A stretch of 64,000 nt of DNA, taken from contig NZ_BONX01000046.1 in the NCBI RefSeq assembly GCF_016862935.1, forward strand, positions 1 through 64,000, written 5' to 3'. How positions within the stretch are numbered: position 1 is the stretch's first letter; every line of letters begins with the position of its first letter. Origin of the DNA: Plantactinospora mayteni (lineage in GTDB: Bacteria > Actinomycetota > Actinomycetes > Mycobacteriales > Micromonosporaceae). The position numbers and the translations under genes were made by a program. The notes under the pieces were generated by a model. That model did no database searches, had not been told where the DNA came from, and saw only the letters and a list, made by a program, of their open reading frames with translations. This document shows positions 1 to 64,000 of this stretch, in pieces.

Positions 1-13
1 CACCGACAGGCGA

Positions 14-60
14 AGCGCCCCGGGTCGCTGTTGTCCTCTCCGACACCGGCCCGGGGCGCT
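14..60. terminator. Hairpin terminator left of hemC
   Basis: A perfect 11-bp inverted repeat (14-24 with 50-60, core GCGCCCCGGG) encloses a 25-nt loop. There is no T-run, as is usual for terminators in high-GC actinobacteria. It probably ends a transcript entering from the left. A closely similar stem follows the next two genes at 1696-1736, so the hemC-NUDIX unit is bracketed by look-alike hairpins. Confidence 0.55.
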
Positions 61-172
61 GAGCGCCGGTCCTACCGGCCGGGGTACTTTGCTCTTGCCG
101 CCCCGGCGAATATGTCCGAATAGCAGCAAAGATCGTATCCCCTCACTACGGATTGAAGTCGGAGCGGAATCG

Positions 173-1174
173 ATGACAACGGCATCGGCGGGCGCTTTCT
201 ATGCAGAGCTGTCCGACCGGCTCGGGGGCGGAAGCGTGCGGATCGGAACCCGTACAACTCCCTTGGCGCTGGCGCAGACGGATCGGGTGATTGACGCCCT
301 GCGGATGGTCGTCCCGGGGCTATCCACGACGATTGTGAAGATCCAAACTTCCGCCGACCTCTGGAGCGGGGATCTGTCGCAGTTCGGCGGGAAGGGCAAC
401 TTCACGAAGGAAATCGATCGGGCGCTGATAGCGGGCCGGGTGGACATTGCCGTTCACAGCATGAAGGACGTACCCGGAGATGTGCCGTTGCCGCCCGGAA
501 CCGAGTTCGGCGCGTACCTGGAGCGCGGCGACGTTCACGACGTGGTGATCATTCGTGACGGCGGTCCGCTCGCCGAGCTGGCGGCCGGGGCGAGGATCGG
601 AACGTCGGCCGTCCGGCGCCGCGCGCAGCTTGCCTTGTACCGCCCGGATCTCATCCTTGAGCGGGTACGCGGCGGCATCGACAGCCGGATCAAGAAATTG
701 GACGGCGGGGAGTACGACGCGCTGATCCTTGCCCGGACCGGTCTTGAGCGCATCGGCCTACAAGACCGGATCACGGAAGTACTGCCGACAGCTTGGAGCG
801 ACGGCAAGACCATTGCGATGGTCCCGGCCGTTGGCGCGGCCGTGATCGGGGTTCAGGCTCGCAGCTCGGACGGCCCGATCATGCGCCTCCTACAGGAGAT
901 CAGCCATGCGGCGACGGCTACGGCGATCACGGCTGAGCGGGTGATGCTGCACATGCTTCAGGGGCACTGCAACTCCCCGATTGCCGGGCACGCCCACGTT
1001 GCCCCGGACGGCAAGCTGAGCCTGTTCGGCATGGTGTTCAACCGGGACGGGTCCGCGTGGGTGCGCGCGCACAACTGGGGACCGACGGACGATCCGGCAT
1101 CCCTCGGCGCGGTCGTCGCCGGTGACCTCCTCCACCAAGGCGCCCGGCGCCTCATCATGGCGACCCGGAAATGA
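173..1174 (+). CDS. hemC: Hydroxymethylbilane synthase (porphobilinogen deaminase), divergent
   Basis: 333 aa. HemC joins four porphobilinogens into hydroxymethylbilane in the cytoplasm, early in tetrapyrrole synthesis. Visible family motifs are an N-terminal IGTRTTPLALAQ, HSMKDVP near residue 100 (active-site Lys-Asp), GTSAVRRR, RGGIDSRIKKLDGGEYDALI, and GHCNSPIAGHA near residue 268 with the Cys expected to hold the dipyrromethane cofactor. The usual RGNV(x)TR motif reads RGGIDSR, so the protein is divergent but has no obviously missing catalytic residue. ATG 173 is chosen because GGAG lies 8 nt upstream; an ATG at 89 has no such site. The ATG of the NUDIX gene overlaps its stop. The usual partners hemA, hemB and hemD are not adjacent; a late heme cluster lies 57 kb away in this window. 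It may be a second, specialised copy (inference). Confidence 0.9.
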   Translation: MTTASAGAFYAELSDRLGGGSVRIGTRTTPLALAQTDRVIDALRMVVPGLSTTIVKIQTSADLWSGDLSQFGGKGNFTKEIDRALIAGRVDIAVHSMKDVPGDVPLPPGTEFGAYLERGDVHDVVIIRDGGPLAELAAGARIGTSAVRRRAQLALYRPDLILERVRGGIDSRIKKLDGGEYDALILARTGLERIGLQDRITEVLPTAWSDGKTIAMVPAVGAAVIGVQARSSDGPIMRLLQEISHAATATAITAERVMLHMLQGHCNSPIAGHAHVAPDGKLSLFGMVFNRDGSAWVRAHNWGPTDDPASLGAVVAGDLLHQGARRLIMATRK

Positions 1175-1674
1175 ACCGCCAGGTTCCCGCACATCCCGCT
1201 ACCGCCCGAGGGCTGATCTCCGATCCGGCCGGCCGATGGCTGATCGTCCGTCCTACGGGCCGCGAGTGGTGGCACCTCCCCGGCGGACTCATCGAACAGG
1301 ACGAGTCACCGGCCGAGGCGTGCCAGCGGGAGGTACGCGAAGAGATCGGCCTCGACCTGCTTCCCGGCCGCCTGCTGGTTGTCGGCTGGAATCCGCCACG
1401 TCGACCCGGGAGCCGCGCCCGATTCACCTTCGTCTTCAGCATGGGCCGGCACAACCCGGAAGCAGTCGCGGCCCGTATCCGGCTACAGCCGACAGAGGTT
1501 GACGCGTGGCAGTTCGCCCGGCCGGACGATGCCAGGTCCCTACTGCACCCGGACTCGGCCGGCCGGCTTACCCGAATGGGCGAGGAGATCTACACCGAAG
1601 GTCCGCGCTGCCCGGTTCCGGCGGTTCCGGTCGCCCGGCTGCCGTCCCGGCGGGAGAGCAACAGCGGGCCTTGA
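1171..1674 (+). CDS. NUDIX hydrolase
   Basis: 167 aa. It has a complete Nudix box, G(x5)E(x7)REVREEIGL, at about residues 39-61, where the glutamates bind the divalent metal used to cleave nucleoside-diphosphate-linked substrates. The substrate cannot be read from sequence. A Pro/Arg-rich tail of about 25 residues follows the fold. The ATG overlaps the hemC stop by 4 bp (ATGA), so the two are translationally coupled and were probably inherited as a unit. The transcript likely ends at the hairpin at 1696-1736. Confidence 0.88.
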   Translation: MNRQVPAHPATARGLISDPAGRWLIVRPTGREWWHLPGGLIEQDESPAEACQREVREEIGLDLLPGRLLVVGWNPPRRPGSRARFTFVFSMGRHNPEAVAARIRLQPTEVDAWQFARPDDARSLLHPDSAGRLTRMGEEIYTEGPRCPVPAVPVARLPSRRESNSGP

Positions 1675-1695
1675 CCCTCGGCCCCACATACAGAC

Positions 1696-1736
1696 CCGCC
1701 CCGGGTGCGCGCCGTCTTCGACGCGGCCCGGGGCGG
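1696..1736 (+). terminator. Hairpin terminator after the NUDIX gene
   Basis: A perfect 10-bp stem (1696-1705 with 1727-1736, CCGCCCCGGG) and a 21-nt loop start 22 bp after the NUDIX stop. The stem closely resembles the one at 14-60. Confidence 0.65.
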
Positions 1737-1870
1737 TCCGTCCGGAGACGGCCGTTCTCGACGGGATGCCGCCGCCGGATCGGGCCGGTGGCATCCCGTC
1801 GGGAGCGGCACGGTTCGCCGCGCGAGGGCTGGCCGGGCGACGTACTCGCGGCCGGACGGGCCACGGGCCG

Positions 1871-1946
1871 GAGCTTCCGAACGTCAGAGCGTCAGAGCTT
1901 CCGAACGTCAGAGCCCCAGAGCCCCAGAGCTTCAGGGCGTCAGAAC
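1871..1946. repeat. Short tandem repeats abutting the AA10 gene 3' end
   Basis: A 20-bp unit beginning GAGCTTCCGAACGTCAG is present twice exactly (1871-1890 and 1895-1914, period 24), followed by degenerate copies. The heptamer CGTCAGA recurs at 1882, 1890, 1906 and 1938; the last contains the true stop (TCA, 1940-1942) of the minus-strand AA10 gene. One of several stop-anchored repeat arrays in this window. Confidence 0.8.
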
Positions 1947-2611
1947 GTCACGTCCGAGCAGCCGTAGAAGGTCTCCGTGCTGTCGGAGCGGGTCCACACC
2001 GAGTAGATGATGTGGTGGCCACTCTTGCCGGACGGCAGTCGACCGGTCCAGTAGTAGTGACCGTCGTTGCTGCCCACGCTGCCCCGCTGCGGCGGGTTGG
2101 TGACCGAGGAGAACGGCGTCGACTCCAGGTCGCTCCAGGCGAGCGGGCGGGTGGGGCTCCAGGTGTTCCGGGTGACGTACAGGTCGAACCGGCCGGGGTG
2201 CGCGGCCCAGTTGCTGTACCGGAACTCGATGCTCGCGCCCGAGCTGACCTGGGCCTTCGGGAAGTCGTTCCGGGCCAGGTCCCAGCCCCGGTAGGTGGAG
2301 TTGCCGCCGCTGCACAGTTGGCCGTCCGGGATGAAGCCCTGGGTCCGGCCGGCGCCGTCCGAGCGGAGCACGCTGAACCAGTTGTAGAGCGGGTAGACGC
2401 TGCTCACGTTGGCCGCGGCGACGCAGCCGGGGTTCTTGTTGACGATGTTGCCCTGCGGGGTCAGGCCGTCCCGGTAGCACGCGTACGTCCGGCTCGCCGG
2501 AACCATCAGCGCGCCGTGTGCGTTGGCCGGGTTCGGCGAGATCACCGTCAGGAGGCCGGCGGTCAGTACGGCGGTGACGCCGACGACCGTCAGTCTGCGC
2601 AGGAGTTTCAC
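1940..2611 (-). CDS. AA10 lytic polysaccharide monooxygenase, secreted
   Basis: 223 aa. A secreted copper enzyme that oxidatively cleaves chitin or cellulose chains outside the cell. The signal peptide (KLLRRLTVV... hydrophobic core) ends at PNPANA, which leaves the mature N-terminal His of the HGALMVP motif, the first ligand of the copper histidine brace. The second His is in NWAAHPGRFDLYV, and the C-terminus FYGCSDVTF is typical of AA10. No carbohydrate-binding module is attached. The GTG at 2611 is preferred because AGAAGGGA lies just upstream and the product starts as a clean signal peptide; longer in-frame starts would add an unlikely Arg-rich head. Substrate preference cannot be told. 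A conserved 42-bp motif lies about 150 bp upstream. Confidence 0.92.
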   Translation of the reverse strand: MKLLRRLTVVGVTAVLTAGLLTVISPNPANAHGALMVPASRTYACYRDGLTPQGNIVNKNPGCVAAANVSSVYPLYNWFSVLRSDGAGRTQGFIPDGQLCSGGNSTYRGWDLARNDFPKAQVSSGASIEFRYSNWAAHPGRFDLYVTRNTWSPTRPLAWSDLESTPFSSVTNPPQRGSVGSNDGHYYWTGRLPSGKSGHHIIYSVWTRSDSTETFYGCSDVTF

Positions 2612-2761
2612 GAGTCGATCCCTTCTGTTCGACCGCTGCCGGAGGTGTCGTCGGGCGGCGCGGTCGGGTGGAGTCCGGCGGGGCGGGCGGGCGTGATGGT
2701 GGCGTCCGCTCTGCCCGGTCACCGGCTACTGGCATCAGGCCCGGATCCCACACGCGCGGTA

Positions 2762-2803
2762 CGGTTGCCCCCGTACTGCGGCGGTATGAACCATTGCAGC
2801 ACG
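2762..2803. promoter_or_regulatory. Conserved 42-bp intergenic motif, copy 1
   Basis: This 42-bp non-coding block (starts CGGTTGCCCCC, contains CTGCGGCG and TATGA, ends CAGCACG) matches the block at 4213-4254 at 37 of 42 positions in the same orientation. It lies about 150 bp upstream of the minus-strand AA10 gene. Conservation outside coding sequence suggests a protein-binding site, promoter element or structured leader; which one cannot be decided here. Confidence 0.6.
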
Positions 2804-2865
2804 GGCCGCCGACTCAATCAATAGGTGTCGATCGATGCCTGCGAGCGGGTCGGTAAGCGGTCGGT

Positions 2866-3306
2866 TCAGGCCAGTTGGAAGTCGGCGAAGTCGAAGCCGG
2901 GCGCCACCACGCAGCTCACCAGGACCGACTGGTCGCCCGCCGGCTCGGCCGACTGCCAGACGCCGCCGGGGATCACCACCTGTGGCCGCTCACCGGCGGG
3001 CAGGTCCGGGCCGAGTCGCAGTTCGGTCGGCTCCTCCGCCGGCACCTCGGCCGCGCCGCCGAGCCACAGCCGCAGCGGGCCGCCCGAGTGCCAGAGCCAC
3101 AGCTCGTCGGAGCGGACGACGTGCCAGCGGGACCGCTCCCCGGGGTGCAGCAGGAAGTAGATCGCGGTGGCGGCGGCACGCGGTCCGGAGTATCCGTCCG
3201 GGGTGAAGGCGTGCGCCGAGCGCCAGGTCTCGCGGAACCAGCCGCCCTCCGGGTGCGGGGCCAGGTCGAGTTGCTCGGCCAGCGGGGGCCGGTGCGGCGT
3301 CGTCAC
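2866..3306 (-). CDS. DUF985 cupin-fold protein
   Basis: 146 aa, a full-length single-domain cupin of the DUF985 (YML079w-like) group. Family signatures are PHPEGGWFRETWRS near the N-terminus, AIYFLLHPGERSRWH, SDELWLWHSGGPL, VIPGGVWQSA and a closing VVAPGFDFADF. The family has a double-stranded beta-helix that can bind a metal or small ligand, but its biochemical role is not established. ATG start. It stands alone on the minus strand between two unrelated genes and has no clear operon partner. Confidence 0.85.
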   Translation of the reverse strand: MTTPHRPPLAEQLDLAPHPEGGWFRETWRSAHAFTPDGYSGPRAAATAIYFLLHPGERSRWHVVRSDELWLWHSGGPLRLWLGGAAEVPAEEPTELRLGPDLPAGERPQVVIPGGVWQSAEPAGDQSVLVSCVVAPGFDFADFQLA

Positions 3307-3433
3307 GGGTCGACCTCCACTTGGGTACGCCGGGCCGGCCCGGCACCCGACGAACCGGAAGTCTACCGAGCGGGGTACGCCCCGACGGCCGGACGGCGGC
3401 GGGTACGACCTCGGTCCGGTCGAGCCGAGCGGG

Positions 3434-4018
3434 TCAGAGCCCGGCCGCCTCGTCGTACCGGCGGCGCAGGTTGGACATCTCCGAGTCGTCCAGTGCCTCC
3501 TTGAGCGCCAGCTCCTCGTACTTGTCCGGGAACATCTCCTTGAGCCGGTCGACGAACCAGACGTCCTCGGTCGCCTCGACCACCTGGATGCCCGGCGGTT
3601 CGGTGGACATGTCCACGATCAGCGGACCGGCCAGCTTGACCGCCCAGTCCCAGGGGCGCTGCTGCTCGGCGACCCCGCAGAGGTGGAAGCCGTAGACCGT
3701 CTTCACCTCGGCGAGCGTGCTGACGCCGGCCGGCTCGAAGCCGTAGACGCGCACCCCGCAGATGATCGACGGCTTCTTGCCGTCCTTCCCGGCGGTCGCC
3801 TGCGTGTCGTGGCCCGCGTGCTGGTGCTGCGCCGGGTCGGCCGATTCCAGCGTGGTACGCAGCCGGGTCGTGATCTGCCCCCGCAGATCCGGCGGCCCGG
3901 CCTCCGAACCGGCCGTGTTGACCAGTACGACCGTGCCGGCCGACACCGCCAGCAGGATGACCGCCACCCACACGAAGCGGTTGCGGTACCACCCCGCGAA
4001 ACTGTTCCGGGTAATCAT
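3434..4018 (-). CDS. Single-pass membrane-anchored protein of unknown function
   Basis: 194 aa. One hydrophobic segment at about residues 16-34 (FVWVAVILLAVSAGTVVLV) follows a short basic N-terminus, which predicts a signal anchor with an extracytoplasmic domain. A His-rich linker (AQHQHAGHD) near residue 65 is followed by a domain with two cysteines (IICGVRVYGF and GFHLCGV) that could form a disulfide. I do not recognise the family. The second copy of the 42-bp motif lies about 200 bp upstream, as one does for the AA10 gene, which hints at shared control. Confidence 0.65.
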   Translation of the reverse strand: MITRNSFAGWYRNRFVWVAVILLAVSAGTVVLVNTAGSEAGPPDLRGQITTRLRTTLESADPAQHQHAGHDTQATAGKDGKKPSIICGVRVYGFEPAGVSTLAEVKTVYGFHLCGVAEQQRPWDWAVKLAGPLIVDMSTEPPGIQVVEATEDVWFVDRLKEMFPDKYEELALKEALDDSEMSNLRRRYDEAAGL

Positions 4019-4389
4019 GATCGTGTCTCATCTCGTCGCCGGGTTGGTGCGTTGGCAGATCTCGTCGGACGCGCCGACCCGTGCTGGGTAGGTGTCCGTC
4101 GTTGTCGAAACTGGCCCGGCGAACGCGGCGCGGAGCTGGCGCGGCGCGGATCTGGCGTCGAGGCGGCGCGCTGGCGGCGCTGCGGTGCTCCCGTGCTGGC
4201 CGTTTCCCAGTGCGGTTGCCCCCGCGCTGCGGCGATATGAGCCATTCCAGCACGCCCCGCCCCGCCCCGGCAACATCGACGGCCCTCAGCGTCCCATCCG
4301 ATCCGACCTCCGCTCCGCCCCCGCACCGGGGGCCACGTCAGTGCGCTCGCGCACGCGCTTGCGTCGCGCGTTGTCCCGTTGCGGGATCG
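4019..4389. other. Gene-free stretch holding the second 42-bp motif
   Basis: This 371-bp gap lies between two minus-strand genes. It contains the conserved motif at 4213-4254. No other ORF with coding character or hairpin terminator was recognised. Confidence 0.5.
4213..4254. promoter_or_regulatory. Conserved 42-bp intergenic motif, copy 2
   Basis: Same orientation as the block at 2762-2803, differing at five positions, all substitutions and no indels. It lies about 195 bp upstream of the minus-strand membrane protein at 3434-4018. Confidence 0.6.
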
Positions 4390-4845
4390 TCAGTCGGTCC
4401 GGGGGCGGAGGCTCCGCGCCAGGGTGGGGATCATCACCGCCGCAGGGACGAGGTGTAGCCCGATGAGGGCGGTGATGGCGGCGGTGTCTGCCCCGGAGAT
4501 GACGGGCGGGACCATCGAGATCGCGGTCAGCGACACTGCCGTCCACACGAATCGCTCGGCGGGGCGAGCGCTCCAACGAAGAAGAGCGACGGCGATGACG
4601 ACGCCCACGACCGAGAAGAAGCCGGTCACCACGGCGAACCCGGACAACGGGATCGTCTCGCCGCCGTCGGGGATCTCGAAGTCGACGCCAACGGCCTGGG
4701 CAAGCGCGGCGGCGAGGGTGGTGGCCACCATCGCCGCGAGCGTGGCGATGAAGCCGGTGACGGCGAGCCCGCGGAATCGGTGGGTGTGGCTGGTCCGACC
4801 CGATGCCGGGCCTGCGACGACCCCGGTGTCGTTCATGCTGTTCAT
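4390..4845 (-). CDS. DUF6069-type four-helix membrane protein
   Basis: 151 aa with four predicted transmembrane segments (roughly residues 27-50, 67-90, 98-118 and 122-143) and a short cytoplasmic N-terminus. It resembles small actinobacterial DUF6069 proteins, whose function is unknown. Its ATG overlaps the stop of the upstream cupin gene (ATGA, 4842-4845), so it is the last gene of the ECF sigma-cupin-membrane protein operon. A second Met three codons in is an alternative start. Confidence 0.7.
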   Translation of the reverse strand: MNSMNDTGVVAGPASGRTSHTHRFRGLAVTGFIATLAAMVATTLAAALAQAVGVDFEIPDGGETIPLSGFAVVTGFFSVVGVVIAVALLRWSARPAERFVWTAVSLTAISMVPPVISGADTAAITALIGLHLVPAAVMIPTLARSLRPRTD

Positions 4846-5138
4846 GTCGTTCCTCCGTCATTCGGTAACTGGCGTACGGGCTGTGTCGACTGGCAGGTGG
4901 CGGTCCTGGTCCTGGGCGTGACGATGCGTACCCTCGCCGTGCGACGGCCGGGGTTGCGCAGGGCGCGGACGCCGGTGCCGCGGAGCCAGAACCCGGCGTC
5001 GCGGCCGAGGACCGGCCCGGGCTCGCCGTCGCGCAGCTCCAGTTGGACCTGGCCTCGGGTGACGACGGCGAAGGCGTGGGACCACTCGGCCGCGACGACC
5101 GGGACGCGCGCGCCGGGGCGCAGCGTGAGCGTCCACAC
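4842..5138 (-). CDS. Small cupin-domain protein coupled to an ECF sigma factor
   Basis: 98 aa. The pattern SHAFAVVTRGQVQLEL, then LGRDAGFWLRGTG and ALRNPG, fits a single compact cupin barrel. The start is inferred: GTG 5138 lies 5 bp past the sigma-factor stop and has GGAG about 8 nt upstream, inside the end of the sigma gene, which implies coupled translation. Longer in-frame readings would run through the sigma gene and are rejected. In this setting the cupin could sense a ligand or act as an enzyme for the regulon (inference). Confidence 0.6.
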   Translation of the reverse strand: MWTLTLRPGARVPVVAAEWSHAFAVVTRGQVQLELRDGEPGPVLGRDAGFWLRGTGVRALRNPGRRTARVRIVTPRTRTATCQSTQPVRQLPNDGGTT

Positions 5139-5143
5139 CGGGA

Positions 5144-6157
5144 CTACTCCGTGCCGTCCGCCGGCAGGTGCTCCGGCAGCCCGAGCCGCGGGAACTGGTC
5201 GTCGTGGAAGGTGACGATCTCGGTGATCGCCCCGCCGGTGACGCGCAGGACGTCGATCGTCAGCGGCAGGTACGCGCCCTCCTGCTCCCGCCAGTGGTAG
5301 AAGGCGACGGCGGGCTGGCGGTTCACGGAGGTGGGGATGCCGCGCAGGTTCTTCATGCTCGGGAAGCCGCTCTCGACCCAGTCGTTCACCACCGCGTCGC
5401 GGCCGACGTGCAGGCCCGGCGTGGGCGGCATCGAGCACCGGACGTCGTCCCGCAGCATTGCGGCGAGCCGGTCGACGTCCGTGGCCACGCAGGCCTCGGT
5501 GAAGCGGCGTACCAGCTCGCGCGTCCCGGCGTCCTCCTCGCCGCCGGTCCAGTCCTGCCGCTCGGCGGGCAGGTGCTCCCGCATGCCGGCGCGGGCCCGC
5601 TGTAGCGCGCTGTTCACGGAGTTGACGGAGTCCCCGAGGAGCTCCGCGACGTCCTTCGCCGGCCAGCCGAGCACGTCCCGCAGGATCAGCACGGCCCGCG
5701 GGCGCGGCGCGAGGTGCTGGACGGCGACCAGGTACGCCAGCTCGATCGTCTCCCGCGCGACGGCGACGGTCTCCGGCTCGTCCGCGTGGCCCGCGGGCAG
5801 CTCGTCCAGCAGCCGGTCCGGGTAGGGCTGCAACCACAGCACCTCGCCGCCGGTCGCAGGCTCCGGGCGGCACTTGGCGAGCAGGTCCAGGCAGGCGTTG
5901 GTGGCGATCCGGTACAGCCAGGCCCGGAACGTCGACCGCCCCTCGAAGGTTTCCCGCCGCCGCCAGGCACGAAGGAACGTCTCCTGTACGGTGTCCTCGG
6001 CGTCCTCGAACGACCCGAGCATCCGGTAGCAGTGCACGTGCAGTTCCCGCCGGTGCCGCTCCGCCAGCCCCGAGAACGCCGGCTCGTCGACCTCGCCCAG
6101 CCCGCTCCCGCCCAGCCCGCTCATGCCCAGCTCCTCCAGCCGCATTTCCACACCCAT
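5144..6157 (-). CDS. ECF sigma factor with C-terminal SnoaL-like domain (SigG-like)
   Basis: 337 aa. Region 2 (HCYRMLGSFEDAEDTVQETF) and the Trp-rich segment FRAWLYRIATNACLDLL bind the -10 element and core polymerase. Region 4 (PRPRAVLILRDVLGWPAKDV) carries the helix-turn-helix for the -35. From about residue 205 a SnoaL/NTF2-like domain follows, as in SigG/SigJ-type ECF factors, where the extension controls activity in place of a classical anti-sigma factor. ATG 6157 is chosen because GAAGGA is 7 nt upstream. It is the first gene of an operon with the cupin and DUF6069 genes; no anti-sigma gene is adjacent. Confidence 0.88.
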   Translation of the reverse strand: MGVEMRLEELGMSGLGGSGLGEVDEPAFSGLAERHRRELHVHCYRMLGSFEDAEDTVQETFLRAWRRRETFEGRSTFRAWLYRIATNACLDLLAKCRPEPATGGEVLWLQPYPDRLLDELPAGHADEPETVAVARETIELAYLVAVQHLAPRPRAVLILRDVLGWPAKDVAELLGDSVNSVNSALQRARAGMREHLPAERQDWTGGEEDAGTRELVRRFTEACVATDVDRLAAMLRDDVRCSMPPTPGLHVGRDAVVNDWVESGFPSMKNLRGIPTSVNRQPAVAFYHWREQEGAYLPLTIDVLRVTGGAITEIVTFHDDQFPRLGLPEHLPADGTE

Positions 6158-6395
6158 GACGTCATCCTTCCGGCTCGTCGTGTCCTGTCGTAGGTATGAC
6201 GGGTGCGGGCGCGACAACTCATCACCAGGGTCGGTCGGCATGGAGGATCCAGGCTTGATCTTGGCGCCGAGCACCGACTCACCCGGGAGATGGCCGGCAA
6301 TCACGGCTTGCGGGCCCGGCCCGAGTGGGAGGCTCGTCCAGCCGAGGGCTCGTACGGCCGCGTCGGCCGGGAACGGGTCGCGCGCCGGCCGGGGA

Positions 6396-6902
6396 TCAGC
6401 CCGACGCCGGTGGTGCGTCGAAGGCGGAGGCGGAGGCGGGCACCGGGATGGCCGCCGGAGCGAAGACCACGACGCGGATGCCCGGCATCCGGTCGGCCGC
6501 CCGCTCGATCAGCGGCCGGACGTCGCTCCACCGGAGGCCACCGTTGCCGCAGCCCAGTGCCGGGACGGCGACGGAGCCGACGGCACGCTCGGCGACCACC
6601 TCGACCAGCGAATCGAGCCCGGCCGCGATGTCCGGCAGCCGGGAGCGGCTGCGCCAGTGCCGCTTGGTCGGAAAGTTGATGATGTATCGCCGAGGGCCGG
6701 GTACGGCGTTGTCGTGGACCCAGACCGTCCCGATCCGAAGCGCGTCGCTGGCGCAGGCCGCACGGTAGGCGGCGAAGTTTGCCGGATAGGCCCGCTTGAA
6801 CGCCAGCGCGAGGCCCTTGCCCATCACGCCGACCGTGTTGACCGCGTTGACCAGGGCATCGACATTGGCGGCGAGCAGGTCGCCGCGCCCCTCTTCGATC
6901 AT
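6396..6902 (-). CDS. DarG-like macrodomain protein
   Basis: 168 aa, essentially one macrodomain. Diagnostic segments are ALVNAVNTVGVMGKGLA, RYIINFPTKRHWR and PALGCGNGGLRW. These match the macrodomain of DarG, the antitoxin that removes ADP-ribose from thymidine in DNA. The Lys in FPTKRHWR corresponds to the catalytic Lys of the DarG/TARG1 class (family knowledge). The DarG C-terminal region and a DarT transferase gene are absent nearby. ATG 6902 has AGAGG upstream. It is transcribed away from the HhH-GPD repair gene at 7036. It may reverse ADP-ribosylation of DNA or protein; the substrate is an inference. Confidence 0.82.
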   Translation of the reverse strand: MIEEGRGDLLAANVDALVNAVNTVGVMGKGLALAFKRAYPANFAAYRAACASDALRIGTVWVHDNAVPGPRRYIINFPTKRHWRSRSRLPDIAAGLDSLVEVVAERAVGSVAVPALGCGNGGLRWSDVRPLIERAADRMPGIRVVVFAPAAIPVPASASAFDAPPASG

Positions 6903-7035
6903 CTCCGCACCTCTCGCCCGGTAACGGTGTCTAACAGCCCGGTCCGACGATTTCTCGGCTCCGGTACCCCGCCGACCGGCCGTACCCGTCCGGGGGCGTT
7001 CTCTCGGTGCCGGAATGAGCAGGCAAGATAGCCGC

Positions 7036-7614
7036 ATGACGCTCTCGCTGCCCATCGACGCCGAAGCGAACGAACTGCTCCGGCGTGACCCGCTGGCACT
7101 GCTGATCGGCATGGTCCTGGACCAGCAGGTCAGCATGGAGAAGGCATTCGCCGGCCCGTACGAGTTGGTGAAGCGGCTCGGCCACCCGCCGGACGCGGCC
7201 GAGTTGGCCGCCTTCGATCCGGAGGCGCTGACAGTGATCTTCGCCGAGCGCCCCGCCCTGCACCGGTTTCCCAAGGCGATGGCCGGCCGGGTGCAGGAGG
7301 TGTGCCGGACCCTCGTCGAGCGGTACGACGGTGACCCGAGCCGGCTCTGGTCGGAGGCCGAGGACGGCCGCGAGCTGCTGAAGCGGATCACCGGGTTGCC
7401 CGGGTTCGGCAAGCAGAAGGGGCAGATCTTCCTCGCCCTGCTCGGCAAGCGCTTCGGTGTCCAGCCGCCCGGCTGGCGCGAGGCGGCCGGCGACTACGGC
7501 GTCGACGGTGCCCACTACTCGGTCGCCGACGTGGTGGACGAGACGTCGCTGGCCAAGGTACGCCAGCACAAGCAGCAGATGAAGGCCGCCGCCAAGGCTG
7601 CCGCACCCAGCTGA
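7036..7614 (+). CDS. HhH-GPD base-excision repair family protein
   Basis: 192 aa. It belongs to the small actinobacterial HhH-GPD group (opening DPLALLIGMVLDQQVSMEKAF). The helix-hairpin-helix is ITGLPGFGKQKGQIFLALLG at about residues 118-137. Relatives are DNA glycosylase-fold proteins, but the glycosylase Lys/Asp pair is not obvious, so catalytic activity is unproven. ATG 7036 matches the usual family start; ATG 7015 would add seven residues. It is divergent from the macrodomain gene across a 133-bp shared promoter region. A hairpin at 7668-7692 follows. Confidence 0.8.
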   Translation: MTLSLPIDAEANELLRRDPLALLIGMVLDQQVSMEKAFAGPYELVKRLGHPPDAAELAAFDPEALTVIFAERPALHRFPKAMAGRVQEVCRTLVERYDGDPSRLWSEAEDGRELLKRITGLPGFGKQKGQIFLALLGKRFGVQPPGWREAAGDYGVDGAHYSVADVVDETSLAKVRQHKQQMKAAAKAAAPS

Positions 7615-7667
7615 CCCCTCGGCACCAGTCCGACCCGCCGGCAGCGCCCGGGCGGGTGCTGGCTCGT

Positions 7668-7692
7668 TGAGTGTTGAGATCGTCGACACTCA
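7668..7692. terminator. Small inverted repeat between HhH-GPD and ltrA genes
   Basis: A perfect 7-bp stem, TGAGTGT with ACACTCA, and an 11-nt loop lie 54 bp after the HhH-GPD stop and 80 bp before the LtrA start. It could be a weak terminator or an operator for the downstream gene. Confidence 0.4.
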
Positions 7693-7771
7693 GGGGGCGA
7701 CGTGGTGGCTGCGACGGCTCCGAGCCGGGTACGTCTCGGACCGCCGACCGGACCCGCCGGGCTGACGCCGG

Positions 7772-8989
7772 ATGGCTGAGACACCCGTGGACCCGGTGCT
7801 GCGGGCCGAGTCCAGTTCGCAGCGGGCCACCTTCCTGGAACTCTTCCTCGATCTGGTCTTCGTCTTCGCGCTCACCCGGGTCTCCCAACGACTGGTCGAG
7901 GACTTCACCACCGATCAGCGCATCCTGCTCTCCGAGGCCGGCCAGACCCTGGTGCTCTTCCTGGCGCTCTGGCTGATCTGGGCGTCGACGGCCTGGGTCA
8001 CCAGCACCCTGGAGCCCGAGGCGTTCGCCGTGCAGGGCGTCGTGGTGATCACCGTGGTGTGCAGCATGGTGGTGGCGGTCGCGTTGCCAGAGGGGTTCGG
8101 CGATCGGGGCCTCATCTTCGTCGTCGCCTACCTCGCGGTCCAGTTCGGCCGGATCGGGTTCTTCCTGCTCGCCACCCGTGGCCGGATCATCGCGGGCGAC
8201 CCCGCGGCGCCGAAGCGGGTGCTCTTCTGGACCGCGCTGACCGCCGTGCCGTGGCTCGTCGGCGGACTGGCCGGCGAGAGCGTCCTCCGTGGGGTGCTCT
8301 GGAGCGTCGCGGTAGGCGTGGACTATCTCGGGTTCACGCTGGGCTGGCCGACCCCGCGACTCGGACGCTCGCAGTACGGCACGCAGCCGTTCGCCGGGGA
8401 GCACCTGGCCGAGCGCTACCAGCAATTCCTGTTGATCGCGCTCGGCGAGTTGATCCTCGTCACCGGGATCACGTTCAGTGGCGGTGGTGGCGCCTTCACT
8501 CCGGCCCGGACCGGTGCGCTGGGCCTGGCGCTGCTGACCACGGTGCTGCTCTGGCGGATCTACTTCTACCGGGCCGGGCACGTGCTGCCGACCGCGATCA
8601 TCCAGGCCCGGGATCCGGCCCGGCTCGGCCTCTCGGCCGCGTACACGCACCTGATCATGATTGCCGGGATCGTGCTCACCGGGGTCGGCTACGAGCTGAC
8701 CATCACCCACCCGTTCGGGCACATCGTGCCCGCCTGGCTGATCGCCATCCTGGGCGGACCCGCGCTCTTCCTGGCCGGGCGGGCTGGCTTCGAGTTCCAG
8801 GTGTTCGGGCGAATCTCCTGGCCCCGGGTCGCCGGAGTGGTCCTGCTGGGTGCGACGGCGCCGACGATGGGCCGGCTGCCGCTGCTGGCGGTGGCCGGCA
8901 CCACCGCCGGGATACTGCTCGGAGTCGCCGTCTCCGACCTGCGCCGCTCGCGTGGCCGCGCGCCGGAGCAGCCAGCACCGCCGATCTGA
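7772..8989 (+). CDS. ltrA: Low temperature requirement protein A (LtrA) family membrane protein
   Basis: 405 aa, polytopic with about ten to twelve hydrophobic segments. The N-terminal hallmark RATFLELFLDLVFVFALTR is that of LtrA, and a second family motif is EHLAERYQQFLLIALGE. LtrA was named for a Listeria mutant that grows poorly in the cold; its molecular function is unknown. ATG 7772 has no convincing Shine-Dalgarno site. The gene is monocistronic and ends just before a convergent toxin-antitoxin pair. Confidence 0.85.
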   Translation: MAETPVDPVLRAESSSQRATFLELFLDLVFVFALTRVSQRLVEDFTTDQRILLSEAGQTLVLFLALWLIWASTAWVTSTLEPEAFAVQGVVVITVVCSMVVAVALPEGFGDRGLIFVVAYLAVQFGRIGFFLLATRGRIIAGDPAAPKRVLFWTALTAVPWLVGGLAGESVLRGVLWSVAVGVDYLGFTLGWPTPRLGRSQYGTQPFAGEHLAERYQQFLLIALGELILVTGITFSGGGGAFTPARTGALGLALLTTVLLWRIYFYRAGHVLPTAIIQARDPARLGLSAAYTHLIMIAGIVLTGVGYELTITHPFGHIVPAWLIAILGGPALFLAGRAGFEFQVFGRISWPRVAGVVLLGATAPTMGRLPLLAVAGTTAGILLGVAVSDLRRSRGRAPEQPAPPI

Positions 8990-8991
8990 CC

Positions 8992-9027
8992 GGCCCTCGT
9001 CAGCGTCAGGCCCTCGTCGGCGTCAGG
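8992..9027. repeat. Two tandem copies spanning the antitoxin stop codon
   Basis: The 19-bp unit GGCCCTCGTCGGCGTCAGG occurs at 8992-9010 and 9009-9027 (period 17, one mismatch). The second copy contains the genuine stop (TCA, 9023-9025) of the minus-strand RHH gene; the first is a downstream duplicate. Confidence 0.8.
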
Positions 9028-9334
9028 CGGCGGTCGGGTGGGCGAGCGCGGCCAGGGCCCGGCGTACGTCGGCCAGTGACACCGTCGCCGAGTCGTCCAG
9101 GTCGGCCAGCCCGGCCTCGATCCACTGCCGCATCAGGGTGGTCACCCCGATGCCCCGCGCCTCGGCGGCCGAGCGGACCCGTTCGTAGGTGTCCAGCGGC
9201 AGGCGTACGGAGCGGCTGACCATCGGCACGTCGCTGTCGGGGGTGGGCAGCTCGACCGGCTGCGCGTCGTCGATCAGGTCCGCGAGCTGGTCGCCCCCGG
9301 CATGGAACCGCTTGATGGCATCGTCTCGGTGCAT
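9023..9334 (-). CDS. Ribbon-helix-helix antitoxin (BrnA-like)
   Basis: About 103 aa. The segment SRSVRLPLDTYERVRSAAEA followed by GVTTLMRQWIEAGL reads as a ribbon-helix-helix DNA-binding fold, typical of an antitoxin that neutralises its toxin and represses the operon. ATG 9334 is chosen because GGAGG lies 8 nt upstream; a TTG at 9430 overlapping the toxin stop would add 32 residues and remains possible. The toxin gene sits immediately upstream, the toxin-first order known for BrnTA. Confidence 0.7.
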   Translation of the reverse strand: MHRDDAIKRFHAGGDQLADLIDDAQPVELPTPDSDVPMVSRSVRLPLDTYERVRSAAEARGIGVTTLMRQWIEAGLADLDDSATVSLADVRRALAALAHPTAA

Positions 9335-9426
9335 CGTCACCGCCTCCTCCTCGTCCCCGTGCTCGATCTCGTGATCGATCCCGGTCTCCTGGTGCGCGAT
9401 CTCGGGCCCGCCCGGTGAGGTCGGAC

Positions 9427-9714
9427 TCAACGTCGTCGCCCCTGGATCGCCTCCTCGTAGCGCTTGGACTCGATGTCGGTCAGGTCCCGCGCGGAGAGGA
9501 TGTCCCAGTCGTTGTCAACTTGATCGGCCTCGGCCAGCAGGATGGCCAGTCGTCGCCCGCGCCGTGCCGTGGCGTAGACGACCATCACGTCGTCGCCGAG
9601 GTGCCGGATTACCCGTCGGGCGCTGTGCAGCGCCTCCCACACCTCGCCGGGGGTGACGTCGTGGACCGTCAGGTTGCCCAGTGCCTCGTCGGTGAAGCTG
9701 AACCTGCTGCCCAC
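9427..9714 (-). CDS. BrnT-like toxin of a type II toxin-antitoxin pair
   Basis: About 95 aa. The C-terminal part DILSARDLTDIESKRYEEAI resembles the ISAR...E...Y pattern of BrnT/RelE-superfamily toxins, and VMVVYATARRGRRLAILLAE gives the central beta strands. Such toxins are usually ribonucleases, but the N-terminal BrnT signature is weak, so the assignment rests on fold, size and the RHH partner. The start is uncertain: GTG 9714 and GTG 9735 both lack a clear ribosome-binding site. Confidence 0.6.
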   Translation of the reverse strand: MGSRFSFTDEALGNLTVHDVTPGEVWEALHSARRVIRHLGDDVMVVYATARRGRRLAILLAEADQVDNDWDILSARDLTDIESKRYEEAIQGRRR

Positions 9715-9870
9715 GCCGGGGAGCGTACCACGCACGTAACACGCCGGGGGAGTGGCGGACGCGGGCCGCCGCCCCGGCGCCGCTTCCCCGGCGGAGATGC
9801 GAGGATGGGGGTGGTATCCCGGGGCGGGAGAGTTCCGGGGAGGACCGACCGCACCCCTTCGGAGGCCGTG

Positions 9871-10227
9871 GTGAAGCGCCAGGCGTACCAGCCGATCCTG
9901 ATCACCGACGCCTCGCGCAGCCAGGACGACCAGCTGCGTACCCGCCAGCGCCGGTACATCGTGATGATGTCCATCCGGGCGCTCTGCGTCGTCGTCGGCG
10001 CGATCCTGGTCGGTGCCAAGGCACCGCTGCTCTGGCTCTGGCTGCCGCTCTGCGCCGTCGGCATGGTGCTGATCCCGTGGCTGGCGGTGCTGCTCGCGAA
10101 CGACCGCCCGCCGAAGGAGGAGCACCGGATCGGCGCCAAGCTGCGTCGTACGCACCTCGACGAGACCCCGCCCCGGGCGCTGCCCGCCGAGGAGCGGGCG
10201 CACCGGGTGATCGACGCCGAGCCGTGA
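9871..10227 (+). CDS. DUF3099 membrane protein
   Basis: 118 aa. The N-terminal ILITDASRSQDDQLRTRQRR and YIVMMSIRALCVVVGAILVG are typical of DUF3099. Two transmembrane helices (about residues 30-48 and 54-75) are followed by a basic cytoplasmic tail. Function is unknown. GTG 9871 follows GGAGG by 5 nt; the GTG one codon earlier is too close to it. Monocistronic. Confidence 0.85.
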   Translation: MKRQAYQPILITDASRSQDDQLRTRQRRYIVMMSIRALCVVVGAILVGAKAPLLWLWLPLCAVGMVLIPWLAVLLANDRPPKEEHRIGAKLRRTHLDETPPRALPAEERAHRVIDAEP

Positions 10228-10371
10228 TCCGTACCGGCCGCCCCGGTCGGTAGTCTCGCCCGGGCCGGTGATCGACTTCGCTCACCGGCCGGGCAGCTCG
10301 CATGCCCGTCGAGCCACCCGCGCGGAACCCGAACGGCCGGCGTGGAACGCGAACGGTCCGGAGGAGTAGCG

Positions 10372-10749
10372 GTGGGTAGCTGGGGTTTCGGCAACTTCGA
10401 CAACGACACCGCGGCGGACCACCTGTCGATCGTCACCAAGCGACTGCTCGACGAGGTCACCGAGGCGATGTCCGGCGACCCGGTCGAGCTCGAGCCGGAC
10501 GAGTACTGGGGCGTGGCGGTGCCGTGCAACCTCGAACTGCTCTATCGGCTTGCCGAGTTGCCGTACGTCGGCGTGTGCCTGCCGGAGCCGGACGTCGCCA
10601 TCGAGTGGAAACGGCACTACCTGGCCGTCTGGGACGAGAACATCGGCGGGCTCGTCGAGTCGGCGCAGGCCCGGGAGACCCGCCGGGCCGTTTTGGTCGA
10701 GACCTTCGACCGGTTCATCGCGGCGGCCCGACGCGAGGCCACGGACTGA
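10372..10749 (+). CDS. DUF4259 protein
   Basis: 125 aa. It begins VGSWGFGNFDNDTAADHL, the hallmark of DUF4259. The rest is acidic and helical with no signal peptide or membrane segment. Function is unknown; family members are often near immunity or toxin genes, but no such partner is evident here. GTG 10372 has GAGGAG 5 nt upstream. Its stop-codon region is tandemly duplicated downstream. Confidence 0.8.
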   Translation: MGSWGFGNFDNDTAADHLSIVTKRLLDEVTEAMSGDPVELEPDEYWGVAVPCNLELLYRLAELPYVGVCLPEPDVAIEWKRHYLAVWDENIGGLVESAQARETRRAVLVETFDRFIAAARREATD

Positions 10750-10808
10750 GGTGGCCACGGACTGAGCGGTCACGGACGAAGTGGTCACGAGCGGTCACGG
10801 GATGAGCG
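10737..10808. repeat. Stop-anchored degenerate tandem repeat after the DUF4259 gene
   Basis: GGCCACGGACTGAG occurs at 10737-10750, where its TGA is the true stop, and again at 10753-10766 (period 16). Shorter degenerate copies of GGTCACGGA/GAGC follow to about 10808. Confidence 0.75.
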
Positions 10809-10873
10809 GGGGCCCGGACGGAGTGGACCGAAAACGGTCGCCGACCGGGCGACCCGATCGGCTGACTGTCCGG

Positions 10874-11902
10874 TCAGCCGGCGACCTCGGCGGACCCCTC
10901 GGCGGCGACTTCCGCCGCGACCTCGGTGGACCCGTCGGCTACCGGTCGGGCACCGAGGGTGCCGACAGCCGCCGCGCCCAGTTCGGCCGCCCGGTCTAGC
11001 GCCTCGGCCGTGGACGCCCCGGCGACCCGGGCCGCCAGCAGGCCGGCTGCGAACGCGTCCCCGGCTCCGGTCACGTCCCGCACCGGCACCCGGCGGGCCG
11101 GCGCGGAGACCACCTCGCCGCCGCGCTCGGCCCAGACCGCACCGGCGGCCCCGTTCTTCACCACCACGTGCGGGGTCACCTCGGTCAGGGCACCCGCCTG
11201 GGCGGCCGGTGAGCCCGGGCCGGCCAGTACCGCCGCCTCGTCCGCGTTGGCGAGCAGCAGGTCGGCATCGCGTACCCAGGACAGGAACGCCGCCGCGCCG
11301 ACCCGGCGCAGCGGTTCGGCGGAGGCTGCGTCGACGCTGGTGGTGAGGCCGCGCCCGCGCGCGGCGGCCAGCGCCCGCCGCCCGGCCTCCCGCGACCCGG
11401 CGTCCAACAGGGTGTACGCGGACAGGTGCAGATGGGTCGCGTCCGCGCTCGCGCCCAGCACGGCCTCCACCTGCTCCGGGGTCAGCCGGAGGTTCGCCCC
11501 GCGCTGGGTGACCATGGTCCGCTCCCCGTTCCCGGCCAGCACGATGACGGTGCCGGTCGGTACGTCCGGATGCCGCCGCACCGCACAGCGCACCCCCAGC
11601 GCGGTCAGTTCGGCGAGCCGGGACGCGCCCGCGTCGTCCGCGCCGACGGCGCCGACCAGGGTCACCGGGCAGCCCTGCCAGGCCAACCAGGCGGCGGTGT
11701 TGGCGGCCTGGCCGCCACCGGTGACCCGGATCTCGGCCGAGGTGTCCGAGCCGGGTGCCACCGGCCCGGCCAGCACCGCCAGCACGTCGGTGACGATGTC
11801 GCCGACCACGACGATCCTGGAGCCCGCCCGTGCCGGGCCCGGCCCGCGCCCGCTCGTCCGCACGCCGTCGCGGTCCGGCCCGCCGTGCTCCGGAGTGGTC
11901 AT
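10874..11902 (-). CDS. psuK: PfkB-family sugar kinase, probable pseudouridine kinase
   Basis: 342 aa. A ribokinase-fold kinase: the N-terminal sugar-binding GGGQAANTAAWLA, and the C-terminal PfkB signature DVTGAGDAFAAGLLAA with the catalytic Asp. It phosphorylates pseudouridine to pseudouridine 5'-phosphate if it acts with the upstream glycosidase, as in the psuK-psuG operon. The ATG shares one base with the psuG stop (TGATG at 11900-11904). The last 20 residues are a repetitive Ala/Glu tail. Sugar specificity is inferred from context only. Confidence 0.8.
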   Translation of the reverse strand: MTTPEHGGPDRDGVRTSGRGPGPARAGSRIVVVGDIVTDVLAVLAGPVAPGSDTSAEIRVTGGGQAANTAAWLAWQGCPVTLVGAVGADDAGASRLAELTALGVRCAVRRHPDVPTGTVIVLAGNGERTMVTQRGANLRLTPEQVEAVLGASADATHLHLSAYTLLDAGSREAGRRALAAARGRGLTTSVDAASAEPLRRVGAAAFLSWVRDADLLLANADEAAVLAGPGSPAAQAGALTEVTPHVVVKNGAAGAVWAERGGEVVSAPARRVPVRDVTGAGDAFAAGLLAARVAGASTAEALDRAAELGAAAVGTLGARPVADGSTEVAAEVAAEGSAEVAG

Positions 11903-12819
11903 CACCGGGTGGCGGCGGCCACGGCGATCTGGGCCGCGAGGGCCGCGTTGCGCAGGATGATCCGGACGTTCACCGCCAGGCTGGCGCCCTCGGTAGCGGA
12001 GTGGAAGTGGGCCAGCAGGAACGGGGTGACCGCCTTGCCGGTCACTCCCTCGGCGGCGAGCCGGGCCAGCCCGTCGGCCAGGGTGCGGTCGTGCAGGGCC
12101 GGATCGAGCTGCTCGGCGGTGGGGAGCGGGTTGGCTACGATCAGCGCGCCCGGCTGGACGCCGTGCGCGGCCCGGGCCGCCAGTACGGCGGCGACCTGCT
12201 CCGGCGAGTCGACCGACCAGTCCAGGTCGAAGCCGCCGTCGGTGACGAAGAAGCCGGGGAACCGGCGGCTGCGGTAGCCGGCCACCGCCACACCGAGCGT
12301 CTCCAGCCGTTCCAGCGTCGCGCCGACGTCGAGGATCGACTTCACCCCGGCACAGACCACCGCGATCGGGGTACGGGAGAGCGTGGTCAGGTCGGCCGAC
12401 TCGTCGAAGGTCTGCGCCGCCTCCCGGTGCACCCCGCCCAGCCCGCCGGTGGCGAAGACCCGGATCCCGGCCGCCGCCGCGACCGCGCTGGTGGCGGCCA
12501 CCGTGGTCGCCCCGTCCGCCCCGGTCGCGGCGGCCAGTGCCAGGTCGCGTACGGAGAGTTTGGCCACCCCGTCCGAGGAGGCGAGTCGGGTCAACTGGGC
12601 GTCGTCGAGGCCCACCACGAGAACGCCCTCGACCATGCCGATGGTGGCCGGCACCGCCCCGTCGGCGCGTACCGCCGCTTCGATCTCGCGGGCCACCCGC
12701 AGGTTGTCCGGGCGGGGCAGGCCGTGCGAGACGATGGTGCTCTCGAGGGCGACGACGGGACGGCCGGCGCGCAGTGCCTCGGCCACCTCGGCGCCGTACC
12801 GGATCTGGAAATCGGTCAC
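11902..12819 (-). CDS. psuG: Pseudouridine-5'-phosphate glycosidase
   Basis: 305 aa. PsuG reversibly splits pseudouridine 5'-phosphate into uracil and ribose 5-phosphate, using Mn2+ and a catalytic Lys. Conserved blocks are [37 protein letters not shown] and [18 protein letters not shown], where the Lys is in [11 protein letters not shown] 12819 is chosen because GGTGG lies upstream and the product then starts like other PsuG proteins. First gene of a two-gene pseudouridine salvage operon, divergent from the DUF3039 gene. Confidence 0.92.
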
Positions 12820-12925
12820 GGCTGACCACCGTACGGGCCGGCACCGGCGGGTGTTCCGGTGGACCGCTCGGCAGTGACCTGCCAAACTTGAGCGTTGGCG
12901 GGGTCACTAGGGAGGAATCACTGCC

Positions 12926-13144
12926 GTGAGCACTCAGGTTCTCGAGCGTCCGGAGCTGAAGGACGCGGACACCGGGCCAGAAATGTTCCACTACGTCCGG
13001 AAAGACAAGATCGCCGAGAGCGCGGTCATGGGGACCTTCGTTATCGCACTCTGCGGTGAGACGTTCCCGGTAACCAAGGCCGCCAAGCCGGGCTCGCCGG
13101 TCTGCCCGAAGTGCAAGGAGATCTACAACTCCATGCGGGACTGA
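12926..13144 (+). CDS. DUF3039 zinc-ribbon-like protein
   Basis: 72 aa, full length for this actinobacterial family. The conserved CGE...SPVCPKCKEIYNSM supplies three cysteines that could bind zinc with another ligand. Function is unknown. The GTG at 12926 follows GGAGG (12911-12915) by 10 nt. It precedes the TRIC-family gene by 38 bp, but that gene appears to have its own promoter. Confidence 0.85.
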   Translation: MSTQVLERPELKDADTGPEMFHYVRKDKIAESAVMGTFVIALCGETFPVTKAAKPGSPVCPKCKEIYNSMRD

Positions 13145-13170
13145 GCCGGGCCGGGCCACCCCTGCTCGCG

Positions 13171-13176
13171 TAACAT
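13171..13176 (+). promoter_or_regulatory. -10 box for leaderless TRIC-family gene
   Basis: TAACAT is followed by 6 nt and the GTG start at 13183. That spacing places the transcription start at the start codon, the standard leaderless arrangement in actinobacteria. No Shine-Dalgarno sequence is present. Confidence 0.5.
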
Positions 13177-13182
13177 CCTGCG

Positions 13183-14007
13183 GTGACCGCCGCAGCCGCC
13201 CTGCTCCTCGCCGACCTCACCGGTGTGGCGATCTTCGCCGCCTCCGGCGCGTCAGCCGCGGTGGTGAAGCGGCTCGACCTGTTCGGCGTGGTCTTCGTCG
13301 GCTTCGTCGCCGCGCTCGGCGGCGGCATCTTCCGGGACCTGGTGATCGGCGACGGGCCACCACTGGCCTTCGCCGACTGGCGGTACGCGGTCACCGCCAT
13401 GGTCACCGCCGCGGCGGTCTTCTGGCTGCATCCCCAGTTGGCGCGGCTGCGTACCACCGTGCTGGTCCTCGACGCGGCCGGGCTCGGCCTCTTCACCGTC
13501 ACCGGTACGCTCACCGCGCTGGACGCCGGCCTGCCGCCGGTCGGCGCCGGCATGATCGGCATGATGGCCGGCATCGGCGGCGGACTGGGCCGGGACCTGC
13601 TCACCGGGGAGATCCCGGTGGTACTGCGCCGGGAGATCTACGCGGTGGCGGCGCTGGCCGGCGCGGTCGCGGTGGTCGGCCTGGAGCGGGCCGGCCTGGC
13701 CGGGCCGGGGCCGCTGATGGCGGCGGCGCTCTTCGTCTTCGCGGTCCGGCTGGTGGCCCTGCGCCGCCGCTGGTCCGCTCCGGTCCCGACCGACCCACCG
13801 GCCGGCGACGCTCCCGGCCCGGCGGACGACATCTCCGCCCGCCCGGTCGAAGAACTTCCCGCCCGCCCGGCGGACGACATCTCCGCCCGTTCGGCGGACG
13901 ACCTCGGCCGTCGCTCGGCGGACGGCCGTGACCGTCGACCCGGCAGGCAGGCGCGCTCGCCGCACGACCGTGCCGTTCCGCCCGACGGGCGGCCCGGGTC
14001 GGGCTGA
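13183..14007 (+). CDS. TRIC (UPF0126) family cation channel-like membrane protein
   Basis: 274 aa. Two repeated three-helix blocks with glycine-rich motifs (GVVFVGFVAALGGGIFRDLV and MIGMMAGIGGGLGRDLLTGE) identify the UPF0126/TRIC family, whose prokaryotic members form trimeric K+ channels. Residues 1-205 are the membrane domain. The remaining 70 residues are a charged tail with degenerate repeats (ADDISARP, EELPARP, ADDISARS, ADDLGRRS), absent from the core family. The GTG start appears leaderless (see 13171-13176). Confidence 0.85.
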   Translation: MTAAAALLLADLTGVAIFAASGASAAVVKRLDLFGVVFVGFVAALGGGIFRDLVIGDGPPLAFADWRYAVTAMVTAAAVFWLHPQLARLRTTVLVLDAAGLGLFTVTGTLTALDAGLPPVGAGMIGMMAGIGGGLGRDLLTGEIPVVLRREIYAVAALAGAVAVVGLERAGLAGPGPLMAAALFVFAVRLVALRRRWSAPVPTDPPAGDAPGPADDISARPVEELPARPADDISARSADDLGRRSADGRDRRPGRQARSPHDRAVPPDGRPGSG

Positions 14008-14198
14008 CCGGTCCGGACTCCCCGCCGGATCGAGGGTCGCCGACCGGCGTCGCGAAGCGGCCGGAGAGGCTCGGCCGAGGCCCGGGCCGGCGGTGCCAAC
14101 TGTGCCCGCTGTGGCGTCGGTGTCGCCTGGGTCGGACGGGGCCGGCTGGTTATGCTGGTACGGCCTTCGCGCTCGGTCCGGTCGCGGAGGCGTTTTTC

Positions 14199-15959
14199 GT
14201 GTGGTCGGATACCTGGCCGTCGGAGGGGAGTGTTCGCGTGGGAGCCCGACTGCCGGTTCTTGAGTCGTTTCCGGCGCTGCGGGCGTGGCAGCGTAAGGCG
14301 TTGGTGGAATACCTGCGACGCCGCTCCGAGGACTTCCTGGCCGTGGCCACGCCCGGCGCCGGCAAGACCACCTTCGCGCTGCGGATCGCCGCCGAACTGC
14401 TCGCCGACGGCACCGTCGAGGCGGTCACGGTGGTCGCCCCGACCGAGCACCTGAAGACCCAGTGGGCCGACGCGGCGGCCCGGGTCGGCATCCAGCTCGA
14501 CGCCGCGTTCCGCAACGCCGATCTGCACTCCTCGGCGGACTTCCACGGTGCGGTCGTCACCTACGCCCAGGTCGGCATCGCCCCGCAGGTGCACCGCCGC
14601 CGGACGATGACCCGACGGACCCTGGTGATCCTCGACGAGATCCACCACGCCGGTGACTCCCGATCCTGGGGCGACGGGGTCAAGGCGGCCTTCGAGCCCG
14701 CCGTACGCCGGCTGATGCTGACCGGTACGCCGTTCCGGTCGGACGAGAACCCGATCCCCTTCGTGCTGTACGAGCGGGGCGGCGACGGCCTGCAACGCTC
14801 CCGGGCCGACTCCGTGTACGGCTACTCCGACGCGCTCGCCGACGGTGTCGTCCGCCCGGTGATCTTCCTGGCGTACTCGGGGGAGACCCGCTGGCGGACC
14901 AGTGCCGGGGACGAGTTGGCCGCCCGGCTGGGCGAGCCGATGACCCAGGACCTGATCGCCCAGGCGTGGCGTACCGCGCTGGACCCGGCCGGGGACTGGA
15001 TGCCGCAGGTACTCCGGGCCGCCGACGCCCGGTTGCAGGTGCTCCGAGCCGGTGGGGTCTCCGACGCCGCGGGTCTGGTGATCGCCACCGACCAGCAGGC
15101 GGCCCGGTCGTACGCCCGGCTGATCGAGCGGATCACCGGTGAGCGGGCGGTGGTGGTGCTCTCCGACGACCAGGGCGCCTCGGCCCGGATCGCCGCCTTC
15201 ACCGTCTCGGAGCAGCGCTGGATGGTGGCGGTCCGGATGGTCTCCGAGGGGGTCGACATCCCCCGGCTGGCCGTCGGCGTCTACGCGACCAGCGCCTCCA
15301 CGCCGCTCTTCTTCGCCCAGGCGATCGGGCGGTTCGTCCGGGCCCGCCGGCCCGGCGAGACGGCGTCGGTCTTCCTGCCCAGCGTGCCGCACCTGCTCGG
15401 GCTGGCCAGCGAGATGGAGGTCGAGCGGGACCACGTGCTGGGCGAGCCGAAGCGGGACGACGGGCTCGACGACGACCTGCTGGAGCGGGCGCAGCGAACC
15501 GAGCAGGCCAGCGGGGAACTGGAGAAGCGGTTCGAGGCGCTCTCCGCGACCGCCGAGCTGGACCAGGTGATCTTCGACGGGGCGTCCTTCGGCACCGCCG
15601 CCCAGGCGGGTACGCCGGAGGAGGAGGAATATCTCGGCCTGCCCGGCCTGCTCACCGCCGACCAGGTCGCGGTGCTGCTGAACAAGCGCCAGGCCGAGCA
15701 GTTGGCCGCGCAGCGCCGCCGGAAGACCGCCGAGCCGGTGCCGGCGCCCCGGCCGGAGAGCCGCCCGCTCAGCGCGGCGGAGCGGCGGGTCAACCTGCGC
15801 CGCCAGCTCAACGCGCTGGTCGCGGCGCACCACCACCGGACCGGGCTGCCACACGGAAAGATCCATGCGGAGTTGCGCCGCCGCTGCGGCGGTCCGCCCA
15901 GCGCACAGGCCACCATCGAACAGCTCGAGGAGCGGATCGCCACCGTCCAGACGCTGTGA
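14199..15959 (+). CDS. SF2 DEAD/DEAH-type helicase
   Basis: 586 aa. Motif I is ATPGAGKTT (about residue 51), motif II is DEIH, motif III LTGTPFRS, and motif VI AIGRFVRARR, so both RecA-like domains are present. A basic, Gln/Arg-rich tail beyond residue 480 may contact nucleic acid. Overall it resembles RadD-like or restriction-type helicases but has no nuclease or methylase partner here. GTG 14199 follows GGAGG (14186-14190) by 8 nt, and a TATGCT -10 candidate is at 14151-14156. It sits next to sigA, as in other actinobacteria. Confidence 0.85.
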   Translation: MWSDTWPSEGSVRVGARLPVLESFPALRAWQRKALVEYLRRRSEDFLAVATPGAGKTTFALRIAAELLADGTVEAVTVVAPTEHLKTQWADAAARVGIQLDAAFRNADLHSSADFHGAVVTYAQVGIAPQVHRRRTMTRRTLVILDEIHHAGDSRSWGDGVKAAFEPAVRRLMLTGTPFRSDENPIPFVLYERGGDGLQRSRADSVYGYSDALADGVVRPVIFLAYSGETRWRTSAGDELAARLGEPMTQDLIAQAWRTALDPAGDWMPQVLRAADARLQVLRAGGVSDAAGLVIATDQQAARSYARLIERITGERAVVVLSDDQGASARIAAFTVSEQRWMVAVRMVSEGVDIPRLAVGVYATSASTPLFFAQAIGRFVRARRPGETASVFLPSVPHLLGLASEMEVERDHVLGEPKRDDGLDDDLLERAQRTEQASGELEKRFEALSATAELDQVIFDGASFGTAAQAGTPEEEEYLGLPGLLTADQVAVLLNKRQAEQLAAQRRRKTAEPVPAPRPESRPLSAAERRVNLRRQLNALVAAHHHRTGLPHGKIHAELRRRCGGPPSAQATIEQLEERIATVQTL

Positions 15960-15960
15960 A

Positions 15961-15984
15961 GCCGGTGCCGGTGCCGGTGCCGGT
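15961..15984. repeat. GCCGGT hexamer repeat, four copies
   Basis: Four perfect copies of GCCGGT start two bases after the helicase stop codon. A simple microsatellite in non-coding sequence. Confidence 0.7.
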
Positions 15985-16100
15985 GCTGTGGGCGGTGCCG
16001 GGGGCGCGGGGCGACACCGGCCACGCGGTGCCGGCGGCCCGTACCGTCCTGCCGCCGATCGCCGGCTCTGTCGGCAATCGGCGGTGTCGGGGAATAGACG

Positions 16101-16131
16101 ACCGGAGGCGCCCACTCGGGGCACCTCCGGT
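16101..16131. terminator. Bidirectional terminator between helicase and DUF7455 genes
   Basis: An inverted repeat with arms ACCGGAGGcGCCC and GGGCaCCTCCGGT (one mismatch) and a very short loop lies between convergent genes. A T-rich stretch (TGTCCTGTTGGTTT) follows on the + side. Confidence 0.75.
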
Positions 16132-16149
16132 CAACTATGTCCTGTTGGT

Positions 16150-16383
16150 TTAGTTCGCCATCAACTCGGCGCCACGCCAGCTGAACTCGGGGTCAACCGC
16201 GTACCGGACCGTGATCTTCACGAGATCCTCGGCGTACTTGTTCGCGTGATGCCCACAGAACACCAGCTCGCTCCCACCCGCGAGGGTGATCCGAAGCTTG
16301 CCGGCGGCGTTACAGCGGTCGCACCGTTCATCGGCGGCTGGGGGAGCCACCGTCTCGGGCGGCGGCGTGAGGGTCGGGGTCAT
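16150..16383 (-). CDS. DUF7455 zinc-ribbon-like small protein
   Basis: 77 aa. RCDRCNAAGK and ELVFCGHHANKY provide a CxxC plus CxHH-type set that probably binds zinc. This small protein is commonly found next to the principal sigma factor gene in actinobacteria; its function is unknown. ATG 16383 is chosen because GGAGGA lies about 6 nt upstream; an upstream ATG at 16416 is less well placed. Confidence 0.82.
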   Translation of the reverse strand: MTPTLTPPPETVAPPAADERCDRCNAAGKLRITLAGGSELVFCGHHANKYAEDLVKITVRYAVDPEFSWRGAELMAN

Positions 16384-16628
16384 CGCCTTCCTCCTGCGGT
16401 CGTCACCGATGAACACTCTCGTCGGTCATTGCTCACCTATCGTGCAACACCCTTGTGGGGTGTGGCCTTCCCAGTGTGCCCCCGGGGGACCGATGTCACA
16501 CGTGGTAGAGACAGTGTGCCGTGCCACCAGGGTGCCACGTCAACGATCACAAGTGGGGAACCAGCCGATCACGATGTGCCCGATGTACGTGTAGTGATCA
16601 GATGGACACGACTGGTTGACTTTTGGGG

Positions 16629-18275
<1,647 letters not shown>

Positions 18276-18564
18276 GAATGACCTTCCGGAGGCGATGAGC
18301 GAGCACGGCCGGGATCGGCCGGCGCAGCGCTATGCGTTGTGTCGGGCCGATGTGGTTGAGGGACCCCCGTGTCCCGGGCCGGCCGGTGCTCGGCGGTCCG
18401 TGGCGCGTGGGCAGGCGTGAATTGTAGCGCCGTCTGCGGCGATCATCCCGCGCCGCACGCCGGAGACGTGGTCCGGGGCCACCGACCCGATGCGCGTGTT
18501 GACTTTGTAAGGATGATACTCGCGCCAGGGGCGAGACGTCACAGGCGTGCGGGAAGGGGACGTC

Positions 18565-19389
18565 ATGGACGGTACGACACCGGCTCCGGAGGAGCTGCTG
18601 AAGATCGCGGTCGAGGTGGCCCGGGAGGCGGCGGAGACCGCGTGCCGGATGCGCGCCGACGGAGTTTCCGGGGTGGCCACCAAGAGCACCGTGACCGACG
18701 TGGTCACGGCCGCGGACCGGGCGGTCGAGCGGCAGGCGGTCGCGACCCTGCGGGCGGTACGGCCCGGCGACGCCGTGCTGGGCGAGGAGTACGGCGACGC
18801 CGAGGGTGCCGGCCCGGCCGGCGGCAGCGGCGTACGGTGGATCCTCGACCCGATCGACGGCACCGTGAACTACCTCTACGGGCTGCCGCACTACGCCGTC
18901 TCACTGGCCGCCGAGGTCGACGGCGAGGTGGTCGCCGGAGTGGTCCGGAACGCCGCCACCGGGGACGAGTGGACGGCCGTCCGGGGCCGGGGCGCCTACC
19001 GGGCCGGCCAGCGGCTGCACGGCTCGGTGGAGACCGATCTCGGGCAGGCGCTGGTGGCCACCGGGTTCGGCTACGACCCCGCGCGCCGGGCGCACCAGGC
19101 CGGGGTGCTGCACCGGCTCATCCCGTACGTCCGGGACATCCGCCGGTTCGGTGTCGCCTCGATCGACCTCTGCCTGGCCGCCGAGGGACTGGTCGACGGC
19201 TACTACGAGAAGGGCCTGAACCTCTGGGACCACGCGGCCGGCGGGCTGGTCGCCACCGAGGCCGGGCTCCGGGTCGACGGGCTGGCCGGTGCCGCCCCCG
19301 GGCCGGACCTGGTGATCGCGGCCCCACCGGCCCTGTTCGGTCCGCTGCACGACCACCTGGCCCGGCTCGACGCGGCCGGCGGCCCCTGA
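18565..19389 (+). CDS. Inositol monophosphatase family protein (SuhB-like)
   Basis: 274 aa. Metal-dependent phosphatase fold: DVVTAADRAVE, GEEYG, the signature WILDPIDGTVNY, and LWDHAAGGLVATEAG with the second metal site. It likely dephosphorylates inositol-1-phosphate or a related sugar phosphate. The neighbour position beside sigA matches suhB (Rv2701c) of M. tuberculosis (from memory). ATG 18565 follows GGAAGGGG by 5 nt; GTG 18547 would add six residues. Confidence 0.9.
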   Translation: MDGTTPAPEELLKIAVEVAREAAETACRMRADGVSGVATKSTVTDVVTAADRAVERQAVATLRAVRPGDAVLGEEYGDAEGAGPAGGSGVRWILDPIDGTVNYLYGLPHYAVSLAAEVDGEVVAGVVRNAATGDEWTAVRGRGAYRAGQRLHGSVETDLGQALVATGFGYDPARRAHQAGVLHRLIPYVRDIRRFGVASIDLCLAAEGLVDGYYEKGLNLWDHAAGGLVATEAGLRVDGLAGAAPGPDLVIAAPPALFGPLHDHLARLDAAGGP

Positions 19390-19392
19390 CGG

Positions 19393-19938
19393 TCAGCTCA
19401 GGTCGGGGTCGGCGCAGGTCCGCGGCGGAAGCTGGGTACTCGCGCTGTCGCGCTGGGTCAGCGCCTGGTTGACCTCGGTGATGGTCGCCAGCTGCTTGAA
19501 CTCGCCGCCGATGACGACGTCGACCACGTCGTTGTCGCGGTCGAGCTGGAACTCCGGCTCCGCCTCGTTCAGGAAGTACGCCCTGAGCACGTGGTACGAG
19601 CCGACGCCCTTCGGCCCGTACCGCAGCACCGCGACTTCGTCGTCGACGCCCTTCTTGTTCGGCTCGTTGCCGGCCTTGAGGACCTGGAACTGCCGGTTCT
19701 GGAAGTCGGTCTTCACCGTGTTGGCCAGGCCGGCCGTCTCGGTCGCGTTGTAGACGTTGATCTTGATGTCCTTTGGCTGCCGCAACCGGGTGTCGGCGAG
19801 CTTGTCGCCTTCCTGGCAGTGGCTGGCGGCCTCCTTGCCGGCCTGGGTGTCGCGGACGAGGGTGACGGCGACGAACACCAGGGCGATCACCGCGAGCACG
19901 CCGACGACGAGGAGGGCTCGGACGCGCGCGAAACTCAT
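19393..19938 (-). CDS. LytR_C-domain envelope protein (Cei-like)
   Basis: 181 aa. A transmembrane anchor at residues 8-27 (LLVVGVLAVIALVFVAVTLV) precedes an extracytoplasmic LytR C-terminal-type domain (IKINVYNATETAGLANTVKT, then VAVLRYGPKGVGS). In M. tuberculosis the counterpart in the same place, Rv2700 (Cei), supports cell-envelope integrity. Two cysteines (ASHCQEG and RTCADPD) may form a disulfide. ATG start. It is convergent with the inositol phosphatase gene, the stops being about 3 bp apart. Confidence 0.8.
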   Translation of the reverse strand: MSFARVRALLVVGVLAVIALVFVAVTLVRDTQAGKEAASHCQEGDKLADTRLRQPKDIKINVYNATETAGLANTVKTDFQNRQFQVLKAGNEPNKKGVDDEVAVLRYGPKGVGSYHVLRAYFLNEAEPEFQLDRDNDVVDVVIGGEFKQLATITEVNQALTQRDSASTQLPPRTCADPDLS

Positions 19939-20361
19939 CTGCTTGGCTCCCCGAAGCTGGTGTGGAAGAGAAGACGCCGGCCGGCCGACCGACGGGCCGC
20001 CGTGGCTATCGAGTATGCCGGTGACGCTAGCCGTTGTCCGACCGGGTGCTGAATCCGCCAGGTTTGTCGGCGCGCCGACGACGATCGGCCGACCACTACC
20101 CCTATCTTCGTGTCGCCTGAGTCACATTGGGAACAACTCCGCGCGCTCGGACGTACATGCATGCCGCAGGGACGGTATACATGCCTCGCCCGAAGGGGGG
20201 TAAGGTACCCCGCTCGCCGGGGGAGTTCCGTCCGGCGGCCACGACCCGGAACGTGCGCCGGGTCGGGCGACCGGAAGTGATGGCCGGCCAGCGGGAACCG
20301 AAACAGCGTCCTCCGGCGTTACAACCGGAAGCGACTATATCGATATGGGAGAGTGAGACCG
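19939..20361. other. 423-bp divergent intergenic region
   Basis: It separates the Cei-like gene (-) from the DUF4193 gene (+) and must hold both promoters. GTATAC and two TACATGC elements occur at about 20152-20185, and an A/T-rich stretch (GACTATATCGATATGG) lies just upstream of the DUF4193 ribosome-binding site. No ORF there looks coding. Confidence 0.4.
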
Positions 20362-20658
20362 ATGGCCACCGACTACGACGCCCCGCGTCGCGACGAGGTC
20401 GACCTCGGCGAGGACAGCCTGGAAGAGCTCAAGGCTCGGCGGGTCGACTCACAGTCGGCCGCAGTGGACGTCGACGAGGCCGAGGTCGCCGAGAGCTTCG
20501 AGCTGCCCGGTGCCGACCTGGCCGACGAGGAGCTCACCGTGAAGGTGCTGCCGATGCAGTCGGACGAGTTCCGCTGCGCGCGCTGCTTCCTGGTGCACCA
20601 CCGCAGCCAGCTCGCGGTGGAGCGCAACGGTGAGCTGATCTGCCGCGAGTGCGCCTGA
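20362..20658 (+). CDS. DUF4193 protein with C-terminal zinc ribbon
   Basis: 98 aa, standard length for the family (M. tuberculosis Rv2699c-like). The N-terminal half is acidic and disordered-looking (ARRVDSQSAAVDVDEAEVAE). The C-terminal half has FRCARCFLVHHRSQLA and ICRECA, a CxxC...CxxC zinc ribbon. The function is unknown, but the gene is nearly universal in actinobacteria near sigA. ATG 20362 has GGGAGAG 8 nt upstream. A terminator hairpin at 20737-20766 follows. Confidence 0.9.
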   Translation: MATDYDAPRRDEVDLGEDSLEELKARRVDSQSAAVDVDEAEVAESFELPGADLADEELTVKVLPMQSDEFRCARCFLVHHRSQLAVERNGELICRECA

Positions 20659-20736
20659 CCGCCGCGGCCGGAGCGGCCTTCCCGGGCAGGGGAGCCGGTC
20701 CGGCGGTAACCGGGTGAGTCTTCCGGGACGGGGGGA

Positions 20737-20766
20737 GCGGCGACCTCCACGGCTGGGGGTCGCCGC
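20737..20766 (+). terminator. Hairpin after the DUF4193 gene
   Basis: A perfect 9-bp stem (GCGGCGACC with GGTCGCCGC) and a 12-nt loop lie 79 bp after the stop and before the next gene. Confidence 0.65.
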
Positions 20767-20856
20767 GCGTGATTCGACATGCGGGGTTGGCGGGCAACTG
20801 CTTGACTCGATGCGCGTGCTGGCACGCCCAACCGACGACACGCGCTGGAGGTCATG

Positions 20857-21852
20857 ATGAGCCGCTCCGACCGGCCGTCCGACGCTGCCTCGCCGGGACC
20901 GGCTGACACTGTCTCGCCGGGATCGGGCGGCGCTGCCTCGCCGGGACCGGCTGACGCTGTCTTGCCCGGACCGGGCGGCGCTGTCTCGTCGGGGTCGGGC
21001 GACCAGGACGGGTACGCCGCGCTGGTCGGCGATACGACCTCGGCCGTGCCCACCGACCCGGACCTGCCCGCCGACCCGGACGCGGCGGCCGATACCTGGT
21101 CGGGCGGGGAGTTGGCGCACCGCGACGACGAGTTGAGGTCGACCGTCGCCGCACTCACCGCCGACGAGCTGAACCAGTCCCGTCGGCGACGGCTGCTCGG
21201 CCGGCTGGTCAGCCAGGTGCGGACCGGGCGACCCGGCAACCTGTTCAAGCCGAAGACGGCGGTCCGCTGGCTCACCGACACGGTGGCGGAGATCGCGCCG
21301 CACATCCCGGTGCGGGACCGGGAGACCCTGCTCCGGCACTTCGACGGTCTCGACGGGGACGCGCTGGCCGACCGGCTGATCCGCAACGCCGTACGGGCCA
21401 CCGCCGGGGTGGGCGCGGCCGGTGGCGGGGTCGCTGCGGTGGAGTGGGCGGTCACCCCGACCCTGCTCTCGGCACCGGTGCTGCTGGCCGCCGAGACCGT
21501 CGCGGTGGTCGCCATCGAACTCAAGCTGATCGGCGAACTGCACGAGGCGTACGGCGTGCGGCTGCCGGGCGGCACCAGCCAGCGTGCGGTCACCCTGATC
21601 CGCTCCTGGGCCGCCCAGCGCGGGGTCAATCCGCTGCTGCCCGGGGTCGGCGTCGGCGCGGTACTCGGTACGGCGGCCCGCCGGGAGCTGCGGGACCGGC
21701 TGCTGCGGCGATTCGGCCGCAACCTGACCACCCTCGGGCCGTTCCTGACCGGCGCGGTGGTGGCCGGTTTCCTGAACGGCCGGGCCACCCGGGGACTCGG
21801 CGACCGGGTCCGGGAGGACCTCCGCCAGGGCCCCAAGGCGCTCGACGGATGA
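20857..21852 (+). CDS. Conserved protein with repetitive N-terminus and membrane segments
   Basis: 331 aa. Residues about 10-50 are five 8-residue repeats of the type AASPGPAD/TVSPGSGG. The folded part includes [16 protein letters not shown] and two or three hydrophobic stretches (VGAAGGGVAAVEWAV, SAPVLLAAETVAVVAIELKL, LTGAVVAGFLNG). I do not recognise a named family with certainty; similar proteins occur near dut in actinobacteria. ATG 20857 is 5 nt after GGAGG; the ATG one codon earlier is too close to it. Confidence 0.72.
   Translation: MSRSDRPSDAASPGPADTVSPGSGGAASPGPADAVLPGPGGAVSSGSGDQDGYAALVGDTTSAVPTDPDLPADPDAAADTWSGGELAHRDDELRSTVAALTADELNQSRRRRLLGRLVSQVRTGRPGNLFKPKTAVRWLTDTVAEIAPHIPVRDRETLLRHFDGLDGDALADRLIRNAVRATAGVGAAGGGVAAVEWAVTPTLLSAPVLLAAETVAVVAIELKLIGELHEAYGVRLPGGTSQRAVTLIRSWAAQRGVNPLLPGVGVGAVLGTAARRELRDRLLRRFGRNLTTLGPFLTGAVVAGFLNGRATRGLGDRVREDLRQGPKALDG
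20884..21003 (+). repeat. In-frame 24-bp tandem repeat, five copies
   Basis: Five degenerate 24-bp units encode an 8-residue Ala/Ser-Pro-Gly repeat. Pairs of units form a 48-bp higher-order repeat, so copy number may vary between strains without breaking the frame. Confidence 0.75.
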
Positions 21853-21933
21853 CCGAGCGACCCTGGCGGTCGCGCCGGATCGGGCCGGATCGCGCCGGGG
21901 CGACCAGGCACCTACCCGGGATGTCGGGCCGGG

Positions 21934-22425
21934 TCAGTTCGGGTCGCGGGCCGCGAGGATCGCCTCGGCCAGGCGTACCGGGTGGCGGGAGCTGACCACC
22001 CAGTAGGGCGTCGGGTCGGCCGGGTCGTCGAGGACCACCTGCACCGCCCCGGGCACCCACGGGCGCTGCACCACGAACGCCAGCGGGTCGGCACCGACCC
22101 CGAGCACCTCGCGCCGGCCCTCGGCGTCCAGCGGGATCGCGTCGGCGACGAACCGCACCGGCAGCCGGGCGTCGTCGACCAGGAGTTCGCCGTCGCGTAC
22201 GGCGATTCGGATCCGGCCGAGCCAGCCGAGGCCGGCTACGGCCAACGGGAGTAGGAGTACGAACGGCAGCCAGGAGCGTACGCCGGTGGAACCGAGCCAG
22301 AGTTCGGTGGCCAGCAACCCGGCGGCGGCGGTCCCGGCCAGCCAGAGCCACCAGGGCAGGGTCAGCCGCTCGGCGTACCCGGCACGGGTCGGTACGACGG
22401 CGGGCTCGGAACTTGTCGGGGCCAC
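21934..22425 (-). CDS. DUF3093 membrane protein
   Basis: 163 aa. Two adjacent transmembrane helices (about residues 25-43 and 50-68) precede a cytoplasmic beta-rich domain ([20 protein letters not shown], then [15 protein letters not shown]). DUF3093 is an actinobacterial family of unknown function that sits divergent to dut. GTG 22425 is taken as start because TACCCT lies exactly 6 nt upstream with no Shine-Dalgarno site, giving a leaderless mRNA. Confidence 0.85.
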
Positions 22426-22515
22426 GCTGGAAGGGTACGGCCCGATGCGGCCGGTCGACCCGGCAGGATGGGGGCAGCACCGGTGGATCCGCGAACCTGC
22501 CAGGAGAGTGAGAGC

Positions 22516-23037
22516 GTGACGCACGTGCTGCCCGTACCCGTCCGGCGACTCGATTCCGACCTGCCGCTGCCGGCGTACGCCCATCCCGGCGACGCCGGCG
22601 CCGACCTGGTCGCCGCCGAGGAGGTCGAGATCCCGCCCGGCCAGTGGCGGCTGGTCCGGACCGGCGTCGCGCTGGCGCTGCCCGCCGGCTATGTCGGGCT
22701 GGTCCATCCACGGTCGGGGCTGGCGGCCAGGCTCGGTGTGACCGTGCTGAACGCGCCCGGTACGGTCGACGCCGGTTACCGGGGCGAGATCCTGGTCAAC
22801 CTGGTCAACCACGACCGGGTCTCCCCGGCGAAGATCTCCCGGGGCGACCGGATCGCGCAGTTGCTGGTGCAGCGGGTGGAGCGGGTGGAGTTCCTGCCCG
22901 TCGACGAGTTGCCCGACTCCGCCCGGGGCGCGGGCGGGCACGGCTCGACCGGCGGGCACGCCGGCCTGGTCACCGCCGACCACCCGGGCGGGCGGGTCGA
23001 GCGGGTCGAGCGGGTCGAGGGGACGGACAACCGGTGA
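22516..23037 (+). CDS. dut: Deoxyuridine 5'-triphosphate nucleotidohydrolase
   Basis: 173 aa. Hydrolyses dUTP to dUMP and PPi, which keeps uracil out of DNA and feeds dTMP synthesis. The trimeric dUTPase motifs are HPGDAGADL (1), [12 protein letters not shown] (2), [14 protein letters not shown] (3), RGDRIAQLL (4) and the flexible GGHGSTGG (5). About 25 residues beyond motif 5 include a 3-residue repeat (VERVERVEG) encoded by a 9-bp DNA repeat. GTG 22516 follows AGGAGAG by 7 nt. Confidence 0.95.
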
Positions 23038-23147
23038 ACCGGCCGGAAAGAGGTGCCCGGGTCGGCTGTCGCCGTACGCCGTGGCCGACAATGCGAGTCA
23101 GATCCGCCCATCCGGCAGCCGGAAACGGAAGGTAGCAGGTAAGCACG

Positions 23148-23891
23148 ATGATCTTCTCCCGAGGACGCGGCGGGCGCCACTCCCGCGACGAGCGCTCCGG
23201 TCGGCAGTCGGCCGACACCCAGGACCTCGCCGCCGCGGCCGAGCCCGACGGGCCCAGGCACGGGCCGTACGACATCGGCGACGCGCCGCCGGAGGCGCAG
23301 CGGCTCGACCTGGGCAGCCTGCACATCCCGGCCGTCCAGGACGTGGAGGTGCGCGTCCAGGCCAATCCGGACGGGGTGATCCAGCAGGTCGTCCTGGTGC
23401 ACGGCGAGAGCGCCCTCCAGTTGGGGGTCTTCGCGGCGCCGCGTACCGAGGGCATCTGGTCGGAGTGGCGGGAGGAGATCCGCACCTCGCTGGCGGCCGA
23501 CGGGGTGGTGGCCGAGGAGGTGGACGGCGAGTACGGCACCGAACTGCGGGCCCGGGTCCGTACCCCGGACGGCGGCGTCGCGGACCTGCGGTTCGTCGGC
23601 GTCGACGGGCCGCGCTGGATGATCCAGGGCGTCTTCCAGGGCCGTGCCGCCAGCGACCTGGCGGCGGCGGAAACGCTCACCGAGTGCCTGAATGGGCTGG
23701 TGGTCGACCGGGGGCAGGAGGCCAAGCCGGTCCGCGAGCCGCTGCCGCTGCGGCTGCCCCGCGAGGCGGCCGCCCCGGCCGAGTCGCAGCCGGACCACGG
23801 CGGTTCCGACGCGCCGGTCAACGGCGTGGTCTCGGGCCACCAGCACCCACACCGCTCCGAACCGCGACCCCGCCGCCCGGACGGCTCCTGA
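23148..23891 (+). CDS. DUF3710 protein
   Basis: 247 aa, soluble. The family core runs from DLGSLHIPAVQDVEVRVQ through GVFAAPRTEGIWSEWREEIR to GPRWMIQGVFQGRA. The N-terminal 45 residues and C-terminal 45 residues are charged and low complexity. Function is unknown; synteny with dut is conserved in actinobacteria. ATG start; the ribosome-binding site is weak. Its stop-codon context (GCTCCTGACC) is echoed twice downstream. Confidence 0.85.
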   Translation: MIFSRGRGGRHSRDERSGRQSADTQDLAAAAEPDGPRHGPYDIGDAPPEAQRLDLGSLHIPAVQDVEVRVQANPDGVIQQVVLVHGESALQLGVFAAPRTEGIWSEWREEIRTSLAADGVVAEEVDGEYGTELRARVRTPDGGVADLRFVGVDGPRWMIQGVFQGRAASDLAAAETLTECLNGLVVDRGQEAKPVREPLPLRLPREAAAPAESQPDHGGSDAPVNGVVSGHQHPHRSEPRPRRPDGS

Positions 23892-23954
23892 CCGGGCCGC
23901 CGGTCGGGGGCGCAGGTCCGGGCGCCGGTGGCGGGTGGTCGAGGGCAACCGCCG

Positions 23955-24002
23955 GTGAGCGGACCGCTCCTGACCTGACGTGAGCGGACCGCTCCTGACC
24001 TG
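23955..24002. repeat. Two 23-bp tandem copies, each containing a palindrome
   Basis: A 23-bp unit (GTGAGCGGACCGCTCCTGAC...) occurs at 23955-23977 and 23980-24002 without mismatch. Each copy contains the 13-bp palindrome GAGCGGaCCGCTC. The array lies between the DUF3710 and OB-fold genes. It could be a tandem operator or another stop-anchored duplication, since CTCCTGACC also overlaps the DUF3710 stop at 23885. Confidence 0.7.
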
Positions 24003-24119
24003 TGCGCCAGCGGGTGGCCGGCGTAGACGTGCCGAACCGGCGTACGCTTGCGGGACGGCTTCACGGAGTCGTGTCGAGCACGTGCCGGGGCGGCGCGTCG
24101 AGGAGGGTGACACCGGGTC

Positions 24120-24500
24120 ATGGCGACCGACCAGGGCCGAGTCTCGTGGCGGGGCTTCCTGCAACGGCTGACCGCGAGCGAGGCCGAGATCGAGGCGGAG
24201 GAGCTGCTCCGGGAGAGCGCCGAGTGCGGCAGCACCCCGGCCGGGCAGTGCAGCCGGGGCCAGTTGGTGTCGGTCTCCGGCCGGCTCCGCACCGTGGTCT
24301 ACACCCCCCGGACGAACCTGCCGACCCTGGAGGCGGACCTCTACGACGGCAGCGACATCGTGACCCTGGTCTGGCTGGGGCGCCGGCACATCTCCGGGAT
24401 CGAGCCGGGTCGGCAATTGACCGCGCGCGGTCGCATGGCGGTACGGGATGACCGTAAAGTCATCTACAACCCGTACTACGAGCTGGAGTCGCCGCGGTGA
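24120..24500 (+). CDS. OB-fold nucleic-acid-binding domain protein
   Basis: 126 aa. After a helical N-terminus (ASEAEIEAEELLRES) it shows an OB-fold: GQLVSVSGRLRTVVYTP, LEADLYDGSDIVTLVWLGRR, RQLTARGRMAV. This matches the tRNA-anti/OB type proteins found between dut and trkA genes in actinobacteria. The ligand is unknown. ATG 24120 is used. It is followed by the DUF3159 gene with a 43-bp gap. Confidence 0.82.
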   Translation: MATDQGRVSWRGFLQRLTASEAEIEAEELLRESAECGSTPAGQCSRGQLVSVSGRLRTVVYTPRTNLPTLEADLYDGSDIVTLVWLGRRHISGIEPGRQLTARGRMAVRDDRKVIYNPYYELESPR

Positions 24501-24543
24501 GCACGGACGGCGGCGAATCCGGCCGCGACCGGAAGACACGCAG

Positions 24544-25242
24544 ATGACCGCTGGACAGCCCCGCACCGACAGCCCGGGCAGCGACCCGACGGCCGGCCGA
24601 ACCGAGGAGGAGGAACCGCTCCCCAGTCTTACCGAGCAGATGGCCGAGCAGCTCGGCGGCTGGCGGGGGATGGTCGAGTCCAGCATCCCCGTGATCGTCT
24701 TCGTCGTGGTCAACATCATCACCGAACTGCGTCCCGCGCTGATCGCCTCGATGGCGGTCGCGGTGCTGATCGCGGTCGTCCGGCTCGTCCAGCGGCGACC
24801 GGTCCGGCACGCCGTCAACGGCCTGGTCGGGATCGGAATCGGCGCCATGATCGCCTGGCGTACCGGTGACGAACGGAACTTCTACCTGCCCGGCATCCTC
24901 TACGGCATCGTCTACGGGCTGGTGCTGCTCGGCTCGGCGGTGATCCGCCAGCCACTGGTCGGCTGGATCTGGTCGATCATCGCCGCCGGTGGCCGGTCGG
25001 AGTGGCGGCAGGATCCCCGGCTGGTCCGCACCTTCACCCGGCTCACCGTGCTGTGGGGTGTGGTGTGGCTGGCCAAGGTGGGTGTGCAGGCCGGGCTCTA
25101 CCTGGCCGAAATGGAAACGGCGCTGGGCATCGCCCGGCTGCTGCTCGGCTATCCGCCGTACGCGCTGCTGCTGGTGATCACCATCTGGGCGGTACGCCGG
25201 GTGAACCGGGTGCCGACCGTGCCTGCCCCGCTGGGCGGCTGA
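24544..25242 (+). CDS. DUF3159 polytopic membrane protein
   Basis: 232 aa with about six transmembrane helices beginning at SIPVIVFVVVNIITELRPAL. The motifs LGGWRGMVESSIPV and TLGIARLLLGYPPY-like C-terminal helix fit DUF3159, which is restricted to actinobacteria and of unknown function. The acidic N-terminal 30 residues are cytoplasmic. ATG 24544 follows GGAAG by 8 nt. Position beside the TrkA genes is conserved; a link to potassium homeostasis would be speculation. Confidence 0.85.
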   Translation: MTAGQPRTDSPGSDPTAGRTEEEEPLPSLTEQMAEQLGGWRGMVESSIPVIVFVVVNIITELRPALIASMAVAVLIAVVRLVQRRPVRHAVNGLVGIGIGAMIAWRTGDERNFYLPGILYGIVYGLVLLGSAVIRQPLVGWIWSIIAAGGRSEWRQDPRLVRTFTRLTVLWGVVWLAKVGVQAGLYLAEMETALGIARLLLGYPPYALLLVITIWAVRRVNRVPTVPAPLGG

Positions 25243-25402
25243 CCGCCGCGCAAGCAGGGCTCCGGCCGGATCGGCTCCGAGGGCTGGCTGAGCGCCGCCG
25301 GCTTGGCTCTGAACCGATCGGCTCTGGCGGCTGGCTGGCCGCCGCCGGCAGGGCTCCGGCTGATCGGCTCTGGCGGCTGGCCGAGCGCCGTCGGGAGGGA
25401 AC
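25230..25402. repeat. Degenerate ~46-bp tandem repeats after the DUF3159 gene
   Basis: Degenerate copies of GCGGCTGGCTGAGCGCCGCC recur, the first overlapping the true stop (GGCGGCTGACCGCCGC at 25240). The 20-mer GATCGGCTCTGGCGGCTGGC is exact at 25316-25335 and 25362-25381 (period 46). The array fills most of the gap before the convergent TrkA gene. Confidence 0.7.
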
Positions 25403-25428
25403 TGTCCGATTGGTTCCGGCGGCGGCCG

Positions 25429-26121
25429 TCAGGCGCTGCTGCCTCGGGTCCGTTCGACGCTGTCCGGGCCCAGGATCACCTTGCGGACGTCGTCCTCGAC
25501 CTCTGCGGTGCACACGAAGATCAGCTCGTCGCCGGCCTCCAGCGGGTCGTCGGGGCTCGGCACCAGCACCCGCTTGCCGCGCAGGATGGCGGTCAGCGCC
25601 GAGTCCCGGGGCAGCGGCACGGAGTGGATCGGATGCCCGACGTACGGTGCGGTCGGCGGCAGGGTGATCTCGACCAGGTTCGCCTCGCCCTGCCGGAACG
25701 TCATCAGCCGGACCAGGTCGCCGACGGTGACCGCCTCCTCGACCAGCGCCGCCATCACCCGTGGCTTGCTGACCGCCACGTCGACCCCCCACTGGTCGGT
25801 GAAGAGCCACTCGTTCTCGGCCCGGTTGATCCGGGCGACCACCCGGGCGACCGCGAACTCCGTCTTGGCCAGCAGCGAGACCACCAGGTTGACCTTGTCG
25901 TCGCCGGTGGCGGCCACCACCACGTCGCAGCTCGCCAGGTCGGCCTCCTCGAGGCTGGCCAGCTCGCAGGCGTCGGCGAGTATCCACTCGGCGGCCGGTA
26001 CCCGCTCCGGGCGGAGCATCTTCGGCTTCCGCTCGATCAGCATCACCTGGTGCCCGTTCTCGATCAGCTCCTGGGCGATCGAGCGGCCCACGTTGCCGGC
26101 GCCGGCGATGGCGACCCGCAT
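25429..26121 (-). CDS. ceoC: TrkA/RCK potassium-uptake regulatory subunit (CeoC-like)
   Basis: 230 aa. An N-terminal Rossmann RCK_N domain (VAIAGAGNVGRSIAQELIE, dinucleotide-binding GxGxxG) and a C-terminal RCK_C domain (NLVEITLPPTAPYVGHP... EAGDELIFVCT). Such proteins gate K+ transporters in response to NAD(H) or c-di-AMP. Its ATG is one base past the stop of the other RCK gene. The pair corresponds to ceoB-ceoC of mycobacteria, and no Trk/Ktr membrane subunit is adjacent apart from the divergent KimA-like gene. Confidence 0.88.
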   Translation of the reverse strand: MRVAIAGAGNVGRSIAQELIENGHQVMLIERKPKMLRPERVPAAEWILADACELASLEEADLASCDVVVAATGDDKVNLVVSLLAKTEFAVARVVARINRAENEWLFTDQWGVDVAVSKPRVMAALVEEAVTVGDLVRLMTFRQGEANLVEITLPPTAPYVGHPIHSVPLPRDSALTAILRGKRVLVPSPDDPLEAGDELIFVCTAEVEDDVRKVILGPDSVERTRGSSA

Positions 26122-26122
26122 G

Positions 26123-26788
26123 TCAGCGCCCTCCTTCCGGCGGCGAACCCGCCACCGTCGTCACCTGGTCGGCGATGTCGTCGGTGACCAGCATGGAGAC
26201 CTGGTCGCCCTCCTGGAGCACGCTGGACGCGGTCGGCAGGGCGGCGATGCCGAACCGGGTCAGATATCCGACCCGGGCGCCGGTCGCCTCCTCCAGCCCG
26301 CGTAGCGGTCGGCCGATCCAGTCGTCGTGCACCGGTACCTCGATGACCGAGACGGTGCTGGTCGGGTCGCGGAAGATCTCCACGTGGCCCTCCGGCACCA
26401 GATGCCGGACGATCCGGTCGGCGGTCCACCGGACCGTGGCCACGGTCGGGATGCCGAGCCGCTCGTAGACCTGGGCCCGCTTGGAGTCGTAGATCCGGGC
26501 CACCACCCGGGAGACGCCGTACGTCTCGCGGGCCAACCGGGCCGAGATGATGTTGGAGTTGTCGCCGCTGGAGACGGCGGCGAAGCCGTCGGCCCGCTCG
26601 ACGCCGGCCTGCCGGAGCACCTCCGCGTCGAACCCGGCCCCGGTGACGGTGACCCCGCCGAAGTCCGGGCCGAGCCGGCGGAACGCGTCCGAGTCCTGGT
26701 CGATGACGGCCACCGAGTGGCCGCGCGCCTCCAGGTTGTGCGCGAGGGTCGAACCGACCCGTCCACAGCCCATGATCACGACGTGCAC
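26123..26788 (-). CDS. ceoB: TrkA/RCK potassium-uptake regulatory subunit (CeoB-like)
   Basis: 221 aa. RCK_N begins VVIMGCGRVGSTLAHNLEA with the following VAVIDQD acidic end of strand 2. It ends with an RCK_C half (TVSVIEVPVHDDWIGRPL... LQEGDQVSMLVTDD). GTG 26788 has GGAAGGA 7 nt upstream; longer in-frame readings enter the promoter region. First gene of the RCK pair. A TACGCT -10 with an adjacent palindrome lies about 55 bp upstream. Confidence 0.88.
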   Translation of the reverse strand: MHVVIMGCGRVGSTLAHNLEARGHSVAVIDQDSDAFRRLGPDFGGVTVTGAGFDAEVLRQAGVERADGFAAVSSGDNSNIISARLARETYGVSRVVARIYDSKRAQVYERLGIPTVATVRWTADRIVRHLVPEGHVEIFRDPTSTVSVIEVPVHDDWIGRPLRGLEEATGARVGYLTRFGIAALPTASSVLQEGDQVSMLVTDDIADQVTTVAGSPPEGGR

Positions 26789-27118
26789 GGCAAGTCCTTC
26801 CGGGTCACCGCGGGACCGACCCGTCCGGTGGGGTGATGTCACCATGAGCGTAGCCATCCGGCCCCCCACCCGTGCCGCCCGACCTCCCCGCGTCGCGGGA
26901 TCTCCGGCAGGGAAGGGGTCGACGAAGGCGCTGTCCCGGCTGCGGTGCCCCTCGTAGCGGCGTCCTGCCGGTCGTACCGCGATCTCCGCACGGCCCGGAC
27001 CGACCCGGAACTCCTGGTCCGGTGACCCGTCGCCCCGGCCGTCGTGTTAGCCGGCTCACCGGGAAGATCGGCCGCACCGGCCGGCCGGGCGAATCCGGCA
27101 CCCGTACCCTTAGCGGTT
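26789..27118. other. 330-bp divergent region between RCK and KimA-like genes
   Basis: It holds the ceoB promoter near 26847-26852 and a -10 (TACCCT, 27105-27110) 8 nt before the kimA-like GTG. Because that mRNA would be nearly leaderless, there is no room for a c-di-AMP riboswitch of the kind that precedes Bacillus kimA. The middle of the gap shows nothing I recognise. Confidence 0.5.
26832..26852 (-). promoter_or_regulatory. -10 box and palindromic operator candidate for ceoB-ceoC
   Basis: On the minus strand TACGCT (26852-26847) fits a -10. Downstream at the expected start of transcription is GGTGACATCACC (26843-26832), 5-bp arms around a 2-bp centre, a possible repressor site. Confidence 0.4.
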
Positions 27119-29242
27119 GTGGCCAGTCCCACCTCGTTAGTCAAGCGCCTGCTGCTGGGCCGACCGTTCCGGTCCGACAAGTTGCAGCACACCCTGCTGC
27201 CGAAGCGCATCGCGCTGCCGGTGTTCGCCTCCGACGCGCTCTCCAGCGTGGCGTACGCCCCGGACGAGATCCTGCTGACGCTGTCGATCGCCGGCGCCTC
27301 GGCGTACCTCTTCTCGCCGTGGGTCGCGCTGGCCGTCGTGGTGGTGATGCTCACCGTGGTGGCGAGCTACCGGCAGAACGTGCACGCCTACCCCTCCGGC
27401 GGCGGCGACTACGAGGTGGCCACGGTCAACCTCGGGCCGAAGTTCGGCGTCGGGGTGGCCAGCGCGCTGCTGGTCGACTACGTGCTGACCGTCGCGGTCT
27501 CGGTCTCCTCCGGGGTGGCCAACCTCGGGTCGGTGCTGCCGTTCGTCTCCGAGCACCGGGTCGGGGTCGCGGTGACCGCGGTGGTCGTGCTGACCGCGAT
27601 CAACCTGCGCGGGCTGCGGGAGTCGGGCACCGCGTTCGCGATCCCGACCTACGGCTTCATGATCGTCATCATCGGGATGATCCTCACCGGGCTGGTCCGG
27701 GTCTTCGTCCTCGGCCACGACCTCCGGGCGCCGAGCGCCGACCTGGTGGTCAGCGCCGAGCACGCCAACCTGACCGCCTTCGCGATGGCCTTCCTGCTGC
27801 TCCGGGCCTTCTCCTCCGGCTGCGCCGCGCTGACCGGGGTGGAGGCGATCTCCAACGGCGTACCCGCGTTCAAGCCGCCGAAGAGCCGCAACGCCGCCAC
27901 CACGCTGTTGCTGCTCGGCTCGGTGGCGATCGTGATGATCATGGGAATCATCTGGCTGTCCCGGCTGACCGGCCTCCAGTTCATGGAGGACCCGGTCCGG
28001 CAGCTCGAACACGGCCCGGCCGGCTACGTGCAGAAGACCGTGACCGTGCAGCTCGGCGAGGCGATCTTCGGCAACGGGGTGCTGCTCTTCGTGGTGGCCG
28101 GCGCGACCGCGCTGATCCTCTTCCTGGCCGCCAACACCGCGTTCAACGGCTTCCCGGTGCTCGGCTCGATCCTGGCCCAGGACCGCTACCTGCCCCGGCA
28201 ACTGCACACCCGGGGCGACCGGCTGGCGTTCTCCAACGGCATCGTCTTCCTCGCGGTCACCGCGATCCTGCTGATCGTCGCCTTCCAGGCCGAGGTGACC
28301 CGGCTGATCCAGCTCTACATCGTCGGCGTCTTCGTCTCGTTCACGCTCTCCCAGGCCGGGATGATCCGGCACTGGAACCGGCTGCTGCGTACCGAGCGGG
28401 ATCCGGTGGTGCGGCGCCGCATGATCCGGTCCCGGGCCATCAACGCCTTCGGGATGGGCCTGACCGGGGCGGTACTGGTGGTCGTCCTGATCACCAAGTT
28501 CCTGCTCGGCGCCTGGATCGCCATTGCCGCGATGGCGGTGATCTACGCCATGATGCTCGGCATCCGCCGGCACTACGACCGGATCGCCGCCGAGCTGACC
28601 CCGGCCGAGGGGCGTCCGGTGCTGCCGGCCCGCAACCACGCGATCGTGCTGGTCAGCAAGGTGCACCAGCCGACCCTGCGGGCGGTCGCCTACGCCCAGG
28701 CGACCCGGCCGGACACCCTGACCGCGCTGACCGTGAACGTCGACGAGGCGGACACCCGGGCGGTGCAGGCGGAGTGGGAACGGCACGGGGTGACCGTCCC
28801 GCTGACCGTGATCGACTCGCCGTACCGGGAGATCACCCGGCCGATCCTCGACTTCGTCGCGTCGGCCCGCCGGGAGTCGCCGCGCGACGTGGTCACGGTC
28901 TTCATCCCGGAGTACGTCGTCGGGCACTGGTGGGAGAACCTGCTGCACAACCAGAGCGCGCTGCGGATCAAGGGTCGACTGCTCTTCGAGCCCGGGGTGA
29001 TGGTGACCAGCGTGCCGTGGCAGCTCGCCTCGACCGCCCGGAAGAACCTGGACCGGTTCGACGCCACGCTCAGTCGCGGACCGGCCCGGGGGCCGCGCGG
29101 CGGTGCCACCGTCGGCGGGCTGCTCGGGCCGCGCCCGCCGTCGAACACCGCCGCCGCGCCGGCACCGCCGCCCCCGCTGACCGGTACCGACCTGGACGAG
29201 CCCCCGCCCGGCCCCGGCCGCGACACCGCCGGTCCCCGATGA
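27119..29242 (+). CDS. kimA: KimA-like high-affinity potassium importer (APC superfamily)
   Basis: 707 aa. About twelve transmembrane helices (residues 30-470) and a roughly 200-residue cytosolic C-terminal domain with an alpha/beta, USP-like character. Residues that form the K+ sites in Bacillus KimA are recognisable: Asp and Tyr in ASDALSSVAYA, Asp-Tyr in LLVDYVLTVAVS, and Thr/Glu in ALTGVEAISN. The remainder (AANTAFNGFPVLGS, RGDRLAFSNGI) follows KimA closely. KimA imports K+ with protons and in firmicutes is inhibited by c-di-AMP. GTG 27119 lies 8 nt after TACCCT, so the mRNA is nearly leaderless. It is divergent from two RCK genes, and its stop overlaps the methyltransferase ATG. Commonly labelled only APC or amino-acid permease. 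Confidence 0.85.
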   Translation: MASPTSLVKRLLLGRPFRSDKLQHTLLPKRIALPVFASDALSSVAYAPDEILLTLSIAGASAYLFSPWVALAVVVVMLTVVASYRQNVHAYPSGGGDYEVATVNLGPKFGVGVASALLVDYVLTVAVSVSSGVANLGSVLPFVSEHRVGVAVTAVVVLTAINLRGLRESGTAFAIPTYGFMIVIIGMILTGLVRVFVLGHDLRAPSADLVVSAEHANLTAFAMAFLLLRAFSSGCAALTGVEAISNGVPAFKPPKSRNAATTLLLLGSVAIVMIMGIIWLSRLTGLQFMEDPVRQLEHGPAGYVQKTVTVQLGEAIFGNGVLLFVVAGATALILFLAANTAFNGFPVLGSILAQDRYLPRQLHTRGDRLAFSNGIVFLAVTAILLIVAFQAEVTRLIQLYIVGVFVSFTLSQAGMIRHWNRLLRTERDPVVRRRMIRSRAINAFGMGLTGAVLVVVLITKFLLGAWIAIAAMAVIYAMMLGIRRHYDRIAAELTPAEGRPVLPARNHAIVLVSKVHQPTLRAVAYAQATRPDTLTALTVNVDEADTRAVQAEWERHGVTVPLTVIDSPYREITRPILDFVASARRESPRDVVTVFIPEYVVGHWWENLLHNQSALRIKGRLLFEPGVMVTSVPWQLASTARKNLDRFDATLSRGPARGPRGGATVGGLLGPRPPSNTAAAPAPPPPLTGTDLDEPPPGPGRDTAGPR

Positions 29243-30732
29243 GCATCGGCGAGCGGTCCCGGGTGTCCGGGGCAGGTCCGGGCGAGGCAGAGCGGGTCGA
29301 GTTGACCGTCGGCCCGGTGGCGCACGGCGGGCACTGCGTGGCCCGGCTGGACGGGCAGGTGGTCTTCGTCCGGCACGCGCTGCCGGGTGAGCGGGTGGTC
29401 GCCGAGATCACCGAGGTACGCCGGGACTTCCTGCGGGCGGACGCGGTGACCGTACTCGACGCCTCGCCGGACCGGGTCGTCCCGCCGTGCCCCTGGGCGG
29501 GGCCGGACCGGTGCGGCGGCTGCGACCTCCAGCACGTGGCACCGGCGGCACAGCGACACTGGAAGGCCGAGGTGGTAGTCGAGCAGCTACGCCGGCTGGC
29601 CGGACTGACCCCGGAGGAGATCACCGAGTTGGACGTCCGGGTCGACGAGCTACCCGGCGGCCCGCTCGGCTGGCGCTCCCGGGTCCGGTACGCGGTGGAC
29701 GCCGCCGGCCGGGCCGGACTTCTCAAGCACCGGTCGCACGAGGTGGTCCCGATCGACCGGTGCCGGATCGCCCGCCCGGCGATCCAGGAACTGCCGGTAC
29801 TGGCACCCAGCGGTCGGCGCTGGCCCGACGCCGACCTGGTGGAGGTGGTCGCCTCCTCGGCCGGCGACCTGACCGTACGTGAGCGGCGTGCCACGGGCGT
29901 ATCCGTCGGCGGCGACCTGGGCGACATCGCCGTTCCTTCCGTCGGCGTTCCGCCTGCTGGCGGCCTGCCCGTCGCCGTTCCGCACTCCGGTGGCCCGGTC
30001 GGTGGCGGTGCCGACCCGATGGAGGGCGCCTCCGGCCAGGGTGCGGGCGGCCCGGCCGGCGACGGTGCCGCTGGGCTGGGTCAGGGCGCTGGGCTGGGTC
30101 AGGGCGCTGGCGGGCCGGGGCACCGGTCGGAGCGGGCGGTCGGGAACGGTACGGCGGGGCGGGTCCGGGAGGTGGCGGTCGGCCGGACGTGGCGGCTGCC
30201 GCCGGAGGCGTTCTGGCAGGTACATCCGGCGGCGGCGGAGACGCTGGCGGCGGCCGTACTCGATCTGCTGGCGCCGCGGCCCGGCGAGTCCGCCTGGGAT
30301 CTCTACGGCGGTGCCGGGCTGTTCGCGGCGGCGCTGGCCGACCGGGTCGGTCCGGCCGGCCGGATCACCCTGGTCGAGTCGGCCGAGCCGGCGGTCGAGG
30401 CCGCCCGGGACAACCTGGGCGACCTGCCGCAGATCGAGGTGGTCCGGGCGTCGGTCGGCCCGGCGCTGCGCCGCCGCCGGATCGTCGGACCGGTCGACCT
30501 GGTGGTGCTGGACCCGCCACGCGCCGGAGCCGGTGCCGAGGTGGTCCGGGCGGTCGCCGCGGCCACCACCCGGGCGGTGGCCTACGTGGCCTGCGACCCG
30601 GCCGCCTTCGCCCGGGACGCCCGGACGTTCCGGGAGGCGGGCTGGCGGCTCGCCGCACTGCGCGGCTACGACCTCTTCCCGATGACCCAGCACGTGGAAC
30701 TGGTGGCGCTGCTGCTGCCCGCCGAGGACTGA
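29239..30732 (+). CDS. TRAM-domain class I SAM-dependent RNA methyltransferase (TrmA/RlmD-like)
   Basis: 497 aa. An N-terminal TRAM RNA-binding domain (residues about 15-80) is followed by an iron-sulfur cysteine cluster (CPWAGPDRCGGC plus DRCRIARP), then the methyltransferase fold with WDLYGGAGLFAAAL, DLVVLDPPRAG and the catalytic-loop AYVACDPAAF. It should methylate the C5 of a uridine in rRNA or tRNA; the site is not predictable. An insert of about 85 residues (from ERRATGVSVGGDLGDIA to GNGTAGRVREVAV) is Gly/Pro-rich with GLGQGA repeats and is unusual. ATG overlaps the kimA stop (ATGA). Confidence 0.88.
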   Translation: MSIGERSRVSGAGPGEAERVELTVGPVAHGGHCVARLDGQVVFVRHALPGERVVAEITEVRRDFLRADAVTVLDASPDRVVPPCPWAGPDRCGGCDLQHVAPAAQRHWKAEVVVEQLRRLAGLTPEEITELDVRVDELPGGPLGWRSRVRYAVDAAGRAGLLKHRSHEVVPIDRCRIARPAIQELPVLAPSGRRWPDADLVEVVASSAGDLTVRERRATGVSVGGDLGDIAVPSVGVPPAGGLPVAVPHSGGPVGGGADPMEGASGQGAGGPAGDGAAGLGQGAGLGQGAGGPGHRSERAVGNGTAGRVREVAVGRTWRLPPEAFWQVHPAAAETLAAAVLDLLAPRPGESAWDLYGGAGLFAAALADRVGPAGRITLVESAEPAVEAARDNLGDLPQIEVVRASVGPALRRRRIVGPVDLVVLDPPRAGAGAEVVRAVAAATTRAVAYVACDPAAFARDARTFREAGWRLAALRGYDLFPMTQHVELVALLLPAED

Positions 30733-30740
30733 GCCCGCCC

Positions 30741-30853
30741 GGCGGCGGAGGGCTTGAGCCGGAGGGCGGCGGAGGGCTGAGTCCGGCCGGCGGCGGCGGA
30801 GGGCTGAGTCCGGCCGGCGGCGGCGGAGGGCTGAGTCCGGCCGGCGGCGGAGG
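30741..30853. repeat. 27-bp tandem repeat after the methyltransferase stop
   Basis: Copies of GGCGGAGGGCTGAGTCCGG recur with a 27-bp period (GGCTGA at 30775, 30802, 30829) and a degenerate copy at 30741. The unit resembles the true stop context at 30724-30740 (GAGGACTGAGCCCG), so the stop region itself appears to have been duplicated. Confidence 0.8.
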
Positions 30854-30884
30854 TCGACACCCGGAGTGGAGTCGACCTCCGCCG
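30845..30884. terminator. Strong bidirectional terminator
   Basis: A perfect 14-bp stem (CGGCGGAGGTCGAC with its complement, 30845-30858 and 30871-30884) and a 12-nt loop separate the convergent methyltransferase and RNA-ligase genes. Confidence 0.85.
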
Positions 30885-30888
30885 CTGC

Positions 30889-30998
30889 CTCAGCGGCCGG
30901 TGCGCCCGCGCCTCAGCGGCCGATGTGGCTGCGCCCAGCGGCCGGTGTGCCCGCGCCTCAGCGGCCGGTGTGCCCGCGCCTCAGCGGCCGGTACGGCG
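30889..30998. repeat. 23-bp tandem repeat spanning the RNA-ligase stop
   Basis: CTCAGCGGCCGGTG-type units begin at 30889, 30912, 30934, 30957 and 30980. The last contains the real stop (TCA, 30981-30983) of the minus-strand ligase; the other four are downstream duplicates, three of them retaining the stop triplet. Confidence 0.85.
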
Positions 30999-32837
30999 GC
31001 GCTTCAGGGTCCGCTCGTAGTCCTGGAACCGCGCCTTCGCGATCGCCGACCGGGTCTCCGAGCGCAGCACGATGCCCTCGGCCCGGCCCGGCGTACCGTC
31101 CAGGGCCACCGTCGTCGCCGGCAGGAGCTCGGCGAGGAGTCGGTGGGTCTTCTCCAGGTCGGTCGGCAGCTCGGCGGCGTCGACCGTGCCGAGCCGGGGC
31201 ACCGTCGGCAGCCCGGCTGCCTCGGCCCGGGCCAGCAGCTCCGGCTCGGCGAGGAACGGCTGACCCGCCGACTCCCGCCAGGACGAGATCCGCTCGACCG
31301 GCCAGTCCAGCAGCTCGGCGTAGTCGTCCAGCACGACCACGTCGAAGAGCCGGGCACCCACCGTACGGGAGTCGGTGTAGTGCTTCGACGCGGCGGTCAC
31401 CTTGCCGCCGTAGACCTCCAGGTAGTGCACCACGATCGCGTCCCGGTCGACCGGGGGCAGCCGGTCGGCGATCGGGCGGAGCGCCTCGACGATGCCGAGC
31501 GCCGGGTTGCCGATCAGGTCGCCCCGGGCGTAGAGCAGCTCCTCGCGGCTGCCGATCAGGTAACTGCCGTCCGGCAGCGAGACGATCCGACCGTTGGAGT
31601 TATGGACGAGAACGCCGTTGGCGAAGAAGTTGTGGGTGCCCGTCTCGATGTCGCGGCGGGTCGAGCGGACGCCTTCGACGTCGAATTCGATCTCCTCGAT
31701 CACCTGGTTCACGATCGGAGGCTTGAACCGCATCCCGGCCGGTGGAAGCCACCCTTCGTGCCCACGGTACCGTTCCGGCAGCTTTCGCTGCATCGCCGGC
31801 GGCACATAGGGTGCGACGAGGAGAAACAGCCGCTCGGCGGCGGTGACGTTGAGGCGGATGGTCAGATACCCGCGGCCGTCACGCATCAGCTCACCGTTGA
31901 CGCCGAGTCGTGCGAGGCCCCGTAGCAGCACCGCGCAGTCGCGCTCGTTGAAGCCATTCGTCGAGAAGGTCGCCCGATCTTCCTGGTCCGGGCTGGTCAT
32001 CAGCGAGCCATCGTCCATGTACCAGAATGCCAGGGCGATCGGGTCGAGTGCGTCAGCCACCCACTCGGGCACGCGCTTCTCACCCGAGTCGGTCATGTCG
32101 CCAAAGTGCTCTGTGATGCACGGGTGGAACGTGGACCGGCCGGACACAATTGTGCTGCCGTAGCCGCTGGTGAGGTTGCGTACGGCTTCGCTCGCAAGAT
32201 CACCAATGGCCCGTTGGGTCCAGGCCACGTACTCCGCATCGGGTTGGCGATGGCCCCACACAACCGCCGAGCTACCTGATGCGGCGCGATGGAGGTGGCC
32301 GTCGCCGAGCAGTTTGCCGAGCAACACCGAAAATTGGCACGGAGAGAGGTCGAGTTCACTCCGTAGGAGGGACACTTCGTCACCGACGCTCATCTTTTCA
32401 GCCGGAATGTACTCGCTTCGATCCGGTGACCAGAACCGGTGATTCGGCGTACAGGTGACCGAGAAGAACGCGCTTCCCCGCCCCGCCCCAAGCCGGCGAC
32501 CCTTGATCCTCATCCACGTCTCGGCCTTGCCGTTGTTGAAGGTCTGGAGTATCGGGGTGGCTATCACCGAGCCGCTTTCGTCGACGCCCAGGACCTCGTC
32601 GCCGGCGCGGAGGGAGCCGAGAATCCTACGGGTGCCGTCAGCCATCGAGATTCGTGTCGTATACGGCAGGCAGCCGTCGACTTTCTCGGTCAGCAGGACC
32701 CGGCCAGCGAAGGCGACGGTCTCGTCGAGCAGCCCACCGTTGCGCGGGTCGAGCGAGTGATAGGTCGGGATGGGCGGGTATTTCGTCAGCGAGTTGACGG
32801 CCGTCAGGTTCGCCGTACGGACGTTGAAGTCGGACAT
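30981..32837 (-). CDS. RNA ligase interrupted by an in-frame intein
   Basis: 618 aa precursor; about 260 aa after splicing. The exteins form an ATP-dependent RNA ligase of the T4 Rnl/RNA_ligase superfamily. Motif I is KVDG (Lys52) joined to SNGR, motif III VHYLEVYGG, IIIa RLFDVVVLD, motif IV AEGIVLRSE, and motif V AIAKARF. The Lys would carry the AMP during nick or end sealing of RNA. The intein (residues 56-413) separates KVDG from SNGR, so the unspliced protein should be inactive. ATG 32837 has GGGGAGG 4-5 nt upstream; an upstream ATG at 32888 lacks one. No RNA-repair partner gene (kinase/phosphatase, RtcB, Hen1) is adjacent. The physiological RNA target is unknown. Confidence 0.92.
   Translation of the reverse strand: MSDFNVRTANLTAVNSLTKYPPIPTYHSLDPRNGGLLDETVAFAGRVLLTEKVDGCLPYTTRISMADGTRRILGSLRAGDEVLGVDESGSVIATPILQTFNNGKAETWMRIKGRRLGAGRGSAFFSVTCTPNHRFWSPDRSEYIPAEKMSVGDEVSLLRSELDLSPCQFSVLLGKLLGDGHLHRAASGSSAVVWGHRQPDAEYVAWTQRAIGDLASEAVRNLTSGYGSTIVSGRSTFHPCITEHFGDMTDSGEKRVPEWVADALDPIALAFWYMDDGSLMTSPDQEDRATFSTNGFNERDCAVLLRGLARLGVNGELMRDGRGYLTIRLNVTAAERLFLLVAPYVPPAMQRKLPERYRGHEGWLPPAGMRFKPPIVNQVIEEIEFDVEGVRSTRRDIETGTHNFFANGVLVHNSNGRIVSLPDGSYLIGSREELLYARGDLIGNPALGIVEALRPIADRLPPVDRDAIVVHYLEVYGGKVTAASKHYTDSRTVGARLFDVVVLDDYAELLDWPVERISSWRESAGQPFLAEPELLARAEAAGLPTVPRLGTVDAAELPTDLEKTHRLLAELLPATTVALDGTPGRAEGIVLRSETRSAIAKARFQDYERTLKRRRTGR
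31599..32672 (-). mobile_element. Intein with LAGLIDADG homing endonuclease inside the RNA ligase
   Basis: 358 codons. Cys1 starts block A (CLPYTTRISMADGTRRI). Block B is SVTCTPNHRFWSP, with the TxxH of splicing. Two LAGLIDADG motifs are VLLGKLLGDGHLH and ALAFWYMDDGSLM. The C-terminal blocks read THNFFANGVLVHN, ending in His-Asn, and the first extein residue is Ser, so all residues for class 1 protein splicing are present. The homing motifs look intact. Base composition differs from the host: 32341-32400 has 27 A/T of 60, while extein 31081-31140 has 13 of 60. This supports horizontal acquisition. Confidence 0.92.
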
Positions 32838-32956
32838 GCTGCCTCCCCGTGATCTGTGCTGCCATCCACCCATCGGTGGTTCCGGCAACTCTGCGGGATC
32901 CGGGGTGGGCGGGCAACACAGATCCCGGCGTGGAAATCAGGGGATCAGCCGCGGGT

Positions 32957-33208
32957 TCAGGGGGTGGCGTGCAGGGCGGACCGGGGCGGGGTGTGGACCG
33001 CCTCCGTATCCCGGCGGGCGGCCCGGGCGGCGGCCCGGTCGCGGAGCCGGATCCAGGCGATGATCAGCAGAATCAGTGGCAGCAGCGGCAGCGCGATCAG
33101 CAGTACGATGCCGACCGCGAGGAGCTGGCCGGTGGCGTACCGGCCGGATGTCGGGGTGGTTCGGGCACGGCCGGTGGACCGGTCGGGACGGGAGCCAGCA
33201 GGCGACAT
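32957..33208 (-). CDS. Small single-pass membrane protein
   Basis: 83 aa. A disordered, basic N-terminus is followed by a long hydrophobic segment (LLAVGIVLLIALPLLPLILL, about residues 29-52) and an Arg/Ala-rich cytoplasmic tail. No family recognised. ATG 33208 has AAGG 8 nt upstream. It lies between the RNA ligase and dxs, on the ligase strand, and could share its transcript. Probably real because of the clear hydrophobic helix, but this is not certain. Confidence 0.55.
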   Translation of the reverse strand: MSPAGSRPDRSTGRARTTPTSGRYATGQLLAVGIVLLIALPLLPLILLIIAWIRLRDRAAARAARRDTEAVHTPPRSALHATP

Positions 33209-33552
33209 GTCGAGACCTTAGGGGAGGGTCGGGTTACCGGCCATGCTACGGCCGTTGGCGGCATCTGCCCGATTTTTCGTTCGTTCGGCGGAGCCCCTGC
33301 CCGCCACTCGCGGTGCGGAGTCGTCGACTGTCCGCGACGCTTCCGCCGTCCGGTCAACGGGACTCTGCCGATCGCCAACCGCCCGGTACCGGCCGGCGAA
33401 GCGGTTCGCCGGCCGAAGCGCCCGGCATCGGCTACCCGGGCTCGCCGGTTGCCGCACCCAACCGCTTCCGACCCGGACAGCCCGGTGCGATCCGTGGCAC
33501 TGGTTCGGCGGCCCGGCTGCGGGCCGGCCCGGCACCGATAGACTCTGCGGCT
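33209..33552. other. 344-bp gap upstream of dxs
   Basis: It separates the small membrane protein gene (-) from the dxs leader ORF (+). The only element I can support is the TAGACT -10 at 33539-33544. No hairpin or RNA gene was recognised in the rest. Confidence 0.4.
33539..33544 (+). promoter_or_regulatory. -10 box of the dxs leader ORF
   Basis: TAGACT is followed by 8 nt and ATG 33553, which predicts transcription starting at or within 1-2 nt of that ATG. The same hexamer precedes the membrane-protein gene at 37119. Confidence 0.45.
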
Positions 33553-33636
33553 ATGAGCCTGTGTAGGGAGCGAATCAGCCAGCCCAGCGCCGTGCGGCCC
33601 GATACCCCTGCCGAGCGCGGCGAGGTGACGGCATGA
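33553..33636 (+). CDS. Leaderless 27-codon upstream ORF overlapping dxs
   Basis: 27 aa, beginning [14 protein letters not shown] and ending AERGEVTA. It starts 8 nt after a TANNNT box and its TGA overlaps the dxs ATG (ATGA at 33633-33636). The dxs ribosome-binding site (GAGG, 33622-33625) is inside it, so ribosomes finishing this ORF could reinitiate on dxs. The peptide resembles no protein I know. A regulatory uORF or a simple N-terminal leader are both possible. Reality is inferred from promoter spacing and overlap only. Confidence 0.45.
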
Positions 33637-35630
33637 CGGTGGAGGAGCCGGAGACGTCCGCCGGACGGCTGTTGGGCGCGGTCCGTGGGCCGCAGGACGT
33701 CAAGCGGATGTCCGCCGAGGAGCTGGCGTTGCTCGCCGCCGAGATCCGGGACTTCCTGGTCGCGAAGGTGTCCCGGACGGGCGGGCACCTCGGCCCGAAC
33801 CTCGGGGTGGTCGAGCTGACCCTGGCCATGCACCGGGTCTTCGACTCGCCCCGGGACCGCTTCCTGTTCGACACCGGCCACCAGGCGTACGTGCACAAGA
33901 TGCTCACCGGGCGGCAGGAGGGCTTCGACCAGCTCAAGCAGCGCGGTGGCCTGTCGGGTTACCCGAGCCGGGCGGAGAGCGAGCACGACCTGGTCGAGAA
34001 CTCGCACGCCTCGACCGCGCTCTCCTATGCGGACGGGCTGGCCAAGGCATACGCGCTGCGCGGCGAGTCGCGCAACGTCGTGGCGGTGGTCGGCGACGGG
34101 GCGCTGACCGGCGGCATGTGCTGGGAGGCGCTGAACAACATCGCCGCCGCCCGCAACCCGCTGGTCATCGTGGTCAACGACAACGGCCGGTCGTACGCGC
34201 CGACGATCGGCGGCCTGGCCGACCACCTGGCCACGCTGCGGCTCAACCCCGGCTACGAGAAGGTGCTGGACGTCGTCAAGGAGGCGCTCGGCTCCACCCC
34301 GCTGGTCGGCAAGCCGATGTACGAGGTGCTGCACGCGGTCAAGAAGGGCGTCAAGGACGCGGTCGCCCCGCAGGCGATGTTCGAGGACCTCGGCATCAAA
34401 TACCTGGGCCCGGTCGACGGGCACGACGTGGCCGCGATGGAGTCGGCGCTGCGCCGGGCCAAGGGCTTCGGCGGGCCGGTGATCGTGCACGCGGTGACCC
34501 GCAAGGGTCTGGGTTACCGCCCGGCCGAGGAGGACGACGCCGACTGCCTGCACAGCCCGAGCGCCTTCGACGTGGAGACCGGCAAGCTGCTGGCCGCGCC
34601 GTCGGTGAAGTGGACGCAGGTCTTCGCCGACGAGCTGGTCGCGATCGCCGACGAGCGGCCGGACGTGGTCGGCATCACCGCCGCGATGGCCGAGCCGACC
34701 GGGATCGCCGCGCTGGCCCGGAAATACCCGAATCGGGTCTACGACGTCGGCATCGCCGAGCAGCACGCGGCCACCTCGGCCGCCGGCCTGGCCATGGGCG
34801 GCCTGCACCCGGTGGTGGCCGTCTACGCGACCTTCCTGAACCGCGCCTTCGACCAGGTGCTGCTCGACGTCGCGATGCACAAGCTCCCGGTGACGTTCGT
34901 GCTGGACCGGGCCGGGATCACCGGCCCGGACGGGCCGAGCCACTACGGCATCTGGGACATGTCCGTCTTCGGGGTGGTGCCCGGGCTGCGGATCGCCGCC
35001 CCCCGGGACGCCGCGACCCTGCGGGCGGAGCTGCGCGAGGCGGTCGCCGTGGAGGACGGGCCGACCATCCTGCGCTTCCCGACCGGTTCCGTCGTCGCCG
35101 ACCTGCCGGCGGTGCGCCGGATCACCGCCACCGACTCGGTCTCCGGCGGCGTGGACGTACTCGCCGAATCTGCCCGTACCGACGTCCTGCTGGTCGCGGT
35201 CGGTGCGTTCGGGAAGCTCGGCGTCGAGGTGGCCGCCCGGGTCGCCGAGCAGGGCTACGGCGTGACGGTGGTGGACCCGCGCTGGGTCCGGCCGGTCCCG
35301 CCGGAGCTGGTCACGCTGGCCGGCAGCCACCGGCTGGTGGTCACCGTCGAGGACGGCGTACGCGCCGGTGGGGTCGGTGACGCGCTGGCCAAGGCGCTGC
35401 GCGACGCCGACCTGCGGGTGCCGGTACGCGACCTCGGCGTGCCACCGGTCTGGCAGCCGCACGGCACCCGGGCGCAGATCCTCGCCGACCTGGGACTGAC
35501 CGCGCAGGACGTGGCCAGGGACGTCACCGGCTGGGTCTCCCAGCTCGACGACGAGCCGATCGCCCCAGTCCAGGTAACCACCACCCCCCACACCGCCCAA
35601 ACAGCCAAGGGCCGCAACGGCCGCGCCTAA
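33633..35630 (+). CDS. dxs: 1-Deoxy-D-xylulose-5-phosphate synthase
   Basis: 665 aa. The thiamine-diphosphate enzyme that condenses pyruvate and glyceraldehyde 3-phosphate, first step of the MEP isoprenoid pathway. Key elements: [17 protein letters not shown], the ThDP motif [16 protein letters not shown], the catalytic Glu of [15 protein letters not shown], and the pyrimidine-binding region up to [13 protein letters not shown]-terminal transketolase domain is complete. The last 30 residues are a loose tail. ATG 33633 has GAGG 7 nt upstream. Translation may be coupled to the preceding short ORF. Confidence 0.96.
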
Positions 35631-35655
35631 CCCCCCGAAGATCCTGCTATTTACC

Positions 35656-35696
35656 TGATGTAGTGGCCTCACACCGAGGATGAGGCCACTACATCA
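35656..35696. terminator. Bidirectional terminator after dxs
   Basis: A perfect 15-bp inverted repeat (TGATGTAGTGGCCTC with its complement) and an 11-nt loop lie 25 bp past dxs and 41 bp past the convergent lipoprotein gene. Confidence 0.9.
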
Positions 35697-35737
35697 CTGG
35701 AACAGCGCGATCGTGCGGGCCCCGCGGTGGGGGAGTT

Positions 35738-36928
35738 TCAGTTGCCGCCGGCGGAGCGGGTGGTGGTCTTGTCGAGGGCGATCAGGTTGAACGTCTCGCG
35801 GGTGGCCGGATTCGGCACCACGACCAGGCCGGGCCGGTCGACCAGGCGGGTCGTGTTCGGCGGCAGCGCGAGGCTGGTATCCGGGCTCGGCTGCCAGACC
35901 AGCACCACGACGGGGCTGGAGAGCGGCAGGACGTACACCTGGAGCGGCTCGAGCCGGTCGGCGGCCGAGACCACCGGCGGACCCTCGGCGGGCCGGAGCA
36001 GGGCGGCCGTCATCATGCCCTCGTCGGTACGCCAGCTCATCTGTTCGAGCTTGGCCGGCTGCTCCCCGGCGCCGACCAGCTCGACCTCGGCCAGCGACTT
36101 CGTCGACACCCGGTCGATCGGCCAGGAGACCGGCACCGAACCGGGATGGGCCTCGCCGTGCACCCGGTGCGGGATGCTGCCGAACGGACCGGTCTTGGTG
36201 CCGAGGGCGCAGGTGTCGAGGTTGTTCAGCACGGAGGCGCCGGAGCCGGTGTCGTCGCCGACCAGCGGATAGCGCGGCCCCTCGATACCGGTGCCGAGGT
36301 CGACGAGCCGGTCGGCCGCCTTGCCACTCGGCAGCGACTCGCTGGGGCGCAGCCGGGCGGTGACGGTGCGGGCGGCGCAGGCCGGCACTGCGACCGGGCC
36401 GGTCAGGCCGTCGGTGACCGCCAGCGGCCGGCGGTCCGAGCCGAGCAGCCGGTCCACCCGGGCGGAGACCAGATAGCGCCGGCCGGTGGGCAACTGCACC
36501 GGCAGCACGTCGGAGTAGACCAGGTAGCCGGGGTCGGTGTATTCGACCGCCCGGTCGACCGTGAACTCCGTTCCGTCGCCGGTCAACTGCAAGAGCCAGG
36601 AGCCCGCCTCGCCGGGCACGTCGGCGGCGACCAGCGCGAGTCGGCCGCCGTCGACCTCGCCGAGCCAGAGGATGCCGGAGGAGGGCAGGTGCGCCCGGTC
36701 CTCGACCGGGGTGCGCCACGCGTCGACGGCCCGGGCCACCGCCGCGGTCGCTTGTGGATCACCGGCCAGAGCACCCCGGGAGGGCCACACCTGGAGCGTA
36801 CCGTCCAGGGTGTCGTAGCCGACCCGGAGCGCGATCGGAGGTTCCTTCGGGACGGCGCCGCACCCGCCGGTGAGGAGGGCCAGCGTGAGGGCCGCGCCGA
36901 CGATCCCGCTACGAGGGAGTGAACCCAC
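35738..36928 (-). CDS. Putative secreted lipoprotein of unknown function
   Basis: 396 aa. A signal peptide (GIVGAALTLALLTGG) ends at a plausible lipobox Cys (LLTGGC, about residue 21), so the protein should be lipid-anchored outside the membrane. The exported domain has several beta-rich stretches (GTLQVWPSRGALAG, GYLVYSDVLPVQLPTGRRY) and two cysteines (PACAARTV, LDTCALGTK). No family recognised. GTG 36928 has GGGAG 7 nt upstream; earlier in-frame starts would precede the signal peptide by many Arg/Pro-rich residues. It is divergent from the polytopic protein at 37119. Confidence 0.72.
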   Translation of the reverse strand: MGSLPRSGIVGAALTLALLTGGCGAVPKEPPIALRVGYDTLDGTLQVWPSRGALAGDPQATAAVARAVDAWRTPVEDRAHLPSSGILWLGEVDGGRLALVAADVPGEAGSWLLQLTGDGTEFTVDRAVEYTDPGYLVYSDVLPVQLPTGRRYLVSARVDRLLGSDRRPLAVTDGLTGPVAVPACAARTVTARLRPSESLPSGKAADRLVDLGTGIEGPRYPLVGDDTGSGASVLNNLDTCALGTKTGPFGSIPHRVHGEAHPGSVPVSWPIDRVSTKSLAEVELVGAGEQPAKLEQMSWRTDEGMMTAALLRPAEGPPVVSAADRLEPLQVYVLPLSSPVVVLVWQPSPDTSLALPPNTTRLVDRPGLVVVPNPATRETFNLIALDKTTTRSAGGN

Positions 36929-37118
36929 CGCTGTGCTCCCGATCCGCCTCAGTCGTCTACAGATGCCACATCCTACGAGATCTCGGACGCGGCTCGGGCG
37001 GGACCCGGGAAAGCCCGGCCGATCGGGGACCGCCGGCCCGACGACACGACCCGCCCTGCGGAAACCAGCCGCCCAGGCAACTGGGACCAATGGGGTACTC
37101 CTGTAGACTCCGCCGACT

Positions 37119-39113
37119 GTGACGCTTGCCCAGCCACGCCTGCACAACAGCACGCCGGATCCGGAGGGCCCCGAGTCAGGAAGCCGTACGGCGACCGGAA
37201 CCGACGGGGGCGCGGCGGAGCCGGCGGGTTCGGGCGCCGGTTCCGAGACCGGCTCGGAAACCGCGTCGGCGGCGCCCGCCGACCGGGAGCCGGCGCCGCG
37301 TTCCGACGACACCGGCGAGGACTCGGGTACCCCGGACCGGAACACCGGCCAGCCGGCCACCCGGCCGGCCCGCTGGCCCACCTGGCGGCGTGACCTCGCC
37401 GTCTACGCGGCCTTCCTGGTCGCCGGCTTCTGGGTGACCAGCCAGATCTGGCTCGACCCGGCCGGTCGGGTCGCCTCGCTCTACAGCAGCGACCCCGCGC
37501 AGGTGCAATACTTCCTCGCCCACTCCGTACGGGTGGTGCTGCACGGCGAGTTCCCGTTCTTCACCGACCGGTTGAACTATCCTGACGGCGTCAACCTGAT
37601 GGCCAACACGGCGATCCTGGGGCTGGGCATCCCGATGGTGCCGATCACGCTGCTGTTCGGCCCGGCGGTGTCCTTCGTGGTGCTGGTGACGCTCGGCCTG
37701 GCCGGCACCGCCTCCGCGTGGTACTACGTGATCTCCCGGCACCTGGTCAGCGCGCCGATCGCGGCGATCGCCGGCGGCTGGTTCTGCGGCTTCTCCCCGG
37801 CGCTGCTGTCACACGCCAACTGGCACCCCAACATCATCTCGCAGTTCCTGCTGCCGTTCATCGTCTGGCGGGTCCTGGTGCTGACCCGCTCCACCCGGCC
37901 GCTCCGGGACGGCGTCATCCTCGCGCTGCTGGTCACCTACCAGGCGTTCATCAACGAGGAGATCCTGCTCTTCACCGCGATGGCCTGCGGGGTCTTCCTG
38001 CTCGCGGTACTGGTGCAGGAGCCGGCCCGGTGGAGGGCGGCGTGGCGCCCGCTCGGCGCCGGCATCGCGGTCTGCGCCGTACTCGCCGGGGCGCTGCTGG
38101 CGTACCCGCTGATCGTGCAGTTCGCGGGCCGGCAGGCGTACCACGGGCTCAGCGACGCGGTCCGGGACTACGGCAACGACCTGGCGGCGTTCTTCGCACC
38201 CGGCTCCGCCACGCTCGGCGGCAACCAGCGGGCCAATCTCGACCTCGCCCCGAACTATTCCGAGGAGAACGCCTTCTTCGGCTGGAGCCTGGCGCTGCTG
38301 ACCGTGGCGATCGTGGTCTGGCTCCGCCGCGAGGTGCTGATCCGGGCGCTCGCGGTGACCGGCCTGCTCTTCGCGATCCTCTCGCTCGGCGAGCGGATCT
38401 CCTGGTGGAACCGGGGCGCCTTCTGGGGGCCGTGGGACATCCTGGTCCGGGCCCCGCTGCTCGACGCGGTGGTGCCGACCCGGTTCGGCCTGATTACCAC
38501 AGTGGTGATCGGGCTGCTACTCGCGCTCGCCACCGACCGGGCCTGGAAACTGGAGATCGCCGACCGGCGCACGCTGCGTACCGTGGTGGTGGCCGTGCTG
38601 GCGATCGCGCTGGTGCCGATCCTGCCGCTGCCGCTGCGCGAGGTGAGCCGGCCGCCGGTGCCGCACTTCATCACCTCGGGCCAGTGGCGGCCGTACGTCG
38701 GTCCTGACCAGACGCTGGTGCCGGTGCCGATCCCCGCGATGGGGCACACCCACGGGATGCGCTGGGCCGCCGCCACCAACCTCGACTTCAAGATGCCGGG
38801 CGGCTACTTCCTGGCTCCCCGGAACGGGAACACCGGCGACGCCGGCCGGTTCGGCGGGCGGCCCAGCGGGCTCAGCGCGGTACTCGACCGGGTCGCCACC
38901 AGCGGCCAGCCCGCGACGCTGACCGACCGGCAGCGCCGGCGGGCCCTGGACGAGTTGCGACACTGGCAGGCCGCGATCCTGGTGCTGCCGGTGCGGCAGG
39001 ACAACGTGGAGGCGCTGCGCAGCACCGTCGACCAGCTCGCCGGCCCGGCCCGGCGTACCGCCGACGTGTGGGTGTGGGACGTCCGCGCCCTGACCAGCCG
39101 CACGGCTGGGTGA
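37119..39113 (+). CDS. Large polytopic membrane protein, paralogue A (GT-C-like)
   Basis: 664 aa. A disordered 90-residue N-terminus precedes about eleven transmembrane helices. The first extracytoplasmic loop includes SSDPAQVQYFLAHS and NYPDGVNLMANTAILGLG, followed by WFCGFSPALLSHAN. The exported C-terminal part ends VWVWDVRALTS. The topology and an acidic first loop are reminiscent of GT-C glycosyltransferases that use lipid-linked sugars, but no named family is clear. It shares these landmarks with the proteins at 39110 and 41178. GTG 37119 is 9 nt after TAGACT, so the mRNA is nearly leaderless. The stop overlaps the next gene (GTGA). Confidence 0.75.
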   Translation: MTLAQPRLHNSTPDPEGPESGSRTATGTDGGAAEPAGSGAGSETGSETASAAPADREPAPRSDDTGEDSGTPDRNTGQPATRPARWPTWRRDLAVYAAFLVAGFWVTSQIWLDPAGRVASLYSSDPAQVQYFLAHSVRVVLHGEFPFFTDRLNYPDGVNLMANTAILGLGIPMVPITLLFGPAVSFVVLVTLGLAGTASAWYYVISRHLVSAPIAAIAGGWFCGFSPALLSHANWHPNIISQFLLPFIVWRVLVLTRSTRPLRDGVILALLVTYQAFINEEILLFTAMACGVFLLAVLVQEPARWRAAWRPLGAGIAVCAVLAGALLAYPLIVQFAGRQAYHGLSDAVRDYGNDLAAFFAPGSATLGGNQRANLDLAPNYSEENAFFGWSLALLTVAIVVWLRREVLIRALAVTGLLFAILSLGERISWWNRGAFWGPWDILVRAPLLDAVVPTRFGLITTVVIGLLLALATDRAWKLEIADRRTLRTVVVAVLAIALVPILPLPLREVSRPPVPHFITSGQWRPYVGPDQTLVPVPIPAMGHTHGMRWAAATNLDFKMPGGYFLAPRNGNTGDAGRFGGRPSGLSAVLDRVATSGQPATLTDRQRRRALDELRHWQAAILVLPVRQDNVEALRSTVDQLAGPARRTADVWVWDVRALTSRTAG

Positions 39114-41065
39114 GCGGGCCGGGGCGACCCGCCGAGACCGCGCCGGACGTCGCGGTCCCGGCGGCCGTGCCGGCGGCGACCGTCGACAGCTGGAGGGTGG
39201 TACGCCGCACCGCCGCCCGGCTCGGCGCGCGGCACGTCAGCCGGCTCGGCGCGCTGCGCGCGTGGTCCACGCGGCGGCGGGGCGGACTGGTCGACGCGGC
39301 GGTCGTGCTGCTCTACCTGGCCGCCGCCGGTCACGTCACCTCCGGGCTGTGGCTGCACCGGGACCGGATGACTAACGCCGGCAACGACATGATCCTCTTC
39401 GAGTGGATGCTGGCCCGGGCCGCCCGGGCGGTGACCCACCTGGAGAACCCGTTCTACAGCACCGCGTTGAACGCGCCGGACGGGATCAACCTGATGGCGA
39501 ACACCTCGGTGCTCGGCCTGGGCGTGCCGTTGACCCCGGTGACCCTGCTCCTCGGTTCGCAGCACAGTTACCTGCTCGCGGTCGTGCTCTCGCTGGCCGG
39601 TACGGCCACCGCCTGGTATCTCTTCCTGTCCCGCCGGCTCGTCCGCTCCCGCCTCGGCGCGGCCGTCTCCGGGCTGTTCTGCGGGTTCGCGCCCGGGATG
39701 ATCTCCCAGGCCACCGGGCACCTGCACATGATCGCCCAGTTCCTGGTGCCGGCGATCCTCGCGGTGGTCTTCGACCGGCGCACCGACCGGGTCCTCCGGC
39801 GCGGCGTACTGCTCGGCGTGCTGGTCGGCTACCAGGTCTTCCTCGGTGAGGAGGTGCTGGCCTTCCTGGTACTGGCCTGCGGGGTCTTCACCGTCGGCTA
39901 CGCCGTCTCGGCCCCGAGGAACGCCCGGCGGCTGGCTCCGGCGTTCCTCGGCCGGCTCGGCGTCGGCACCGGGGTCGGGGTGGTGCTGCTGGCGTACCCG
40001 CTGTGGTTCCAGTTCTTCGGGCCGGGGCACTATCGCGGGCTGCCGTTCGACCCGAAGGCGTACCCGCTGGACCTGGCGTCGTTCACCGCCGCGTCCCGAC
40101 AGTCGATCACCGGTCACGAGTCGGTGCCGGGCATGCTCTCACCGAACCTGACCGAGGAGAACTCCTTCTTCGGGCTGGCCCTGATCGTGCTCTGCGCGGT
40201 GGTGGCGATCTGGCTGTGGCGGCGACCGTTGGTGCGGGCGCTGGTGCTCTGCGTACTGATCTTCGCCGCGCTGTCGCTCGGCGAGAACCTGCGGCTGGGC
40301 GGGGAGGTGCTGGACCTGCCCGGCCCGTACCGGCTGGTCTCCGGGGTGCCGCTGATCGACCTGGCGGTGCCGGCCCGGTTCCCGCTGATCTGCGTACCGG
40401 CCCTGGCGATCCTGCTGGCGCTCTCCTTCGACGAGGTCTTCCGGCGTGGGGCGGCGGACGGCCGTACCGGGGACGTCGCTGCGGCGGGTGGCGGTGCGGT
40501 GCCGGTACCCGGGGCGGGGGTGGCCGGCGGGCGGGTGCCGATCCGGCTGCTCTGGACCGGGGCGGTGGTCGCGGTACTGCTGCCGCTGGCCCCGACGCCG
40601 CTGCACACCAGGCCGGTCTGGCCGGTACCGGATTTCGTGGCCAACGGCGAGTGGCGGTCGTACGTGCCGCCGGGGCGTACCCTCGTGGCCGTGCCGCCGA
40701 CCCGGGGCTCCGAGGGGACCGCCGGGATGTACTGGTCGGCCCGGACGGGGCTGGACTTCACCGCCCCGGGCGGCTACTTCATCGGACCCACCGGCCCGGA
40801 CGATCCGCAGGCGCGCTGGGGTGCGCCGGACCGCCCGACCGCGATACTGCTCGACCGGGTCGCCGCCACCGGCGAGGTGCCGTCGATCGGCGACGTCGAA
40901 CGGCGGCAGGCGATCGAGGACCTGCGGCACTGGCGGGCCGCGATCGTGGTGCAGGGCGGCCTGCACCGGGGCGTACCGGTCAAGGAGACCCTCGACCAAC
41001 TGCTCGGGCCGGGCCGGGACATCTCCGGCGCCTGGGTGTGGGACGTCCGCGCCCTCGTCGACTGA
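39110..41065 (+). CDS. Large polytopic membrane protein, paralogue B (GT-C-like)
   Basis: 651 aa with about eleven transmembrane helices. Shared landmarks: GNDMILFEWMLARAARAV, NAPDGINLMANTSVLGLGV, FCGFAPGMISQATGH, NLTEENSFFG and the terminal WVWDVRALVD. GTG 39110 overlaps the stop of paralogue A by 4 bp, so both are made from one mRNA. The landmark ENPFYSTALNAPDG is closer to paralogue C (ENPLFSARQNAPDG) than to A. The function is unknown; transfer of a sugar or lipid across the membrane is an inference from topology. Confidence 0.75.
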   Translation: MSGPGRPAETAPDVAVPAAVPAATVDSWRVVRRTAARLGARHVSRLGALRAWSTRRRGGLVDAAVVLLYLAAAGHVTSGLWLHRDRMTNAGNDMILFEWMLARAARAVTHLENPFYSTALNAPDGINLMANTSVLGLGVPLTPVTLLLGSQHSYLLAVVLSLAGTATAWYLFLSRRLVRSRLGAAVSGLFCGFAPGMISQATGHLHMIAQFLVPAILAVVFDRRTDRVLRRGVLLGVLVGYQVFLGEEVLAFLVLACGVFTVGYAVSAPRNARRLAPAFLGRLGVGTGVGVVLLAYPLWFQFFGPGHYRGLPFDPKAYPLDLASFTAASRQSITGHESVPGMLSPNLTEENSFFGLALIVLCAVVAIWLWRRPLVRALVLCVLIFAALSLGENLRLGGEVLDLPGPYRLVSGVPLIDLAVPARFPLICVPALAILLALSFDEVFRRGAADGRTGDVAAAGGGAVPVPGAGVAGGRVPIRLLWTGAVVAVLLPLAPTPLHTRPVWPVPDFVANGEWRSYVPPGRTLVAVPPTRGSEGTAGMYWSARTGLDFTAPGGYFIGPTGPDDPQARWGAPDRPTAILLDRVAATGEVPSIGDVERRQAIEDLRHWRAAIVVQGGLHRGVPVKETLDQLLGPGRDISGAWVWDVRALVD

Positions 41066-41067
41066 GC

Positions 41068-41200
41068 CGACGCCCGGTCGGCCGACGAGCAGCGGTCGGG
41101 AACGTCAGCCGAGGAGCGGCGCGGACGTCAGCCGACGAGCGGCGCGGACGTCAGCCCCACCGAGCGGCGGTCGGACCTCAGCCGACGAGCGGTCGGACGT
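41068..41200. repeat. Degenerate 23-27-bp tandem repeats spanning the paralogue C stop
   Basis: Units like ACGTCAGCCGACGAGCGG recur at about 41101, 41125, 41148 and 41175, the last including the true stop (TCA, 41178-41180) of the minus-strand gene. The gap between the convergent paralogues B and C is made almost entirely of these copies. Confidence 0.8.
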
Positions 41201-43052
41201 CCCAGAGCCAGACGTCGTCCACCCGCTGCCCCGGGCCGAACAGTCCGGCCAGCAGCACGTGCAGGGCGGGTGTGGCCGGATGGTCGCCGAGCACCACCAC
41301 CGAGGCTTTCCAGAACCGCAGGTCCTCGATCGCCTGGCGGCGGTTCTCCTCGGTGACCACCGGTGCGGCGCCCCGGTCCATGGTCCCGTAGATCAGCAGG
41401 CTGGTCGGCCGGGACGGGGCGCCGAACACCCCGTAGCCCTCCGTGTCCGGCCCGATGAAGTAGCCGGCCGGGATCGGGAACTCCTGCCCGGTCAGCGCGC
41501 TCCAGCGCAGCGTGGAGAGGCCGTGCACGTTGCTCGGGATCGGCACCGGCACCAGGGTCCGGCCCGCCGGTACGTAGGGTCGCCAGGCCCCGGAGGTGAT
41601 GAACTGCGGCGGCGGGTCGATCCGCATGGCCGGCAGCGGGCGCGGGATGATCGGCAGCAGCGCGAGCGCGATCGCGGCGTACGCCATGATCCGCAGCCGT
41701 CGCCGGACCGGCTCGACCGGCCCGGCGACCTCGAGCGGGGCGCTGGCCGGGGTGCCGCCGTTCGAGGCGAACGGTCGGGGTCGGCTCTTCGCGACCTCGT
41801 CCCAGGCGAGTGCGACCAGGATGCCGACGGTGGCGACCGTGACCAGACTCAGCCGGGTCGGCATCATCATCTCGATCAGCGGCAGATCCTCCGGCAGCAG
41901 GTGCCACGGCCCCTCGTGCTCGGTGAGCCGGCCGTCGTAGCGGATCTGCCGGCCCAGCGAGAAGAGCGCGAACCCGGCACCGAGCAGCGCGGCGATCCGG
42001 GCGGCGACGGAGGTCCGCCAGAGCAGCACCGCGACCAGCACGACCAGCCCGACGAGCGGCCAGCCCAGCCAGGTGTTCTGCTCGGTGACCCCGATGGTCT
42101 TCTCCACCTCCGGGGTGCCGGCGATGGTGTCCCGGGAGTAGGTGACGAAGGCCCGCAGGTCCTCGCCCCAGTTGTGGAAGACGCCACCCTGAAGGCCGCG
42201 GTAGGACTGCGGGCCGTTGAACTGGTACCAGATCGGGTAGCCGGCCAGTAGCAGCGCCACCGCGCCGCCGACGCCGACGCCGCGGAGGAGGTTCCAGATC
42301 TGGTCGCGCATCCGCGACCAGCGGAAGGCGACGTAGAGCGGCACGACCACCGCGCAGGCCAGCGCGGTGAGCAGCAGCATCTCCTCGTTGATGAAGATCT
42401 GGTACGCCACCAGCAGCCCCAGCACCAGCCCGTTGCGCAGCCAGCGACCCGGCTCGGTGAGCCGGAACACCCGGACCACGATCAGTGGGAGCAGGAAGTT
42501 GGAGACGAAGTTCGGCTGCCCGTTGGCGTGGTGGATGATGCCGGGCGCGAAGCCGAGGAACGCCCCGCCGACGAACGCCGCGCCCCGCGAGGAGACCAGG
42601 TACCGGGAGAGCATCCAGTACGAGGTGCCGGCCGTCGCCGCGAGCGCACCGCCGAGATACAGCGCGTACGTCACCTGTGGGCCGAACAGCCAGGTGAGTG
42701 GGGCCAGCGGCAGCGTGACGCCCAACAGCGAGGTGTTGGCCATCATGTTGACCCCGTCCGGGGCGTTCTGCCGGGCGGAGAAGAGCGGGTTCTCCAGGTG
42801 CTGCACCGAGTACGCGCCGTGCGCGAAGAGCCACTCGAACCAACTGTGGTCGGTCGGCAGGTGCGACGACACCCGGTGGTTGACGTCGACCCAGTAGTTG
42901 GCGCACACGAAGACGCCGAGCAGGACGTACGCTCCGATGGCCAGTACGTCGGCCCGCGCGGGAGTTCGGAAGAAACGCCTCTGTCGAGATCGACCGACTT
43001 CGGTCGAGCCGGCTTCGGCGTCCGAAGAATTGTCCACCACCGGAACTGCCAC
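41178..43052 (-). CDS. Large polytopic membrane protein, paralogue C (GT-C-like)
   Basis: 624 aa with about eleven transmembrane helices. Shared landmarks: DHSWFEWLFAHGAYSV, NAPDGVNMMANTSLLGVT, FLGFAPGIIHHANGQPN, TEQNTWLGWPL and the terminal VWLWDVRPLVG. It faces paralogues A and B tail to tail. GTG 43052 is chosen because TACGAT lies 8 nt upstream without a Shine-Dalgarno site (near-leaderless); longer starts would run into the divergent gene's promoter. The first 40 residues are cytoplasmic and charged. Confidence 0.75.
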   Translation of the reverse strand: MAVPVVDNSSDAEAGSTEVGRSRQRRFFRTPARADVLAIGAYVLLGVFVCANYWVDVNHRVSSHLPTDHSWFEWLFAHGAYSVQHLENPLFSARQNAPDGVNMMANTSLLGVTLPLAPLTWLFGPQVTYALYLGGALAATAGTSYWMLSRYLVSSRGAAFVGGAFLGFAPGIIHHANGQPNFVSNFLLPLIVVRVFRLTEPGRWLRNGLVLGLLVAYQIFINEEMLLLTALACAVVVPLYVAFRWSRMRDQIWNLLRGVGVGGAVALLLAGYPIWYQFNGPQSYRGLQGGVFHNWGEDLRAFVTYSRDTIAGTPEVEKTIGVTEQNTWLGWPLVGLVVLVAVLLWRTSVAARIAALLGAGFALFSLGRQIRYDGRLTEHEGPWHLLPEDLPLIEMMMPTRLSLVTVATVGILVALAWDEVAKSRPRPFASNGGTPASAPLEVAGPVEPVRRRLRIMAYAAIALALLPIIPRPLPAMRIDPPPQFITSGAWRPYVPAGRTLVPVPIPSNVHGLSTLRWSALTGQEFPIPAGYFIGPDTEGYGVFGAPSRPTSLLIYGTMDRGAAPVVTEENRRQAIEDLRFWKASVVVLGDHPATPALHVLLAGLFGPGQRVDDVWLWDVRPLVG

Positions 43053-43203
43053 GAGGCGCCATCGTACAGGTGGCTTCGCGTCCGAATTGCCGCTACCCGC
43101 TCGGGTGTATCCGGAACGTGCCCGACCAGGATCGCGGCCATGCCGGGCACACCCGGGCGCCGGTCGGCGGCCCGGGCCGGACGAGCCGGGGGAGAGAGCA
43201 GAG

Positions 43204-44550
43204 ATGGCCACCATCGAGCTGGGTGAGTTGACCGCCGCGTCCCGCCCGGAGCCGGTCGGCCCGGTGCGGGCCGCGACCCGAGGGGCGGTCCGGCGTCGGA
43301 TGCCCCGGTCGGGACTGCTCGCGGCGGTGCTGGTCGGGCTGCTCGGCACGGTGGCGGCCGGCGGCCCGTCACCCCGACCGTGGCCGGAGGCGACGATACC
43401 GACCCGGCTCGGCTCCATCGTCCTCGCCGATCGGGACTGGATGTTCGTCGTCGAACCCCGGCGGTCCGGTCGGGGCGCTCCGGAGTTGGCCGCGTACCGG
43501 CTGCCGGCGGCGGAACAGAGCTGGCGGGTGACGTTGTCGACCGACGCCGTCGGGAGCCTCCAGGTGGTCGGCGAGCACCTGCTGCTGGCCCGCTATCCGG
43601 AGCCGTTGCTGAGCAGGGCCGCGCGGCTGACGGTGCTGGACCTGTCGGCCGGCGCGGTGGTCTGGGAGCGCGAGGCGAGCCTGCTGGTGGTCGGCAACGG
43701 TGGTGAACTGGTGCTCTGGGCGACGGCCGAGGACTGGCAGCCGGGCGCGGAGAGCCGGCCCGGCAGGCTGGAGGCGGTGGATCCGGCCTCCGGCGCCGTG
43801 CGCTGGTCGCTGCCGGTGCCGGCCGGTGCCCTGCCGTCGTTCGACACGACGGTGGTCGACCCGGCGGCACCGGTCCGGGCCTCGACGCTGGTCCTGGCCC
43901 TGCCGTCCGGCCGGGTCGAGGTGCGCGATCTCGGCACCGGCGCCGTCGTGCGGGCCGTCCAACTGCCGCCGCCGAGCGCCGGGCCGCAGGCCAACTGGCG
44001 GGCCGAGATCGCCGCCGGCCTGTTCCTGGTGTACGAGGAGAGCACGGTGACCGCGTACGGGCTGCCGTGGCTGGACCGGCGCTGGTCGGTCCGGACCCAG
44101 CCCGCCGTGGAGCAGGGGCCGTTCGGCTGCGGAGCCGACCTGTGCAGCCTGCGCCGCCCGCGCGGGGTACGCGTCTGGGATGCCGGGACCGGCGGTACCC
44201 GCTGGTCGGACGAGCGCTGGACCGGAATCTGGGCGGTCGGTGACGCCCTGGTCGCCGCCCGGGCCGGTACCGGCCCGACCGAGGCGCTCTCCGTGCTCGA
44301 TCCGGCCACCGGGCGGGTACTCGCCGACCTCGGCGCCTGGGGACTCCTCACGCCGCACGGGTCGCGGTTCGTCGCCGTCCGGTACGGCGCGGATCGGCGG
44401 GCCTGGGTGGTGGAGTTCGATCCGGCGACCTGGCGGAGCCGGCTCCTGGCGGTGCTGCCCGGCGTCTCCGACGACTGCGGGCTGACCGCGACGGCGCTGC
44501 ACTGCCGGCGGCTGGACGCCTCGATCGGGGTGTGGCGACTGCCCGGATAG
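43204..44550 (+). CDS. PQQ-type beta-propeller protein with membrane anchor
   Basis: 448 aa. A hydrophobic anchor at about residues 36-53 (SGLLAAVLVGLLGTVAAGG) follows a basic N-terminus. The rest is a chain of WD/PQQ-like blades, each ending in DLSAGAVVWE, DPASGAVRWSL, DLGTGAVVRAV, DAGTGGTRWSD or DPATGRVLADL. Such propellers bind partners rather than catalyse. Two Cys pairs (FGCGADLC; DDCGL...LHC) may be disulfides outside the cell. ATG 43204; a purine-rich GGGGGAGAGAG precedes it. It is followed by the two-component genes with a 78-bp gap. Confidence 0.78.
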   Translation: MATIELGELTAASRPEPVGPVRAATRGAVRRRMPRSGLLAAVLVGLLGTVAAGGPSPRPWPEATIPTRLGSIVLADRDWMFVVEPRRSGRGAPELAAYRLPAAEQSWRVTLSTDAVGSLQVVGEHLLLARYPEPLLSRAARLTVLDLSAGAVVWEREASLLVVGNGGELVLWATAEDWQPGAESRPGRLEAVDPASGAVRWSLPVPAGALPSFDTTVVDPAAPVRASTLVLALPSGRVEVRDLGTGAVVRAVQLPPPSAGPQANWRAEIAAGLFLVYEESTVTAYGLPWLDRRWSVRTQPAVEQGPFGCGADLCSLRRPRGVRVWDAGTGGTRWSDERWTGIWAVGDALVAARAGTGPTEALSVLDPATGRVLADLGAWGLLTPHGSRFVAVRYGADRRAWVVEFDPATWRSRLLAVLPGVSDDCGLTATALHCRRLDASIGVWRLPG

Positions 44551-44628
44551 CACCCCGGCCGGCGCCTGCGAGCAGTCACTTGTCGGGCACGGATAGGTTG
44601 TCCCCTACAGGCAGCCGGGGAGGGCGTG

Positions 44629-45315
44629 GTGCGGGTACTGGTGGTGGAGGACGAGCGCAACCTGGCCGACGCGATCGTCCGTGGGCTGCGTCGGCAGGGG
44701 ATGGCGGTGGACGTCGCCTACGACGGCTCGGCCGGACACGAGATGGCCTTCGTCACCCGGTACGACGTGGTGGTGCTCGACCGGGACCTGCCCGGCGTGC
44801 ACGGCGACCAGATCTGTGCCGACCTGGTCACCTCGGGCGCCCTGACCCGGGTGCTGATGCTGACCGCCAGCGGCACGGTCGCCGACCGGGTGGAGGGGCT
44901 CCAACTCGGCGCCGACGACTACCTGCCGAAGCCGTTCGCCTTCGACGAGCTGGTCGCCCGGGTGCAGGCGCTGGGCCGCCGGGCCACCCCGGCCACCCCG
45001 CCGGTGCTGACCGTGGCCGACCTGGTGGTCGACCCGGCGCGACGGGTGGCGACCCGGGGCGGGGCGGCGGTCGACCTGACCCGTAAGGAGTTCGGCGTGC
45101 TGGAGGAGCTGGTCAAGGCGCGCGGTGCGGTGGTCTCCAGCGAGGAACTCCTGGAACGGGTCTGGGACGCCAACACCGACCCGTTCACCACCACGGTCCG
45201 GGTGACCGTGATGACGTTGCGGAAGAAGCTCGGTGATCCCCCGCTGATCGAGACGGTGGTCGGTGCCGGCTACCGGGTACCGGACCCGTACGTGCCAGGG
45301 CAGGTGAGCGCGTGA
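44629..45315 (+). CDS. OmpR-family response regulator
   Basis: 228 aa. A receiver domain (VLVVEDERNLADAIVRGL, phospho-acceptor Asp in VVVLDRDLPGVHG, MLTASG, and DDYLPKPFAFDEL with the conserved Lys) is joined to a winged-helix DNA-binding domain (LTRKEFGVLEELVKARG to TLRKKLGDPPLIETVVGAGYRV). GTG 44629 is 6 nt after GGGAGG; the GTG one codon earlier is too close. The stop overlaps the kinase start. The target genes are unknown; the beta-propeller gene upstream is a candidate. Confidence 0.93.
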   Translation: MRVLVVEDERNLADAIVRGLRRQGMAVDVAYDGSAGHEMAFVTRYDVVVLDRDLPGVHGDQICADLVTSGALTRVLMLTASGTVADRVEGLQLGADDYLPKPFAFDELVARVQALGRRATPATPPVLTVADLVVDPARRVATRGGAAVDLTRKEFGVLEELVKARGAVVSSEELLERVWDANTDPFTTTVRVTVMTLRKKLGDPPLIETVVGAGYRVPDPYVPGQVSA

Positions 45316-46685
45316 CCGTCTATCTGACCCGCCGTCGCCCCCGGGTACGGCCCACCCTGCGGCTCCGGCTGACCCTGCTCAACGGCATCCTGCTGATCGG
45401 CGCCGGGGTGATCCTGGTGCTGCTCGCCTGGCTGCTGGTCGGGGACGTGCTGACCCCGGACATCCAGCTCAGGTCGAACCCGACGCTGGAGCTGTCCGAC
45501 GGCCGGCGGGTCGGTGCGAGCCAGTGGCAGCAGGAGATGGCGCAGATCGCCATGCGGGAACTGCTGGTCAAGGGGTTGCTGGCGCTGCTGGTGATCAGCG
45601 TCGTCGGGGTCGCCGGGGCGTACGCGGTGGCCGGCCGGGCGCTCCGCCCGCTGCACCAGGTCACCTCGACGGCCCGACGGCTCGGCGAGGCCACCCTCGA
45701 CCAGCGGATCCGCTACTCCGGCGCGGACGACGAGGTGGCCGAGCTGGCCGGCACCTTCGACGCGATGCTGGACCGGATCGGGGACGCCTTCGAGGCGCAG
45801 AAACGCTTCGTCGCCAACGCCTCGCACGAGCTGCGTACCCCGCTGGCGGTGATGCGTACCGAGATCGACGTCACGATGGCCGACGACGAGGCGGACGTGG
45901 CCGAGTACCGGCGGATGGCCACGGTGGTCCGGGACGCCTCGGAGCGGGCCAACAACCTGGTCGACGCGCTCCTGGTGCTGGCCCGCAGCGAGGCGCAGTC
46001 GGGTCGCCGGTTGGCCCGGAAGGCGCCGACCGATCTCGCCGCCGGGGCCAGCGCGGCGCTCTCGGCGGTCCGGAACGAGACCACCCGGCTCAAGCTCCAG
46101 GTCGAGACGGCGTTGGCCCCGGCACCGGTGGTCGGCGATCCCGGCCTGCTGGAGCGGCTGGCCGGCAACCTGATCGAGAACGCGGTGCGCTACAACCACC
46201 TGCACGGCCGGATGTGGGTGCGTACCGGCTCCGATCCCGAGCAGGCCTGGCTGGTGGTCGGCAACACCGGCTTCGAGGTGGAGCAGGCGGACGTACCCGG
46301 GCTGTTCGAGGCGTTCCGCCGGGGTGGCCGGGAGCGGACCGGCGCCCGGGGGTCCGGGCTGGGACTGTCGATCGTCCGGGCGGTCTGCGACGCGCACGGC
46401 GGCACGGTCAGCGCGATCGCCCAGGACGGTGGCGGGCTGGAGGTGACCGTGACGCTTCCGGCGGCCGAGACCACTCCGGTGGTGGCCGCCTCGGCGGCGG
46501 TCGGCGGCGGCCCGGTCGGCACGCCGGTCCGGCCGGTGCCGGCGAACAGCACGGTCAGCACGGTCCCGCTCGGTTCGTCCGTCACCCGCGCCGCCCCGGC
46601 CGGCCTGCCGATCCCGGGTACGCCGCCCGAGGCGACTCCCGGCGCTCCGACCGGCCCGACAGGGGCTAGCCCTGGCAGCGGATGA
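45312..46685 (+). CDS. Sensor histidine kinase partner
   Basis: 457 aa. Two transmembrane helices (about residues 22-44 and 88-110) flank a short extracytoplasmic loop. HAMP follows, then HisKA with the phospho-His in NASHELRTPLAV, and HATPase_c with the N box NLIENAVRYN and G box GSGLGLSIVRAV. The final 75 residues are a Pro/Thr/Gly-rich tail of unknown role. GTG overlaps the regulator stop (GTGA). The external domain of about 45 residues is too small to suggest a ligand. Confidence 0.93.
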   Translation: MTVYLTRRRPRVRPTLRLRLTLLNGILLIGAGVILVLLAWLLVGDVLTPDIQLRSNPTLELSDGRRVGASQWQQEMAQIAMRELLVKGLLALLVISVVGVAGAYAVAGRALRPLHQVTSTARRLGEATLDQRIRYSGADDEVAELAGTFDAMLDRIGDAFEAQKRFVANASHELRTPLAVMRTEIDVTMADDEADVAEYRRMATVVRDASERANNLVDALLVLARSEAQSGRRLARKAPTDLAAGASAALSAVRNETTRLKLQVETALAPAPVVGDPGLLERLAGNLIENAVRYNHLHGRMWVRTGSDPEQAWLVVGNTGFEVEQADVPGLFEAFRRGGRERTGARGSGLGLSIVRAVCDAHGGTVSAIAQDGGGLEVTVTLPAAETTPVVAASAAVGGGPVGTPVRPVPANSTVSTVPLGSSVTRAAPAGLPIPGTPPEATPGAPTGPTGASPGSG

Positions 46686-46696
46686 CTCCGGAGTCA
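46683..46696. other. Perfect 14-bp palindrome holding both convergent stop codons
   Basis: TGACTCCGGAGTCA is its own reverse complement. Its first three bases are the TGA of the histidine kinase and its last three are the TCA (stop) of the DUF2637 gene on the other strand, leaving 8 bp between the genes. Confidence 0.8.
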
Positions 46697-47632
46697 GGCG
46701 ACCAGGTCGAGTTCGCGTACCTCGCGGCGGATCGCCCGCAGCCGGGCGGTGGTGATGCCGAGTTCCTGTGCCACGTCGGCGTCACTGGCCTCGGGCCGCT
46801 CCGCCTGGATCGCCGCGGCCAGGGCGGCGGTTTCGGTGATCGGGCGGCGCGGCTTGGCCGCCCGGCCGGTCGAGGCCCGCTTCCGGGCCGGTCCGGCCGC
46901 CGCCTGCCGGGCCGCCGCCTTCCCGGCCCTGGCAGCGGTTCCGGCGTCCGGTGCCGCCTCCGCACCCGTTCCCCGCGCCCCGTCGGGCAGGCCGGTTTCC
47001 GTCCCGCCGGAGGGGACGGCGAGGATCTCGCCGATACCCCGGCCGAGCGGCTCGACCGCGCCGAGCGACCCGCCGCCCGATGTCGCCGCCGGACGCCGAC
47101 GGGTTCCGGCAGCCCCACCCGTTGCGGCGACCCGTTCGGATCCCAGGGCATGATCGAACTCTCCGCTCCGGGCGGACCCGGCCGCGCCGGCGGAATCCGC
47201 CGGGCCGGCCCTCACCGCCGCAACGGTCGTCGCGGCCTGGGCGGCGGAGATCCGGCCGCCCAGCTCGACCAGGCAGATGCTGGCCACCACGATCAGGCCG
47301 TCGACCGAGAGCGGCAGCAGGTACGGCGACGCGCCCGTCTCGCCGTACCGGGCGGCCACCCCGACCATGTGCCAGTACGACACCCAGGCGGCGATCCCGG
47401 CGATGGTGGCGGTGGCCGCCATCCGGGCGTACGCCAGCGAGCGGCGGTGCACCGGTACCCGTGAGATCAACTCGACGGTGAGCAGCAGAGCCAGCGGTGG
47501 CCAGGCGGCGATGGCCTGGCTGATCGGGTTGTCCCAGGCGTGCAGGACGTTGGCCACCACCGAGACGGCGACCCCGAGGGCCAGGATGGCGCGTACGGCC
47601 CAGCGGACCCGGCGAAGCTGTGGGAGGGGCAC
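46694..47632 (-). CDS. DUF2637 membrane protein with C-terminal helix-turn-helix-like region
   Basis: 312 aa. Four transmembrane helices (residues about 12-130) match DUF2637 (VVANVLHAWDNP, YWHMVGVAARYGE, SVDGLIVVASICLVEL). A long Ala/Gly/Arg-rich linker then leads to a C-terminal HTH-like segment (TETAALAAAIQAERP, DADVAQELGITTARLRAIRR). DUF2637/SpdB-like proteins are frequent on actinobacterial integrative and conjugative elements, where they spread plasmids between mycelial compartments, but also occur on chromosomes. GTG 47632 follows AAGGAG by 6 nt. No integrase or replication gene is nearby. Confidence 0.8.
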   Translation of the reverse strand: MPLPQLRRVRWAVRAILALGVAVSVVANVLHAWDNPISQAIAAWPPLALLLTVELISRVPVHRRSLAYARMAATATIAGIAAWVSYWHMVGVAARYGETGASPYLLPLSVDGLIVVASICLVELGGRISAAQAATTVAAVRAGPADSAGAAGSARSGEFDHALGSERVAATGGAAGTRRRPAATSGGGSLGAVEPLGRGIGEILAVPSGGTETGLPDGARGTGAEAAPDAGTAARAGKAAARQAAAGPARKRASTGRAAKPRRPITETAALAAAIQAERPEASDADVAQELGITTARLRAIRREVRELDLVA

Positions 47633-47968
47633 CGGTCACTCCTTGCCTGTCGTCGTGCTTCCTCTCGGCCCAGCGGACCAGCCGGCCTGACCGCTCATCC
47701 TTACGGCCGAAGCGGTCCAGCCGGTGTACCGGCCGAATTTACGGCGTGTCGCTCACCGCCTGGTGGCCTTCCATGTGCTTGGCGTTGCCGCGACCGCCCG
47801 CGCCCGGCCCGCCGGATCGCCCTGCCGGGTCCTGGCCGGTCGGTTGCGCCCCGTTGTCCAGCCCGGGACGCGGACCGCACAGCCCAGAAGGCAGGCGATG
47901 GTCGGGACGAGTCGCACCCCGGCTGTTCGCGAGGTAGCCTAAGCTGTTAGCTAACCCGGGAGGTGGTC
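47633..47968. other. 336-bp divergent gap between DUF2637 and antitoxin genes
   Basis: The right edge holds the antitoxin promoter and palindrome (47935-47955). Nothing else recognisable; an in-frame stretch at 47724-47942 has no convincing coding character and no ribosome-binding site. Confidence 0.4.
47935..47955 (+). promoter_or_regulatory. Antitoxin promoter with palindromic operator
   Basis: TAGCCT (47935-47940) fits a -10 box. The perfect 10-bp palindrome GTTAGCTAAC (47946-47955) covers the expected transcription start, directly before the GGGAGG ribosome-binding site. This placement suits autorepression by the Phd-type antitoxin. Confidence 0.55.
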
Positions 47969-48223
47969 ATGTCGTCCGAAGCCGTGCACTACAACATGCA
48001 TGACGCCAAGACCCACCTGTCGCGGATCATCGAGCGAGTGGAACGTGGCGAGGAGGTCATCATCGACCGGGCGGGCACCCCGGTGGCGAAAGTCGTGCCG
48101 CTGGTGCACCGGGTCAACCGCACGGCCATCGGCTCCCTCGCCGGACAGCTGGACCTGTCAGGTGACTGGGACTCGCCCCAGACCAATGACGAGATCGCCG
48201 CCGACTTTGGCATCGGCGCATGA
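47969..48223 (+). CDS. Phd/YefM-family antitoxin
   Basis: 84 aa. The N-terminal part (HYNMHDAKTHLSRIIERVER, then GEEVIIDRAGTPVAKVVPL) is the Phd/YefM DNA-binding fold; the C-terminal LAGQLDLSGDWDSPQTNDEI is the segment that typically wraps the toxin. ATG 47969 follows GGGAGG by 5 nt; GTG 47963 is inside that site. It overlaps the PIN toxin gene by 4 bp. Confidence 0.92.
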   Translation: MSSEAVHYNMHDAKTHLSRIIERVERGEEVIIDRAGTPVAKVVPLVHRVNRTAIGSLAGQLDLSGDWDSPQTNDEIAADFGIGA

Positions 48224-48594
48224 GCCTGCTGTTGGACACCCACGTCGCGCTCTGGGCCATCGCCGGTGATGCGACTCTGGACCCGGAGTTCCTTGACCGG
48301 CTTCGCCGCGACCCGGACATCTTCCTCTCTCCGGTCAGTCTGTGGGAGATCACCATCAAGCAGACGGCTGGGAAGCTCACCGGACCGTCCGACCTCGCAG
48401 AGCGGGTACGAGACATGGGCTTTCGCGAATTGGCGGTGACCCACGCCCACGCGATCGCCGCCGGTCGCCTCCCACCTCATCACCGCGATCCATTCGACCG
48501 GATGTTGGTGGCGCAAGCAGCAGTGGAAGGCTTCACGTTGGCCTCTCGCGACATGTCGATCGCGCAGTACGACGTGGACATCCTCAAGGTCTGA
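48220..48594 (+). CDS. PIN-domain (VapC-type) ribonuclease toxin
   Basis: 124 aa. PIN domain with acidic residues in LLLDTHVALW, SPVSLWEIT, RDPFDRMLVAQA and LASRDMSIAQY, which coordinate the Mg2+ for RNA cleavage. VapC toxins usually cut tRNA or rRNA; the target here is unknown. The ATG overlaps the antitoxin stop (ATGA), the standard arrangement of a type II module. Confidence 0.92.
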   Translation: MSLLLDTHVALWAIAGDATLDPEFLDRLRRDPDIFLSPVSLWEITIKQTAGKLTGPSDLAERVRDMGFRELAVTHAHAIAAGRLPPHHRDPFDRMLVAQAAVEGFTLASRDMSIAQYDVDILKV

Positions 48595-48695
48595 CCACCA
48601 ACGTTTCCTGAGCTTCCGGCTGGCTGTTGCCGATCCCGTGCCGCTGTGACAGGCTTGCCGCCGTCAGCCCGGATCATCGGAGGGAGGTGCGGTTG

Positions 48696-48740
48696 ATGGT
48701 TGCGCTGTCCTGTCCCGCGCCTCGCCTCGGCCACCGCTGA
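48696..48740 (+). CDS. Possible 14-codon leader peptide upstream of the VOC gene
   Basis: Reads MVALSCPAPRLGHR. ATG 48696 follows GGGAGG (48682-48687) by 8 nt, a stronger site than many real genes here. A small hairpin (CCTCcgcGAGG) lies between its stop and the next gene's GGAGG. Could be an attenuator peptide or chance; nothing in its composition proves translation. Confidence 0.3.
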   Translation: MVALSCPAPRLGHR

Positions 48741-48787
48741 CCGATCCGCGTTCCTCCGCGAGGCGCACACTCCAACACGGAGGATTC

Positions 48788-49171
48788 GTGAGTTCCGTCA
48801 TCCACAACATCAGCTTCGACTGCGCCGACACGTACACCTTGGCCAGCTTCTGGGCGAAGGTGCTGGACCGGTCCCTGCGCCCGGAAGACCAGCCCGGCGA
48901 CGACGAGATCACGCTGCTGGCGCCGGACGGCGTCGGGCCGCAGGTCTTCTTCCAACGGGTGCCGGAGGGCAAGTCCGGCAAGAACCGGCTGCACGTCTGC
49001 CTGCAACCGACCGACCGGACCCGGGACGAGGAGGTCGACCGGCTGTTCGGGCTGGGCGCCAGCCTGGTCGCCGACCACCGGCGGCCGGACGGCACCGGCT
49101 GGGCGGTGCTCGCCGACCCTGAGGGCAACGAGTTCTGCGTCGAGCGGAGCGCCGCCGAGCGCGCCGGCTGA
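48788..49171 (+). CDS. VOC/glyoxalase-superfamily protein
   Basis: 127 aa. Two beta-alpha-beta-beta-beta modules are visible: IHNISFDCADTYTLASFWAKVL, then RLHVCLQPTDRTRDEEVDRL and WAVLADPEGNEFCVE. It matches glyoxalase-like domain proteins of the actinobacterial antibiotic-resistance-like group, but metal ligands are incomplete and no substrate can be assigned. GTG 48788 has GGAGG upstream. A terminator at 49211-49248 follows. Confidence 0.85.
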   Translation: MSSVIHNISFDCADTYTLASFWAKVLDRSLRPEDQPGDDEITLLAPDGVGPQVFFQRVPEGKSGKNRLHVCLQPTDRTRDEEVDRLFGLGASLVADHRRPDGTGWAVLADPEGNEFCVERSAAERAG

Positions 49172-49210
49172 GCCCGGCGTACCGGCGGTGAACCGGTAGT
49201 ACGGACGTGG

Positions 49211-49248
49211 CGGGCCCCTCCGCACCGGCAGCGGTGTGGCGGGGCCCG
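49211..49248 (+). terminator. Strong hairpin terminator after the VOC gene
   Basis: Arms CGGGCCCC-t-CCGCACCG and CGGTGTGG-c-GGGGCCCG pair over about 16 bp with one mismatch and one G-U, closing a 4-nt loop. Confidence 0.85.
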
Positions 49249-49397
49249 TGCTAACGGGACAGCCGGGCGAGCAGGGGCGGCCGGGCTAACCGGGCGGCCT
49301 GGTGTACGCGTTCGGTGGCGCGGGCCGGCCAGGCTGCCGCCGAGGCCCCGTCCGGCTGCCAGAACCGTTCGGGAAACTCGGGATCCCGCGTCCGGGG

Positions 49398-49889
49398 TCA
49401 GGAGTCTCGGGCGGTGGCGAGCAGCGCGGCGAGCCGTTCGGCCGCCGTCGGCGCGTGCAGGTGCAGCCGGGCCACGTTGATGGCGTCCTCGCCGATCACC
49501 CCGAGCAGGGCGCTGGGACCCGCCATGTAGACGCTGAGGTAGCCGTCCTGGCTCCGTACGGTGGACTCCCGGAACGCGCCCTGCCGGAGCCGGAGCCCGA
49601 CCTGCCGGCCGATCCCGAAGCTGGTGGCGGCGAGCGCCGCCAGGTCCCACGGGTCGGCGTCCTCGGGCAGGTTGTGGGTGATCAGCAGTCCGTCGACCCC
49701 GCCCAGGACGCAACCGCGCACCCCGGGGATCAGCAGCCGCAGGTCGGACAGGACGGTGTCGATCGCCACGTGCGGAAGCCGGTCGAGGCGGGGCACCGGC
49801 GCGCCGTACCGCTCGTCGGCGACCTGGTCCGACCGGGCCTCGGCTACTCGTCGGGGCAAAGTTCTCTCGGGGTTGTCGAGAGTGCTCAC
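49398..49889 (-). CDS. Roadblock/LC7-domain protein, second of a pair
   Basis: 163 aa. After a 35-residue leader, the Roadblock fold runs LSDLRLLIPGVRGCVLGGVD through LAALAATSFGIGRQVGL to LSVYMAGPSALLGVIGE. Such proteins (MglB/CvnB-like) regulate small Ras-like GTPases. The GTG at 49889 overlaps the stop of the upstream Roadblock gene by 4 bp. The kinase, DUF742 and GTPase genes that usually complete a conservon are missing here. Confidence 0.82.
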   Translation of the reverse strand: MSTLDNPERTLPRRVAEARSDQVADERYGAPVPRLDRLPHVAIDTVLSDLRLLIPGVRGCVLGGVDGLLITHNLPEDADPWDLAALAATSFGIGRQVGLRLRQGAFRESTVRSQDGYLSVYMAGPSALLGVIGEDAINVARLHLHAPTAAERLAALLATARDS

Positions 49890-50257
49890 AACTCCATGCT
49901 CTCCTCGATGGTGCGCAGCTGGTGCCGGGCGAGCGCGAGGTTGGCGCGGCTCTTGCTGAGCATCAGATAGAGGAAGAGGCCCTTGCCCGTCTGCGAGCGC
50001 AGCGGCCGGATCACGTGGTACTGGCTGCCGAGGGTGATCAGGATGTCCTCGATCGTGTCGTTGAGCTTGAGCATCTCCATCGTCCGCATCTTGGCCCGCA
50101 CCACCTCGGTGTTGCCGGCCGCCGCGACGGTGAGGTCGAACTCGGCGGTTCCTCCTGCGACGCCGAGCGTCATGCCGCTGGTGTAGTCCACCAACGCGAC
50201 GCCGATCGCACCGTCGATGCTCATCGCGCCCTTGAGGGCGATATCGAGGTTCGCCAC
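49886..50257 (-). CDS. Roadblock/LC7-domain protein, first of a pair
   Basis: 123 aa. GAMSIDGAIGVALVDYTSGM, AAAGNTEVVRAKMRTMEML and QTGKGLFLYLMLSKSRANLA show a compact Roadblock domain. The two Roadblock proteins probably form a heterodimer, as they are translationally coupled and of different lengths (inference). GTG 50257 has GGAAGGAG just upstream. No GTPase partner is encoded within the window. Confidence 0.82.
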   Translation of the reverse strand: MANLDIALKGAMSIDGAIGVALVDYTSGMTLGVAGGTAEFDLTVAAAGNTEVVRAKMRTMEMLKLNDTIEDILITLGSQYHVIRPLRSQTGKGLFLYLMLSKSRANLALARHQLRTIEESMEL

Positions 50258-50834
50258 GATTCTCCTTCCGGTCGTGCTGTCCCCGGCGACGGTTCCCCGG
50301 TAGCGGGACGCCTGCGGTGCCGCCACGGTCGGGGAACTGTCGCCGTGTGTCGTGGAACTTCTGCGGAGAGGTTTGCATACCGGCAGGTCGTTCGCATGTG
50401 TTGAAACGATCATTGGACTGACCGGACAGTCGGTGATCACCCACGGGGCGGAGAACTCCGGGTGCCAAGGGGATGCCACTGTCCGCCCCAAGCTGTTAGC
50501 GGCGACGCATTCGGCCGGGACAGCCGCCTTCGCCGGGCGGGTCCGGCGTACGGGAGACGAATCCAGTCGGTGTCCAGTGGCCGTTCAGTCCGGTACGCGA
50601 ATCTTGATCCCTGCCCGGCCGGCGCCCCCGCCCGGCCGGGCAGGCAGAACAGCACGGCGCCGACCCACGTCGAGGGCTGGCGGTCGCGGATCGACTGATG
50701 CCGTACCGCCGTACGCCGCCGGTGTCCGGGCAGATCGCGGTGATCAGGGACCGGGTCGCACAGCGCGCCGTGCGACTCGCCGGGACAGGTCCCTGATCAC
50801 CGCGATCGTGGGGGGATAGGTGGGGTGGGACTGG
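50258..50834. other. 577-bp gap between the Roadblock pair and fadB
   Basis: It holds the Roadblock promoter region at its left, and the large inverted repeat at 50733-50807 near its right end. The middle (about 50450-50730) contains no ORF with coding character that I would support. Confidence 0.45.
50733..50807 (-). terminator. 20-bp perfect inverted repeat downstream of fadB
   Basis: The arms 50733-50752 and 50788-50807 (GATCGCGGTGATCAGGGACC and its complement) are perfect over 20 bp. The 35-nt interior contains a second 7-bp stem (GTCGCAC with GTGCGAC). It lies 28 bp past the fadB stop in the direction of transcription, so it is best read as a terminator, although a stable small RNA is conceivable. 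Confidence 0.75.
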
Positions 50835-52934
50835 TCAGCCGGGCAGGCTGGCCGCGCCCCGGGGCAGGAAGCGGCGGCCGGTGACCCGCTCGGAGGTGCC
50901 GGACCGGTCCAGGTACGGCGTGACGCCGCCGAGGTGGAACGGCCAGCCGGCACCGAGGATCATGCAGAGGTCGATGTCCTGCGGCTCGGCGACCACACCC
51001 TCGTCCAGCATCAGCCGGACCTCCTGGGCGAGCGCGTCCAGCGCCCGCCGGCGTACCTCTTCGGCGGTCAGCGGCGCGGAACCGACCTCCAGCAGCGCGG
51101 CCACCTCGGAGTTGACCTCGCCGTCGACCACCAGCGGCCTACCGGACTCGGCGATCCGCCGCAGGTTCTCGCTGACCGCGAACCGGTCCGGGAAGGCGGC
51201 GTGCAGCGTCCCGCCGACGTGGTACGCCACCGCCGGCCCGACGAGTTGGAGCAGCGCCAGCGGGCGCATCGGCAGGCCGAGCGGGTCGAGCGCGGCGTCC
51301 GCCACCTCGGGCGGGGTGCCGGCGTCCACGGCCGCGAAGATCTCGCCGAGGAAGCGGGTCAGCAGCCGGTTCACCACGAACGCGGGAGCGTCGGCGACGA
51401 GTACGCAGGACTTGCGCAGCTCCTTGCCGACCGCGAACGCGGTGGCCAGGGTGGCGTCGTCGGTCCGCCCGCCCCGGACGATCTCCAGCAGCGGCAGTAC
51501 GGCGACCGGGTTGAAGAAGTGGAACCCGACCACCCGCTCCGGGTGCTCCAGGTCGGCGGCCATCGCGCTGACCGAGAGCGAGGAGGTGTTGGTGGCGAGT
51601 ACGGCCTCCGGGGAGACGATCTTCTCCAGCTCGGCCCAGACCTGCTTCTTGACGGCCAGGTCCTCGAAGACCGCCTCGATCACGAAGTCGGCGTCGGCGA
51701 AGACGCCCTTGTCGACCGAGCCGCTGACCAGGGCGCGCAGCTTGGCGGCCGTACCCTCGGAAAGCCGGCCCTTGCCGACCAGCTTGTCGATCTCGGCGTG
51801 CACGTAGCCGACGCCCTTGTCCACTCTGGACTGGTCGAGGTCGGTGAGTACCACCGGCACCTGGAGCCGGCGGGCGAAGAGGAGCGCGAGCTGCGACGCC
51901 ATCAGGCCGGCGCCGACGATGCCGACCTTGGTCACCGGCCGGGCCAGCTCCCTGTCCGGTGCCCCGACCGGCCGCTTGGCCCGGCGCTGCACCAGGTCGA
52001 AGGAGTAGAGGCCGCTGCGCAGCTCCTCGCTGAAGATCAGCTCGGCCAGCGCCTCGACCTCGGCGGCCATCCCCGGCGGCAGCCCGTCCGGGTCGCCGTC
52101 GGCGGCGCCGGCCGGCGCCTCGCGGGCCAGCTCCAGCAGTTCCAGCGCCTGATAGGCCGCCGGGACCGCGCCGTGCAGCCGCTCGTCCAGGGTCTGCCGG
52201 GCGAAGTAGAGCACGCCGTCCCACATCTCCCGGTCGACCTCCGGCCGGGTCACCTGGATCTCGCCGCGCACCACCTGCCCGGCCCACTCCAGCGAGCGCT
52301 CCAGGAAGTCGGCCGGCTCCAGCAGCACGTCCGCGATGCCCAGCTCGGCGGCCTGCTTCGGCTTGAGCATCCGGTTCTGCGTCAGCGGGTTCTGGATGAC
52401 GACCTGGGCCGCACCGACGATGCCGATCAGGTTGGGCAGCAGTTGGGTACCGCCCCAGCCCGGCACCAGACCGAGCGAGACCTCGGGCAGGGCCAGCGCG
52501 GCGGCGCCGCCGGAGAGCGTCCGGTAGTGGCAGTGCAGCGCCAACTCCAGCCCGCCGCCCATCGCGGCGCCGTTGACGAAGGCGAAGGTCGGCACGGCGC
52601 TGGTGCGCAGCCGGCCGAAGACCCGGTGGCCGAGCCGGCCGATCTCGCGGGCCTGGTCCCGGTCCGCGAGCAGCGGCATGCCGGTCACGTCGGCGCCGAC
52701 GCAGAAGATGTACGGCTTGCCGGTCACCGCCACGAACGCCGGCTCGGCGGCGAGGGCCTCGGTGACGGCGTTGTCCAGACTGGACAGACCGGCCGGGCCG
52801 AAGGTGTTCGGTTTGGTGTGGTCGAGGCCGTTGTCCAGGGTGATCAGTGCGGCCGGCCGGTCCAGCCCTGGCACGTCCACCAGCCGGAGCAGCGACCGGG
52901 TGATCACCTCGTTCGGGTTACGCGGAACCGTCAT
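50835..52934 (-). CDS. fadB: Fatty-acid oxidation complex, enoyl-CoA hydratase/3-hydroxyacyl-CoA dehydrogenase
   Basis: 699 aa, a bifunctional beta-oxidation enzyme. Residues about 15-250 are the crotonase domain (VNGAAMGGGLELALHCHY oxyanion hole; LPEVSLGLVPGWGGTQLLPN with the catalytic Glu). From about 335 the NAD-binding domain begins KVGIVGAGLMASQLALLF, with the catalytic His in VVGFHFFNPV, followed by two C-terminal dehydrogenase helical domains. ATG 52934 overlaps the fadA stop (ATGA), so both subunits are made together. Terminator at 50733-50807. Confidence 0.95.
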   Translation of the reverse strand: MTVPRNPNEVITRSLLRLVDVPGLDRPAALITLDNGLDHTKPNTFGPAGLSSLDNAVTEALAAEPAFVAVTGKPYIFCVGADVTGMPLLADRDQAREIGRLGHRVFGRLRTSAVPTFAFVNGAAMGGGLELALHCHYRTLSGGAAALALPEVSLGLVPGWGGTQLLPNLIGIVGAAQVVIQNPLTQNRMLKPKQAAELGIADVLLEPADFLERSLEWAGQVVRGEIQVTRPEVDREMWDGVLYFARQTLDERLHGAVPAAYQALELLELAREAPAGAADGDPDGLPPGMAAEVEALAELIFSEELRSGLYSFDLVQRRAKRPVGAPDRELARPVTKVGIVGAGLMASQLALLFARRLQVPVVLTDLDQSRVDKGVGYVHAEIDKLVGKGRLSEGTAAKLRALVSGSVDKGVFADADFVIEAVFEDLAVKKQVWAELEKIVSPEAVLATNTSSLSVSAMAADLEHPERVVGFHFFNPVAVLPLLEIVRGGRTDDATLATAFAVGKELRKSCVLVADAPAFVVNRLLTRFLGEIFAAVDAGTPPEVADAALDPLGLPMRPLALLQLVGPAVAYHVGGTLHAAFPDRFAVSENLRRIAESGRPLVVDGEVNSEVAALLEVGSAPLTAEEVRRRALDALAQEVRLMLDEGVVAEPQDIDLCMILGAGWPFHLGGVTPYLDRSGTSERVTGRRFLPRGAASLPG

Positions 52935-54124
52935 TTGTCCCCCTCCCACATCGGGTTCTCCCATACGACCGTGCCGCCCATGCCGATGCCGATGCACATC
53001 GCGGTGAGGCCGTACCGCACCTCGGGGTGCTCGGCGAACTGCCGGGCGAGCTGGGTCATCAGCCGTACCCCGGAGGAGGCGAGCGGGTGGCCGATGGCGA
53101 TCGCCCCGCCCCACTGGTTGACCCGGGGGTCGTCGTCGGCGATGCCGAAGTGGTCGAGGAAGGCCAGTACCTGCACCGCGAACGCCTCGTTCAGCTCGAA
53201 GAGGCCGATGTCGTCGATGGAGAGTCCGGCGATCCGCAGCGCCTTCTCGGTGGACGGGATCGGGCCGTAGCCCATCACCTCCGGCTCCACCCCGACGAAG
53301 CCGTACGACACCAGCCGCATCGCCACCGGCAGCCCGAGTTCCCGGGCGACGTCCTCGGCGGCGAGCAGGCTGGCGGTGGCCCCGTCGTTGAGCCCGGCCG
53401 AGTTGCCGGCGGTGACCCTGCCGTGCGGGCGGAACGGCGTCTTCAGGGTGGCGAGCTTCTCCAGTGACGTCTCCCGGGGCGCCTCGTCGACGGTGGCGAG
53501 TTCCCAGCCGGTCTCCGGGTCGCGGGTCGCCACCGGCACCAGGTCGGGCTGGAGCTTGCCGTTGGCGTACGCCTTGGCGGTCTTGACCTGCGAGGCGAGC
53601 GCGTACGCGTCGGCGCGCTCCTTGGTGACGTGCGGGAGCCGGTCGTGCAGGTTCTCCGCGGTGGAGCCCATCACCAGGGCGGACGGGTCGACCAGCTTCT
53701 CGGCCAGGATCCGCGGGTTGGGGTCCACGCCCTCGCCCATCGGGTGCCGGCCCATGTGCTCGACGCCGCCGGCGATCGCCAGGTCGTAGGCGCCGATCGC
53801 GATCCCGCCGGCCACCGTGGTGACCGCGGTCATCGCCCCGGCGCACATCCGGTCGATGGCGTAGCCGGGCACCGTCCTGGGCAGCCCGGCGAGCAGCGCG
53901 GCGGTACGGCCGATGGTGAGGCCCTGGTCGCCGATCTGGGTGGTGGCGGCGATGGCCACCTCGTCGACCCGCTCCGGCGGCAGTTGCGGGTTGCGCCGCA
54001 GCAGTTCGCGGATGCAGCGGATCACCAGGTCGTCGGCGCGGGTGTGGGCGTACATCCCACCCGCTTTGCCGAACGGGGTGCGGACGCCGTCGACGAAGAC
54101 GACGTCCCGGACTTCACGGGGCAC
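52931..54124 (-). CDS. fadA: Acetyl-CoA C-acyltransferase (3-ketoacyl-CoA thiolase)
   Basis: 397 aa. Releases acetyl-CoA from 3-ketoacyl-CoA, last step of each beta-oxidation cycle. The nucleophilic Cys is in DRMCAGAMTAV (about residue 93), the catalytic His in AIAIGHPLASSG, and the second Cys in TAMCIGIGMGG. GTG 54124 has AAGGAGG 5-6 nt upstream. First gene of the fadA-fadB operon; an imperfect palindrome at 54172-54185 upstream may be a repressor site. Confidence 0.95.
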   Translation of the reverse strand: MPREVRDVVFVDGVRTPFGKAGGMYAHTRADDLVIRCIRELLRRNPQLPPERVDEVAIAATTQIGDQGLTIGRTAALLAGLPRTVPGYAIDRMCAGAMTAVTTVAGGIAIGAYDLAIAGGVEHMGRHPMGEGVDPNPRILAEKLVDPSALVMGSTAENLHDRLPHVTKERADAYALASQVKTAKAYANGKLQPDLVPVATRDPETGWELATVDEAPRETSLEKLATLKTPFRPHGRVTAGNSAGLNDGATASLLAAEDVARELGLPVAMRLVSYGFVGVEPEVMGYGPIPSTEKALRIAGLSIDDIGLFELNEAFAVQVLAFLDHFGIADDDPRVNQWGGAIAIGHPLASSGVRLMTQLARQFAEHPEVRYGLTAMCIGIGMGGTVVWENPMWEGDK

Positions 54125-54171
54125 TGGAGCCTCCTTGCCGCAGGGGCCTGGATGGGCGGGTACCTCGGATG

Positions 54172-54185
54172 CTACTAGCCAGTAA
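54172..54185. promoter_or_regulatory. Candidate operator upstream of fadAB
   Basis: CTACTAGCCAGTAA is an imperfect palindrome (CTACT/AGTAA arms, one mismatch) about 50 bp before the fadA start. Its size and position suit a TetR-family fatty-acid repressor; no such gene lies in the window. Confidence 0.35.
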
Positions 54186-54346
54186 CTAACGCCGTTTGCG
54201 CCCCCCGTGTGGCTCGGACCACATATCGTCCGGCTGGGTGCTCAGTAATCCCGCTATTGCCGTCTAAACACCGAGCAATAACGAAAAAGCTTCCTAATCA
54301 GCCTCCGAATCAGCCACGCTACTCGAATCCAGCCAGGAGAGTCCGG

Positions 54347-55372
54347 GTGAAGGTGCTGGTCGCCGGCGGTGCCGGCTTCATCGGCAGCACCATCGCGTCG
54401 GCCTGCCTGGACGAGGGCATCGAGCCGGTGATCCTGGACAGCCTCTGCACCGGCCGGGTCGAGTTCACCCGGGGGCGGATCTTCTACCAGGGCGACATCT
54501 CCGACGGTGCGCTGCTGGACCGGATCTTCGCCGAGCACCCGGAGATCGTCGCGGTGGTGCACGCGGCGGCACTGATCGTGGTGCCGGAGTCGGTGAGCGA
54601 GCCGCTGCGCTACTACCGGGAGAACGTCGCCAAGTCGCTCGACTTCCTCGAACACGTGATCCGCAACGGGGTCACCCGCTATGTCTTCAGCTCCTCGGCG
54701 GCGATCTACCGTACCGGTGCCGACCTCTCGGTGGACGAGAGTTCACCGCTGGAGCCGGCCAGCCCGTACGCCCGGACCAAGGCGATGATGGAGGCGGTGC
54801 TGGCGGACACCGCCGAGGCGACCCCGCTGCGGGCGCTCTCGCTGCGCTACTTCAACCCGATCGGTGCCGATCCGCTGCTGCGTACCGGTCTCCAGGTGCC
54901 CCGGCCGACGCACGCGCTGGGCAAACTGATCGACGCCTGGAGCGACGGCGGGGAGTTCCTGATCACCGGCACCGACTGGCCCACCCGGGACGGCTCGGGA
55001 CTCCGGGACTACATCCACGTCTGGGACCTGGCCCGGGCACACGTCTGTGCGCTGCGCCGGTTCGACGGGATCCTGCCGCCCGGCGGTGACCGGTCGGTGG
55101 AGGCGGTCAACCTCGGCACCGGGGACGGCACCACCGTCCGGGAACTCGTCGCCGCCTTCGCCGAGGCGGTCGGGCCGGTACGTACCCGGGAGGCGCCGCC
55201 CCGCCCCGGCGACGGGGCCGGCTCGTTCACCCGGAGCACCCGGTCCCGGCTGCTGCTCGACTGGAAGCCGGAGTATTCCGTCGTCGACGGCATCCGGCAC
55301 GCCGTGCAGTGGTGCCGGGTCCGCGACGAGCTGCTCGGCCTCCACCGACCCGCCCTGCACCTGCACCGTTGA
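54347..55372 (+). CDS. galE: NAD-dependent UDP-glucose 4-epimerase-like protein
   Basis: 341 aa. Extended short-chain dehydrogenase: NAD-binding GGAGFIGS at residue 7, and SSSAAIYR with SPYARTK supplying the Ser and Tyr-x-x-x-Lys catalytic set. YFNPIGADP, DGSGLRDYIHVWDLA and VNLGTGDGTTVREL are typical of GalE, which interconverts UDP-glucose and UDP-galactose. Other nucleotide sugars cannot be excluded. GTG 54347 follows AGGAGAG by 5-6 nt. Monocistronic, with a terminator at 55440-55475. Confidence 0.88.
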   Translation: MKVLVAGGAGFIGSTIASACLDEGIEPVILDSLCTGRVEFTRGRIFYQGDISDGALLDRIFAEHPEIVAVVHAAALIVVPESVSEPLRYYRENVAKSLDFLEHVIRNGVTRYVFSSSAAIYRTGADLSVDESSPLEPASPYARTKAMMEAVLADTAEATPLRALSLRYFNPIGADPLLRTGLQVPRPTHALGKLIDAWSDGGEFLITGTDWPTRDGSGLRDYIHVWDLARAHVCALRRFDGILPPGGDRSVEAVNLGTGDGTTVRELVAAFAEAVGPVRTREAPPRPGDGAGSFTRSTRSRLLLDWKPEYSVVDGIRHAVQWCRVRDELLGLHRPALHLHR

Positions 55373-55439
55373 CTGATCTGGACCGTGCACGCGCTGGCCG
55401 CCTGAAGCATCGACGAACTCGCCTGCGAGTGCTGCCATG

Positions 55440-55475
55440 CCGGCCCGCCGGAGAGCTGTGCCGCCGGCGGGCCGG
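55440..55475. terminator. Bidirectional terminator between galE and rnd
   Basis: A perfect 12-bp stem (CCGGCCCGCCGG with CCGGCGGGCCGG) and a 12-nt loop lie between the convergent stops. Confidence 0.85.
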
Positions 55476-55485
55476 TGCGGACGGG

Positions 55486-56808
55486 TCAGGCCGTCGGCTC
55501 GGCCAGCGCCACCGCGAGTTCCTCGGCGATCAGGCCGACCTGCCAGCCCCGGGCGCCGTACCCGCGCAGGGTCTCGGCGACCGTGTCCGGAGTGATCTCC
55601 TCCGGCGGGATCCAGGCCAGCCGGCGTACCGAGTCCGGGGTGATCAGGTTTTCCGGCGGCAGGGTGTGTGTCGCGGCGATCCGGGTCACCACCTCGCGGC
55701 ACCGGGCCAGCCGGGCCGCCGCCACGGGATCCCGCTCGGCCCAGCGGTGTGGCGGGGGCGGCCCGTCGATCGTCGGGCTCACCGGCAGCGCGTCGTCCGG
55801 CAGTTGCCGGGCGTCGGCGAGGGCGTCCAGCCAGGTCCGGACGAGCCGGCGTACCGAGCGGCCACCGAAGCCGGGCAGCATCAGCAGGGTGCGCTCGTCC
55901 TTCGGGTCCATCTCGGCGGCGGCGATGATCGCGGCGTCGGGGAGCACCCGGCCGGGTGCCGAGTCACGGCGGGCGGCGATCTCGTCCCGGGCGTACCAGA
56001 GTGACCGGACCCGGGCCTGCGCCCGGGCGCCGCGTACCCGGTGGATGCCGGAGGTCCGCCGCCACGGGTCCGGCCGCTGCCGGGCCGGTTGGGCACCCCA
56101 GGCCACCAGCGCGGCGAACTCCTCGGCCGCCCACTTCTCCTTGCCCTGGCGCTCCAGTTCGGCCGCGAGGATGTCCCGCAGCTCGGTCAGCATCTCCACG
56201 TCCAGCGCGGCGTAGGTCAGCCAGGACTCCGGCAGCGGCCGGCTGGACCAGTCCGCCGCCGAGTGGTGCTTCTCCAGGGTGAAGCCGAGCAGTTGTTCGG
56301 TCAGCGCGGCCAGGCCGACCCGTTCGAAGCCGGCCAGCCGGGCGGCCAGCTCGGTGTCGAAGAGGCGTCTCGGTCGCAGCCCGAGGTCGGCGAGGCAGGC
56401 GAGGTCCTGGCTGGCGGCGTGCAGCACCCATTCGGCGTCCGCGATCGCCTCGTCGAGGGTGCGGAGGTCGCCGAGCGGTAGCGGGTCGATCAGCACGGTG
56501 CCGGCCCCGGCCCGCCGGAGCTGGACCAGGTAGGCCCGTTGGCTGTAGCGGTAGCCGGAGGCGCGCTCGGCGTCGACGGCGACCGGGCCGGTGCCGGCCC
56601 CGAACCGGGACACCAGGTCGGCCAGGCCGGCGGGTGTCTCGACGGGGGCCGGAGTGCCGTCGCGAGGGGTGAGAAGCGGTACGGGCCCGCCGGGCGTTGG
56701 GTCGGGCCCCACTGTCTCGGGATCCGGCGCGGACACCGGAAGGCTGTGCGGCTCGTCCCCTGCTCGGCGTTGCGCGGCCCGACGGCGCAGGGGTGGTTCG
56801 TCGGTCAC
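55486..56808 (-). CDS. rnd: Ribonuclease D (HRDC-domain 3'-5' exonuclease)
   Basis: 440 aa. DEDD-y exonuclease domain: VAVDAERASGYRYSQ (DxE), LHAASQDLACL and TYAALDVEML (Tyr and last Asp). An HRDC-like helical domain lies at about 230-310. It trims 3' ends of tRNA precursors and other RNA. The first 60 residues are a disordered Pro-rich extension. GTG 56808 lies exactly 6 nt after TAGGGT, with no Shine-Dalgarno site, so it is probably leaderless. Next to DUF3000, as in other actinobacteria. Confidence 0.92.
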   Translation of the reverse strand: MTDEPPLRRRAAQRRAGDEPHSLPVSAPDPETVGPDPTPGGPVPLLTPRDGTPAPVETPAGLADLVSRFGAGTGPVAVDAERASGYRYSQRAYLVQLRRAGAGTVLIDPLPLGDLRTLDEAIADAEWVLHAASQDLACLADLGLRPRRLFDTELAARLAGFERVGLAALTEQLLGFTLEKHHSAADWSSRPLPESWLTYAALDVEMLTELRDILAAELERQGKEKWAAEEFAALVAWGAQPARQRPDPWRRTSGIHRVRGARAQARVRSLWYARDEIAARRDSAPGRVLPDAAIIAAAEMDPKDERTLLMLPGFGGRSVRRLVRTWLDALADARQLPDDALPVSPTIDGPPPPHRWAERDPVAAARLARCREVVTRIAATHTLPPENLITPDSVRRLAWIPPEEITPDTVAETLRGYGARGWQVGLIAEELAVALAEPTA

Positions 56809-56933
56809 CTGGCAACCCTAGTCTTCGCCGAGATTCGGGTCGCGCAGCCGGTCCGGCGAGTCGGGTCCGGTGGGGCGGCTGAGGTCCGCCGAAGCGGTTG
56901 GGGCGTACGAGGTTCGGCGGAAGTTGCGGCTGG

Positions 56934-57506
56934 TCAGGCGGCGCCGGCCGGCCGGGAGTGCGGCAGTGCGGTGACACCGGGCGGCGGCAGCCCGGCGGTG
57001 GAGGCGAGCAGCGTGCACCAGGCCAGCAGATGCGCCCGCAGGTCGTCGCCGACCGGGGTCCAGGAGGCGCGGATCTCGATGTCACCGGCAGCCGGCGGGC
57101 CGGCCAGCTCGCCGAACCGGGTCGACATGGTCTGGGTCACCGTGCCGCCGAGCGCCCGGTAGGTGGCGTCCCGCACCTGGAGCGCGTCGGTCAGCCAGGT
57201 CCAGCCGACGCCGGGGAGCAGCGGATCGGCGGCGAGGTCGATCTCCAGCTCGGCGGTGACGTAGGTGACCAGGCGCAGCGTCCCCTCCCAGCCCTCGTGT
57301 CCGGCCGGGTCGTGCAGCAGGATGAGCCGGCCGGTGGCCACCTCCTCGTCGTCACGGCGCACGGTGGCGGCCAGCGCGAAGGCGTACGGGGCGAGCCGCT
57401 GGGGGGCGCCCACCTCCTCCAGTACGATCTCCGCGCGCGGCGCCGCCGACCGTAACCCGGCCACCGCGCGGGCGAAGGTCTCGGGCTGGACGATCGGGGA
57501 GGCCAT
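56934..57506 (-). CDS. DUF3000 protein
   Basis: 190 aa, soluble. The family core includes FALAATVRRDDEEVATGRLI, EGWEGTLRLVTYVTAELE, GVGWTWLTDAL and RASWTPVGDDLRAHLLAW. Function unknown; conserved beside rnd and hemE across actinobacteria. ATG 57506 stands exactly 6 nt after TAGGCT and lacks a ribosome-binding site, so translation is probably leaderless. Confidence 0.87.
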   Translation of the reverse strand: MASPIVQPETFARAVAGLRSAAPRAEIVLEEVGAPQRLAPYAFALAATVRRDDEEVATGRLILLHDPAGHEGWEGTLRLVTYVTAELEIDLAADPLLPGVGWTWLTDALQVRDATYRALGGTVTQTMSTRFGELAGPPAAGDIEIRASWTPVGDDLRAHLLAWCTLLASTAGLPPPGVTALPHSRPAGAA

Positions 57507-57688
57507 ATCCGCAGCCTAAGCCGATCGTCGGCGCCGTGGTGGGGCGCCGCGCCGGTCAGCCCGCCCGGTCGGCCCGGTAGACCCGCACTGCGGTCGGCCC
57601 GACAGACCCGCGCAGCGGTACGTCTGGCACGCCACAAAACCCGGCGGTGCGCGTCGCCGGGATCGGGGCGCGTGGCACGATTGCGCCG

Positions 57689-58771
57689 ATGAGCACCACG
57701 ACTGCGGGCAACGCGGCCCGAGACGACCAACCGGCCCTGGGTGGCCCGGCCGATTCGCCGTTCGTGCGGGCCTGCCGGCGGGAGCCGGTGCCACACACCC
57801 CGGTCTGGTTCATGCGGCAGGCCGGGCGTTCGCTGCCGGAATACCGCGAGGTGCGGGCCGGGATCCCGATGCTGGAGTCGTGCCGCCGGCCGGAGCTGGT
57901 CACCGAGATAACCCTCCAGCCGGTACGCCGGCACGGCGTGGACGCGGCGATCCTGTTCAGCGACATCGTCGTACCGGTGGCGGCGGCCGGGGTGGACCTG
58001 GACATCGTGCCCGGCACCGGGCCGGTGGTGGCCGAACCGGTACGCACCCTCGCCGACGTCGACCGAATCCGCACCATCGACCCCTCCGATGTGTCCTTTG
58101 TGGACGAGGCGGTACGGCTGCTCGTCGCCGAACTCGGCGAGACCCCGCTGATCGGCTTCGCCGGTGCGCCCTTCACCCTGGCCAGCTATCTGGTCGAGGG
58201 CGGGCCGTCCCGCAACCACGTACGCACCAAGGCGCTGATGCACGGCGCCCCGGACGTCTGGCACGCGCTGCTGGCCCGGCTGGCCGAGATCACCCTCGCC
58301 TTCCTGCGGGTGCAGGTCGGCGCTGGCGTCTCGGCGGTGCAGCTCTTCGACTCCTGGGCCGGGGCGCTCTCCGCGGCCGACTACCGGCGGTTCGTGCTGC
58401 CGCACTCGACGACGGTGCTGCGCGGGCTCGCCGACGCGGGAGTGCCGCGGATCCACTTCGGGGTCGGCACCGCCGAGCTGCTCGGCGCGATGGGCGAGGC
58501 CGGCGCGGACGTGGTCGGGGTGGACTGGCGTACCCCGCTGGACGCGGCGACGGTGCGGATCGGGCCGGACCTGGCGGTGCAGGGCAACCTGGACCCGGCG
58601 GTGCTCTTCGCGCCCTGGCCGGTGGTCGAGGCCGAGGTGCGCCGGGTCCTCGGCGAGGGCGCCGCCGCTCCCGGGTACGTCTTCAACCTGGGGCACGGCG
58701 TGCTGCCGGAGACCGATCCGGACGTGCTGACCCGGGTCGTCGCACTGGTCCACGAGGCGTCCGCGAGCTGA
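57689..58771 (+). CDS. hemE: Uroporphyrinogen decarboxylase
   Basis: 360 aa. Converts uroporphyrinogen III to coproporphyrinogen III. The signature [16 protein letters not shown], catalytic Asp region [31 protein letters not shown] and [14 protein letters not shown] are all present. The first 18 residues are non-conserved. ATG 57689 is chosen because the family start is near here and a CACGAT box, close to a -10, lies 7 nt upstream. Divergent from DUF3000; it heads the hemE-hemG-hemQ run, 19 bp before hemG. Confidence 0.94.
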
Positions 58772-58790
58772 TCGAAAGGCGGGCACGGGG

Positions 58791-60320
58791 GTGAACGACA
58801 CGACACGGTCCGGCGGGCCGCGGATCGCCGTGGTCGGCGGCGGGATCACCGGGCTGGCCGCCGCGCTCCGGCTGCGGGACCGGCTCCCCGCCGGCACCGA
58901 GATCACCGTGTACGAGCAGTCCGGCGCGCTCGGCGGCAAGCTGCGTACCGGGTCGCTGGCCGGTACGACGGTCGAGTTCGGCGCCGAGGCGTTCCTGACC
59001 CGTGACCCGGCCGGCGGGGACTCGGCGGCGGTCGCCCTGGCCCGCCGGGTGGGGCTGGCCGACGCGCTGGTGCACCCGGCGATCGGCCGGGCCGCACTGG
59101 CGATCGGCGGCGAGCTGCGGCCGATGCCCCCGGGCACCCTGGTCGGGGTACCCGGTGACCTGGCCGCGGTGGCTGCGGTGGCCCGGCCGGCGGCGGAGCG
59201 GGACACCGACGAGGGCCGCCCGCTGGTCGGCCCGGACGAGGACCCGACGGTCGGCGAGCTGGTCCGGCGGCGGCTCGGCGACGAGGTGCTGAACCGGCTC
59301 GTCGACCCGATGCTCGGCGGGGTCTACGCCGGCCGCGCCGACGAGCTGTCGCTGACCGCCACGATGCCGGGACTGGCCCGGGCGGCGCGCACCGAGCCGA
59401 CCCTGACCGGGGCGGTCCGGGCGGCACTGGCCGCCGCGCCCCGGCCGGCCGGCACTCCGGTCTTCGCCACCGTCGACGGCGGGGTGAGCCGGCTGGTGAC
59501 CGCCGCCGCCGAGGCGGCCCGGGCCGAGATCAGGCTGAACGCGGCGGTCCGGGAACTGCTGCCGGTACCCGGTGGCTGGCGGCTGGTGATCGGCCCGACC
59601 CGCGACCCGGAACTGGTCGAGGTCGACGCGGTGGTGCTGGCCCTGCCGGCCCGGCCCGCCGCCCGGCTGCTCGGCGGGGTCGACGTGGCGGTCGGCGCAC
59701 TGGTCGGCCGGCTCGACTACGCCAGCGTGGCGCTGGTCAGCCTGGCCCTGCCCGGCCCGCCCGCCGGGGCGGCGGCGAGTGACGGCGGTGTGCTGCCGGC
59801 GAGCGGCGGCGCTGCGGTGCTGACAGTCGGTGGCGGTGTGCTGCCGGCGGTCGGTGGCGGTGTGCTGCCGGCCGACCTGTCCGGGTTCCTGGTACCGGCG
59901 ACCGAGGGGACCCTGGTCAAGGCGGCCACCTTCTTCACCAGCAAGTGGGCGCACCTGCGCCGGCCGGACGGCACCCTGATGCTGCGTGCCTCGGTCGGCC
60001 GGCACGGCGAGGAGCACCTGCTGCAACGCGCCGACGACGAGCTGGTCTCGGCGGTGCACCGGGAGCTGTCCGGGCTGCTCGGTGCGGAGCTGCCGGAGCC
60101 GGTCGACAGCCACCTGCAACGGTGGGGCGGCGCGCTGCCCCAGTACGCCCCCGGCCACCTGGACCGGGTGGCCGCGGCCCGGGCGGCGCTGCGGACCGCA
60201 CACCCGACCCTGGTGCTGGCCGGCGCCGGTTACGACGGGGTGGGGATTCCGGTCTGCGTACGCTCCGGCGAGACCGCGGCCGAGGAGATCATCAAGGTGC
60301 TGGGAGTATCGAGGACATGA
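58791..60320 (+). CDS. hemG: Protoporphyrinogen/coproporphyrinogen III oxidase (HemY/CgoX type)
   Basis: 509 aa. FAD enzyme: the dinucleotide motif [15 protein letters not shown] near the N-terminus and the C-terminal [18 protein letters not shown]. Since hemQ follows directly, the substrate is most likely coproporphyrinogen III, as in the coproporphyrin-dependent pathway of actinobacteria. An insert of about 40 residues near 325-365 is made of VGGGVLPA-type repeats encoded by a roughly 30-bp DNA repeat; it is probably a surface loop. GTG start. The stop overlaps the hemQ ATG. Confidence 0.93.
59781..59876 (+). repeat. In-frame repeat within hemG
   Basis: GGCGGTGTGCTGCCGGC recurs at about 59783, 59832 and 59856 and encodes GGVLPA repeats that interrupt the oxidase fold. 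The length is a multiple of three, so the frame is kept. Confidence 0.65.
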
Positions 60321-61069
60321 CTGCGGAACAGACCGGTGGCGCGGAGCAGGGCAACCTGGAGCAGAGCAGCGTGGAGCAGAGCAACGCGGCGCGGCTGCGC
60401 GAGTTGAACGAGAGCATTCGCTACACCATGTGGTCGGTGTTCCGGGCGACCGGCCCGCTGCCCGAGGCCCGGGACGGCATCGCGGCCGAGGTCGAGTCGC
60501 TCTTCGAGGAGCTGGCCGGCAAGGACGTGGTGGTACGGGGCAGCTACGACGTCTCCGGGCTGCGTGCCGACGCGGACCTGCTGATCTGGTGGCACTCCTC
60601 GTCGAGCGACGCGCTCCAGGACGCGTACGGGCGGCTGCGGCGTACCGCGCTCGGTCGGCAGTTGGCGCCGGTCTGGTCGCAGATGGCGCTGCACCGGCCG
60701 GCGGAGTTCAACAAGAGCCACGTACCCGCGTTCCTGGCCGGCGAGCCGGCCCGGGGGTACGTCTGCGTCTACCCGTTCGTCCGCTCCTACGAGTGGTATC
60801 TGCTGCCCGACGCCGAGCGCCGGGAGATGCTGGCCGAGCACGGCAGGATGGCGCGCGGCTATCCGGACGTCCGGGCCAACACGGTCGCCTCGTTCGCGCT
60901 CGGCGACTACGAGTGGCTGCTCGCCTTCGAGGCCGACGAGCTGCACCGGATCGTCGACCTGATGCGCGACCTGCGCGCCTCCCGGGCCCGCCGGCACGTC
61001 CGCGAGGAGGTGCCGTTCTACACCGGCCGGCGCCGGAGCATCGGCGAACTGGTCAACGCGCTGCCGTGA
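60317..61069 (+). CDS. hemQ: Hydrogen peroxide-dependent heme synthase (coproheme decarboxylase)
   Basis: 250 aa. Chlorite-dismutase-fold enzyme that decarboxylates coproheme to heme b using peroxide. The catalytic Tyr is expected in [12 protein letters not shown], and [20 protein letters not shown] with [13 protein letters not shown] are the family's conserved blocks. The first 25 residues are a Gln/Glu-rich leader. ATG overlaps the hemG stop (ATGA). It completes the three last porphyrin steps in one transcript apart from ferrochelatase, which is not in this window. Confidence 0.95.
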
Positions 61070-61147
61070 CGCGAGCGCGCCGCACTGCCATCGGTGGTGC
61101 CGCGTCAGATCCGGACACGGCCGCAGCCGGGCAGCACCTGGCCGGAG

Positions 61148-61188
61148 AGGAGTAGGGGCAACCGCGTCGCGCCGCTGCCCCTACTCCT
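61148..61188. terminator. Bidirectional terminator after hemQ
   Basis: A perfect 13-bp stem (AGGAGTAGGGGCA with its complement) and a 15-nt loop lie between convergent hemQ and the surface-protein gene. Confidence 0.9.
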
Positions 61189-61204
61189 TCCGTCGATAGG
61201 AGCG

Positions 61205-62728
61205 TCAGTCGACGACCGTGACGATCCGGCGGCGCCGGGCCACGACGACGCCGAGTACGCCGGCGGCGAGCAGCAGCACGCCGCCGAGCGCGACCAGCCC
61301 GGCCCGGGCACCGGTCACCGGCAGGCCACCGCCGGCGCCACCGGTCTCCAGCGTGATCGGAGCGGTGTTGTTGCCGGTGTTCTTGTCCTGTACGCCGCCG
61401 TCGACGACGATCGAGCCGGCCGCCCCGGGCTCGCCGGCAACCTTGACCGTGAAGTCGAAGAGCCAGGTCCTACCCGACTGGAGCTGCTCCGACGGCCAGC
61501 AGTGGTACGACAAGCCGTCCACCACTCCCCGCCGATCCGCACCGTCCGGGTTGTCGGTGTTCGGCTCGCACTGCTCGTCGACCTTGAGCACCGACAGGCC
61601 GGCCGGCAGGACCACATCGGCCGACGACGACCACTCCTCGTTCGGGGTGAGCGTGTTCGCCGGGCCGTCGTTGCGGATGCCGACCCGGATCGACCTGGTC
61701 TCGTCGACCGCGCCGTTGACGGTCGCCCCGATCGCGACACTGTCCGCCTCGTGCAGCGGCACCTTCACGGAGAACTCGGTCACGTTGTCGTCGTAGTTCA
61801 GGTCCTCAGCCGGGGCCCGCAACGCCTTGCTGGTCGGGACCAGCCGGAGCCGCTTGCCGCTCGACTTGTTGCCTGCCTGGCTGAGCCGCTGCTCGGCCTC
61901 GTCGTCGGTCAGCGGCAACACCGAGGCCCAGACCCCGTAGGTGTCCGGACCGGCCGCCTTGTCGGCCACCTTGAGTCGCAGCGGCGTCGCGGGATCGATC
62001 TCGAAGGTCTCGTCCGGGCCGACCGCTCCGTCCACAATGCAGGTCAGCGCGAGGTCGTCCCGGCTGTACAGGCAGTTCTCGTACGGGTTGGGCAGTTCCA
62101 GGTAGTGGGTGGTGCTGATCACCACGGCGACCGCGTCGGCGGCGACGGTGCCGTCGTTGCGGGCCGAGATTGGCACGTTGGTCGAGGCGCCGGCCTTCAG
62201 TTCGACGTCGGCGATCCGGCCGATCACCAGGTCGATGCCGGGGCCGCTGACGTGGACGATGCCCTCCGTGCTGGCCTCGCCCATGGTGTTCTCCGCGCGG
62301 GAGGTAGCGGTGATGGTGCCGCCCCACGGGGTCTCGGCGAGGTTTCCGGGTGCGACGCCGATGGTGTAGGTGTGCGTCGTCTCGGCCGCGAGTTCCGCGA
62401 GCGTGCAGGTGGCCACCGCGCCGGAGACGGCGCAGCCCTGGTCCGGACCGGGCAGCGTGGCGGTGATGGCGGCGGGCAGCCCGGAGGCGTCGACCTTCAC
62501 CGAGACGTTGCGGGCGGCGACGCGCGAGTAGTTGTCGATGGTGAGCGTGACCGGCTTGGGCTTGGTCGCGTTCTCGGCGACGTTGACCACGACCGGCAGC
62601 GACGGGTACGCGGCGGCGTACGGTGACTCGGGCTCCTGGGCACCGGCCGGCGTGGCGGCGGCGACCGTGGTCAGTGCGACCACGGTGACGGCCACGCCGA
62701 TCCGGGCCAAGGGCAGGAGGGGGCGCAT
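61205..62728 (-). CDS. LPXTG-anchored surface protein
   Basis: 507 aa. A signal peptide (ARIGVAVTVVALTTVAAATPAGA) leads to an exported region of beta-sandwich repeats with CARDB-like character (VTLTIDNYSRVAARNVSVKV; VPISARNDGTVAADAVAVVI; IRVGIRNDGPANTL). The C-terminus has a sortase sorting signal: LPVTG (about residue 474), a hydrophobic helix, and a basic tail ARRRRIV. It should be covalently attached to peptidoglycan by sortase. Binding partner unknown. ATG 62728 has GGAAGG 5-6 nt upstream. No sortase gene is adjacent. Confidence 0.85.
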   Translation of the reverse strand: MRPLLPLARIGVAVTVVALTTVAAATPAGAQEPESPYAAAYPSLPVVVNVAENATKPKPVTLTIDNYSRVAARNVSVKVDASGLPAAITATLPGPDQGCAVSGAVATCTLAELAAETTHTYTIGVAPGNLAETPWGGTITATSRAENTMGEASTEGIVHVSGPGIDLVIGRIADVELKAGASTNVPISARNDGTVAADAVAVVISTTHYLELPNPYENCLYSRDDLALTCIVDGAVGPDETFEIDPATPLRLKVADKAAGPDTYGVWASVLPLTDDEAEQRLSQAGNKSSGKRLRLVPTSKALRAPAEDLNYDDNVTEFSVKVPLHEADSVAIGATVNGAVDETRSIRVGIRNDGPANTLTPNEEWSSSADVVLPAGLSVLKVDEQCEPNTDNPDGADRRGVVDGLSYHCWPSEQLQSGRTWLFDFTVKVAGEPGAAGSIVVDGGVQDKNTGNNTAPITLETGGAGGGLPVTGARAGLVALGGVLLLAAGVLGVVVARRRRIVTVVD

Positions 62729-62902
62729 GTAGACCTTCCAGAGGGATGCGTGGAAAGGCGCCGGGGCGGATTTCCACGGCGGTGCTCGGGAGGCTAGAGG
62801 TGGCCGGGTCGGGTCAGCAACCCCGGCCGGCACGAACCCCGCAAATGCCCGCGATCGGCGGGCAGTTCCGTCCGAACCGTCGGGCGGGGCTGGCCAGGCA
62901 GA

Positions 62903-63406
62903 CTAGCTCGTCGCCTCGGCCCGGTCCGCCGGGTCGCGGCGCATCGGCACGTGCGGGATGCCGTCCTCGACGTACTCCGGGCCGCTCACCGTGAAGCCGT
63001 GGCGGGCGTAGAAGTCGACCAGGTGCGCCTGGGCGTCGAGTACGCACGGCCGGGAGCCGACCACGGCCAGCGCCTCGGTCATCAGCCGTCCGGCGTACCC
63101 GCCGCTCCGGGCCTCCCTGGCCACCACGACCCGGCCGATCCGCTCCACCCCGCCCGGGTCGGCGAGCAGTCGCAGGTACGCGATCGGCGCACCGCCCCGG
63201 GCCAGCCAGAGGTGCCGGGTGCCCGGCTCGACGTCCCGGCCGTCGAGTTCGGGATAGGCGCACTCCTGTTCCACCACGAAGACGTCGACCCGCAGCTTCA
63301 GCAGGTCGTGCAGGGTCCGGGCGTCGAGGTCGGCGAACGAGGCGACCCGGAACTCGACCCGGTCCGCGGGGTTCGCCTCCAGCGGTGGCGTCTGCGACTG
63401 GTGCAT
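62903..63406 (-). CDS. ElaA-like GNAT N-acetyltransferase
   Basis: 167 aa. ElaA signature near the N-terminus: LHDLLKLRVDVFVVEQECAYPELDG, RHLWL. The acetyl-CoA loop is RVVVAREARSGGYAGRLM, and the late motif FYARHGFTVSGPEYVEDGIPH is characteristic. Its acceptor substrate is unknown. ATG 63406 is exactly 6 nt after TACCAT, again indicating a leaderless mRNA. Confidence 0.85.
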   Translation of the reverse strand: MHQSQTPPLEANPADRVEFRVASFADLDARTLHDLLKLRVDVFVVEQECAYPELDGRDVEPGTRHLWLARGGAPIAYLRLLADPGGVERIGRVVVAREARSGGYAGRLMTEALAVVGSRPCVLDAQAHLVDFYARHGFTVSGPEYVEDGIPHVPMRRDPADRAEATS

Positions 63407-63450
63407 CCCGCGATGGTAGGCGTGCCCGAGCGCTGGCCGCCGCCCAGGCG

Positions 63451-63550
63451 ATCGGGCGGGTGGACGGCCGATCCTGCGGGTGGACGGGCGATCGGGCGGG
63501 TGGACGGGCGATCGGGCGGGTGGACGGCGACCCGGCGGGTGGGCGGCCGC
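63451..63550. repeat. 20-bp tandem repeat, five copies
   Basis: Units of ATCGGGCGGGTGGACGGGCG start at 63451, 63471, 63491, 63511 and 63531; the copies at 63491 and 63511 are closest to the consensus, and the outer ones are degenerate. The array is non-coding, between the GNAT and zinc-ribbon genes. Confidence 0.85.
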
Positions 63551-63615
63551 GCTGGGCCTTGCCGTGCCGGGTCTGTGGCCCGGTCTGTGCGGGAGTCGGG
63601 AACCCGGGTGGCGGG

Positions 63616-63879
63616 TCAGGCCGGGCGGGCGCCGACGGCGTCCCGGATCTCCGCGCCGCGCTCGCCCTCGACGACCCGGGCGCAGTGCCCGCAGCAGAAG
63701 AACCGGCCGGAGACCTCGACGCCGTGCCCCATGATCCGGATGCCGCAGTGTTCGCAGACCGGGGCGAGCTTGTGCGCCGCGCACTCGAACGAGTCGAAGG
63801 TGTGCACGTCCCCGCTCATCGTGCGGACCTCGAAGGCCAGCCAGTAGTCGTTGCCGCAGACCTCGCAGGTCGTCGCCAT
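63616..63879 (-). CDS. Small zinc-ribbon protein
   Basis: 87 aa. TCEVCGNDYW, DSFECAAHKLAPVCEHCG and FFCCGHCARVV supply several CxxC pairs, enough for two zinc sites. Similar short proteins occur next to msrB or stress genes in actinobacteria, but no function is established. ATG 63879. It follows msrB on the same strand at 45 bp and may share its transcript. Confidence 0.72.
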   Translation of the reverse strand: MATTCEVCGNDYWLAFEVRTMSGDVHTFDSFECAAHKLAPVCEHCGIRIMGHGVEVSGRFFCCGHCARVVEGERGAEIRDAVGARPA

Positions 63880-63924
63880 TGTCGAATTCCCCCGTTTTCC
63901 CGTTTCATCGCATCTGCGACGATT

Positions 63925-64000
63925 CTACGTGGTCGACGGGTCGAGGCGCATCGAGATCGAGTTGATGCAGTACCGGGCGTTCGTCGGGGTGAAGCCCTCG
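63925..64000 (-). CDS. msrB: Peptide-methionine (R)-S-oxide reductase MsrB, C-terminal end only
   Basis: Only the last 25 residues are inside the window: EGFTPTNARYCINSISMRLD and a short end, stop TAG at 63925-63927. The RYCINS motif carries the catalytic Cys of MsrB, which repairs methionine-R-sulfoxide in proteins with thioredoxin. The gene continues past the right edge. No other family has this exact C-terminal pattern to my knowledge. Confidence 0.85.
   Translation of the reverse strand, partial: EGFTPTNARYCINSISMRLDPSTT

Follow-up and report, generated by a model that had tools for sequence, protein, structure and literature searches.

An intein within motif I of an Rnl2-like RNA ligase gene of Plantactinospora mayteni

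We analyzed a stretch of 64,000 nucleotides of the Plantactinospora mayteni genome (hereafter, the window) and found a gene that very probably encodes an Rnl2-like RNA ligase with a mobile class 1 LAGLIDADG intein between KVDG and SNGR, an element that would excise itself and that we take to be selfish and not a regulator. The borders of the insertion, its signature residues, the empty alleles and the relatives at the same site are read directly from the sequences. Motif I of PF09414 ligases, the enzyme's most conserved spot, is a recurrent intein target that is occupied in bacteria, on a plasmid and in phages.

Results

An intein divides motif I of the ligase gene

The interrupted gene lies on the minus strand of the window (30981..32837) and encodes 618 aa in an open frame with an ATG start, preceded four bases 5' of the ATG by a Shine-Dalgarno-like GGGGAGG (32842..32848, minus strand, from reading of the sequence). 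The frame and borders of an intein within a ligase gene, as claimed in the initial annotation, were confirmed in the sequence at the coordinates given there. The borders read KVDG/C...HN/SNGR and split the protein into 55 + 358 + 205 residues. The N-extein (55 aa, 32673..32837, from translation and alignment) ends in TEKVDG, of which KVDG (32673..32684) is the first half of ligase motif I in the translation; its K52 is presumably the lysine that becomes adenylated, a role known for the family. The intein itself (358 aa, 31599..32672), assigned to class 1 from its residues, contains a LAGLIDADG endonuclease. It begins with Cys1 (codon TGC, 32670..32672), carries block B TPNH (TxxH) at intein residues 75-78 (32439..32450) and two acidic LAGLIDADG motifs, LLGKLLGDG (32298..32324) and FWYMDDGS (32004..32027), ends in His-Asn (31599..31604) and is followed by a +1 Ser (codon TCC, 31596..31598), so that all residues and motifs named earlier for this intein are in place. 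The C-extein (205 aa, 30981..31598) starts with SNGR and contains LEVYGG, LFDV, AEGIV and IAKARF. All of these features are on the minus strand.

In HMMER searches, the window protein scored 70.2 bits for LAGLIDADG_2 (PF03161), above the cut-off, 36.9 bits for RNA_ligase (PF09414, cut-off 27) in its interrupted form, and 25.0 bits for the intein C-terminus model TIGR01443 (cut-off 15.6). Since three profile scores exceed their cut-offs, we do not attribute the architecture to chance, and the proposal that an intein splits motif I of a nucleotidyltransferase RNA ligase is borne out. The generic Pfam models Hint (PF01079, 21.4 bits, cut-off 29.7) and Intein_splicing (PF14890, 19.7 bits, cut-off 35.8) matched the right region below threshold; these cut-offs are recognition thresholds and not a property of inteins. 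The corresponding protein of Catenuloplanes japonicus is above the cut-off for PF01079 and PF05203.

Joining the exteins gives 260 aa with EKVDG from residue 51, LEVYGG from 115, LFDV from 139, RAEGIV from 227 and IAKARF from 241, and the matching columns are conserved in an alignment of 16 intein-free relatives. The numbering of these motifs follows what is known for the ligase family. The joined 260 residues are a predicted Rnl2-like RNA ligase (PF09414) with a nucleotidyltransferase fold near T4 Rnl2; two intein-free relatives score 48.2 and 52.7 bits for the same profile (cut-off 27). No NCBIfam RNA-ligase model, including the Rnl2 equivalog TIGR02307, matched the window protein (E<=1) or two further loci, L006 and L035 (E<=0.01). 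A sequence-profile search for a solved structure of the ligase returned a single weak, unrelated match (E 0.73), and PADLOC reported homing-endonuclease models only for the window protein and no match for an intein-free ligase. In a structure model of the precursor (pTM 0.46), the junction residues have pLDDT <50.

The insert had been described as richer in A/T than its surroundings. This holds against the C-extein (63.8% versus 73.0% GC) and hardly against the N-extein (64.8%), and the N-terminal part is similarly AT-rich in ten intein-free relatives (63.6-68.5% GC). We therefore dropped AT-richness, as stated, as a mark of foreign origin. Third-position GC separates the parts better (intein 78.8, exteins 89.1 and 95.1).

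Around the gene, GC-rich tandem repeats with periods of 27, 45 and 23 lie 3' of the ligase stop and overlap the last ligase codons (window 30724-31007), and an 83-residue frame on the minus strand (window 32957-33208) has no Pfam match and is >90% identical at three congener loci. Elsewhere in the same genome we observed a RecA intein (contig C22, locus L002, 1504-2607) and a Hint-like stretch (contig C33, locus L003) with 31% identity over ~95 residues within a 2285-residue open frame.

We infer splicing, DNA cutting, ligase activity and a selfish way of life. The intein would leave after translation through an acyl shift at Cys1, transfer to the +1 Ser and cyclization of the terminal Asn. 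The products would be a ligase of 260 residues and a free endonuclease of 358, which would cut motif I DNA that lacks the intein and so promote copying of the intein into it. With its adenylation motif interrupted, the precursor is expected to be inactive until it is spliced, given the role of motif I.

Empty alleles and loss of the ligase in the genus

The genus sample comprised seven genomes, the window genome included. The intein-bearing ligase was found in one of them, whereas in four congeners (G113, G092, G058 and G104) the ligase at this locus has no intein; a survey of relatives for such alleles had been proposed at the outset, and all four lack the insert and keep the same gene order. 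In the window and in these four, the ligase is flanked by an RlmD-like methyltransferase gene on one side and dxs on the other. Three of the four also have an amino-acid permease gene in front, and the contig of G104 ends before that place. G104 has a second, distant ligase copy elsewhere (L077), which is intein-free with Cys at +1 (KVDGCNGR). A fifth congener, G032, retains a ligase stub at the locus, the last ~60 residues only (L090, 7674-7850), and no ligase match was found in a genome search of the sixth, G078. This stub and the missing match make the ligase look dispensable in the genus. A genome of a different genus, G693, likewise has the last ~60 ligase residues only (C1 6518856-6519041, L131).

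Among 300 genomes of the family, in each of which at most four candidates were scored, only the window genome and C. japonicus (G006) had the full intein-ligase. In the ligase tree, the window and its four congeners form one group (100/98), in which the joined extein has a short branch (0.03); the ligase of C. japonicus falls with two intein-free congeners (97/99). The +1 residue was Thr in 27, Ser in one and Cys in one of 29 intein-free ligases, while both filled genes have Ser (TCC); ten intein-free ligases from viral contigs had Thr (seven), Ser, Val and Ala (one each). Binned identities gave no sign of a broad co-conversion tract on either side of the intein, and the +1 codon alone differs as expected. 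Synonymous differences between the window and C. japonicus inteins (pS ~0.6) exceed those between their ligases (0.42), so that recent direct transfer between the two lineages is unsupported; third-position GC bias may contribute to this contrast.

Motif I is a recurrent intein site

The intein in the window is not unique, as inteins at the same position are already in public records. A scan of genome contigs (seven loci) gave two motif I inteins (C. japonicus and a Pseudobutyrivibrio MAG); the other five loci were two relicts, a RecA intein and two partial matches that do not lie in a ligase. On a plasmid of Miltoncostaea oceani the junction lies directly after KxDG or KxHG; of the 16 plasmid records with a match, it alone has the intein within the matched region. 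The same KxDG or KxHG junction was read in two of six matching mycobacteriophage records.

In a first viral scan (20 loci), one of 12 junctions read was at the same site. A wider viral scan gave 53 loci, of which 26 were read: 10 have the intein at the motif I site, four of these sharing an identical junction and one being the contig from the first scan; two have it one residue further on (KMDGE/C); three at a motif III-like place (GEW-G/S) as in phage KLEP7, one of them read from the C-terminal junction alone; and 11 have other flanks. A Pfam ligase match was obtained for eight of nine proteins from the wider scan, the exception (L145) lying at a contig end. In a separate Pfam set all eight proteins matched PF09414, KLEP7 slightly below threshold (26.4 versus 27). 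The motif III-like place after GEW-G, with loci L061, L150, L151 and L154 (Pfam on L061 and L151), represents a second intein site in PF09414-like ligases.

In the tree of full-length inteins, L040, L060 and L062 join the window intein in one clade (100/99), which is separate from the RecA intein, KLEP7 and L036, with long branches; the deeper splits of the endonuclease-only tree are weak. A search of 396 genomes of the phylum yielded 32 matches at E<=1e-30 with the window at the top, and among the 24 of these loci that were read, 23 had a C-terminal junction, always RecA-like, and one had none. Further close relatives at E<=1e-45 were found in one of 67 genomes of the genus of Actinoplanes couchii, namely A. 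couchii itself, and in none of 343 of the genus of G317, a result that, without a positive control, shows nothing by itself.

The position thus turned out to be occupied elsewhere, which bears on the novelty raised in the initial annotation. In a search of the open-licence literature (including PMC3706429, PMC9957025, PMC6669764, PMC5259590, PMC3322345 and PMC11437467) we found no account of a PF09414 ligase interrupted by an intein at motif I. The main text of a 2016 survey of mycobacteriophage inteins has no word starting with "ligase"; for cluster C1 phages, it lists 23 inteins under "nucleotidyltransferase" (PMC5050341).

Relict inteins at eroded ligase loci

Intein open reading frames 64-70% identical to that of the window occur in A. 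couchii (G225; L033, 5950-7107) and Nocardiopsis sinuspersici (G688; L034, ~5962-7086). In the A. couchii relict, position 1 is G, the block F His is replaced by R and the terminal Asn by D; the N. sinuspersici relict has the same three changes and has also lost TPN of TPNH. Neither matched a Pfam splicing-domain model or an NCBIfam intein-terminus model (E<=0.001). Both LAGLIDADG motifs are kept in both relicts, whose LAGLIDADG_2 scores (73.3 and 79.2 bits) are not below the 70.2 of the window. A search of the two genomes gave no ligase profile match at E<=0.001.

The A. couchii frame lies at the place of an intact ligase in its congener G249. On one side, both loci have a lamin-tail-domain gene as neighbor and two more genes in common; the luciferase-like and FMN-reductase genes that flank the opposite side are inverted. 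The region of its ATG is homologous to the start of the G249 ligase (DNA score 51, highest of 100 shuffles 32), and the sequence that follows it matches the one following that ligase (40 versus 31). Both ends of the frame are ligase-like: MAGFDACEVDSSALEG, assigned to the N-terminus by eye, was equaled by 13 of 2000 shuffles, and SGARAAEGTVA, assigned to motif IV by eye, by two of 2000. Compared with 18 ligase loci, the relict shares genes on both sides with G249 and two genes on one side, beside the ligase, with G029 and G201; the remaining 15 have no common genes within the stretch compared.

The N. sinuspersici frame lies between cydC and a CysZ/EI24 gene. Four of 39 other genomes of the genus have an intact ligase, all four in this place. 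Two further genomes, one with the ligase in two frames and one with a stub, have it at another place or lack these neighbors within the stretch compared. Immediately past the relict, the DNA follows that of G702 (score 507 versus 35), and no ligase DNA was found upstream of it (22 versus a maximum of 25 in 100 shuffles). From the flanking homology and gene position, we conclude that the ligase gene eroded around the intein in both cases. On the sequences, the intein in these two relatives would seem to have outlived both its splicing ability and its host gene.

These observations bear on what the intein does in the window. The initial annotation had offered splicing as an on/off switch for RNA sealing: the ligase would stay off until stress or redox state permits splicing, and the intein would time the sealing. 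An adenylation motif that is interrupted, with a precursor predicted to be inactive, is what such a switch would need, yet nothing points to regulation. The intein is present in one of seven genus genomes, the ligase is a stub or has no match in two of the seven, intein frames survive without a ligase in two genomes, and Rfam, the sole search for regulatory elements, gave no match at gathering score in 27000-38000. We consider a switch very unlikely. Equally improbable, in our view, is a dying, splice-dead intein that leaves the strain with a dead ligase, as in the two relicts. Although these relatives stand at ligase loci without the splicing residues, the window intein retains C1, T75, H78, H347, H357, N358 and the +1 Ser, its C-extein is in frame to the end, and the joined extein falls beside the congeners on its 0.03 branch. 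An assembly artefact or chimera, conceivable in a draft genome of 123 contigs, can practically be dismissed, as the insert lies in frame deep within a 103,686-base contig with neighbors on both sides conserved in congeners, and an independent genome has the same architecture.

Which part of the intein decays

We compared the splicing and endonuclease parts of the relicts, with borders (105 and 313) set by eye from profile matches. The splicing part of N. sinuspersici is identical to that of the window at 67 of 149 positions, as against 91 of 149 for the window and C. japonicus (Fisher P = 0.007), while the endonuclease parts are identical at 163 of 209 and 152 of 209 positions, respectively (P = 0.26). 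With C. japonicus as reference, unique changes in the splicing part number 40 in N. sinuspersici and 14 in the window (P = 0.0005), and in the endonuclease part 15 and 14 (P = 1.0). By these counts, the splicing part was released from constraint and the endonuclease was not. This suggests that in N. sinuspersici the splicing part may have decayed first, opposite to the usual order of the homing cycle. No specific relaxation of the splicing part was found for A. couchii (22 versus 11 unique changes, P = 0.08, and 23 versus 12, P = 0.09), and the relicts showed no significant excess of losses at catalytic residues (hypergeometric 0.23 and 0.15).

In the splicing part, seven sites group the two relicts, as against five and three for the other groupings. 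Five striking states are shared by the relicts and absent from the functional pair (C1G, D98Q, E99R, H347R and N358D), of which D98Q and E99R require at least two base changes each. A. couchii and N. sinuspersici belong to different orders. The shared states suggest a single ancestor, already unable to splice, that homed into new genomes and destroyed the gene it targeted while selection acted only on the endonuclease. Against one ancestor, a single site in the endonuclease part groups the relicts (four and three for the other groupings), and the trees do not group them either way. The loss of C1 in the two relicts may also be no more than the effect of a deletion ending there. We put forward only tentatively, as a rather doubtful idea, that a splice-dead branch turned into an independent homing endonuclease, residing at ligase loci and persisting when the ligase is lost; the splicing part of A. 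couchii, without special relaxation, speaks against it.

Together, these loci show the same gene in filled, empty and collapsed form, a natural set that allows a direct test of whether splicing or endonuclease decays first when an intein resides in a dispensable gene.

Comparison with known systems

In the model of the homing cycle, the endonuclease decays first (PMC8966425). The gain through homing, the patchy distribution and the decay are as observed here, whereas the order is reversed in the Nocardiopsis relict.

A close known counterpart is the C. japonicus intein-ligase (L004, identical with L035), which shares the ligase subfamily and the site KVDG/C...HN/SN and has an intein 67-68% identical to that of the window; it differs in genus, in a ligase that is ~62% identical and in an intein of 360 aa. 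The Omegavirus mycobacteriophages KashFlow and Phoebus also have the intein directly after K-L-H-G (~31% identity over window residues 47-422), in a longer ligase with an extein of ~440 aa. Their records have no intein annotated, and the six matching records are named "RNA ligase" in five cases and HNH endonuclease in one. Pseudaeromonas phage KLEP7 (UNY40322.1, "intein-containing RNA ligase") likewise has a LAGLIDADG_2 intein in a PF09414-like ligase, but after GEWAG at the motif III-like place. The actinobacterial RecA intein (L002) is 34% identical over the intein and differs in host gene and site; it is separate in the full-length tree, whereas the endonuclease-only tree does not separate the two. 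For a stand-alone endonuclease derived from an intein, the yeast HO endonuclease is a known precedent.
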